From positions 1-34,360 of the IMG/VR virus record IMGVR_UViG_3300037833_000021: a DNA stretch of 34,360 nucleotides, one strand, 5' to 3'. Made by a program: the position numbers and the translations under genes. Positions within the stretch are counted from its first letter, which is position 1. Every line of letters begins with the position of its first letter. This DNA is from a virus. The notes under the pieces were generated by a model. That model ran no database searches. It worked only from the letters and a program-made list of their open reading frames with translations, and was not told the DNA's origin. Positions 1-34,360 of this stretch are shown here, piece after piece.

Positions 1-1335
1 GTGACAGCAACGGCACTCCCCACGGACAAGGCTGCGGAACTGGCGCGCATCGAGGCCGAGATCAAGGCCCACATCGGCGACGACTACAAGGTCGGCCAGT
101 ACCTACTGCAAGTCCAGAGGGGCAAGCTGTACAACCCGCCTTACCGCAGCCTAAAGGCGTACGCAAAAACCGTCTGGAAGATCGAACGCACCACGTTCAT
201 CGAGCGGGTGGATTGGGCGGCGGTCAGCGAAATCGTGGGGGAGGCGAAGTGTACGCAATTGCGTACAACCGAGGGCGGCGACGGCAAGGCCGACGCCGAC
301 GCCTACGAGCCGATCACCAAGAGTCACGCCCGCCCGTTGGCCAAGCTGATGCGCCGTGACCCGAGCCTCGTGGCACCGGCCTACGAGGCCGCAGAGCGAG
401 CCGCAGCCGCAGAGGGGGGCAAAGTCACCGCCCGCCTCGTCGAGGACGCCGTAAGGGCCGCACGGCGGCAGAGCGACGCTAATGCTCGGCAGGCGCTTCG
501 AGCGAAACAGAGCAAGGCCAGCAAGCCACAATTAAACGGCCGGTTCATCTGCGCCGACGTGGGCGACGGTCTGGACGAGGTCGAGGACGGCACCGTTGAC
601 CTTGTCATCTGTAGTCCGCCCTACAACTTGGGCCTGCCGTATAACGAGTGGGACGACCTGAGGCCACGGGACGAATACCTCGCCCTACTGAAGCGATGGC
701 TAAACGTCATCGTCCAGAAGTTGAACACGTTGGGCGGCAGGCTGTTCGTCAACGTGCCCGCCGTCGTTGGCAACAAGGAGGGCGGCAACTTCGGACACTA
801 CGGGTTCAGGCTCGGTCAGTTGGTCTACGAAACCGTGATGAAGGGCACCGATGGGACGATGAACTCTTATCAGGAGATCGTTTGGGACACGGGCGAGGCG
901 TCCGTCACCGGCCGAACGTGGGGGACGGAGAATAGCGCCCTACTGCCCGCCGTTCGCCCACGGGCGGAAATGATCTACGGCTTCGCCCGTGGCAGCATGC
1001 GCCGCAGCAGGTTCGACCCGAACAACGACGACATCACGCCTGCCGAGTTCCAGCTTTGGACGCAGAACGTCTGGACGGTCCCGCCGGACATGGCGGCACG
1101 AAAGAAGTACAGGCACCCGGCACCGTTTCCGGTGGAGATCCCCACGAGGATCATGAAGCTGTACGGCCAGATCGACGACCTGATTTTGGACCCGTTCGGA
1201 GGCGTGGGCAGCACCGCACTGGCGGCGGAACTGTGCGGAAGGAAATACGTCAGCGTGGACATCGATCAGGACTACACCAAGACGGCAGAGGCCAGAGTCA
1301 TCGAGGCCGTGGCAAGCCAGAGCGCCAAGCCGTAA
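1..1335 (+). CDS. Beta-class site-specific DNA methyltransferase (N4-cytosine or N6-adenine)
   Basis: The protein (444 aa) transfers a methyl group from S-adenosylmethionine to an exocyclic amino group in DNA. Catalytic motif IV is SPPY (residues 205-208) and the SAM-binding motif I is DPFGGVG (397-403). Motif IV precedes motif I, which is the permuted beta-class order, with the target-recognition region between them. SPPY is more usual for m4C enzymes, but many m6A enzymes also carry it, so the modified base is open. The first ~160 residues resemble the helical DNA-binding module often fused to phage and plasmid methyltransferases (short conserved stretch HARPLAKL near 110-117). No restriction endonuclease lies beside it, so it is probably a solitary phage enzyme that protects DNA or alters regulation. 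The gene opens with GTG on the first base of the window, so a start further upstream cannot be excluded. Confidence 0.88.
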   Translation: MTATALPTDKAAELARIEAEIKAHIGDDYKVGQYLLQVQRGKLYNPPYRSLKAYAKTVWKIERTTFIERVDWAAVSEIVGEAKCTQLRTTEGGDGKADADAYEPITKSHARPLAKLMRRDPSLVAPAYEAAERAAAAEGGKVTARLVEDAVRAARRQSDANARQALRAKQSKASKPQLNGRFICADVGDGLDEVEDGTVDLVICSPPYNLGLPYNEWDDLRPRDEYLALLKRWLNVIVQKLNTLGGRLFVNVPAVVGNKEGGNFGHYGFRLGQLVYETVMKGTDGTMNSYQEIVWDTGEASVTGRTWGTENSALLPAVRPRAEMIYGFARGSMRRSRFDPNNDDITPAEFQLWTQNVWTVPPDMAARKKYRHPAPFPVEIPTRIMKLYGQIDDLILDPFGGVGSTALAAELCGRKYVSVDIDQDYTKTAEARVIEAVASQSAKP

Positions 1336-1463
1336 CCCCTGCGGGTGATAAGATTTGTGGCGCTTTTCTGTTGACGTGTTGGCACCCTCGCACTACTGTA
1401 CCACCAAAGTAGTAGACACAGCTAACCGAGTGCCGCCGGTAAGCAGCAAACTAAATAGCCCAC

Positions 1464-1542
1464 GAGGGCGGATGCGTCTTGTGGAGGTCAGCGGCACGAT
1501 CTGACCTTGCGGGCGCGCCGCCCTCTTTTCATTCATCGTGCC
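1464..1542 (+). other. Structured RNA candidate with competing stems and a possible pseudoknot
   Basis: The gap between the methyltransferase and the next gene (1336-1657) has no convincing ORF but holds four interlocking complementary arms. GAGGGCGG (1464-1471) pairs perfectly with CCGCCCTC (1518-1525). AGGTCAG (1485-1491) pairs with CTGACCT (1501-1507). The loop of that hairpin, GGCACGAT (1493-1500), pairs perfectly with ATCGTGCC (1535-1542). The 3' arm of the first stem also forms a short GC hairpin (1511-1523) followed by TCTTTT, so terminator and anti-terminator shapes exclude each other. The pairings are read directly; a regulatory role is inference. Elsewhere in this gap I see only a weak CTACT/AGTAG inverted repeat near 1392-1413. 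Confidence 0.45.
1511..1529 (+). terminator. Short intrinsic-terminator-like hairpin
   Basis: GGGCG (1511-1515), a 3-nt loop and CGCCC (1519-1523) are followed by TCTTTT. The stem is short but entirely G-C. It would end transcription from the methyltransferase unless the competing longer stem with 1464-1471 forms. Confidence 0.4.
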
Positions 1543-1657
1543 AATGGAAACACCGAGCTACCGGCCGATTGATGCCGACCTGAGAAAACAGTTGCATTTC
1601 TGGCGCAGAATCTATCCAGTCCCGCCCGCCAATTGTGGCGCACGAAAGGTCAGAGTT

Positions 1658-2152
1658 ATGCGAGTCATTGCAGCCGTCGCCGTCGCTGTCGTTTCCGTTC
1701 TGGCATCCGTGGCAGCGTTCGGCGAGGGGCCGACAACGGCCACGAGGCCCGCCGCAACGTCACCGGCCGCAGAGGTCGCAGAACTGCGGCGGGAGAATGC
1801 CGCCCTACGGGCCGAGATCGCCGAGCTTCGGAAGCAACTGTCAGGCACCGCCACGACGGGGGCCAAGCCCAAGGTGGAGGTCACGGCGACGAACTGGCGG
1901 GAGCATCTGAAAGTTGGCATGACCGAGGCAGCGGCCAACGCCGTCTTTGACGCCATCCCGAAGGCGAAACACGAGACGTTCAGGAAGCGGGTGATTGCCG
2001 TGGATGCCACCGGCCAGACGGTGACGTGGACGGCGACCGCAAGCGGCCAGCGCACTGTTGTAAACAACCAGGTGGTGGGCCTGCCCCCCAAGTCGGTGCG
2101 CCTTTGCACCATCTTCTACGAGGACGGACGGATCGTGGAAATCCGGTTCTGA
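1658..2152 (+). CDS. Secreted or periplasmic coiled-coil protein, function unknown
   Basis: The protein has 164 aa from the ATG at 1658. That start is chosen because AAAGG lies about 8 nt upstream and because it begins directly with a signal peptide: MR, then a hydrophobic Ala/Val-rich core to about residue 20, with likely cleavage near 21-23. The reading frame is open upstream to 1538, but that extension would bury the signal peptide. After a short Thr/Ala/Pro linker, residues ~37-60 form a strong heptad coiled coil (repeated AELR/ENAALRAE), followed by a ~95-residue mixed domain with a WREHLKVGMT stretch that recalls small SmpA/BamE-like outer-membrane lipoprotein folds, though I see no lipobox. 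It stands alone, with the structured leader upstream and a terminator downstream. It may be a lysogenic-conversion protein acting at the envelope. Confidence 0.65.
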   Translation: MRVIAAVAVAVVSVLASVAAFGEGPTTATRPAATSPAAEVAELRRENAALRAEIAELRKQLSGTATTGAKPKVEVTATNWREHLKVGMTEAAANAVFDAIPKAKHETFRKRVIAVDATGQTVTWTATASGQRTVVNNQVVGLPPKSVRLCTIFYEDGRIVEIRF

Positions 2153-2200
2153 CACAACCCCATCCACAGGATTGCGGGTCTGACTGCCGTGGTGGGCAGG

Positions 2201-2246
2201 AGGGCCAGCGTGAAGGCCCGGCATGTTGCCGGGCCGTCCTGTTTTA
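2201..2246 (+). terminator. Intrinsic terminator after the secreted coiled-coil gene
   Basis: GGCCCGGCA (2215-2223), loop TGT and TGCCGGGCC (2227-2235) form a perfect 9-bp stem. A second arm pair, CAGGA upstream and TCCTG downstream, extends it before GTTTTA. Confidence 0.7.
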
Positions 2247-2261
2247 TGGGGCGAGTAAACG

Positions 2262-2267
2262 TATAAA
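2262..2267 (+). promoter_or_regulatory. Possible -10 box giving a leaderless transcript
   Basis: TATAAA lies only 8 nt before the ATG at 2276, and no Shine-Dalgarno sequence precedes that ATG. Transcription starting 7-9 nt after the box would give an mRNA that begins at or next to the start codon. I see no convincing -35 element. Confidence 0.35.
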
Positions 2268-2275
2268 AGCACCCT

Positions 2276-2839
2276 ATGAGAGACACGACCACGCCAACGA
2301 AAGTCACACCCGAAATAATCGAGTTGTGCCAGTCCATCCAAGGGAGCCAACCGCCCCCTTACTACGTCAACGTCAGGCCGGTCAGCGGCGCATACAATGA
2401 GTGCATCAACCACGTCAACGACATGGTCAAGGCGAACGGCGGATCGGTCCTGATCGGCTGGATCATTTGGGAATGGGCGTACACGCTGGTCGAGGCAGAA
2501 TTACACGCCATTTGGGTCACGCCGACGGGTGAGCAGATCGACATTTCCCCCAAACAGGACGGCGAGAAGCGGATTCTGTTCCTGCCGGACCCGGATCGGA
2601 AGTTTCCGGAGAAGGCGAGGGAGCCGAACCGACGCCGGGCGCTGCGTGACCACCCGAAGATCCAGGAGTTTTTCACGCTGTCCGACCAGCGGCAGGCCAT
2701 GATGCCCCCGCCCGGTCAGGCGATCAGCATCGGCCCGAATCATCCGATGGTTGCACTGGAACGGAAGCTGGTGCCACTCATGGACGAACTGCGCCGCATG
2801 GCGAACGCACGGAAGCGGAGCAAGCAAGACAAGCGGTAG
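2276..2839 (+). CDS. Conserved hypothetical protein
   Basis: The protein has 187 aa, is soluble and has no signal peptide. I recognise the central block from a widespread uncharacterised family: GWIIWEW (residues ~61-67), then an EAELHAIW-type stretch, an acidic strand ending IDISPKQDGE, and ILFLPDP (~101-107). This pattern is found in bacterial proteins of unknown role, sometimes next to SEC-C-type metal-binding proteins. The C-terminal 30 residues are basic and helical (RKRSKQDKR). No catalytic motif is evident. It follows the terminator at 2201-2246 and may be translated from a leaderless mRNA. It is followed after 15 bp by a small membrane-protein gene and may share a transcript with it. 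It is probably accessory cargo and not a morphogenesis protein. Confidence 0.7.
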   Translation: MRDTTTPTKVTPEIIELCQSIQGSQPPPYYVNVRPVSGAYNECINHVNDMVKANGGSVLIGWIIWEWAYTLVEAELHAIWVTPTGEQIDISPKQDGEKRILFLPDPDRKFPEKAREPNRRRALRDHPKIQEFFTLSDQRQAMMPPPGQAISIGPNHPMVALERKLVPLMDELRRMANARKRSKQDKR

Positions 2840-2854
2840 GCGGGAAGGCTCTCC

Positions 2855-3076
2855 GTGGGTCAGTTAACATCACCGACCATGAAGCGGCGCTCAAAACAAC
2901 GTCTCATTCTGTTCGTGATCGTTCTCGTCTGCGGTTATAGCATCGTCGCCTATCAGAAAGTTCCACTTCCAGGATTCGCGCCACACGCATTCCTGTGGTG
3001 CTTATGCCTAGCAGTCACATTCATCATAATGCATTCACCCTTTGAAGACATGTTTGCTGACGACGACGACGATTGA
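2855..3076 (+). CDS. Small two-helix membrane protein
   Basis: The protein has 73 aa with two predicted membrane segments (about residues 17-35 and 43-60), a basic N-terminus (KRRSKQR) and an acidic end with five Asp. The GTG start at 2855 is chosen because GGGAAGG sits 6-7 nt upstream; the ATG at 2879 has no ribosome-binding site. Length and topology would suit a holin or a superinfection-exclusion peptide, but no family is recognised and no endolysin gene is adjacent, so this is only a possibility. It lies in the same direction as its neighbours and probably belongs to the 2276-3325 transcript. Confidence 0.55.
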   Translation: MGQLTSPTMKRRSKQRLILFVIVLVCGYSIVAYQKVPLPGFAPHAFLWCLCLAVTFIIMHSPFEDMFADDDDD

Positions 3077-3097
3077 ATTGCGGTCGATAAGGAATGG

Positions 3098-3325
3098 ATG
3101 GACACCACCACTGACATCGAGATCGCAGGCAAGTCAACGGCCCGTCAGCGTTGGGCCATCTACAGGCTGTTCAGCCACGACGTGGCGAAGCACCTTACCG
3201 AGTCCGAGGCCAGCACCGTCATTGGCCTGCTGTTGAAGGCGAGGGGCAGGCTGGAGGAACAACGCCAGCGTGGCGTTAGGGGCGACGGTGTAACCACCGG
3301 ATCGAAACGTGACGCCATTTTATAA
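3098..3325 (+). CDS. Small hypothetical protein whose 3' end overlaps a hairpin repeat
   Basis: The protein has 75 aa, with AAGGAA 5 nt or so before the ATG. Residues ~15-48 (ARQRWAIYRLF, then LTESEASTVIGLL) resemble the short Thr/Glu-rich helical motif found in many phage and bacterial proteins in which a 'TEKQ' segment is followed by 'LTKxEAS', a possible protein-protein or DNA-binding hook. The last ~20 residues are read through the 20-bp repeat at 3260-3279 and look non-homologous (QRQRGVRGDGV), as if the original C-terminus had been replaced when the repeat arrived. The stop codon overlaps the TATAAT box that could serve the next gene. Confidence 0.5.
   Translation: MDTTTDIEIAGKSTARQRWAIYRLFSHDVAKHLTESEASTVIGLLLKARGRLEEQRQRGVRGDGVTTGSKRDAIL
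3260..3300 (+). repeat. Hairpin direct repeat, copy 1 (left of the membrane-protein gene)
   Basis: The 20-bp core at 3260-3279 is identical to 4288-4307. It is itself an inverted repeat (AACGCCA, loop GCG or similar, TGGCGTT). Weaker similarity continues for ~17 bp: both copies have CGA, then GGTGTA, then CACC, which here forms a second hairpin (CGGTG, TAAC, CACCG). Confidence 0.8.
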
Positions 3326-3326
3326 T
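3321..3326 (+). promoter_or_regulatory. Consensus -10 box for the membrane-protein gene
   Basis: A perfect TATAAT lies just inside the left repeat copy and 53 nt before the preferred start codon at 3379. The hexamer about 17 bp upstream is a poor -35. Transcription from here would skip the ATGs at 3325 and probably give a ~45-nt leader. Confidence 0.4.
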
Positions 3327-3378
3327 GACGTTCGTACATTGTTCGGTTACGATGGACGCCAAGGAAGGACACGAACCC

Positions 3379-4287
3379 ATGGCCGAATCGACCGAACCGG
3401 AACCCGTCAACAAGGTAACTCTGCCGAGCGATCCCGAGTTCCAAAAGCTGAAACAGCAGACAGCCGCCGAGCGGGCCAAAGACCGCCGCTATACGAGGTG
3501 GGGGTTTTGGATCAGCATGGTTTTCGGCGTCGTCGGTTTGATCTACGGCTACCTTGGGTACGAAGCGTCGAAGCAGTACCCGGCCCTGACGTACGCTGTC
3601 CACCCGATCAAGACTGAGCTTCAGCGACCGGACTTCGACGACCAGTTCAAATTCTTCCACCGGGGCAAACCGGTCGAGTCCAACACCGTCACCGCAGTGC
3701 AAGTGGCGATTTGGAACGAAGGGACGAAAAGCATTCGGGCGACAGACATGCTTGAGCGAGCGGTGCTGACTATGCCGCCGGGCGTCCGCATACTGAGCGC
3801 CAAGATAAAGACCGCAAGCCGTGACGTTTGCAGGTTCCGCCTCCATGACGATAGCGAGGGCGACATGGCCCAAGGGATCTTGGGGCTTTCGTGGCACGTC
3901 CTAGAGCCGAATGACGGTGCTGTGGTGCAGTTGATCTACGCTGGTGCGGCGGACCAGCAGCCAAGGCTTAAGGGCGTTGTCGAAGGGCAACGAGCCGTCA
4001 TAGAAATTCCGTACCAGAAGCCGGAACGCGCCTCCAGCGCTGTCCGCACCAACGACTGGACAGTGGGACTCCTACGAGGATTTTTGCCGCTCATAACCGG
4101 AGTGTTTGTGGGGCTTGGCACAATCCATTTGATGAATCAATGGGATCACGTACGGCGAAAACGATTTGGTGGGCGCTTTGGCCTGACCTCTATGGTCTTT
4201 ATCCCCACCGTGATCCTCATCCTGTACGTGATGATATACAAATGGACGCTCGATGCAGGAACATCCCGCACCCCGTTCGGCTGGTAG
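3379..4287 (+). CDS. Three-helix membrane protein with a large extramembrane domain (cargo)
   Basis: The protein has 302 aa from ATG 3379, which has AAGGAAGGA about 9 nt upstream; in-frame ATGs at 3325 and 3352 lack a ribosome-binding site and overlap the likely promoter. One transmembrane helix (~41-60) follows a charged N-terminus. Then comes a ~165-residue soluble domain with a beta-rich pattern (alternating hydrophobic residues, motif VAIWNEGTKS), which recalls immunoglobulin-like sensor domains between membrane helices. Two further helices lie at ~229-252 and ~268-288, with a basic loop between them (HVRRKRF). No enzyme motif is seen. The gene and its own promoter sit exactly between two copies of a 20-bp hairpin repeat, which suggests it was gained as a unit. 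A surface or superinfection-exclusion role is a guess from topology and position. Confidence 0.7.
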   Translation: MAESTEPEPVNKVTLPSDPEFQKLKQQTAAERAKDRRYTRWGFWISMVFGVVGLIYGYLGYEASKQYPALTYAVHPIKTELQRPDFDDQFKFFHRGKPVESNTVTAVQVAIWNEGTKSIRATDMLERAVLTMPPGVRILSAKIKTASRDVCRFRLHDDSEGDMAQGILGLSWHVLEPNDGAVVQLIYAGAADQQPRLKGVVEGQRAVIEIPYQKPERASSAVRTNDWTVGLLRGFLPLITGVFVGLGTIHLMNQWDHVRRKRFGGRFGLTSMVFIPTVILILYVMIYKWTLDAGTSRTPFGW

Positions 4288-4346
4288 CAACGCCAGCGTG
4301 GCGTTAGAGCCGAGGTGTACACCCTTGAACAGTGAAGGGGTACACC
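4288..4346 (+). repeat. Hairpin direct repeat, copy 2, plus a long adjoining hairpin
   Basis: Bases 4288-4307 repeat 3260-3279 exactly and begin directly after the stop codon of the membrane-protein gene. They are followed by a 12-bp stem with one bulged A: GGTGTAC (4314-4320) and CCCTT (4322-4326) pair with AAGGG (4335-4339) and GTACACC (4340-4346). There is no T-tract, so it is not a standard terminator. Confidence 0.8.
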
Positions 4347-4429
4347 ACCCGAATTAATCTCGTGCGCAATTAATGGTTTTTGAAAATAGATCCGACAAGA
4401 AACCCTAACGGCTTTGCGGGCCGGCGGCA

Positions 4430-4566
4430 GCGAATGAAGATCAGTTTCGTGGTTTCCGATTGGGAAGAAGCGAAAAAACCGATAATAGAAGTGCAACGTG
4501 ATTCATTCATTCGCCCGCCCTTGGCACCGCAAATGCCAAGGGCATTTTTTTTGGAGCGAATGAATG
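4430..4566 (+). promoter_or_regulatory. Attenuator-like leader with one arm that can pair either way
   Basis: The middle arm CATTCATTCGC (4504-4514) is perfectly complementary over 11 bp to GCGAATGAATG (4556-4566), which contains the start codon of the next gene. It is also complementary over 9 bp to an upstream copy, GCGAATGAA (4430-4438). Between the middle and right arms sits a strong terminator (4518-4552). The downstream pairing would hide the ribosome-binding site region and the ATG at 4564; the upstream pairing would free them. The complementarity is read directly; switching is inferred. Confidence 0.5.
4518..4552 (+). terminator. Strong intrinsic terminator just before the 4564 gene
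   Basis: CCCTTGGCA (4518-4526), a 7-nt loop and TGCCAAGGG (4534-4542) form a perfect 9-bp stem followed by CA and eight T. It lies only 12 nt before the start codon of the gene at 4564, so it either closes the upstream unit or attenuates that gene. Confidence 0.85.
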
Positions 4567-5442
4567 GAGACACAGACCCACGAGGGAGCAGAGGAGTTAG
4601 AGCTAACGGCAGATCAGTTCGAACGGTTTCAGGCCGCCCGTAACGGCGTCGTTGCCGAGTTCGTCAGACGGATGCACAAGCTGGCCGAGCGTGATGCACT
4701 AGACCCCACCGAGGTAAACCACAAGCTGCTGATGGACGTTTGGCGTAGGGGCGAGGAAATCTATTCAGGCGCAGCCGCCAACGTGTGTTACTGGCAAGCG
4801 TGTAAGCAGTTCAAAGCCGAGCATCCAGACGACGGCGAGCAGGACCCGCCGGCAGAGGCCACAGCCGCACCACAGACCCCACCGCCACCACTTCCCACTT
4901 TCGGACCTGATCTTGTGCCGGTGGAGCAATCCGAGCGGCGAGCCGCAGCCATGCGAGCGCCCGAGGACGAACTTGCGACCATCCAGAAATGGCTACCAGC
5001 GTTAGAGGCATACGTCCGGTCACGACTGACCGACGCCAACCTTGTGAATGACAACGCCTATCTGGTGAAGCACAAGGAGCGGAAGATCACGCTGCGGACG
5101 GTGGCGGCATTCCTTGGCCTACACCGGTTGAACGTCATACAGCGAAAAGGGGACTCGCCCAAAGACCGGTTCATCGGCCTGACGGCACAGCCGTTGCCGC
5201 AGGTCAAAGACCTGTTCGGCGGCAAGATTGAACCTAAGCACTTCACACGCCTAATGGCAATCCTCGTGAAAGACCTGAACGTCACCACGATCACGAGGGA
5301 GCCGAACCACTTCAAACGAGAATGCACCAGCTACGCACTTCACTTGCCGGCAGCGTTGGACGCCTACCTTGACGGCGTCGAGACCGTTTCCCCCCCCCCC
5401 ATGTTAAAGATAAAGACCAATGTGAATGATAAAGAAAAATGA
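4564..5442 (+). CDS. Hypothetical protein with a C11 tract near its 3' end
   Basis: The protein has 292 aa. GGAG lies 7 nt before the ATG. Residues 1-80 are helical and acidic, ~95-120 are a Pro/Ala-rich linker, and ~130-270 form a basic mixed domain. In that domain ITLRTVAAFLGLHRLNVI (residues ~177-194) reads like a helix-turn-helix, so DNA binding is possible. No family is recognised. Eleven consecutive C residues (5390-5400) encode Pro277-Pro279 and are followed by a 13-residue, Lys/Asn-rich, AT-rich tail unlike the rest of the gene. Loss of one C would end the protein at 280 residues; gain of one C would end it at 289 with a different tail. The leader carries a terminator and alternative stems, so expression may be conditional. 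Confidence 0.65.
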   Translation: METQTHEGAEELELTADQFERFQAARNGVVAEFVRRMHKLAERDALDPTEVNHKLLMDVWRRGEEIYSGAAANVCYWQACKQFKAEHPDDGEQDPPAEATAAPQTPPPPLPTFGPDLVPVEQSERRAAAMRAPEDELATIQKWLPALEAYVRSRLTDANLVNDNAYLVKHKERKITLRTVAAFLGLHRLNVIQRKGDSPKDRFIGLTAQPLPQVKDLFGGKIEPKHFTRLMAILVKDLNVTTITREPNHFKRECTSYALHLPAALDAYLDGVETVSPPPMLKIKTNVNDKEK

Positions 5443-5530
5443 TCTATGGGGATGAGGGAGGCGGGACCACTCACCTTCGGTGAGAATCGAACAAAGAGGG
5501 AACTACATAGACCATCCTGAATGAAACAGG

Positions 5531-5929
5531 ATGGCCCCGATTGAGTACATCACGAGAGATCAGCGATTGAAGGCGTTGGGATTCAATTCCTACGCCGACT
5601 ACCTCTGTTGAGACGTTTGGATCAAGAGGCGCAGCCAGTACGAAAAGAACCATGACCGAGTCTGTACTGCCTGCGGGACCGCCAGAGACATCGCACTCCA
5701 CCACGTCACCTATGCCAGAGTGGGACAAGAGGCCGACGCCGACCTGATCTACCTCTGCCACCGTCATCATCAACAGGCACACCAATTCCACGGCGTTCCT
5801 CTGCCAGCGACCGAGCGGCAGATCGAAACTTTGACTGCGTTGGGATTGGGGGAAGCTGAGGCCCGCCGCCTTTGCCGTTGGGAGGCATCAAAACTCATTT
5901 GGGCTACTCTGACCCGTCCCGAGGGGTGA
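5531..5929 (+). pseudogene. HNH endonuclease gene with an in-frame TGA at codon 27
   Basis: One frame reads through an HNH nuclease of 132 codons interrupted once by TGA (5609-5611). Before it: MAPIEYITRDQRLKALGF and YADYLC. After it: DVWIKRRSQYEKNHDRV, a CTAC zinc knuckle, LHHVTY (catalytic-type His pair) and LCHRHHQQAH (second zinc site and His). Relatives usually have Ser at the interrupted position, before the D-x-W motif, so a single TCA to TGA change explains it. Other genes here end normally at TGA, so general recoding is unlikely. The ATG at 5531 lies inside a perfect 8-bp hairpin (CCATCCTG 5512-5519 with CAGGATGG 5527-5534), so initiation may also be controlled. It may be a dead gene, a readthrough product, or one expressed from a downstream start. 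The complete zinc knuckles argue that decay is recent or that selection continues. Confidence 0.75.
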
Positions 5930-6061
5930 TCGTTCGTTAGATCGAACGGGAACGGCCACCAGCGCCACGAGGGAGGAACTGCCGAGCGGCGAGCGAATAG
6001 TTAAGCGTTATCTCGTTAGGGTTCCGCTGACGTTCATAGGTTGGCAGAACATGTTCTCTTG

Positions 6062-6092
6062 CCGCAGCGGTGTGTGCCGCTGCGGTGTTTTC
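6062..6092 (+). terminator. Intrinsic terminator downstream of the HNH gene
   Basis: CCGCAGCGG (6062-6070), a 6-nt loop and CCGCTGCGG (6077-6085) form a perfect 9-bp stem followed by TGTTTTCATTT. The region 5930-6174 otherwise holds a small hairpin (CGTTCG 5931-5936 with CGAACG 5943-5948) and a palindrome AGAACATGTTCT centred near 6051. Confidence 0.75.
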
Positions 6093-6106
6093 ATTTCGTA
6101 CCCCTG

Positions 6107-6155
6107 TTGGTTTTGAAAAATAATGTCGAAGAGAAATAGGGCGACCCATATGGGT
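6107..6155 (+). promoter_or_regulatory. AT-rich motif and 12-bp palindrome before the 6175 gene
   Basis: Bases 6107-6136 resemble 4374-4402 (TGGTTTT, GAAAA-TA, CGA, AGAAA in the same order), which suggests a shared promoter or binding site. ACCCATATGGGT (6144-6155) is a perfect palindrome ending 19 nt before the start codon and could be an operator. Neither is tied to a known regulator. Confidence 0.35.
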
Positions 6156-6174
6156 TGCAACTAAGAGGGAACGA

Positions 6175-6420
6175 ATGACCGAGACGTATTTCAAAATCAG
6201 ACGCAAATCGGATGGCCTGTATTTCTGGTCTCCCGAGTGGCAGGTCTCACACAGCAGAAATGGAAAGTTTTACGACACGTTCCCGAGGGCCAAGTTGGCG
6301 TTCCACAACGCAAAGCTGGACCCGGCGGATCACGAGTTCGTTGAGTACGAAGTGAGGGAAACAGGAATCATCGAGACTGGCATCAAGCCAGCGAAGGGCA
6401 TGAGGAAGGGGAACGACTGA
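6175..6420 (+). CDS. Small conserved-type phage hypothetical protein
   Basis: The protein has 81 aa, is soluble and charged, and its ATG has AAGAGGGAA about 6 nt upstream. The N-terminus (TYFKIRRKSDGLYF, then SRNGKFYDT) resembles a family of short phage and bacterial proteins built from two or three beta-strands followed by a helix (AKLAFHNA) and a final strand ending in VEYEV. These occur singly among phage accessory genes and have no assigned role. The gene lies between a terminator at 6062 and a structured spacer at 6424, with an upstream palindrome that may act as its operator. Confidence 0.6.
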   Translation: MTETYFKIRRKSDGLYFWSPEWQVSHSRNGKFYDTFPRAKLAFHNAKLDPADHEFVEYEVRETGIIETGIKPAKGMRKGND

Positions 6421-6423
6421 CGA

Positions 6424-6510
6424 TCAGCCTGCCGGTGGGAGGGGGACAAAGCCGTCTGCGGACGGCCCGTGCCGAATACCAAGAATAACGCACCACCACC
6501 GGCAGGTTGA
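6424..6510 (+). other. Long-range RNA stem in front of the tail-fibre gene
   Basis: The arm at 6424-6438 pairs with 6496-6510 over 15 positions with one G-T wobble; the core CCTGCCGGTGG / CCACCGGCAGG (6428-6438, 6496-6506) is perfect. Inside it, GCCGTC (6451-6456), loop TGCG and GACGGC (6461-6466) make a second hairpin. There is no T-tract, so it is not an ordinary terminator. It may be a processing site, a protective 5' structure for the fibre mRNA, or a small RNA. Confidence 0.5.
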
Positions 6511-6583
6511 CCGTCGTCAAAAGAGGATTGCCGCAGAGCAGACGGAACTAACAGAGAACGCAATCAATTAAGGGGATTCTACT

Positions 6584-9500
6584 TTGGCCGAACTAACCCA
6601 GCTTTCAACGTCCGGCGTCTACATCGTAACGCCCGAGCCTCTGTCGGCAGGCGGCCAGGCCCTCAACGACAACTTCAAAGCTCTCGTTGCGAAGGACGCC
6701 GCACTCCAGACCGCCATCGGCGAGAAGGCCGACCAGTCCGCCGTCAACGACAAGGCCGACCGGCCCACCGTTTTCGTGGACGGCAACCTAGCCAAAATCG
6801 ACGCCGACCAGAGCGGCAATTACATCGACTCAGGGATCAGTCCTGCCGACCTTGTCCTGTCCGACTCGTTGACGGACGGAACGTTTGCGGCCGGTTTGTT
6901 CAGCCTGTCGCTTGAGCAAAACCTGACCCTTCAAACGGGCAGCATAAGTGGGGCAGGAACCATTTCCGCAAGCCAGTTCGAAGGCGGCGGCAGCGGACTG
7001 ACGAACCTGAACGCCAGCAACCTCACCACCGGCACGGTATCACCGGCCAGGCTCGGCACCGGCACGGCCAGCGGCACGACCTACCTGAGAGGGGACGGGA
7101 CGTGGGCGACGGTTGCGGGTGGCAGCGCTTCGCCGAGCGGTGCGGACACGCAGGTCCAGTTCAACGACGGCGGCAGCTTCGGCGGCGACTCGGGCCTGAC
7201 CTACAACAAAGCGACCGACACGCTCACGGCCAACTCGGTCGGGACGAACAACGACTCCGTAGCGACCCGCCCGGCACTGATCGTGCGTGCCGACAGCGCC
7301 AACACGTCCTACGGCAGCGTCTTCCCCCAACTGGCCATCGTCAACAACAACGCCACGGCCAACAACTACTCCAGCCTCCAGTTCGGAATAGCGACCAACG
7401 GCGGCACGCCCACGACCGGCATCGGGACGATCTACCACGACCGGACGAACAACTACGGTCACATGTTGTTCCACACCCGAGGGGCGAGCGGGTGGGGCGA
7501 GCGGATGAGGATCCAGTCGGACGGAACGATCTACTTCAACACCGCACCGTCACAGGTCACGGGATACCGGGCGGGATCTCAGTACCACACGACCGAAACA
7601 GCCTCCACGACCGTCGCCACGCTGGCGGGCCAAACCGTGGCCGGAGCGACCTCCGCATCTGCGGCGAGCTTCGCAGGTTTGGACGGCCAAGGCGGCACGC
7701 TCAACGGAAACGCATCCAACTACACGTCCACGTCGGCGCTGGTCGGTGTCAGGGGCGGCAACATCCACCGAGGAACGGGCCTCGTCACCGGAGCGATGGT
7801 GTTCCGGGCCATGTCACCGACGCTGACGAACACCGGGACTATCACGACATCCTACGGTTTGTACATCGATCCGCAGACGATCACGGGCGTGACGAACGGC
7901 CGTGGTGTCTGGCAGACCGGCACTAACGATGCCAACCGGTTCGAGGGTCTGGTCCAACTCGGCACCACCCTTGAGTACATCAACACCGGAACGAAGTATC
8001 TGAAGCACGGTGGCGGCAGCGCCTCCACCGACAAGATCGTCATCCGGAACGCAGCCAACACCGATTTCTTCTCGTTCAACATGGACGGACGAGTTGTACT
8101 CGGCAACACGGCCAACTTCGGAAACTCATCTTTCACGATCAGGCCCATGTCCACGGATACGGACTGCGGCATAGCGATGAAGTTGCCATCGACCAGCGGG
8201 CCGAGCGCCGCTTTCGCCCTCTACAACAGTTCGGACGTGAACTTGTTCACGCTGTCGGCCAGCAACGGCGGCATCACGAGCAACGGCGACTTCATCCAGC
8301 GGCTTCACAGCGCCACGGCGAACAACCGGACGGCCGCAGCCCACCAGACGGCGTGGATCGACAACACCGATGCGAGCCGCAAGGCCCGCATCACCCACAA
8401 CGTCTACGACACGGTGGGGCGGGAGTACCTGAGGGCCGACGCCACCGGCACCGTGGCGAACGTCTACCTTGCGTCGGGCGGCGGCGTGGTCGGCGTCGGC
8501 ACCACGTCCGACGATGCGAGCGGCGCAAAGCTACAGGTCAACGGCGGCATCAAGTCCACGACGACGCTGACCGCCAACCAACTCGACTTGGCCAACCCGG
8601 GCGTCGGCACGTCCAGTTTGATCCGCTTCCTCAAGACGAGCGACACCGCCCAAATCCGTGTGACGGAGGCGACGGCCGACAACACCCGCTGGTCGTTCTT
8701 CATGTCCGACAACCCGGACGGCAGCGGCGACCTGTTCAACTGGGTCTTCCAGGACTACGCCGGCGGCGGTGGCGTTTGGGAGCCGCTGAGGCTGTCGAAC
8801 GTCCGCTCACGACTGATCGGCAACCGCATCGACGTGATCGGCAACGTCTACCTGTCCACCGGCCCGTGGTACTCGGCGGGCGACGGCACGACCGGGTCGT
8901 CACTGACCGCCGACCAACAGCACATGTCCACGGTTTACGCCGTGAAGACCGGCACGCTCAACCTGACGCCGAACGTCACGAACTACACCGGCGTGGACGC
9001 CACGAAGGTATTTTGGGTCCAGATCACGGCGACCGGTTCGCCCAACACGTTCTCGTGGGGCCGTGGCCAGCCGCCCGCCCTCGGTGCGTTCGGCACGACC
9101 GTGGCGACGGGCGTTGCGATCACCGGCGGCGCGCAGACGCTTGAGGACGGCGTCACGATCACGTTCAGCGGGACGACCGGCGGTGCGGTCAACGACTACT
9201 ACCAGTTCCGGGTGGGCAGCGGCGGCCTGCTGAGTGCGGGCCGTGCGACGTTCGCCGGAGCCGTCACCTGCTCCAGCAACCTGACAATGAGCGGCAGCTT
9301 GTACGGGTCAAACGGGTCCGCAAGCAATCCGTCGATCCGTTGGAACGCCAGCCCGACCACGGGTCTCTGGCGGCCCGACGCCGACTGCATCGGTTTCGCC
9401 GCAGCGGGCGTGGACATCGGCCGGTTCGACTCGGCTGGCCGGTTGCTGATCGGCGCTACGGCGAACGACGGCACCGGCGCAAAGCTTCAGGTCAACGGCA

Positions 9501-9943
9501 ACGTCAGCGTCACGGGCACCGTCACCGCATCGAACGTGAGCGGGACGAACACCGGCGACCAGCCGCAGGTCAAGGGGGCGCTGTTCGACGGCGGCGGATC
9601 GGTAATCGCTGTCAACACGGAAGCGGACTTTCAGATCCCGTTCAACTCCAAAGTAGCGGAGTGGCGCATCCTGAGCTTGGACGGCACCAGCGGCAGCGTG
9701 GCCGTGACGCTCGAACAGGCCACGCTTGCGAACCGCATGGCCGGGACGTGGGCCAGCATCGTCGGATCGGGCACCGCACCCACCGTCACCAGCGCCACGA
9801 GCAACACGTCAACGACCACCACCGGCTGGACCGCCGGGACGGCGTCCGCACCGCTGGTGGCGGGGAACTATCTACGAATCAAAGTCGGCAGCGTCACGTC
9901 GTTCACCAAGATCAGGATCGAACTGAAGCTGATGCCAGCCTAA
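6584..9943 (+). CDS. Large tail fibre protein
   Basis: The protein has 1119 aa and starts at TTG 6584, chosen for the AAGGGG 8-9 nt upstream. It is rich in Gly, Ser, Thr and Asn and low in Cys, as expected of a fibrous trimer. Residues ~145-175 carry the common fibre motif TTGTVSPARLGTGTA followed by a YLRGDGTWATV stretch, which typically joins the tail-attachment part to the shaft. Two similar shaft modules end in GAKLQVNG (residues ~646-653 and ~966-973), a repeat type shared by many siphovirus fibres. The C-terminal ~120 residues form a compact beta domain (LDGTSGSVAVTLEQAT to the end) of a kind often found at fibre tips. Its probable job is contact with the host surface. Just 12 bp separate it from the SGNH tail protein, so the two are co-translated. 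Confidence 0.85.
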   Translation: MAELTQLSTSGVYIVTPEPLSAGGQALNDNFKALVAKDAALQTAIGEKADQSAVNDKADRPTVFVDGNLAKIDADQSGNYIDSGISPADLVLSDSLTDGTFAAGLFSLSLEQNLTLQTGSISGAGTISASQFEGGGSGLTNLNASNLTTGTVSPARLGTGTASGTTYLRGDGTWATVAGGSASPSGADTQVQFNDGGSFGGDSGLTYNKATDTLTANSVGTNNDSVATRPALIVRADSANTSYGSVFPQLAIVNNNATANNYSSLQFGIATNGGTPTTGIGTIYHDRTNNYGHMLFHTRGASGWGERMRIQSDGTIYFNTAPSQVTGYRAGSQYHTTETASTTVATLAGQTVAGATSASAASFAGLDGQGGTLNGNASNYTSTSALVGVRGGNIHRGTGLVTGAMVFRAMSPTLTNTGTITTSYGLYIDPQTITGVTNGRGVWQTGTNDANRFEGLVQLGTTLEYINTGTKYLKHGGGSASTDKIVIRNAANTDFFSFNMDGRVVLGNTANFGNSSFTIRPMSTDTDCGIAMKLPSTSGPSAAFALYNSSDVNLFTLSASNGGITSNGDFIQRLHSATANNRTAAAHQTAWIDNTDASRKARITHNVYDTVGREYLRADATGTVANVYLASGGGVVGVGTTSDDASGAKLQVNGGIKSTTTLTANQLDLANPGVGTSSLIRFLKTSDTAQIRVTEATADNTRWSFFMSDNPDGSGDLFNWVFQDYAGGGGVWEPLRLSNVRSRLIGNRIDVIGNVYLSTGPWYSAGDGTTGSSLTADQQHMSTVYAVKTGTLNLTPNVTNYTGVDATKVFWVQITATGSPNTFSWGRGQPPALGAFGTTVATGVAITGGAQTLEDGVTITFSGTTGGAVNDYYQFRVGSGGLLSAGRATFAGAVTCSSNLTMSGSLYGSNGSASNPSIRWNASPTTGLWRPDADCIGFAAAGVDIGRFDSAGRLLIGATANDGTGAKLQVNGNVSVTGTVTASNVSGTNTGDQPQVKGALFDGGGSVIAVNTEADFQIPFNSKVAEWRILSLDGTSGSVAVTLEQATLANRMAGTWASIVGSGTAPTVTSATSNTSTTTTGWTAGTASAPLVAGNYLRIKVGSVTSFTKIRIELKLMPA

Positions 9944-9955
9944 TAGGGGAAAGCA

Positions 9956-11773
9956 ATGCCAGTAGAGACAGTCACATTCACAGACTCCTTCACCCGCAGC
10001 AACACGGCAGTGGGTGCGGCGGCGAACACGACGGCCGTGGGCAACAACTGGATCGACCGGGTTGGCAGTACTTGGCACATCGTGTCGCAGAAGGCGCAGT
10101 GCGAGAACGGCAACTTCCAGTTCAACGACCTAGAGCGCCCGAGCGGCGAAGCGGTGCTGGACGGTGGTGCGACTTGCACGCTGCTCCGAACCGGCGGCAC
10201 CACGGCCGTCAACAAGATCCGCCTCACGGCAGCGTCCGACCACGGCTATTGGGCGTGGGTTCAGGGAACCATTTATTGCACCGTCGGCCAGAGCGGCACC
10301 GCCACGGCGGCGGCCGGGTCGGCGGCGGGCACGCAGTTCATGCAGTCGGCCAGGAGCTTCAGCGACGGCACCTACGTCCTGAAGCACTACGCAATCAAGA
10401 CATCCAGCGGCAACAAGACGACCGTCACCGTCAAGGTCTACGACTCGGCCGGCACCACGCTGCTCGACAGCTACGCCTACACGGACACGACGGCCAACAT
10501 GCAGGTGGCGGGCGTCCAGGCGGCGGCACCGCTCGGGGCCGGTGAGACCGTTGACGACTGGTCCACGTTCACCATCCCGTCCCGTGACGGGTTGACCCGT
10601 TACGTCGTGTTCGACGGCAACAGCCTGACCGCCGGTGCGGGCGCTTCGCAAAGCAAGTGGCAGTATCCCGCACAGTGTTTGGACTTCCTCGGGCCGGACT
10701 GGACCGGCGTCAACGTCGGCGTCAGCGGCCAGACCACGACGAACATGAGCAGCGACGCCACGACCGACGTGGACGCAAGGTACGATGCCTCGAAAGACGT
10801 GAACTGGATCGTGGCTTGGGAGGGGACGAACGAACTGGCGGGCGGCACGTCGGCCACGACCGCCTACAACAACTTCAAGAGCTACTGTCAGGCACGCAAG
10901 GCGGCGCACCCGTCCACCAAGATCGCCGTCCTGACCGTCATCGACCGCAGCGAAAGCGGCCTCGTGGCAGGATGGTCTACCGCAGCGGCCTCGTACAACA
11001 CCAGCTTGCGGAACGCATCGGGCGAGGGGTGGTATGACATCCTCATCGACCCGGCACTGGACGCCCGGTTCACGCCCGGCGGCGGCGGGTCCGGCACCAC
11101 CACTTGGTACAGCGCCGACAAAATCCACCTGAACGATCACGGCCAGATGCAGATCGCCATCATGGTTTCGGAGGCGTTGCGGGATAACGTCGGAGCCAGC
11201 GACACGACCGCACCCACGCCGACCAGCCCCACGATCAACAATTTGGGCACGACGCTGACCGTCGTCCACTCCGAATCCGTCACCGGCGTCTCCGCAGCGG
11301 ATTACACGCTCAGCGACAGCCACAGCTTGTCGTCGGCCAGCGGGGCCGGCACGACGTGGACGATGGCCGTCAGCCCGGCCGTCCTGCAATCCGAGACCGT
11401 CACGCTCGGCTACACCGGCACGGCTGTCGAGGATGCGGCAGGCAACGCCATGGCGACGTTTAGTGGGCAGGCGGTGACGAACAACTCGACCGTGGTACTG
11501 CCGCCCGCAGCGCCGTCGGCACCGTCCCGGCTGTACAGCGTCGTCCTGACGTGGGGCACGGTCACGGGCGCTACCGGGTACAAGGTCTACCGGGACGCCG
11601 TCCAGATCGGCACGCCCTCAAGCGCCACCTACACGGACTCGGTTGCGGCGGGCAGTTATTCGTACACCGTCACCGCCACCAACTCGGGCGGCGAGTCGTC
11701 GGCCAGTTCGGCCACGAGCGTGACGGCGTCGGGAACAACGGGGGGCAGCGGCGCAATCGCCGTCGCCTTCTAA
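9956..11773 (+). CDS. Tail protein with SGNH hydrolase (esterase) domain, Ig-like and Fn3 domains
   Basis: The protein has 605 aa. GGGGAAAG precedes the ATG. Residues ~1-205 look like a concanavalin-type lectin fold. Residues ~215-410 are an SGNH/GDSL-type hydrolase with all four blocks: FDGNSL (nucleophile Ser223), VGVSGQ (oxyanion Gly), GTNE (Asn292) and DKIH (Asp388, His391). A SwmB-like beta domain (~420-515) follows, then a fibronectin type III domain (~520-600). In phage tails such enzymes remove acetyl or other ester groups from surface polysaccharide during adsorption, so this is probably a receptor-modifying tailspike or a fibre accessory. The sugar substrate cannot be told from sequence. 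It lies directly after the main fibre gene, in the same operon. Confidence 0.85.
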   Translation: MPVETVTFTDSFTRSNTAVGAAANTTAVGNNWIDRVGSTWHIVSQKAQCENGNFQFNDLERPSGEAVLDGGATCTLLRTGGTTAVNKIRLTAASDHGYWAWVQGTIYCTVGQSGTATAAAGSAAGTQFMQSARSFSDGTYVLKHYAIKTSSGNKTTVTVKVYDSAGTTLLDSYAYTDTTANMQVAGVQAAAPLGAGETVDDWSTFTIPSRDGLTRYVVFDGNSLTAGAGASQSKWQYPAQCLDFLGPDWTGVNVGVSGQTTTNMSSDATTDVDARYDASKDVNWIVAWEGTNELAGGTSATTAYNNFKSYCQARKAAHPSTKIAVLTVIDRSESGLVAGWSTAAASYNTSLRNASGEGWYDILIDPALDARFTPGGGGSGTTTWYSADKIHLNDHGQMQIAIMVSEALRDNVGASDTTAPTPTSPTINNLGTTLTVVHSESVTGVSAADYTLSDSHSLSSASGAGTTWTMAVSPAVLQSETVTLGYTGTAVEDAAGNAMATFSGQAVTNNSTVVLPPAAPSAPSRLYSVVLTWGTVTGATGYKVYRDAVQIGTPSSATYTDSVAAGSYSYTVTATNSGGESSASSATSVTASGTTGGSGAIAVAF

Positions 11774-11820
11774 ACTGACGCAAAGAGGATCAACCGCCGA
11801 GCCGGGCGAAGAGGACGAGT

Positions 11821-12117
11821 ATGGCACTTACGATCTTAAACCTGCTGACCCTCGTGCCGCCGTTCGCCATGATGGCGGAACCGGCTGGACCCAGGCTCGA
11901 CTGGTCCACGTTGACCGTGGCCGAGTGGGCGGGCATGAGCGTGAGCCAGTGGGACAGGCTGGTCATCGACCCGTCCACGAAGCGGTATCGGGTGGAGGCC
12001 ACGGCCTTGTACGCAGCAGGGCCTCAGTGTGCGGACCTGTTCGCCGCCGGGTCTCGGCGTGAGGGCTTGTTCGCAGCAGGCACCAGAGTTTCAGCTATTG
12101 ATGGGGGTACGCTATGA
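11821..12117 (+). CDS. Small tail-region protein ending in three 10-residue repeats
   Basis: The protein has 98 aa, with GAAGAGGA 6 nt upstream of the ATG. The N-terminus is moderately hydrophobic (LTILNLLTLVPPFAMM), followed by a Trp-rich middle (LDWSTLTVAEWAGM, WDRLV). From residue 62 to 91 a 10-residue unit occurs three times: L-[YF]-A-A-G at 63-67, 73-77 and 83-87. The stop codon overlaps the ATG of the next gene by 4 nt, so the two products are translationally coupled and probably work together. The position after the fibre genes suggests a tail-tip or fibre-assembly protein. No family is recognised. Confidence 0.6.
   Translation: MALTILNLLTLVPPFAMMAEPAGPRLDWSTLTVAEWAGMSVSQWDRLVIDPSTKRYRVEATALYAAGPQCADLFAAGSRREGLFAAGTRVSAIDGGTL
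12004..12093 (+). repeat. Three in-frame 30-bp tandem repeats
   Basis: Three diverged 30-bp units each encode L-[YF]-A-A-G plus five variable residues inside the 98-aa protein. Units 1 and 3 share GCAGCAGG; unit 2 uses synonymous GCCGCCGG, so the protein pattern is kept better than the DNA. Confidence 0.7.
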
Positions 12118-12515
12118 AATGCAGCGCAAAAGAAATACCTACGTCCTACGTCGTCGCAGGCAACACCGTCGTCATGCTCGCCCAAGTGGTTGACGAGGCC
12201 GACGCTCTGATTGACCCGGACGCCGTGGACGTGGTCTACGTCAACCTTTACGACATGACCGAGGGCGACAGGGTCAACGTCGATCTGTCCGGCGCTGAGA
12301 TTGCAGACGACGAGTACGCCGACACGCCCGACGTTGCGGAGGTCGTGTTCGCCGAGCTTCAGCAGGACTCACGGTGGACGGAAGACAGCCAGGGCTACAA
12401 CGTGGCCTACAGCCTCGCCACCCCGGAGCCAGACCAGACGTACGAGGTCAGACTGACCATCACGACGACATCAGGCAGCACGCTCGTGGTCGCACGTCGG
12501 TTGGTCAGCAGGTAA
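12114..12515 (+). CDS. Hypothetical beta-rich protein of the tail-fibre cluster
   Basis: The protein has 133 aa and starts at an ATG that overlaps the preceding stop (ATGA), with GGGGG 5-6 nt upstream. It is acidic and predicted to be almost all beta-strand: alternating hydrophobic runs such as VVDVVYVNLYDM and TYEVRLTITTTSG, the latter typical of an immunoglobulin-like sandwich. Small Ig-like proteins of this kind sit near fibre or baseplate genes in many siphoviruses and decorate the tail tip. It is the last gene of the left rightward operon before the reverse-strand membrane gene. Confidence 0.6.
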   Translation: MKCSAKEIPTSYVVAGNTVVMLAQVVDEADALIDPDAVDVVYVNLYDMTEGDRVNVDLSGAEIADDEYADTPDVAEVVFAELQQDSRWTEDSQGYNVAYSLATPEPDQTYEVRLTITTTSGSTLVVARRLVSR

Positions 12516-12557
12516 GGGGCGAGCGGGGGGATCGGCCTGAGGGGGCGACGGGCGAGC

Positions 12558-12620
12558 GGCCCGACGGGCCTTCAGGATGCCTTGGGTCCTGTCCGGCGGC
12601 TTCGGGTGTCGAGGCCGAAG
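12558..12620. terminator. GC-rich hairpins between convergent genes
   Basis: GGCCC (12558-12562) with GGGCC (12566-12570), and CTTCGG (12600-12605) with CCGAAG (12615-12620), lie between the rightward gene ending at 12515 and the leftward gene ending at 12654. Their position suits a bidirectional terminator, but neither is followed by a T-tract on either strand. Confidence 0.3.
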
Positions 12621-12653
12621 GGAACTGCCGGGCAACCGTAGTGAATTAGCAGC

Positions 12654-14405
12654 CTAATCCGTCGCCAACAGTGTTCTGGCTACCGTCACGTACGTGTACA
12701 GACGGACGGTAATGCTATCGATTCTGCCTACCCACTCTACGACGCTCTGAAGATCGCCGCTCTTGACCTCGGCCGACGCAATCTCACCATAAGCCCATTC
12801 CGAAAACGTTGCTACGTTAGCCGCGCTGCGACGAGCCCGCGAGAAGTCGCCTGCTTCAAGTTGCTTCTGGGATAGCAGTTGCCAAGGCAACGATCGTTGT
12901 TCCCACGGCATACGGCGAATGAACCTCGTGGCTTGGGTCATCGCTTCTTCAGCGTGGGAGTTCTTCCTTCCCAATATCGCCACGCAGACCGAGAACGCAC
13001 TGTCCAGATCGTCAAGTGATTCCGCCATCTTCAGGGCGTCCCTATCTCCCATGGTACTGGCGATGCTATGAAACGCCTGCGCTCTCTGTCCAAGCGAGCC
13101 AATAGATGCCCATGGCGTATCCGGCGACCGATCGGTCGGCAGTCGTTCTGCTTTCGCACGAGCACCAGCACCATCGCCTCCTAGTCCCTGCACGGCCACG
13201 AGCAGTGCCGTCTCGGTCTTGCCCACAGGACCCGCCTCGTTAACCAACCGTCTCGTTAGCTCTGAATCGCCCGAACGAGCGGCATACTCTGCTAGCTTCA
13301 AGAACGCCCAAGATCGGCTTTCCTCGGGTACGAGTTCTAGTAGTTGCACCGCCGCCTCTTTGTCCCCCCTGGCATACTGCGCCTCCGCTATTGTCTTGAT
13401 CGCCGATACTTTGAAGCTGCCCGAGTCCACGGCGATCCGCCTGGCGTTAGCGAAATCTCCTGCCTTTGCCAATCTGGTCGCCTCTCCGGCTGCGGCTTCC
13501 TCGTAATAGATTTGGTCAATCAGCTTATACTCTCTTGCAGCATTTTCGGCGTCGCGGAACTGAAGCTGCATACTCTTCAAGCCTTTCCATAGGCCGAAGG
13601 CCATACCCTCCTGTGCCCACTTGCGCTTGTCGAGAGGAGTCCCGGCCCATAACTTCGCCAGTTGCTTCCAGTCGCCATCGAGTGCGAGTCGTGCGGCACT
13701 GCTCCGAATCCGGCCGGCCGCAAGCAAGCTCTCCCAATCCGACTCCTGTCCTTCCTCTTCAGCGTCGAGCAAAGCTCTGCGAATTTTCCTACGTTCCCAG
13801 ACGAATCGTGCCGAGGCTTCGTCAGCCCGTTCGAGAAACAGAAAAATGATGCGTGTGAGGCGGGAGTCGAGTGCATTAAGGAGTTCCAGTGAAAGGTCTT
13901 CAGGGTTGACCGGCAACTCGTCGGCCCTCCGCAGCCACCACATGGGGTGGTTAACAGTGAATTGGGTAGTAGAGGGAGAAGGCGGTGACGGCGCTAGCGG
14001 GACATCTTGGCGATCAGGTGTCGGCTGACTTCCGGTTGATAAGTGCTGCGCAATCTGCGCACCACTCAGCCATCTGACCAGCCCTGGGAAGAGGAAGCCG
14101 GACAGCAACATGAAGTACACCACGACAAAGACGACCACGGCCTTCACGAGCCAGTCGTAGAACTGCGCCTCAGCCTTCCCTACCTCCCTGATCGCTCGCT
14201 GGATTATGAGCAAGAGGACGACGGCGAACGTCATGCCCAAGAAGGCAAGGACGGCGATTCGTTTATCCGTGTACAGGCCGTAGATGGTCGCCGCAGCACT
14301 GGAAACCGACATCACGCCAGCGACCGCCTTGGCCAGCGTCCGTGACGGCGGCGGCGGATTGGTGGACTCGCCCGAGCGTGCGGGTGTTCTTTGCGTTCGC
14401 GGCAT
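12654..14405 (-). CDS. Membrane protein with helical-repeat (TPR-like) tail; reverse-strand cargo gene
   Basis: The protein has 583 aa. Three hydrophobic helices lie at about 23-45, 49-71 and 84-110, followed by a Pro/Ser linker. From ~165 to the end it is all-helical, with repeated short helix pairs such as AGDFANARRIA, YARGDKEAAVQLLELV and AARSGDSELTRRLV, the pattern of TPR-like solenoids that bind other proteins. No catalytic motif is evident. It is the only gene on the minus strand between 1 and 29973 and splits the fibre cluster from the terminase. Its third-codon positions are visibly more mixed than those of its neighbours. It appears to have its own promoter. This is typical of a gene expressed in the lysogen, independent of the late operon. 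Membrane anchoring plus a partner-binding solenoid suits a defence, exclusion or envelope role, but that is inference. Confidence 0.75.
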   Translation of the reverse strand: MPRTQRTPARSGESTNPPPPSRTLAKAVAGVMSVSSAAATIYGLYTDKRIAVLAFLGMTFAVVLLLIIQRAIREVGKAEAQFYDWLVKAVVVFVVVYFMLLSGFLFPGLVRWLSGAQIAQHLSTGSQPTPDRQDVPLAPSPPSPSTTQFTVNHPMWWLRRADELPVNPEDLSLELLNALDSRLTRIIFLFLERADEASARFVWERRKIRRALLDAEEEGQESDWESLLAAGRIRSSAARLALDGDWKQLAKLWAGTPLDKRKWAQEGMAFGLWKGLKSMQLQFRDAENAAREYKLIDQIYYEEAAAGEATRLAKAGDFANARRIAVDSGSFKVSAIKTIAEAQYARGDKEAAVQLLELVPEESRSWAFLKLAEYAARSGDSELTRRLVNEAGPVGKTETALLVAVQGLGGDGAGARAKAERLPTDRSPDTPWASIGSLGQRAQAFHSIASTMGDRDALKMAESLDDLDSAFSVCVAILGRKNSHAEEAMTQATRFIRRMPWEQRSLPWQLLSQKQLEAGDFSRARRSAANVATFSEWAYGEIASAEVKSGDLQSVVEWVGRIDSITVRLYTYVTVARTLLATD

Positions 14406-14411
14406 AACCGG

Positions 14412-14440
14412 AGTCTACCGGGCGGTGGAATAGCGTCCAA
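14412..14440 (-). promoter_or_regulatory. Possible promoter of the reverse-strand membrane gene
   Basis: Read on the minus strand, TTGGAC (14440-14435) and TAGACT (14417-14412) are 17 bp apart, and the second is only 6 nt from the ATG at 14405. No ribosome-binding site is present, so the message may be leaderless. Confidence 0.35.
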
Positions 14441-14486
14441 GAAAAATGGCAAAGGAGGCGGACAGGGCAGCGCTGAACTGATCTGC

Positions 14487-16532
14487 ATGGCGCAGAGCTA
14501 CCGACAACGAAGCAACCAAATCAACGAGATCCAGAAGCAGCGGTCTCAGTTGGGCAGAGACGTCGCGCCCTTGCCGAAGGCGTCGAATCCGGAGCGGCGA
14601 GAGTCCTGCCGCCGGGACTTTCGTCGGTTCTGCGAAACCTACTTCCGCAACGTGTTCTGCCTCGAATGGTCGGCGGATCACCTGCGGGTCATCCAGCTAA
14701 TTGAGGACGCCACGCTCAAGGGCGGGCTGTTCGCCGTCGCCATGCCCCGAGGCAGCGGCAAAACCTCGCTCGCCATCTGCGCCGCAGAGTGGGCGCTGCT
14801 CTACGGCCACCGTTCGTTCGTCGTCCTGATCGGTGCCAGCGAGGACGCAGCGTGCGACCTGCTGGACCACGTCAAGGCCGACTTCGAGAGCAACCCGCTG
14901 CTGGCCGAGGACTTCCCCGAGGTCTGCCACCCGATTTCGAAGCTGGAAGGGATCACGCTCCGTGCGGCCGGACAGCTTCTCGACGGCGAGCGCACCATGA
15001 TCGGCTGGACGGCCAAGGAGTTGGTCTTGCCGACGGTGAAGGGGTCTGTTTCGTCCGGTGCCCGGGTCAAGGTCGCAGGCATTACCGGCCGCATTCGTGG
15101 CATGAGTGCGAAGCGTCAGAGTGACGGCGCAACGATCCGCCCGGACTTCGTCCTGATCGACGATCCGCAGACCGACGAGTCGGCACGCTCGGCCAAGCAG
15201 GTGGGCGACAGGCTAAACATGGTCAACGGTGCCATTCTCGGCTTGGCCGGACCCGGAAAGACCATCGCAGGCGTCATGCCGGTCACGGTGATTGCCAGGG
15301 GGGACATGGCCGATCAGGTCTTGAACCGCAAGACGCACCCGGAGTGGCAGGGCGAGCGGATCAAGCTGCTGAAGTCCGAGCCGACGAACCTGAAGCTGTG
15401 GGAGCAGTACGCCGAGCACCGGGCGAACGGCATGCGTGAGGGGCGGGACCTGGCCGACGCCACGGCGTTCTATCTGGCCAACCGTGACGCCATGGACGCC
15501 GGTGCCGAAGCCTCGTGGCCGGCACGGTACAACAAGAACGAGGCCAGCGCCGTCCAACACGCCGTCAACCTGAAGCTGCGGGACCCGGCGAGCTTCGCAG
15601 CCGAGTACCAGAACGAGCCGATCACGGCCGACGCCATGGCGCTGCTGAACGTCACGCCGGATCTCGTGGCGTCCAAGGTGCTACCCAACCTCGCCCGTGG
15701 CGTCGTCCAAAAGGACGCCGTCAAACTCACGGCGTTCATCGACGTGCAAGGCAAGTGCCTGTTCTACGGCGTCTGCGGGTGGGATAAGAACTTCGGCGGT
15801 CACGTGGTGGATTACGGCGTCTACCCGGAGCAGGCGAAGTCCTACTTCACGATCAACAGTCTGGACAAGACGTTCGCCGACCTGAAGGAACTCAGGGGCG
15901 TGCAGTCCGAGGGGCAGCTATACGCCGCCCTAAAAGCACTGACCACGTCACTGCTGTCACGGCGGTGGCAGACCGAGACGGACCGCGACAAGACGATTGA
16001 CCGCCTCGTGATCGACTCGGGGTACGGGAGCGACGTGGTCAAACAGTTCGTCCGGGAGTCGGCGTATACCGCACTCATCCTGCCGTCAAAGGGGTTCGGC
16101 ATCAGCGCCGAGAAGAAGCCGTTCAACGAATACCGAGAAGAACCCGGCGTCAGGACCGGATGGAACTGGCGGCACAAGGTTGCCGCCCGTGAGTTGCAGT
16201 ACGACACGAACGGCTGGAAGTCGTTCCTGGCCGAGCGGCTGCTGACGGCACCGGGCGTGCAAGGCAACCTGACGCTGTTCAAGGGCAACCCGACGCAACA
16301 CCGGCTGATCTCCGAGCACGTCAGCGCCGAGTACCCGGTCGCCATCGAGGACAAGGCGTCGGGCCGGGTCGTCAACGAGTGGAAGCTGAGGCCCAACCGT
16401 GAGAACCACTGGCTGGACTGCCTCGTGGGGTGTGCCGTGGCGGCGAGCGAACAGGGCATCCTGTTTCTCGGCCACCAGAAGGCCACCGGACAGATCAACC
16501 GAAAGCGAAAGAAACTAAACGTTACCTACTAA
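14487..16532 (+). CDS. Terminase large subunit
   Basis: The protein (681 aa from ATG 14487) is the ATP-driven DNA-packaging motor and nuclease that cuts the concatemer and fills the prohead. The Walker A motif is PRGSGKTS (residues ~87-94) and Walker B is VLIDDP (~222-227). The C-terminal RNase-H-like nuclease has conserved acidic residues in FIDVQG, LVIDSGYGSD and WLDCLV. The start is uncertain: the frame is open from TTG 14391, an AAAGGAGG lies at 14452-14459 but too far from 14487, and the upstream part would overlap the divergent gene. No recognisable small terminase gene precedes it, which is unusual. It is the first gene of the head operon. Confidence 0.93.
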   Translation: MAQSYRQRSNQINEIQKQRSQLGRDVAPLPKASNPERRESCRRDFRRFCETYFRNVFCLEWSADHLRVIQLIEDATLKGGLFAVAMPRGSGKTSLAICAAEWALLYGHRSFVVLIGASEDAACDLLDHVKADFESNPLLAEDFPEVCHPISKLEGITLRAAGQLLDGERTMIGWTAKELVLPTVKGSVSSGARVKVAGITGRIRGMSAKRQSDGATIRPDFVLIDDPQTDESARSAKQVGDRLNMVNGAILGLAGPGKTIAGVMPVTVIARGDMADQVLNRKTHPEWQGERIKLLKSEPTNLKLWEQYAEHRANGMREGRDLADATAFYLANRDAMDAGAEASWPARYNKNEASAVQHAVNLKLRDPASFAAEYQNEPITADAMALLNVTPDLVASKVLPNLARGVVQKDAVKLTAFIDVQGKCLFYGVCGWDKNFGGHVVDYGVYPEQAKSYFTINSLDKTFADLKELRGVQSEGQLYAALKALTTSLLSRRWQTETDRDKTIDRLVIDSGYGSDVVKQFVRESAYTALILPSKGFGISAEKKPFNEYREEPGVRTGWNWRHKVAARELQYDTNGWKSFLAERLLTAPGVQGNLTLFKGNPTQHRLISEHVSAEYPVAIEDKASGRVVNEWKLRPNRENHWLDCLVGCAVAASEQGILFLGHQKATGQINRKRKKLNVTY

Positions 16533-16545
16533 GGGAGAGGATCGA

Positions 16546-16821
16546 ATGGCAAAGAGGACATCGAGACCGAGGGCGAAGCCGAAGACGACCATGATGGCAG
16601 AGCAGGGGCCGACCACGGCACCGGCGGCAGAGGATCGGCGGGCGTTCGCCTGCCTCGTGTGCGGCTGCGACCGCAGCGGCTACGTCGGCGAGTTGCCGAC
16701 GACGGAATACGCCGGCGTGTCCGACGACGGCCGGGAGTACACGGCGATCATGCGTGAGCGTGTCGCCTGCGAGGACTGCGGGCAGATCGCCGTCACAAAA
16801 ACCTACGTCTGGAAGGATTAA
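16546..16821 (+). CDS. Small zinc-ribbon protein
   Basis: The protein has 91 aa, with GGGAGAGGA 4-6 nt upstream of the ATG. A basic, disordered N-terminus (KRTSRPRAKPK) is followed by two cysteine pairs, C36-x2-C39 and C75-x2-C78, about 36 residues apart, which should bind one zinc ion as a ribbon. Such proteins often bind nucleic acid. Its place between the terminase and the gpW-like gene suggests a packaging or head-completion helper, perhaps covering part of the role of the missing small terminase, but nothing in the sequence proves this. Confidence 0.65.
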   Translation: MAKRTSRPRAKPKTTMMAEQGPTTAPAAEDRRAFACLVCGCDRSGYVGELPTTEYAGVSDDGREYTAIMRERVACEDCGQIAVTKTYVWKD

Positions 16822-16847
16822 GCCCGGCGGATTCCGAAGGGGGATAG

Positions 16848-17060
16848 ATGGGAACAAGTAAAGCGAAAGAGATGGTGCACCTGCTGGAGCAGGCTCTCTC
16901 TGAAAACATCGGCGTCCGATCCGTCACGGTTGACGGTCAGACCGTGACCTACGAGAGCCAGGACGCCATGATCAAGACGCTGGAGTATTGGCGGCGTGAA
17001 GCGACCAAGGCGGGCGGCAGGCGTCCGCTCTGGCGTGGGTTCGATTTGAGCGGGCTTTGA
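16848..17060 (+). CDS. gpW-like head-tail joining protein
   Basis: The protein has 70 aa, with AAGGGGGA just upstream of the ATG. Length and layout match the lambda gpW family: an N-terminal helix (KAKEMVHLLEQAL), a beta-hairpin with the turn SVTVDGQTVTYES, and a C-terminal helix (MIKTLEYWRREATKAG) followed by a short basic tail. gpW joins the portal after packaging, prevents loss of DNA and makes a platform for the next connector protein. The location between the terminase and portal genes is the same as in lambda (A-W-B). The call rests on fold pattern and position. Confidence 0.7.
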   Translation: MGTSKAKEMVHLLEQALSENIGVRSVTVDGQTVTYESQDAMIKTLEYWRREATKAGGRRPLWRGFDLSGL

Positions 17061-17074
17061 GGGGGGCACGAGGG

Positions 17075-18532
17075 GTGGCAAAGAAAACCTTCATGGGCGC
17101 TGCGTCATCGCACCGCCAAATGCAGCAGTACACCGGCGGTGCCTACGAGGCCGTGAACAACCGGCAGCGGCGCAAGGTGCGAACCACAAACCTGAGGTCT
17201 GAGGACGACATCCTCACGCCGCAGAACCGTGACAAGCTGGTGTCCGAGGCTCGCAACCTGAGGCGCAACGCGCCCGAGGTCTCGTGGGCCGTGCGGACGC
17301 ACGTCTGCTTCGTATCCACGTTCAACTTCCAATGCCGTTCCGGCAATGCGGAGCTTGACCGCCGGATCGAAAGCCTGATGGATTGGTGGTCGAGGGCGCA
17401 GAACGTGGACGTAGCCGGGCGGCACTCGCTGCAAGAGCTTACGCACCTGGCCGAGACGCTACGCACGTCCGACGGCGACTGCTTCTTCCTGACGCTCCGC
17501 AACGGGCAGGTCCAGTTGATCGAGGGCGACCGGGTCCGCACGCCCACCCATCTCGGCAACTACGAGGGCAAGATCGACGCCGGCAAGTTCGTCCACGGCG
17601 TCGAAGTGGACGAGGACGGCGCGCCGAAGCGCTACGCCGTCTGCGACCGAGAGGGCAACTCGTTCGTCCTGCGGGACGTGCTACCGGCCCGACACGTCCA
17701 CCAACTCGCCTACTTCGACCGTGCCGACGCCGTCCGTGGCGTGTCGCCTCTGGCGTCCGCCATCACGACGTTCTGCGACCTGTACGAGAGCAGGGAGTAC
17801 GCACTGGCCAAGGCCAAGCTGTCCCAGTTGTTCGCCCTGAAGATGACCCTTGCCGGTGACGTTGACGAGGCGGAAGCGGGCGAGGGGTACACGTTCGATT
17901 TCGGGACGGGGCCGCAGACGTTGCAACTGGCACCGGGCGACGAGGCGGACTTCCTGGAGAGCAAGACGCCGTCCAATGAGTTCCAGGCGTTCCTGGAGAC
18001 CGGCATCCAGATCGGCCTGAAGGCGCTGGACATCCCTTACTCGTTCTTCGCCGAGAACTACACGAACTACTCGGGCGCTCGGCAGGCGCTCAACCTCTAC
18101 GAGCAGCTTTGCGAGCGGAAGCGGAAGGGCGTCCGCCAGCTTCTCAACAACCTGACGGCGTGGCGTCTGCGGCTGTTCATCGTGGACGGCGAACTGGAGT
18201 TGCCCGCAGGCTGGACGCTGGACGACGTGAAGTGGGAGTGGATCCCGCAGGCGTTGCCTTGGATCGACCCCCAGCGTGAGGCGAACGCCAACGCCACGCT
18301 GCTGGCCAACAACCTCGCCAGCCACCAGCAGCTTGCGAAGGAACAGGGGTTGGACTGGTTCACCATCATGGACCAGCGCAAGGCGGAACAGGACTACATC
18401 ACGAAATTGGGGCTGTCGTCCGTTGACGCCAGCACCGCAGCACCGGCGGCAGCGCCGCCGGCGGATCAGTCGGCGCTCGCAGAGCGGGTCGCCGAGTTGG
18501 TCATCGAAGCGATCGGATCGAGGGGGCAATAA
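17075..18532 (+). CDS. Portal protein (lambda gpB type)
   Basis: The protein has 485 aa from GTG 17075, preferred over TTG 17057 because AGGGGGG lies 8 nt upstream. It forms the dodecameric ring at one capsid vertex through which DNA enters and leaves. Features typical of lambda-type portals are an Arg/Asn-rich N-terminal segment (NNRQRRKVRTTNL, ARNLRRNAP), the beta segment LIEGDRVRTP, the HVHQLAYFDRADAVRGVSPLA block near residues 208-228 and the long stem helices after it. The C-terminus ends in an Ala/Pro-rich stretch and a final helix. The gene ends with a TAA directly adjoining the ATG of the protease gene, so the two are coupled. Confidence 0.9.
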   Translation: MAKKTFMGAASSHRQMQQYTGGAYEAVNNRQRRKVRTTNLRSEDDILTPQNRDKLVSEARNLRRNAPEVSWAVRTHVCFVSTFNFQCRSGNAELDRRIESLMDWWSRAQNVDVAGRHSLQELTHLAETLRTSDGDCFFLTLRNGQVQLIEGDRVRTPTHLGNYEGKIDAGKFVHGVEVDEDGAPKRYAVCDREGNSFVLRDVLPARHVHQLAYFDRADAVRGVSPLASAITTFCDLYESREYALAKAKLSQLFALKMTLAGDVDEAEAGEGYTFDFGTGPQTLQLAPGDEADFLESKTPSNEFQAFLETGIQIGLKALDIPYSFFAENYTNYSGARQALNLYEQLCERKRKGVRQLLNNLTAWRLRLFIVDGELELPAGWTLDDVKWEWIPQALPWIDPQREANANATLLANNLASHQQLAKEQGLDWFTIMDQRKAEQDYITKLGLSSVDASTAAPAAAPPADQSALAERVAELVIEAIGSRGQ

Positions 18533-19666
18533 ATGACACAGACCATGATCAAACCGGCGGGCATGCGGATGTCCGCCGCACTCACACTGACGAGCAACGG
18601 CGACAGCGCCAGGTCCGCCAAGGTCACGCTCGTGGCCAGGACCGGCGACGTGGCCCAACTGTTCTGGGGGCCGACGGTTCACGACTTCGCAGGCATGCGG
18701 GTGAAGTCGAAGATCCCGCTGGACTACGCACACAATCCCCACGACAGCATCGGCTACCTGAACAAGTTTGAGACCGGCACCGGCGACCTCGTTTGCTCGG
18801 GCGCTGTGGTGCCGGTGGGGGCCGAGGCCATCGAGCTTGTCCAGAAGTTGGACGCCGGCGTGCCCTACGAGGCGTCCATCGAGTTCGGTGACGACTGCCT
18901 GCTCGAATACGTGGACGAGGGCTACACGGCCACCGTCAACGGCCGTGAGTTCCACGGGCCGCTCACCATCGTGCGGGAGTGGACGCTGAAGGCCGTGGCG
19001 ATCTGCAAGTTCGGCCAGGACGGCAACACGTCCAGCGAGTTGCAGATGAGCGCCGAGAAAAACCACAAGGGCGAAAGAGGATTCCTGTACCGATTCTCGA
19101 AACAGCAGAGGGGAGACACGCAAATGGATCAGACCAACGAAGAAACGCAGGTGGCAGCCGTCGAAGCCGTCGACGCCGTGGAGCAGCCCGAAGCTGTCGC
19201 CACCGCAGAGGCAGAGGCAACCTGGTTATCCGCTAACGAATCGATTCCGGCAGAGGTCACAGCGACCGTCGAAGCCGAGAAGCCCGCAGAGGCCGAGAAG
19301 AACGACGAACCCGTCCACGAGTTCGTCCACACCGCCAGCGACGGCAAGCAGTCCCTCTCGGTGGGGGCGTACGACCAGATCGTTGACCGGGCGCTGAAGG
19401 CCGTCGAAGCGGTAGACCCCCGTGCGGAGTTCAAGCAGTTCGTCACCGAGTTCGGTGGCGACAGGGCTGCGGACTACTACGCCAAGGGTCTCACGATGTC
19501 CCAGGCCACGAGCGAATACGTGAAGTCGCTCAAGGCGGACAACGACCAAATGAAAACCCGTCTGGCTGCGATGAGTCGTGGCGCAGACAAGCCGATCAGC
19601 TTCAGCGACGGAGTCAGCCGAGAGGCGGGCAAGCCGACGCTGACGAGCCTGATCCGCACCAAGTAA
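18533..19666 (+). CDS. Prohead protease fused to capsid scaffold
   Basis: The protein has 377 aa. Residues ~25-170 resemble the HK97/herpes-type maturation protease: LDYAHNP with His67, and GVPYEASIEF with Ser115 as the likely nucleophile, followed by the usual beta-strands. Residues ~198-377 are acidic, Ala/Glu/Val-rich and helical, as expected of a scaffolding domain that fills the prohead interior and is digested at maturation. The start codon directly follows the portal stop. Inside the gene, an ATG at codon 198 has its own strong ribosome-binding site and should yield the scaffold alone, like lambda C and Nu3. Confidence 0.85.
   Translation: MTQTMIKPAGMRMSAALTLTSNGDSARSAKVTLVARTGDVAQLFWGPTVHDFAGMRVKSKIPLDYAHNPHDSIGYLNKFETGTGDLVCSGAVVPVGAEAIELVQKLDAGVPYEASIEFGDDCLLEYVDEGYTATVNGREFHGPLTIVREWTLKAVAICKFGQDGNTSSELQMSAEKNHKGERGFLYRFSKQQRGDTQMDQTNEETQVAAVEAVDAVEQPEAVATAEAEATWLSANESIPAEVTATVEAEKPAEAEKNDEPVHEFVHTASDGKQSLSVGAYDQIVDRALKAVEAVDPRAEFKQFVTEFGGDRAADYYAKGLTMSQATSEYVKSLKADNDQMKTRLAAMSRGADKPISFSDGVSREAGKPTLTSLIRTK
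19124..19666 (+). CDS. Scaffolding protein from a nested in-frame start
   Basis: The ATG at 19124 is in frame with the protease gene and is preceded by AGAGGGGAG (19107-19115) with 8 nt spacing, a better ribosome-binding site than that of the full-length gene. The product (180 aa) begins exactly where the protease domain gives way to the acidic, helical scaffold region. The arrangement parallels lambda Nu3 inside C and gives scaffold in excess over protease. Low sequence conservation is normal for scaffolds, so the call depends on context and initiation signals. Confidence 0.7.
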   Translation: MDQTNEETQVAAVEAVDAVEQPEAVATAEAEATWLSANESIPAEVTATVEAEKPAEAEKNDEPVHEFVHTASDGKQSLSVGAYDQIVDRALKAVEAVDPRAEFKQFVTEFGGDRAADYYAKGLTMSQATSEYVKSLKADNDQMKTRLAAMSRGADKPISFSDGVSREAGKPTLTSLIRTK

Positions 19667-19729
19667 TACAGAGGCATCATACACACCGGCCAGCTAAGGG
19701 GGACTTAGGGGCAGGGGGGAGTTTGTGAA

Positions 19730-20674
19730 ATGGCAGATGGATTCACCGGGTTGACCCAGCTTTTGAAGCTGAACAACCTGAACGCACTCGATGTCGGCGC
19801 GGCCGACATCTTCACCAGCGCACCGGCGTTGGCCCGCATGGCTGCTACCGAAAGCAGCAACGGCACCAAGCACATTTACCTTAAGTATTCGACGGCACCG
19901 ACCGTCGGGTTCCGGGGCGTTAACGACGGCGTCGAGAACAGCATCAGCGCCGACACCGAAGTCAGCATCGACCTGAAGATTCTGGACGCCGGTTTCGTCG
20001 AAGACGTGGCCATCGCCCGAGCCTACAAGGGCGGCGTGGAGGGGTTCTTGGCCCGTGAGGCACAGCGGCACATCCGAAAGGCGCTGGCGGTCGCCGAGAC
20101 GCAGGCGTTTTACGGGACGGGCACGCCCGGCTCCTCGTCTGGCTTCAGCGGCATGGCGAACGACTCGGGCCTCAACGGCCTGAGTGACACGCAGGTCGTG
20201 AACGCCGGCGGCACTACTGCCGGAACGGGTTCGTCCTGCTGGGTCATCCGCTCCGTGGACGCCCTGACGGACGTTGCAGTGGTCGTCAAAGAGGGTCAAC
20301 TGACCATCGAGCCGTACTACCAGACCGTGATGGCGGGCAGCACCACCGGCCGCTTGGACGTTTATCGTGTGCCCATCGTCGGCCACATGGGTCTACAGCT
20401 TGGCGGCAGCAAGTCCGTCGTCCGCGTCGCCAACCTGACCGCCGACAGCGGCAAGGGGCTGACGGACGCACTGATCGCCCAGGCGCTTGAGAAGTTCCCG
20501 AGCGACGCCCCGGCCACCATGATCGTCTGCAACAGCCGGAGCCTAAGCCAGCTTCAGCGATCCCGCACGGCGACGAATGCGACCGGCGCGCCAGCGCCGT
20601 TCCCGATTGACGCCTTCAACATCCCGATTGTCGTCACCGACAACATCGTGAGCACCGAAACTTTGCTCGCCTAA
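19730..20674 (+). CDS. Major capsid protein
   Basis: The protein has 314 aa, and GGGGGGAG lies 8 nt before the ATG. It should have the HK97 fold and form the icosahedral shell. The supporting signs are position directly after protease/scaffold and before the head-tail genes, the extended N-terminal arm followed by a long spine-type helix (EGFLAREAQRHIRKALAVAE, ~98-117), Gly/Ser-rich loops after it, and a C-terminal beta domain ending in a strand (NIPIVVTDNIVSTETLL). PTVGFRGVND near residues 58-67 matches a motif type common in capsid proteins of this class. No separate decoration protein gene is found. A strong terminator follows the gene, which would make it the most abundant product of the operon. 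Confidence 0.82.
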   Translation: MADGFTGLTQLLKLNNLNALDVGAADIFTSAPALARMAATESSNGTKHIYLKYSTAPTVGFRGVNDGVENSISADTEVSIDLKILDAGFVEDVAIARAYKGGVEGFLAREAQRHIRKALAVAETQAFYGTGTPGSSSGFSGMANDSGLNGLSDTQVVNAGGTTAGTGSSCWVIRSVDALTDVAVVVKEGQLTIEPYYQTVMAGSTTGRLDVYRVPIVGHMGLQLGGSKSVVRVANLTADSGKGLTDALIAQALEKFPSDAPATMIVCNSRSLSQLQRSRTATNATGAPAPFPIDAFNIPIVVTDNIVSTETLLA

Positions 20675-20702
20675 TCAGTGAGCACCAACGCCGACGTAAA
20701 GC

Positions 20703-20742
20703 GACAGGTCGCCGTCCCCAAAGGCGGCGACCTGTCTGTTTT
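20703..20742 (+). terminator. Strong terminator after the capsid gene, with a loop complementary to the next ribosome-binding site
   Basis: GACAGGTCGCCG (20703-20714) and CGGCGACCTGTC (20725-20736) form a perfect 12-bp stem followed by TGTTTT. The loop bases CCCCAAA (20716-20722) are complementary to TTTGGGG (20740-20746), which overlaps the T-tract and the G-rich ribosome-binding site of the gene at 20754, so a pseudoknot could form. Confidence 0.85.
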
Positions 20743-20753
20743 GGGGGGAGACA

Positions 20754-21137
20754 GTGAATCCGTTCACCAGAGCAATTTCAAAAGCCTACGCAACGCTGAC
20801 CTGTTCGGCGGGCGTGGACGTGACCTACCAGCGTGGGGACGAGTGGGTGAGGACACGGGCGGTGTCCGGCCGCACCGACTTCGGCGTGGACGAAGGCTTC
20901 GACGTGGCCCACGACTACCGCAGCCGTGACTACATCTTCCGCACCTGTGACCTGCGCCTCGGCGGCGAGCCGGTCCAGCCGCAGAGGGGCGACGAGATCA
21001 GGGAGACGGTGGGCGGCGAGGTCAGGGTCTACGACGTGCTCAGTCCGGGCGGCGGCGAGCAGGTATGGCGCTACTGCGACCACGGCGGCACCGCACTGCG
21101 GGTCCACACGAAGCTCAAGCAAGTGGTGGCACTCTAA
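20754..21137 (+). CDS. Head-tail connector or stopper protein
   Basis: The protein has 127 aa and starts at GTG 20754 under a run of six G plus AG. The pattern of strands and the segment PQRGDEIRETVGG followed by YDVLSPGG matches small siphovirus head-closure (stopper) proteins, which bind the portal/adaptor ring and prepare it for the tail. The position between capsid and tail-terminator genes agrees. Expression depends on readthrough of, or escape from, the terminator 12 nt upstream. Confidence 0.7.
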   Translation: MNPFTRAISKAYATLTCSAGVDVTYQRGDEWVRTRAVSGRTDFGVDEGFDVAHDYRSRDYIFRTCDLRLGGEPVQPQRGDEIRETVGGEVRVYDVLSPGGGEQVWRYCDHGGTALRVHTKLKQVVAL

Positions 21138-21592
21138 TGGCGGCCGTCGTCACCGAAATCACGGACGCCGTCGTGGCCGAGATCGAGGGAGCGACCCTGT
21201 ACCACTCGCCGACGGTCCAGCGGGTCTACCTGCCCCTCTACGACCGTGCGAAGGCCACCGGCCTACACGTCTACGTTCTCGGTCTGGCGCAGACGATCAC
21301 GGACGGCGACCGGTCCAGCGACGCACACACCTATCAGATCAAGGTCGCCGTCTACAAGGCGGTGGACACGGACCCGGCGAGCCCGGGTCAAGTCGATGTT
21401 GCCGAAGTGGACGACTTGGTGTCGTTCACGCAAGAGGTGATCGACCTGCTGCGAACGAATAAGAGACTATCGATTTACCCGGACGCCGTGCTGGTGGGGA
21501 TCAGTAATGACCCGCTCTACGACCCGGGACAGTTGAGCGAGCACCACGTTTTCGTATCGGTGATGTCGCTGCAATACCGGCTACACCGGTAG
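21137..21592 (+). CDS. Tail terminator / tail completion protein (gpU-like role)
   Basis: The protein has 151 aa from ATG 21137, which overlaps the previous stop codon (TAATG); the same frame is open upstream but only as an overlap with the preceding gene. It has an alpha/beta layout: an N-terminal helix (VVTEITDAVVAEIE), central strands (LHVYVLGLAQTIT, TYQIKVAVYKAV) and a long helix (VDDLVSFTQEVIDLL) followed by strands ending in VSVMSLQYRL. This is typical of proteins that cap the growing tail tube and join it to the head. Order and length fit, although sequence similarity to lambda gpU itself is not evident by eye. Confidence 0.65.
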   Translation: MAAVVTEITDAVVAEIEGATLYHSPTVQRVYLPLYDRAKATGLHVYVLGLAQTITDGDRSSDAHTYQIKVAVYKAVDTDPASPGQVDVAEVDDLVSFTQEVIDLLRTNKRLSIYPDAVLVGISNDPLYDPGQLSEHHVFVSVMSLQYRLHR

Positions 21593-21614
21593 CCATTTCC
21601 ACAAGGGGTAAACC

Positions 21615-22073
21615 ATGCCTAATTTCGTCTTGTCCAAGGACTGCAAAGCCTACATCAACTCGACTGCTGCGGTCAGCACCGACTACACGACCGCATTGAG
21701 CGGCGCAACGGAAGTGTCCAACATCAAGGACCTGTCGCTCAACTTCTCCACGGCGAAGGCCGACATCAGCACCCGGGCCGGAAACGGTTGGGTCCAGAGC
21801 GCGCCGACCCTGAAGGACGGCACGATCACGTTTCAGATGGTCTGGAAGCCGTCCGACCCGGCGTTCGATGACCTGCTCACGGCGTGGTTGGGCAATGACG
21901 AGGTATTCTTCGCCGCTCTGGACGGGGCGGACGACGCCGTCGGATCTCAGGGGCCTGCCGGAAACTTCGCCGTGACCAACTTCAGCCGCAACGAGGCGCT
22001 GCCCGAAGCCGTCATGGTGGACGTTGAACTGTCGGCGTCCTCCTACAACGACTGGCACGTCTCGGGCACCTAA
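21615..22073 (+). CDS. Major tail tube protein
   Basis: The protein has 152 aa, with AAGGGG 7 nt before the ATG. It polymerises into the hexameric rings of the tail tube. Diagnostic features are the long beta-hairpin region with a GNGW turn (TAKADISTRAGNGWVQSA, residues ~52-69), the DGTITFQMVWKPSDPAFDDLL segment and a C-terminal strand (VMVDVELSASSYNDW). These are characteristic of siphovirus tube proteins. It sits directly before the tail assembly chaperone pair, as in lambda (V-G-T). Confidence 0.82.
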   Translation: MPNFVLSKDCKAYINSTAAVSTDYTTALSGATEVSNIKDLSLNFSTAKADISTRAGNGWVQSAPTLKDGTITFQMVWKPSDPAFDDLLTAWLGNDEVFFAALDGADDAVGSQGPAGNFAVTNFSRNEALPEAVMVDVELSASSYNDWHVSGT

Positions 22074-22089
22074 CCACGAAAGGGGAACG

Positions 22090-22521
22090 ATGAAACAGTT
22101 TAAGGACAGTGAAAAGCGGACGTGGGACATTGTCGTCAACGTCGGCACCGCAAAGCAGGTGAGGGAACTGACTACGGTCAACATTTTCGACCTGCACCAG
22201 TCCGAGGCAGAACGGGTCTTTGGTGATCCGTGCCTCCTCGTGGACGTGCTCTACGTACTCTGCAAAGGGCAGTGTGAGGCGCGCAAGATGACGGACGAGG
22301 ACTTCGGCAGGTCGCTCGTGGGTGACGCAATTGAGGACGCCGCAAACGCACTCTCGGAAGAGGTGGCGGATTTTTTCCCCTCGGGCCGCAGAGCGATTCT
22401 CCGGAAGCAGATGGCGAAGAGCCACGAGATAGCCGAGCGGCTGACGGCGGAAGCACTGGCGGCGCTGGACAAGGTGACGGTGGCGGACTTGCTGCCACCT
22501 ACCGTGTCGCAGGCGTCTTAG
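22090..22521 (+). CDS. Tail assembly chaperone (gpG-like)
   Basis: The protein has 143 aa from ATG 22090, with AAAGGGGA 3-5 nt upstream; the open frame further upstream overlaps the tube gene and is not used. It is helical and charged, beginning with a short strand (TWDIVVNVGTAKQV). It should coat the tape measure protein during tube assembly. About two-thirds of the way through, codons 95-96 form a slippery heptamer, TTTTTTC, at which a fraction of ribosomes should move back one base to make the longer GT protein. The zero-frame ending after that site (SGRRAILRKQ onward) is the abundant short form. Confidence 0.8.
   Translation: MKQFKDSEKRTWDIVVNVGTAKQVRELTTVNIFDLHQSEAERVFGDPCLLVDVLYVLCKGQCEARKMTDEDFGRSLVGDAIEDAANALSEEVADFFPSGRRAILRKQMAKSHEIAERLTAEALAALDKVTVADLLPPTVSQAS
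22371..22377 (+). other. -1 ribosomal frameshift site, slippery heptamer TTTTTTC
   Basis: The sequence reads T TTT TTC in the G frame (codons GAT-TTT-TTC), the ideal X-XXY-YYZ form. The -1 frame has stops at 22323 and 22332 but is open from 22335 to 22800, so a shift here joins G to the T-like region with no stop between. Confidence 0.85.
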
Positions 22522-22802
22522 GCGTCAACCCCGACCCGTACACGTTGCGTGAACTGTGGTGGATGCTGGACGGCAGGCAGCGGGCGGACTGGCAGCACAC
22601 GGCGGCGTTGAACTTCTACAACGTCAACGCCCACCGGGACCCGAAGTCACCGGTGGTGCCGTTCGACACGTTCAACCCGATGGCGGCGAGGAAGCACAAA
22701 CCGAAGCAGCAACAGGGCGAGGACGCACAAGCGTCTGACTGGAAGGTGGCCCGCAAGATGTGGGAGCGGGCTTGTAAGCAGAAGGGCAGAGGGGGGCGCT
22801 GA
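22377..22802 (+). CDS. T-like part of the GT frameshift chaperone
   Basis: This reading frame has no start of its own with a ribosome-binding site; TTG 22545 is weak. It is reached by the -1 shift at 22371-22377, giving a fusion of 96 G residues plus 141 T residues (237 aa). After the shift comes a Gly/Ser/Glu linker of about 40 residues, then a conserved block: GVNPDPYTLRELWWML, then DWQHTAALNFYNVNAHRDP and FDTFNPM. The second half of this block is characteristic of gpT-type chaperone domains that recruit tail tube subunits. The end is basic and Gln-rich. The stop overlaps the next start codon (TGATG). Confidence 0.82.
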   Translation, partial: PLGPQSDSPEADGEEPRDSRAADGGSTGGAGQGDGGGLAATYRVAGVLGVNPDPYTLRELWWMLDGRQRADWQHTAALNFYNVNAHRDPKSPVVPFDTFNPMAARKHKPKQQQGEDAQASDWKVARKMWERACKQKGRGGR

Positions 22803-23218
22803 TGCTGGACATCAAGTTCGAACAGTTCTTTGACCGTACCGCCGTCATGGCGAAGGTGGACGCTGCGAGGCGCACCGTCCTGTCCAAGTGGGGTTCGTTC
22901 GTCCGCACGACGGCACGGCGTTCCATCAGGCCGCGCAAGCGGTCTGCGGCACCCGGGCAGCCGCCGTCGTCCCACGTTGGCCTGCTGCGGAAGCTGATCT
23001 TCTTCGGCTACGACGACGCCGCCGAGAGCGTCGTGGTCGGCCCGACGCTGTTCAAGTCGGGCAGTCCGACGGTGCCGGAGTTGCTGGAGTTCGGCGGCAG
23101 CGCACGCCACTGGCGCACCGGCGAACCCGCCGTCTACCGGGCACACCCGTTCATGCGGCCGGCAGAGGAGCAGGAGCGAGAGCGAGGCTTAAAGCTGTTT
23201 GAGAACAGCGTGAGGTAA
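22802..23218 (+). CDS. HK97 gp10-like tail completion / neck protein
   Basis: The protein has 138 aa; its ATG overlaps the stop of the GT frame. N-terminal helices (FFDRTAVMAKVDAARRTVLSKW) and a basic loop (RSIRPRKRSAAPGQPPSS) are followed by strands. PELLEFGG leads to a YRAHPFMRPAEEQE motif near the C-terminus, which is the hallmark of the HK97 gp10 / gpZ-like family that helps join tail to head. These genes usually lie before the tube gene; here it lies between the chaperone and tape measure genes, a modest rearrangement. Confidence 0.78.
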   Translation: MLDIKFEQFFDRTAVMAKVDAARRTVLSKWGSFVRTTARRSIRPRKRSAAPGQPPSSHVGLLRKLIFFGYDDAAESVVVGPTLFKSGSPTVPELLEFGGSARHWRTGEPAVYRAHPFMRPAEEQERERGLKLFENSVR

Positions 23219-23223
23219 AGGGG

Positions 23224-25206
23224 ATGGCAGCAAACGACATCAAGGCGGGCAAGGCTTACGTCACGTTGGGCCTGAAAGACGAACTGTCCAAGGCGCTGGA
23301 CCGGTCTGCAGCGAAGCTTCAGGCGCTCGGTTCGACCATCACCGGCATCGGTGCGAAGATCGCAGCCGTCGGCGCTGGTGGCGTCGCCGGGTTCGTGCCG
23401 CTGATCAACGCCGCCAGCGACCTACAGGAGACCATGTCGAAGTTCGACACGGTGTTCGGCAGTCAGTCGGCGACGATGAAAAAGTGGGCGGACGAGACGG
23501 CCAAGAACGTCGGCCGCTCCAAAAAGACCATCGCCGACTTCGCCTCACAGGCTCAGTCGTCCCTCGTCAACCAGCTTGGCGATCCGAAGCTCGCCGCACA
23601 GGTGAGCAAGGCACTGACCGAATTGGCCATCGATCTCGGCTCGTTCAACAACGTCGCCGACGACGACGCCTTTGCGGCACTCATGTCCGCATTCAGGGGC
23701 GAAGCCGACCCCATCGAGCGGTTCGGCGTCAACGTCAAGGAAAGCGCCGTCGCCATGGAACTGCTGAACAAGGGGCTGGACAAGGACAAGGCCACCGAGG
23801 CGCAGAAGGCCATGGCCCGGTTCAGCATCATAATGAAACAAACGGAGATGGCTCAGGGCGACGCCGTCCGCACCGGCGACGGCTTCGCCAACACGATGAA
23901 GCGGCTGAAGGGCGAGGTATTCGATGCGTCTGCCGCCATCGGTTCGGCGCTGCTGCCTGCGGCCACCAAGATCGTGTCCGTGGTCGCAAGCGTCGTGGTC
24001 AGGGTGGGCGAGTGGGCAGAGGCCAACAAGGGGCTTGTGATCGCTGCGGGGGCGTTGGTGGGCGGACTGCTGGCCACCGGTGCCGCACTCGTCACGTTCG
24101 GCCTGTCGCTCAAGGTGATCGGCCTGGCGATGTCCGGACTGTCCGCAGTCGTGGGCGTGGTCGGATCGGCGCTGGCGGCGCTGCTCAATCCCGTCGTGCT
24201 CGTGGGCGTCGGGCTCGGGGCACTGGCGGCGTATTTCGTCTACACGAGCGACGTGGGCGGGCAGGCCATATCGTGGCTCGGCGAGAAGTGCGGCGAGTTG
24301 CAGAAAACGGTGGGCGACACCGTCGGCGGAATCTCGGATGCGCTGGCGGCAGGAGACATCGGCCTGGCCGCACGAGTGCTGTGGGCGGGCTTAAAGCTGA
24401 CGTTTCGGCAAGGCACGAGCGAGCTACAGGAGAAGTGGATCAGGTTTAAGGCGCTGTTCGTCCAGACGGCGGCGGCGGCGTTCTACGGCGCGCAAGAGAT
24501 ATGGGCCACCGTGAAGGCCAATCTGTTGACAGCGTTCGAGAACACGACGGCCGTTCTCGTCGGCATCTGGGACGCATTCGTCGGCACGTTTACCAACGCT
24601 TGGAACACGGCAATCAACGCCGTTGCGAAGGGGTTGAACTGGGTCAGGGGCAAGTTCGACAAGACGTTTGACGCCGACGCCGCCAACAGCATGTCGGACG
24701 AGATGCTGGCGCAGGACGAGGCCGCACGGCAGGCGGCGGAACTCGCCAAGGCCAAGCAGCGTGAGGGCGAGCGGCAGCAGAGCATCAAGGACATCGAGGC
24801 CGAGCGGCAGCGTGTCAGCCAGGAGTTGCACGACCGTGAGCGGGCGATCAACGAGGCGGCGGACCAGAACGCACGGGACGACGTTGCGGCGCTGTCGAAG
24901 TCCAAGGCCGACCTGGAGGCGCAGCTAACGGCCCTCAGGTCTGAGGCGAAGAACAAGAACGACAGCAAGGGCGAGGGCGGCAAGGTGCCGCCACGCCTGG
25001 ACTCCAAACGGCTCAACCTTGACGACGCCTTGGGGAACCGGGCGTCGGTAGACAGCAAGGTCACGGTCAAGGGTGCCGGCACGTTCTCGGCAGAGGCGGC
25101 GGCGTTGTTCGGCGGCGGACAGGTCGCAGACCGGATCGCCAAGGCTGCGGAGGAGACCGCCAAGAACACGGCGAAGATCGCAAAGGCAAAGGACTCGTTC
25201 AAGTAA
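23224..25206 (+). CDS. Tail tape measure protein
   Basis: The protein has 660 aa, with AAAGGGG 4 nt before the ATG. It sets tail length and may enter or pierce the host envelope. The N-terminal ~240 residues form a helical TMP domain (FDTVFGSQSATMKKWADETA and similar), then hydrophobic Gly/Ala/Val segments lie between about 265 and 345, a helical region with several Trp follows, and a charged coiled coil spans ~500-590 (QREGERQQSIKDIEAERQR). At ~0.15 nm per residue, a rule known from other siphoviruses, a tail near 100 nm is expected. The location directly after the chaperones and gp10 supports the call. Confidence 0.9.
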   Translation: MAANDIKAGKAYVTLGLKDELSKALDRSAAKLQALGSTITGIGAKIAAVGAGGVAGFVPLINAASDLQETMSKFDTVFGSQSATMKKWADETAKNVGRSKKTIADFASQAQSSLVNQLGDPKLAAQVSKALTELAIDLGSFNNVADDDAFAALMSAFRGEADPIERFGVNVKESAVAMELLNKGLDKDKATEAQKAMARFSIIMKQTEMAQGDAVRTGDGFANTMKRLKGEVFDASAAIGSALLPAATKIVSVVASVVVRVGEWAEANKGLVIAAGALVGGLLATGAALVTFGLSLKVIGLAMSGLSAVVGVVGSALAALLNPVVLVGVGLGALAAYFVYTSDVGGQAISWLGEKCGELQKTVGDTVGGISDALAAGDIGLAARVLWAGLKLTFRQGTSELQEKWIRFKALFVQTAAAAFYGAQEIWATVKANLLTAFENTTAVLVGIWDAFVGTFTNAWNTAINAVAKGLNWVRGKFDKTFDADAANSMSDEMLAQDEAARQAAELAKAKQREGERQQSIKDIEAERQRVSQELHDRERAINEAADQNARDDVAALSKSKADLEAQLTALRSEAKNKNDSKGEGGKVPPRLDSKRLNLDDALGNRASVDSKVTVKGAGTFSAEAAALFGGGQVADRIAKAAEETAKNTAKIAKAKDSFK

Positions 25207-25223
25207 GCGGGCGGGGGGGTATC

Positions 25224-26078
25224 GTGGCAATCGTAATCGACGAAAGACCGGCCGGGCGGCGCAAGGGCCAGAAGAACGCCGAGCGGCAGTACGTCATCAA
25301 GTCCGACGACGGCGGGACGGTGACGGAGGACCAGGCGTTTGCGGCGCTGCTGGCGGGCGTGCCCGCAACCGTGGGCACGTTCGAACTCGTCACGTCCGAC
25401 TGCGACGTTGAGGAGATCGCCGCCAACATCTACTACGGAACGGCCGTGTGGACTGCGCCCGGGACGGACCCGGACAAGCAGGAGGTTGGCAACTTCAGCA
25501 TCTCGTTCGACATCTCTGGCACGAACCAGAAGCGGATGTACTCGTTGCGAACGGTCAACAAGTACAACGGGACGGCGCTCGGGATCACGCTCCGGGACTT
25601 TCACGGGGCCATCGGCGTCAACGAGGACGGCACCGTGGAAGGCTGCGACGTGCTCGTCCCCACCACGACGTTTTCGCTGGACTACACCGTCGCCCCGGCG
25701 GACATCACGGACGCCTACGTCGCCATGCTGTCCCGCACCGTCGGCAAGGTGAACTCGGCGACGTACAAGGGGTTTGCCGCAGGCGAACTGCTGCTTACCC
25801 GGGTGAGCGGCAGGAAGCGTGACGAGGAGGCGTGGGACCTGTCGTTCGGCTTCGCCGTGTCCGAGAACCGCACCGACCTGAAGATCGGCGTCACCGCAAG
25901 CAAGCCGAACGGCGTCGTCCAGGGCGACATCGTCAAGGACGGGTGGGACTACCTGTGGGTCTACTACAAGACGATTGACAACCCGACCACGAAGGTCGTG
26001 GAGAAGCGCCTGGAAAACGTGTTCGTCGAGCGGGTGTACGAGCGGGCCGACTTCGCAGCCACGCTGAACCTGCCGTAA
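25224..26078 (+). CDS. Minor tail protein, family not recognised
   Basis: The protein has 284 aa from GTG 25224, with a run of G about 5 nt upstream. It is soluble, beta-rich and without signal peptide. The region YYGTAVWTAPGTDPDKQEV to the centre suggests a virion beta-barrel, and the FHGAIGVNEDG and CDVLVPTTTF segments look like loops of a ring-forming tail-tip protein. A function equivalent to the distal tail (Dit-like) protein is plausible because it follows the tape measure gene, but I see no specific motif. Confidence 0.6.
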   Translation: MAIVIDERPAGRRKGQKNAERQYVIKSDDGGTVTEDQAFAALLAGVPATVGTFELVTSDCDVEEIAANIYYGTAVWTAPGTDPDKQEVGNFSISFDISGTNQKRMYSLRTVNKYNGTALGITLRDFHGAIGVNEDGTVEGCDVLVPTTTFSLDYTVAPADITDAYVAMLSRTVGKVNSATYKGFAAGELLLTRVSGRKRDEEAWDLSFGFAVSENRTDLKIGVTASKPNGVVQGDIVKDGWDYLWVYYKTIDNPTTKVVEKRLENVFVERVYERADFAATLNLP

Positions 26079-26103
26079 CGGAAATCGATGGGGAGGAGGA
26101 CGG

Positions 26104-26769
26104 ATGGACCTGAGGAAAGTGAAGGCCGGTGACGATCTGAAGATCCCGGCGGCGACCTACAACGCATTCATCGACGCCGCCGTCTCCTCACGGAGTTCGA
26201 ACCATCGGGGCGAGAAGTCCACGCCGCTACAGGCGTACGCCGCAGATGTGGTGCTCGTGAAGAACGTCACCGGCGAGCCGCTGGACCGGTACGCCGCCGT
26301 GCGGATCGACCGGCCGCTCATCCTGCCCACGGAGGACGAGGACGAGTTCAAGAACCGACTGGCGTTCAAGGTCACGACGCCGACGGGCGAGGAGCCGGGG
26401 CGGTGGGTCGTCCTGCTGGAACCGCTGACCGCAGGCGGCGAGGGGGACGAGGAGAACGGGGCCGTCGGCCGGGCCGTGGTGTCCGGTGCCGTCGTCTGCA
26501 AGATCGACCTGATCAGCGAGGCGGACGAGTTCGTCGAGACGGCTACCGGTTCGTACCTGCCCGAGAGCGGGGCGAGCGGCACCGCCCCGATCCTGTGGGT
26601 GGCCGGCGGCGTGGGCACGGCGACGGCGACGGGCGAGCAGTGGGCCGTGATCAAGCTCGGGGGCGGCGGCGCAGCACTGTCCGTCGGCCAGTATACGGGC
26701 ATGGTTTACCAGAATGTTTCCGATAACCAGATGGGCCATCAGTACACGAGAGCGGCACCGATTCCGTAA
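26104..26769 (+). CDS. Tail-tip structural protein, function unknown
   Basis: The protein has 221 aa, with GGGGAGGA 5 nt before the ATG. Its opening (LKIPAATYNAFIDAAVS, residues ~12-28) is a pattern I know from uncharacterised virion proteins in which a helix starts a long beta-rich body. Strands and Gly/Glu-rich turns follow (PLDRYAAVRIDRP, RWVVLLEPL, GEQWAVIKLGGGG). No enzyme motif is seen. It sits between two other distal-tail genes with gaps of 18-25 bp, so it is co-expressed and likely part of the tail tip or baseplate. Confidence 0.6.
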   Translation: MDLRKVKAGDDLKIPAATYNAFIDAAVSSRSSNHRGEKSTPLQAYAADVVLVKNVTGEPLDRYAAVRIDRPLILPTEDEDEFKNRLAFKVTTPTGEEPGRWVVLLEPLTAGGEGDEENGAVGRAVVSGAVVCKIDLISEADEFVETATGSYLPESGASGTAPILWVAGGVGTATATGEQWAVIKLGGGGAALSVGQYTGMVYQNVSDNQMGHQYTRAAPIP

Positions 26770-26787
26770 CGAAAGGGGATAGCACCG

Positions 26788-29700
26788 ATGGGGGAGTTTT
26801 CCGGATTTCCAGTCACGTCCAGCAGCGACCTAAACAGACACGATCTACTCATCCAGCCGTGGCGGGCCATTCGCCGACGTGCCGAGGCGTCACAGGCGTA
26901 CGCCAACAACGAGTGGCCACGAGAGAGCAACCGGTGGGAACAAGGCGTCATCACCAACGCCAACGGCTACGGCACCCATGTCACGATTGCGGACGCTGAC
27001 GCCGACTGGACGCAAAGCGAGAACTGCACCGGCACCCGGTGGGTCAACCACCAGTGCGTGGACGTGTTCGGCGACCCCATCGGCGGCATCCCCACCCACT
27101 ACGATTTGGTAATCCACTCGTGCGACGAGCGGCAGGTCATCCAAGTGCCCATCGTGGCCAACACGGCGAACACGCTGGACGTGGGGCCAGCGATCTACGA
27201 CTACATTGCGGCAGGCGATTTGGCGTCCATCGGCGACCTGATCGGCCGCACCTACTACATCATCAAGCAAGGCGGCCAGCAGTGGGCGGGCCGGTTTCCG
27301 CCGTACCCCAACGACCGAGAGAAATGGATCGGTTCATCCAGCATCGGCACCACGAGCACGTTGCAGAGCGAGGGGAAAAGCTGGACGGTCGATGAGTTCA
27401 GCGCGAGCTTTTGCGACCTTGTGACGTGGGGGGACGATGGCCGACTCCACCGGGTCCAGATCACGAGCAACACCGCCGACACGATTCATTTCGCAACGCA
27501 GACGTGGACGCCGAGCGGGCCGTGGGCCGTGACGTTCTCGGGCGGCAGGTCGTGGCCCGGCCGTGACCCGTGGTCATGTTTCCAGTGGTATGACGGTGCG
27601 AAACAGCCTTACTGGACGATTCACCCCAACGACGAACTGGACACCATCGATCAGGCGGCACAAAACGTCTCGTGGGCGGTGAAAGACCACGGCACGGGCG
27701 CTTGCGAGATGACCAGCTTCCCGGCCATGGACGCCGACCTGTGGTCTGCGTATGACGAGGAATGCTCGCCGGGCGAGTTCAACTACTCGCCGCACCTGAA
27801 ACGGACGTTGCGGGCGCTTCAGTGGGAATTGCTCGGCTTGTGCCCTTATTTCGTGAGGGTTGCCCCTCACCAGATGTACACGCCCGCCACGTTCCTCTAC
27901 GACCTTGGCCACGGGGCCACCGGCACGCTCGGCACCTATGACAGCGTTCTCGGGATGCCGGTGGGCATCACGCCACCGAGTGACCATCCGACCGGCGCTT
28001 GCTACTGGACCACGATAGCCGCTGACGGGACGGTTCAGGAGACCGGCACCGGCACGGTTGCGGGCGGACACTTGTTGGGCACCGGTCTGGACGAAACTGA
28101 CGAGGGCCTGACCGTGTTCGTCGGTTGGGGCTTCCGCCGTCACTGGATGCGTGAAGCCCGCTGGCCCTATCCGGTCACGGTCTGGATCGCAGACGTGGAC
28201 ACCGGCGAGGAAGGCCGTGGGGTCATCGACCCGCCTGACCCGGACGGGACGTGCTTCGGCGCTGGCCGCTGGGTCACGCTTCCGGCATCGACCACCTACA
28301 GAGAACACAGCGACATCGGCCTCACCGGCGACACGGCCGAGCCGTTCGTCACGGGCGATCTCGTTCGCATCACGGGCACGAACGCCAGCGACCCGTACGC
28401 CGGTCTGGTCGAGGCGTATGCCCCACCGGACCCGGGCATGTCACCGGACCTGCCCTACTGGTCTCACCTGAAGGTCGGCAAGCACGACCCGATCAACGAA
28501 CGAGTCATCAAGGCGCAGATGCGTGGAACCTGTACCGGTGGCGGCACGTTCTGGATCGAGGACACGGAAAAGAACTGGTTTGACGAGGTCTGGTATGACA
28601 CCGAGGGGGCGGGCGGCCTACTCCGCACCCGCACCGGCACGGCAGGCAGCGGATCGACCACGACCACGTTGGTCGATTTCGACGCCTACACGTCGCCCGA
28701 AGCGTGCTACTGGTATGACGGCTACCGGGGCCAGGAGGCACAGTGGTACGTCGGCCTGACCGTCGAGTTTACGGGCGGCGCTAACGTCGGCCAGCGGCGG
28801 GTCATCACGGCGCAGGATCAAAACACCGCCACGCTCACGCTGTGGCCCGCTTTGCCGTCGGCACCGGCAGAGGGCGACGGCTTCAGCATCAAGGCAGGCT
28901 ACGCAAAGAACCGGTGGGCGGGCAGGCCGCTGACGGTCGTCAGCGCCGCAGACAAGAGCGTCCACGAGTTCGTCATCAGCTACTCGGATCACAACAGGCT
29001 CTATTTCACGCCCGGCAGCTACACGCCCGTAGCTGGCGACACGTTCGCCGTGGGCGGATGGGAGGTCGGATCGGTCCTGAAATGGAACGGCACCGGGTGG
29101 GAGAAGCCCACGGGCGCTGACGCCGTACGCCTTGGCGTCGAAACGCCCAACGACTTCCGCAGCGACCCGAAAGCCAATCACGAGACGGTTAAGAGCGGAT
29201 ACGGCCACTACCGGAAACACGACGTGGTGACGCCACGCCTGATCAACGACATTTACAACGGGATCCTGTTGCTGGCCGAGACGAGGATCGAACCGACGTG
29301 GACGGCCGACGTGGACGGCGACGGCATCGGTGCCAAGAACGCCCTCAATTACAGCCTGACATCGAGCGGCTTGGCGACATGGTCACTGACGCAGAACAAA
29401 GTGGCCACAGATTGGAACCCGGGCACGAACGCCACGAGCGTCAACGGGATGCCGCCGGGCGCATCCCGGTGGGGCCGGCAGTACGGGACGCAGAGCGAAC
29501 CTACGTCTGTGGCGTCGGGCGGTGCCGGGCGGGTCTACGCTTGGGCCTGCGGATCGGTGCCGCAGCCGTTGTGCGAAATCGAGAATGTCATCAAGTGGTG
29601 GAACTACGCCCAACTCCCGCCGAGCGAGGACAGTTTTCAGGCCATCTTCCCCGAGGGCTTCTCGGGTTGTTACGACCCGCCCGACGACGGTTACGACCGG

Positions 29701-29973
29701 GTCTATTCGCTGGACATCCAGTTCGACGCCTTGGGCGATCCGGTTGCGCAGAACGCATGGACGCAGTGGGCGACCACCGGCCCGTCAACGGACGAGGGCC
29801 GTTGCTCACCGGTGTTGGGCAACACGTCGCTGACGTTGCCACCTGATCCGGGAGACCCGGGCGATTGCAGCGGGGAGACGTACGGCCGGCACGCCATCCA
29901 CGGCTACGTTGTCACGCAGGTCTACGGCGTGGTTGCGTGGGACTTTGATGGGGCCGCAGACGCAGGTCACTAA
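26788..29973 (+). CDS. Large distal tail (tip or baseplate) protein
   Basis: The protein has 1061 aa, with AAAGGGGA 8-10 nt before the ATG. It is rich in Trp, Gly, Asp and Thr. At least three related beta modules occur: DLVTWGDDGRLHRVQITSN near residues 210-228, and two further segments around 650-690 and 715-750, each a strand pair followed by a hydrophobic turn. Such modules are common in tail-tip hub and adhesion proteins. Two Cys-containing loops occur in the N-terminal third. It closes the rightward morphogenesis operon. A role as central tail-tip protein or adhesin is likely; no lytic motif is seen. Confidence 0.65.
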   Translation: MGEFSGFPVTSSSDLNRHDLLIQPWRAIRRRAEASQAYANNEWPRESNRWEQGVITNANGYGTHVTIADADADWTQSENCTGTRWVNHQCVDVFGDPIGGIPTHYDLVIHSCDERQVIQVPIVANTANTLDVGPAIYDYIAAGDLASIGDLIGRTYYIIKQGGQQWAGRFPPYPNDREKWIGSSSIGTTSTLQSEGKSWTVDEFSASFCDLVTWGDDGRLHRVQITSNTADTIHFATQTWTPSGPWAVTFSGGRSWPGRDPWSCFQWYDGAKQPYWTIHPNDELDTIDQAAQNVSWAVKDHGTGACEMTSFPAMDADLWSAYDEECSPGEFNYSPHLKRTLRALQWELLGLCPYFVRVAPHQMYTPATFLYDLGHGATGTLGTYDSVLGMPVGITPPSDHPTGACYWTTIAADGTVQETGTGTVAGGHLLGTGLDETDEGLTVFVGWGFRRHWMREARWPYPVTVWIADVDTGEEGRGVIDPPDPDGTCFGAGRWVTLPASTTYREHSDIGLTGDTAEPFVTGDLVRITGTNASDPYAGLVEAYAPPDPGMSPDLPYWSHLKVGKHDPINERVIKAQMRGTCTGGGTFWIEDTEKNWFDEVWYDTEGAGGLLRTRTGTAGSGSTTTTLVDFDAYTSPEACYWYDGYRGQEAQWYVGLTVEFTGGANVGQRRVITAQDQNTATLTLWPALPSAPAEGDGFSIKAGYAKNRWAGRPLTVVSAADKSVHEFVISYSDHNRLYFTPGSYTPVAGDTFAVGGWEVGSVLKWNGTGWEKPTGADAVRLGVETPNDFRSDPKANHETVKSGYGHYRKHDVVTPRLINDIYNGILLLAETRIEPTWTADVDGDGIGAKNALNYSLTSSGLATWSLTQNKVATDWNPGTNATSVNGMPPGASRWGRQYGTQSEPTSVASGGAGRVYAWACGSVPQPLCEIENVIKWWNYAQLPPSEDSFQAIFPEGFSGCYDPPDDGYDRVYSLDIQFDALGDPVAQNAWTQWATTGPSTDEGRCSPVLGNTSLTLPPDPGDPGDCSGETYGRHAIHGYVVTQVYGVVAWDFDGAADAGH

Positions 29974-30007
29974 GAACACACGGCGACCACTGTCGAGCAT
30001 GGGCAGC

Positions 30008-30064
30008 GTTCGCCCTGCCGGGCGGCCACAACATCAGCAGCATGTGTGCCGCTGGCTGTGAGAT
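30008..30064 (-). repeat. Cassette-flanking repeat, copy D
   Basis: This copy aligns with copy B (30863-30923) over most of its length: both begin CGTTCGC, continue through CCGG, CA(C/A)CATCAGCA and TGTGTGC, and end in a G-rich stretch. It lies just beyond the stop of the last minus-strand gene in the group. The region 29974-30079 has no gene. Confidence 0.5.
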
Positions 30065-30079
30065 CACTCCCGTTGCCCG

Positions 30080-30385
30080 CTATCTATCGGTGCTGGTGTG
30101 AAGCCTCTCCCACACCGCAAAGAGGATGAGCATCGAGGCGTTGTCGCCCCACCGCTCCTCTGGCGGCAGGGTCGATAGAAGTGCCTCGTTTTCGCCCCAA
30201 AGTCCGTACCTGTTCCGTATCCCAAGCCCCCAACTGTGGTGGAACTGGATCATGTCTTCCTTCGGCAATCCTCGAATCGACGCCCTGTCGTCTTCCGACA
30301 GACCGGCAACCAGCCGATCAACGGCCTCAGGTACCGTCTTCGGCATGTCATCCGCAGGCTTACGGTGTTTTCGTCCCAAACTCAT
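30080..30385 (-). CDS. DUF6794-like small protein
   Basis: The protein has 101 aa, with AAGGAGG about 6 nt before the ATG. The block PKTVPEAVDRLVAGLSEDDR (residues ~15-34) followed by a segment with GLGIRNRYGLWGENEALL (~53-70) and an ASMLILFAVWERL end matches the uncharacterised DUF6794 family of short cytoplasmic proteins. No catalytic residues are known for it. These proteins are scattered widely in bacteria, often alone between unrelated genes, which suits cassette-like spread. Its leader contains the repeat shared by its two neighbours, followed by an extra 20 nt with a second ribosome-binding site. Confidence 0.7.
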   Translation of the reverse strand: MSLGRKHRKPADDMPKTVPEAVDRLVAGLSEDDRASIRGLPKEDMIQFHHSWGLGIRNRYGLWGENEALLSTLPPEERWGDNASMLILFAVWERLHTSTDR

Positions 30386-30404
30386 GGGAACCTCCTTGGC
30401 AAAC

Positions 30405-30446
30405 TGGGATTCTCCGTCCCCGGCACATCTGTTGCAATCATGAGGA
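30405..30446 (-). repeat. Cassette-flanking repeat, copy A
   Basis: The first 14 bases of the plus strand (TGGGATTCTCCGTC) are identical to the start of copy C, then CGGC, GTTG and CAT-AG-AT occur at the same spacing as in B and C. It forms the leader of the DUF6794-like gene, 20 nt upstream of its start codon. Confidence 0.6.
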
Positions 30447-30478
30447 TATACGCACCGCCGACCGCTAACACATGGCGG

Positions 30479-30859
30479 TCAGTCCGGCATGTCGATTATG
30501 TTGCGGTATCGCTGCCGTACCTTCGCAAGTACACGCTCGTCTTCGGCCTCGACATCGTACGCCGAACTGTCTACGGCTCGGACGACGATCTTCGGGGCAG
30601 CGTCCCCATCAATGCAGCCCGCGAAGATGCCATCGATGATCTGGTAAACGCTCTCGGCCAAGGCCCGTAACGCTGACGTGTCGACGATAGCTTGCGCATC
30701 CGAGAGGCGGTGCAACTCATCTGCTCCGTCCCCCAAACACTCAACGCCCGAGATTCTCCATCGAAGCCCTTCAGCATCCGTTCCCAACGTGTCCAGTACG
30801 TCTGCGAGCGAGACCGCCAAGACGCCGTTCGTTTTGTCCATGATGCTGACGCATTTCAT
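30479..30859 (-). CDS. Hypothetical protein, cassette gene 2
   Basis: The protein has 126 aa from ATG 30859; GGGGAG lies ~11 nt upstream, while the GTG at 30871 would overlap that site. A beta-strand N-terminus (VSLADVLDTL, RWRISGVECLGD) is followed by helices (ALRALAESVYQIIDGIFAG) and a terminal strand block with KIVVRAVDSSAYDVEAEDE and VLAKVRQRY. I recognise this order from small uncharacterised bacterial proteins in which 'WLVIRAxDSSxxEV' is conserved, but it has no known function. A hairpin (GACCGC 30460-30465, GCGGTC 30475-30480) overlaps its stop and may end its transcript. Confidence 0.6.
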   Translation of the reverse strand: MKCVSIMDKTNGVLAVSLADVLDTLGTDAEGLRWRISGVECLGDGADELHRLSDAQAIVDTSALRALAESVYQIIDGIFAGCIDGDAAPKIVVRAVDSSAYDVEAEDERVLAKVRQRYRNIIDMPD

Positions 30860-30862
30860 GGC

Positions 30863-30923
30863 CGTTCGCACTCCCCGGCTAAACTGTTGACACCATCAGC
30901 ATTGTGTGCGGCTTGGACAGAGG
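30863..30923 (-). repeat. Cassette-flanking repeat, copy B
   Basis: This copy shares CCCCGGCTAAAC-GTTGACA with copy C (CCACGGCTAAAC-GTTGACA), and the CGTTCGC, CATCAGCA and TGTGTGC blocks with copy D. Similarity to C continues outward (GTGT then CTTGG-CA). It forms the leader of cassette gene 2 and ends close to the stop codon of cassette gene 3. Confidence 0.6.
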
Positions 30924-30926
30924 AAA

Positions 30927-31205
30927 TCAGGTTGGCGGTGTTCCAGCGATGCTGTCATCGTAAAGCTTCGTCAGGTTCGGCCATGCCCATCGCCCGTCGT
31001 ACCACAGCAGCGACCGCCTCAGCTTGTCTTGATCGCAGCGTTCCCAATCGTTCAGCGAGTGCGGGATATTGTGAACGGCACTCATCAAGTCCTTCAGTTG
31101 ATCCTTCTCGAAATTACCGGTTCCGGCCATCGCACGAGCGTTGATTATCGCTTCATGCAAGACTTCGAGGCAGGCTGTGCGAAAGGGTTCAGGTGCAATA
31201 GTCAT
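30927..31205 (-). CDS. Hypothetical protein, cassette gene 3
   Basis: The protein has 92 aa, with GGACGGAG 6-7 nt before the ATG. It is all-helical: PFRTACLEVLHEAIINARAM, then KDQLKDLMSAVHNIPHSL and WYDGRWAWPNLTKLYDD. The HNIP element followed by a W-D-YD-containing end recalls short proteins of unknown role found beside toxin or immunity genes, but the likeness is weak. It is the first gene of the minus-strand trio. Its leader can fold so that ATGGG near the repeat pairs with CCCAT at the start codon, which would reduce translation. Confidence 0.6.
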   Translation of the reverse strand: MTIAPEPFRTACLEVLHEAIINARAMAGTGNFEKDQLKDLMSAVHNIPHSLNDWERCDQDKLRRSLLWYDGRWAWPNLTKLYDDSIAGTPPT

Positions 31206-31263
31206 GGGATTCTCCGTCCACGGCTAAACCGTTGACAACCCATCAGGATTCGGCAGGTGTCTT
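31205..31263 (-). repeat. Cassette-flanking repeat, copy C
   Basis: This is the rightmost copy, directly in front of the start codon of cassette gene 3. It shares its first 14 bases with A and its centre with B, and contains GTTGACAAC, a small palindrome. From here to 31353 (about 90 bp) I see no gene. Confidence 0.6.
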
Positions 31264-31353
31264 GGGCATGGCCGCATTGTACCAGTCCGCAGTCGGACAC
31301 GACCTGCTGATTTCTCCGCAAGTTGTCGAGAAGACTTGTGGAGGAAAATGAGG

Positions 31354-31866
31354 ATGCCACTACAAAACGACTACGAAGTGAGGGGGGCCGACGCCCTCCT
31401 GACGATCCACGCCCGCAACGGCAGGCGGTTCCAGTACACAATCGATGCGGAGGACTTGCCCAAGGTGCGGCGGCACCAGTGGCACACGTCCACGAGCGCC
31501 CACACCGACGACAACGTGTACGCCAAGACCGGCAGCGGGACGCAGGGGAAGTTCCTCCAGCGCCTCGTGGCCGACACGCCGCCCGACCTGATCTGCTGTC
31601 TCAAGGACACGGATCAGACCAACTGCCGCAAGAGCAACTTGTTGAACGGCACCCGGTGGGAGATCAGCCAGCACACGAGGGCGAGGCGCAAGGGCATCGT
31701 CCCGCAGAGCGGCTACGTCGGGGTCGTGTGGAACGAGAAGATGCGGCAGTGGAGGGCGGGACCGCCCAAGGACACGAACACGTTTCTGGGCTACTACAAG
31801 ACCGTCCGGGAGGCGTTGGCGGCGCAGGCGGAACACGAGGCCGGGCGGAAGGGGGGCAAGCAATGA
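31354..31866 (+). CDS. HNH/AP2-type DNA-binding protein with a degenerate nuclease site
   Basis: The protein has 170 aa from ATG 31354, which has GGAGG 9 nt upstream (the ATG at 31348 is too close). The N-terminal half follows the phage HNH-AP2 homing-endonuclease layout (IDAEDLPKVRRHQW, FLQRLV, then D-T-D and NCRKSNL). The C-terminal half is an AP2 DNA-binding domain: GYVGVVWNEKMRQWRAG, LGYYKTVREALAAQAE. In the usual active site V-D-H the residues are C81-C82-L83, so the catalytic His is absent, and the usual His of LHRL is Gln69; D85, D87, N90 and the RKSNL end remain. It may bind DNA without cutting. The stop overlaps the start of the next gene (ATGA). Confidence 0.78.
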   Translation: MPLQNDYEVRGADALLTIHARNGRRFQYTIDAEDLPKVRRHQWHTSTSAHTDDNVYAKTGSGTQGKFLQRLVADTPPDLICCLKDTDQTNCRKSNLLNGTRWEISQHTRARRKGIVPQSGYVGVVWNEKMRQWRAGPPKDTNTFLGYYKTVREALAAQAEHEAGRKGGKQ

Positions 31867-32021
31867 GCGACGACAAGAAGCGGCGGCGGCAGGAGTACAT
31901 GAGGCAGTGGCGAGAGAAGAACGCAGACCACATCAAAGCCTACTGGCATGAGTGGTACAAGGCGAACCGTGATGAGGTCATCGCACGTCGGCGGAAGCGG
32001 GCGATGGAGGGCGACGCCTAA
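31863..32021 (+). CDS. Very small basic protein coupled to the AP2 protein
   Basis: The protein has 52 aa, starting in a 4-nt overlap with the AP2-type gene. It is highly charged and probably one continuous helix or two: DKKRRRQEYMRQWREKN, then HIKAYWHEWYKANRDE and a basic end. Aromatic residues at regular spacing resemble short phage proteins built from repeated 'REYxxxWRxxN' units found beside HNH genes. Translational coupling suggests a shared function in nucleic-acid binding. Confidence 0.6.
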   Translation: MSDDKKRRRQEYMRQWREKNADHIKAYWHEWYKANRDEVIARRRKRAMEGDA

Positions 32022-32027
32022 GACGGC

Positions 32028-32909
32028 TTACAGGCCATCGCCCGCCGTCGGGTCGGATTGTCGCCTCCTAACCGGTGCGGCGTCGGGTTGAGGTCGTTGC
32101 AGTCGCCGCTTCCGGGGCCTGTGTTCCACAGCAGGTAAGCCACTGAGGTACATGTTGATGTCCTTCGACAGCGACCGGATCAGTTCGACCTGTGTCGCTG
32201 CCCGTTCCGCCTTCGGCAATCCCTCCGATATCTTCAACGCCAGCGCAACGTTCTGCGTGATCACCAGCTTTTGGTGGTACTCCCCCATCTTCAAAACCGT
32301 CCTGTTGTACAGATAGAAGAACACCGCCGAAATCAGTTCACACAGGACTCCAACGGCCGTGATAACGGCGCTCCGGGTCGAAACTTCTCGGTACAACATC
32401 CAAACGCCTGCTACCACGATGAGAAGTGCGGCGAATGCGGCGACGGCGCTGAAAACGAAGCTTTTGTTGGCCTGCCGCTGCGTCTGTTTGTAATACTGTT
32501 CGATGTAAGTGAAGTTGATTCCAACCAGACGGTCGAAGAAGCTCTGTGCTTTCGCCTCTGCTTCTTCGTCCGGTTTACGATCTGAAGATGACGTTGCCGT
32601 TGACCCGGCACTGTTCCCAGTGCTGACCGCTTTACCTCCGGCAACTACAACCGAAGGATCAATGGCCCGTCCAGCAATGTCACTGATTAATTGTTCCCGA
32701 TAACGTGCTGCGCGGTCGTCGGTTGTACGGAACGTGCTGATAGTAAAATAGGCTACTATCAAGGCGAAAAACCCACTGATGAGCATTCCCCACACGTCCG
32801 AACGCCCATTCCAATAGTAGTAAATAGTCGCAACGAAGGAACTGAAAACCATCGCTGCGTTCAGCCCGGCAAGCACTTTGAGGGCCAAGATTACCCTATT
32901 TCTATCCAT
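32028..32909 (-). CDS. Four-helix membrane protein related to the TRADD-N-associated TM family (conflict-system type)
   Basis: The protein has 293 aa from ATG 32909, preferred over a start 78 bp upstream that would overlap the integrase gene. Two membrane helices lie near 8-33 and 40-58. A Ser/Thr linker follows, then the block FFDRLVGINFTYIEQYYKQT (~124-143), a third helix (~150-172), a fourth (~180-200) running into FFYLYNRTVLKM, then EYHQKLVITQNVALALKI and a helical end. That order matches the two-helix domain known as TRADD-N-associated TM, described in predicted bacterial conflict systems coupled to NTPase or effector modules. No effector is fused here. The tail is basic and disordered. 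It lies 29 bp after the integrase gene on the same strand, a usual place for lysogen-expressed cargo. Confidence 0.68.
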   Translation of the reverse strand: MDRNRVILALKVLAGLNAAMVFSSFVATIYYYWNGRSDVWGMLISGFFALIVAYFTISTFRTTDDRAARYREQLISDIAGRAIDPSVVVAGGKAVSTGNSAGSTATSSSDRKPDEEAEAKAQSFFDRLVGINFTYIEQYYKQTQRQANKSFVFSAVAAFAALLIVVAGVWMLYREVSTRSAVITAVGVLCELISAVFFYLYNRTVLKMGEYHQKLVITQNVALALKISEGLPKAERAATQVELIRSLSKDINMYLSGLPAVEHRPRKRRLQRPQPDAAPVRRRQSDPTAGDGL

Positions 32910-32938
32910 GAAGGTTAGGATACCAGAAATCGGACGCC

Positions 32939-34360
32939 TTAACGTTTGGCAAGCTTGCCGAAGTAGGCCCGTTCGATGGCTTCGCACACCGGTGCCACCA
33001 TCTTGGGGTTGCGGGCGACGTAGTGGTCAGACTCGCCGGGCAGCCGGTGCCCGGCCACGATTTGGCACAGGCTGAATTCCGCACCCGAGGCACAGGCGGC
33101 CGTATAGGCACCGTCACGGATGTGGTTGTATTCGATTAACGCAGGCACCTTTGCGGCCGTCCGCAGCTTGCCGAACACCTTGCGGAAGCTGTTGGGGTGA
33201 TACCTGTCGCCACGGGCCGACTTGAACACCGCACCCGGTGTGACCTTCAGCGCCTTGAGCGCCTTCACCGTCCGAGGCCAGAGGACGGCCGCACGAATGA
33301 CCGACGTTTTGCCACGGCGAGTCACGAACGTGCCTGCGTTCAAGTCCAGTTCGTCCCAATCCACGGCCAGCACTTCCGACACATACAGACAGGCGTTCAT
33401 CGACAGCAGCAGCGCCGCCCTTTGCAGGTCATCCGCCACGTCGATCAGCTTGGCGAAGTGGTCACGGCTGATGGGCGTTGGGCTGTATTCCTGTTTTCGC
33501 TTGGGGGCCACGAGGACGGCGCACCGGTCCAGAGCCGAGCGGACTTCCACGGGGTCCAGACCGTGGGACAGGCCGAACCGGATCACGCCCTTGACCCGTT
33601 GGAAATACGCCGACACGGTCGCGGCACCGCCAAGGCGTTTCTTGATTGCGTCCCGGTAGGCCGTCAGCTTTTCAGTGGTCAGGTCCCGCAGCGTCTTTGC
33701 GCCCGTCAGCTTCACGAATTCGCCCCACGTCCCGTCCACCTTGTTTTTCGTCACAGGCTTCACGTCGGCGTGGGTCTGGTACAGGTCGGCGAGCCGAGAC
33801 AGGCGGACGGACTCACGAGGGAGGGCCATGGTGGCGAGCGAAGCGAGTTGCGGGATGGCCACCTTTTCGGCCACCACTTCCGGCCGTTCGAGAAGCTGGA
33901 CCCGCAGCCACGGCCAGATGATTTCTTCCGGCACGTCGATGCCGATCACCGGCACCCGTTTGACCTGTACCTTTTGCGGCTGCGGCGGGCCGTCGTCGTC
34001 GTCGGCTTCCACCTTGATACCGAGGTCGGCCAGGTCTTTGACGAGGTCGGCAGACATCCTGTTGTTGTTGGGCATCCGGGCGGGCATCGTCATCGACGCC
34101 GAGCCGGTCATCAGGACGGGCATGGTGCTTTCGTAGTCCTGTGACGGCAGCGCCATCGTGACGACCTTGCGGCCGTCTGCCTGTTGCCACTGCCGGAAGC
34201 GGGCGACGGCGACACGCTCGTCATGTTCGGTGAAGTGCTGACCGGTGGCGTTGATCCGCCAGCGGCCGTCAGGCTTGCGGTAAAGTCCGTCGATGTTCTC
34301 GCCCCACGAGGCACGGTAAGGGCGGGACGGGCGGCCACGTTTCTTGCCGGTGTGAACCAT
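32939..34360 (-). CDS. Tyrosine recombinase (integrase), diverged catalytic box
   Basis: The protein has 473 aa and its ATG is the last codon of the window. It should integrate and excise the phage by strand exchange at att sites. The N-terminus (KKRGRPSRPYR) looks like an arm-binding module, residues ~170-290 match a SAM-like core-binding domain (DVKPVTKNKVDGTWGEFVKL), and the catalytic domain follows. In it Lys351 (RRGKT), Arg415 (HIRDG), His438 (AGHR) and the nucleophile Tyr447 (DHYV) are present. The box I Arg, normally in L-R-x-S-E, is Tyr326 (LYVSEV), and the usual H-x-x-R reads N-H-I-R. I believe similar departures occur in planctomycete integrases, so activity is not excluded. No att site can be placed because the left junction is absent. 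Confidence 0.88.
   Translation of the reverse strand: MVHTGKKRGRPSRPYRASWGENIDGLYRKPDGRWRINATGQHFTEHDERVAVARFRQWQQADGRKVVTMALPSQDYESTMPVLMTGSASMTMPARMPNNNRMSADLVKDLADLGIKVEADDDDGPPQPQKVQVKRVPVIGIDVPEEIIWPWLRVQLLERPEVVAEKVAIPQLASLATMALPRESVRLSRLADLYQTHADVKPVTKNKVDGTWGEFVKLTGAKTLRDLTTEKLTAYRDAIKKRLGGAATVSAYFQRVKGVIRFGLSHGLDPVEVRSALDRCAVLVAPKRKQEYSPTPISRDHFAKLIDVADDLQRAALLLSMNACLYVSEVLAVDWDELDLNAGTFVTRRGKTSVIRAAVLWPRTVKALKALKVTPGAVFKSARGDRYHPNSFRKVFGKLRTAAKVPALIEYNHIRDGAYTAACASGAEFSLCQIVAGHRLPGESDHYVARNPKMVAPVCEAIERAYFGKLAKR

What the first reader, a model, noticed from the sequence alone, without database searches (positions are those of the whole stretch)
12654..14405. Reverse-strand membrane/helical-repeat gene dividing the late operon
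It is the only minus-strand gene in 30 kb, has its own candidate promoter, codon use that looks less GC-biased, three membrane helices and a long TPR-like solenoid. This placement between fibre genes and terminase is typical for genes expressed by the lysogen. The architecture is not one I recognise from described defence systems.
Basis: partly seen in the sequence, partly recalled or inferred. Interest (0 to 1): 0.6.

Follow-up and report, generated by a model that had tools for sequence, protein, structure and literature searches.

The report
Reverse-strand membrane cargo gene in prophage
A temperate phage of planctomycete-like bacteria carries, backwards between its tail-fibre and DNA-packaging genes, a recently acquired gene for a membrane-anchored helical-repeat protein; it looks like ordinary prophage cargo, perhaps altering the host cell envelope or blocking rival phages, but its function is untested.

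Summary
The ORF is real: 12654-14405 (-), 583 aa, with no long ORF opposite. It is the only well-supported minus-strand gene in the first 30 kb; a minus-strand block follows at 30080-34360. GC3 (0.647) and codon adaptation (0.437) fall below all 13 late genes used as reference. Two transmembrane helices are clear, one is weak; residues ~286-581 model as an alpha-solenoid. The claimed promoter is not supported. No full-length relative was found. The solenoid alone, with its C-terminal cap, has a relative in a planctomycete-group genome (56 bits; best of 200 shuffles 26.6). In related phages a reverse gene upstream of terminase is common: 57 of 93 loci with >3 kb upstream carry a HARE-HTH gene there, and all 86 HARE-HTH hits lie opposite to terminase. 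The window lacks it. Best reading: an acquired moron-type accessory gene, probably a membrane-tethered solenoid expressed by the lysogen. Superinfection exclusion is the likeliest specific function, but is inferred. New member of a known kind.

The parts
12654..14405 (-). target gene, 583 aa: membrane anchor, low-confidence middle, alpha-solenoid
   Evidence: ORF; codon usage and shuffle test; model
14079..14340 (-). codons of aa ~22-109: one weak and two strong hydrophobic helices
   Evidence: hydropathy; helices in models
12660..13550 (-). codons of aa ~286-581: TPR-like alpha-solenoid with C-terminal cap shared with L192
   Evidence: model; alignment; sub-threshold TPR_19
14406..14486 (.). 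81-bp gap between the divergent starts of the target and terminase (terminase start taken as the ATG at 14487)
   Evidence: sequence; no promoter above chance

Best explanation
A horizontally acquired accessory ('moron'-type) gene of a temperate tailed phage whose relatives sit mostly in Planctomycetota genomes. It encodes a protein anchored in the cytoplasmic membrane by two or three N-terminal helices, followed by a low-confidence middle region and a C-terminal TPR-like solenoid. SHOWN: the ORF, its strand and place, its deviating codon usage, the hydrophobic helices, and the similarity of the solenoid to a chromosomal protein of the planctomycete group. INFERRED: it is transcribed in the lysogen independently of the late operon; the solenoid probably faces the periplasm (positive N-terminus with three helices, and chromosomal relatives with N-terminal export-like segments), where it binds a protein partner. 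Most likely specific role (about 0.3): superinfection exclusion at the envelope, hindering receptor use or DNA entry by related phages; otherwise a host-envelope conversion function.
For: Opposite strand between late genes. GC3 and CAI below all 13 reference late genes. Its GC3 deficit to terminase (-0.211) is larger than that of every one of 86 HARE-HTH hits in relatives (minimum -0.184), so the low GC3 marks this gene rather than the reverse slot. Integrase present and no PHROG match for the target. Solenoid and C-terminal cap related to L192. Terminase relatives mostly in Planctomycetota MAGs. PMC7067206 on moron position and on expression in lysogeny (abstract and passages).
Against: No promoter above chance. 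No expression data. No relative with the same membrane anchor was found, so neither conservation nor selection is shown. Topology is ambiguous because helix 1 is weak. Nothing specific points to superinfection exclusion; PADLOC gives no match.
Confidence: 0.5

Rival explanations
1. Neutral or host-serving cargo: a planctomycete membrane-solenoid gene captured by the phage, a scaffold or envelope protein with no role in phage conflict.
For: The solenoid type occurs in chromosomal proteins with N-terminal export-like segments; foreign codon usage.
Against: No chromosomal full-length relative in the genomes sampled; the ORF is intact at 583 codons, which suggests it is kept.
Confidence: 0.22
2. 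Cytoplasmic sensor with membrane effector: the solenoid faces the cytoplasm, senses a phage protein, and the helices depolarise the membrane (abortive infection).
For: Two strong helices with one weak would place the solenoid inside. A second low-GC3 minus-strand membrane gene, 32028-32987, matches PF20712, a domain named for its association with TRADD-N conflict proteins (PMC8195603 passages on TRADD-N systems).
Against: No PADLOC match; no known effector domain; chromosomal relatives of the solenoid look exported.
Confidence: 0.12
3. A regulatory or life-cycle gene that takes over the role of the reverse HARE-HTH gene found upstream of terminase in relatives.
For: Comparable place and same reverse orientation; the window lacks a HARE-HTH hit.
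Against: Membrane protein rather than DNA-binding; foreign codon usage unlike the HARE-HTH genes.
Confidence: 0.08
4. A lytic-cycle or virion protein (lysis, tail, or ejection) that happens to be reversed.
For: Lies among late genes; no lysis cassette was recognised in the window by the searches made.
Against: Opposite strand to the late genes; no PHROG match; viral structure library best E 5.8e-3 with TM-scores of 0.12-0.13.
Confidence: 0.08

Closest known systems
Prophage accessory (moron) loci antisense to lytic genes, e.g. STMMW_20121 of prophage ST64B (PMC7067206, passages read)
   Same: Reverse strand among the lytic genes; no virion match here
   Different: There an own promoter and lysogen expression are shown by RNA-seq; here neither is shown, and the protein is unrelated as far as known
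Planctomycete-group chromosomal KAGD-type helical-repeat proteins (L192, L193, L194, L196)
   Same: Repeat type; in L192 also the C-terminal cap
   Different: They lack the target's two strong membrane helices and middle region; L192 and L193 begin with export-like segments
Reverse-strand HARE-HTH gene upstream of terminase in relatives
   Same: Opposite strand to terminase and a comparable place
   Different: DNA-binding-type domain, no membrane helices noted, codon usage like its phage

Membership tests
Prophage moron / accessory locus | Lies antisense to, or inserted among, lytic genes | tested here: met
Prophage moron / accessory locus | Composition deviates from the phage core genes | tested here: met
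   GC3 and CAI below all 13 reference late genes
Prophage moron / accessory locus | Own promoter | tested here: inconclusive
   no match above chance to a sigma-70 consensus; other promoter types are not covered
Prophage moron / accessory locus | Expressed in the lysogen and dispensable for lytic growth | not testable with these tools
   needs RNA-seq and deletion
TPR repeat family (Pfam TPR clan) | Pfam model above its curated cut-off | tested here: not met
   13.5 bits: 18.2 bits, cut-off 25
TPR repeat family (Pfam TPR clan) | Helical-hairpin solenoid fold | tested here: inconclusive
   single-sequence model; PPR, TPR and other helical repeats are close in Z
Known anti-phage defence proteins (PADLOC) | Match to a PADLOC model | tested here: inconclusive
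   0 families for the target; the library dates from 2023
HARE-HTH gene of the slot upstream of terminase | HARE-HTH domain | tested here: not met
   no hit in the target or elsewhere in the window

The most novel reading that the evidence does not exclude
The gene founds a new kind of envelope-exclusion protein: a membrane-tethered periplasmic TPR-like solenoid built from a planctomycete chromosomal repeat family, carried in a reverse-strand slot upstream of terminase that related phages use for a HARE-HTH gene, and expressed by the lysogen to stop entry of related phages.
Probability: 0.15. Interest if true: 0.5.

Novelty: new member of a known kind. Interest (0 to 1): 0.25.

Why it matters
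To my knowledge (recalled, not searched exhaustively) little is known of how planctomycete prophages alter their hosts. If the gene blocks superinfection it would be a sequence-novel exclusion protein. The wider result, that phages of this group often keep a reverse-strand gene (usually HARE-HTH) upstream of terminase, gives a place to look for accessory and regulatory genes in a poorly studied phage group.

Tried and rejected
Relatives of the target: viral contigs with the whole protein and with three parts, genome contigs, phages, plasmids (one weak Streptomyces TPR match, 29%, E=0.8), 177 terminase-relative loci (none at E 0.1), genome samples (these sets overlap, and in the three larger ones only about 3-4 candidates per genome were scored). 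Most weak genome hits were rejected on reading the ORFs: L179 and L181 are zinc-finger/trypsin-like proteins matched in hydrophobic helices; L180 and L182 look like shadow frames; L183 gave no usable frame; L184 is a short multi-helix ORF; L185 looks coiled-coil; L191 gave no tblastn match on re-test and L195 has interrupting stops. The repeat-profile scan of viral contigs gave no confirmed relative.

A hidden fibre or virion relation was rejected: no PHROG match; BFVD best E 5.8e-3 with TM-scores of 0.12-0.13. The PDB look lists PPR and TPR proteins up to Z 13.2 at rmsd 9.6 over 267 residues, which the tool itself says may be only a common arrangement for helical repeats; no function is drawn from it. 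PDB sequence search gave 3 matches at E 0.93-2.2, two of them designed repeat proteins. The N-terminal half folded alone stays at mean pLDDT 51 and was not searched against structure libraries. Integron-type sites around the gene were considered by eye; nothing convincing.

A rough gene-caller survey upstream of terminase (89 loci) was not used for counts because several of its long minus ORFs look like shadow frames on reading.

Full report
WHAT IS THERE. The window is a 34,360-bp virus record. It carries terminase, portal, head protease, major head protein, tape measure and tail genes on the + strand and an integrase on the minus strand at its right end; no terminal direct repeat shows among the repeats found. 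The finding is an intact 583-codon ATG ORF on the minus strand at 12654-14405, between a 605-aa fibre-like GDSL-domain protein followed by two small ORFs and terminase. Its length is beyond 1000 base shuffles (586 against a maximum of 406 stop-free codons), and the strand opposite it holds no frame longer than 154 codons, so it is not an antisense shadow.

COMPOSITION. GC3 is 0.647 and leave-one-out CAI 0.437; the 13 late genes used as reference span 0.771-0.912 and 0.578-0.760. The other genes with similarly low values are in the minus-strand block at the right end: 32028-32987 (0.614, 0.427) and 30927-31205 (0.641, 0.425); 30479-30871 (0.708, 0.499), 3325-4287 (0.703, 0.470) and 4564-5442 (0.692, 0.506) are intermediate. 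The integrase is phage-like (0.810, 0.643). This fits late acquisition of the target, though low codon adaptation can also reflect low expression.

PROTEIN. Two strong hydrophobic helices (aa ~50-69 and ~85-108) follow a weak one (~23-45) and a positively charged N-terminus. Two single-sequence AlphaFold2 models draw helices at 22-44, 48-74 and ~80-124. Much of aa ~115-297 is low confidence. From ~286 to 581 the model is a run of helical hairpins, mostly pLDDT 65-85. Pfam reports only sub-threshold TPR_19; PHROGs and PADLOC report nothing and NCBIfam nothing usable. If all three helices cross the membrane and the N-terminus is inside, the solenoid is periplasmic; if only two cross, it is cytoplasmic. 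The first is favoured weakly.

RELATIVES. No full-length relative was found in any collection tried. In genome samples around handles of terminase-bearing genomes, matches at the set limits were 0 of 8, 7 of 392, 1 of 296, 4 of 298, 0 of 102 and 1 of 38 (the same locus as); the sets overlap and few candidates per genome were scored in the larger ones. On reading, only solenoid matches survived: L192, L193, L194 and L196. L192 comes from the sample of the class of G006, the genome of locus L066, titled Phycisphaerales. It encodes a 465-aa protein with an N-terminal hydrophobic export-like segment (my reading) and aligns with target aa 309-583 at 30% identity, 56.2 bits, pairwise E 1e-12, through a shared C-terminal cap; 200 shuffles of the target's solenoid reach at most 26.6 bits. 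L193 begins like a lipoprotein (my reading). The solenoid type is therefore found in chromosomal proteins of the planctomycete group, apparently outside the cytoplasm; the membrane anchor is not shared.

THE SLOT. None carries the target. A profile made from four proteins finds HARE-HTH genes in 85 of 177 loci, 86 hits, every one on the strand opposite terminase, 54 of them within 1.5 kb upstream; one hit in L032 and one of two in L102 lie downstream instead. Counting only loci with enough sequence, 57 of 93 have one within 3 kb upstream and 55 of 69 within 7 kb. Pfam confirms PF05066 in 4 of the 4 proteins of this kind that I sent (4 of 86 hits, three of them in the profile). The loci are not independent; some look near-identical. 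The window lacks the gene. HARE-HTH genes have GC3 like their terminase (mean difference +0.024, minimum -0.184, n=86), whereas the target is at -0.211. So a reverse gene dividing the late genes upstream of terminase is ordinary in this group, while this particular occupant is foreign.

MECHANISM. Best reading: accessory cargo expressed by the lysogen, a membrane-tethered solenoid that binds a partner at the envelope. A position antisense to lytic genes is described as characteristic of moron loci, and accessory loci as often highly expressed in lysogeny (PMC7067206; abstract and passages). Superinfection exclusion is the specific role I commit to, at about 0.3; it rests on the general roles of phage membrane cargo (recalled) and on inferred topology, not on a test. 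A text search for superinfection exclusion with tetratricopeptide, prophage and membrane gave 2 papers, neither about such a protein by title or abstract start (listing only).

VERDICT. It is an ordinary kind of thing with an unrecognised sequence: new member of a known kind, interest 0.25.

Noticed in passing
177 loci L002-L178 around terminase relatives: HARE-HTH (PF05066) gene in 85 of 177 loci, always on the strand opposite terminase and mostly a few hundred bases to several kb upstream. A text search for HARE-HTH with phage gave 6 papers, none on phage-encoded HARE-HTH genes beside terminase by title or abstract start (listing only).
   Followed up: partly
window 32028-32987 (-): Second low-GC3 minus-strand membrane protein, PF20712 CyanoTRADDas_TM (E=2.2e-14), overlapping the integrase gene. 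A 51%-identical relative lies in another viral contig, L190 7701-8435, beside a resolvase-like and near an integrase-like ORF (those two names are my reading). 1 of 392 sampled genomes has a match over the Pfam cut-off (L186).
   Followed up: partly
window 30080-31205 (-): Three small minus-strand ORFs, the first a DUF6794 protein (PF20594, E=5.7e-13), each with a copy of a 30-nt repeat at or near its start (30405, 30860, 31205). Looks like a repeated leader of acquired small genes.
   Followed up: no
window 3260-3285 and 4288-4313: A 26-nt hairpin-forming repeat (copies 92% identical) flanks the 320-aa ORF 3325-4287, which has lowered GC3 and two hydrophobic stretches; possible insertion cassette.
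   Followed up: no
L090 5101-5904 (-): An unrelated 267-aa multi-helix membrane ORF sits reversed directly upstream of terminase in an uncultured planctomycete contig (no Pfam match): another membrane gene in a comparable place.
   Followed up: partly
L152 7872-9443 (-): Reverse pair upstream of terminase: a glutamine amidotransferase-like (PF13522) and an Amidoligase_2 (PF12224) protein; L158 6564-8486 has look-alikes by eye.
   Followed up: no
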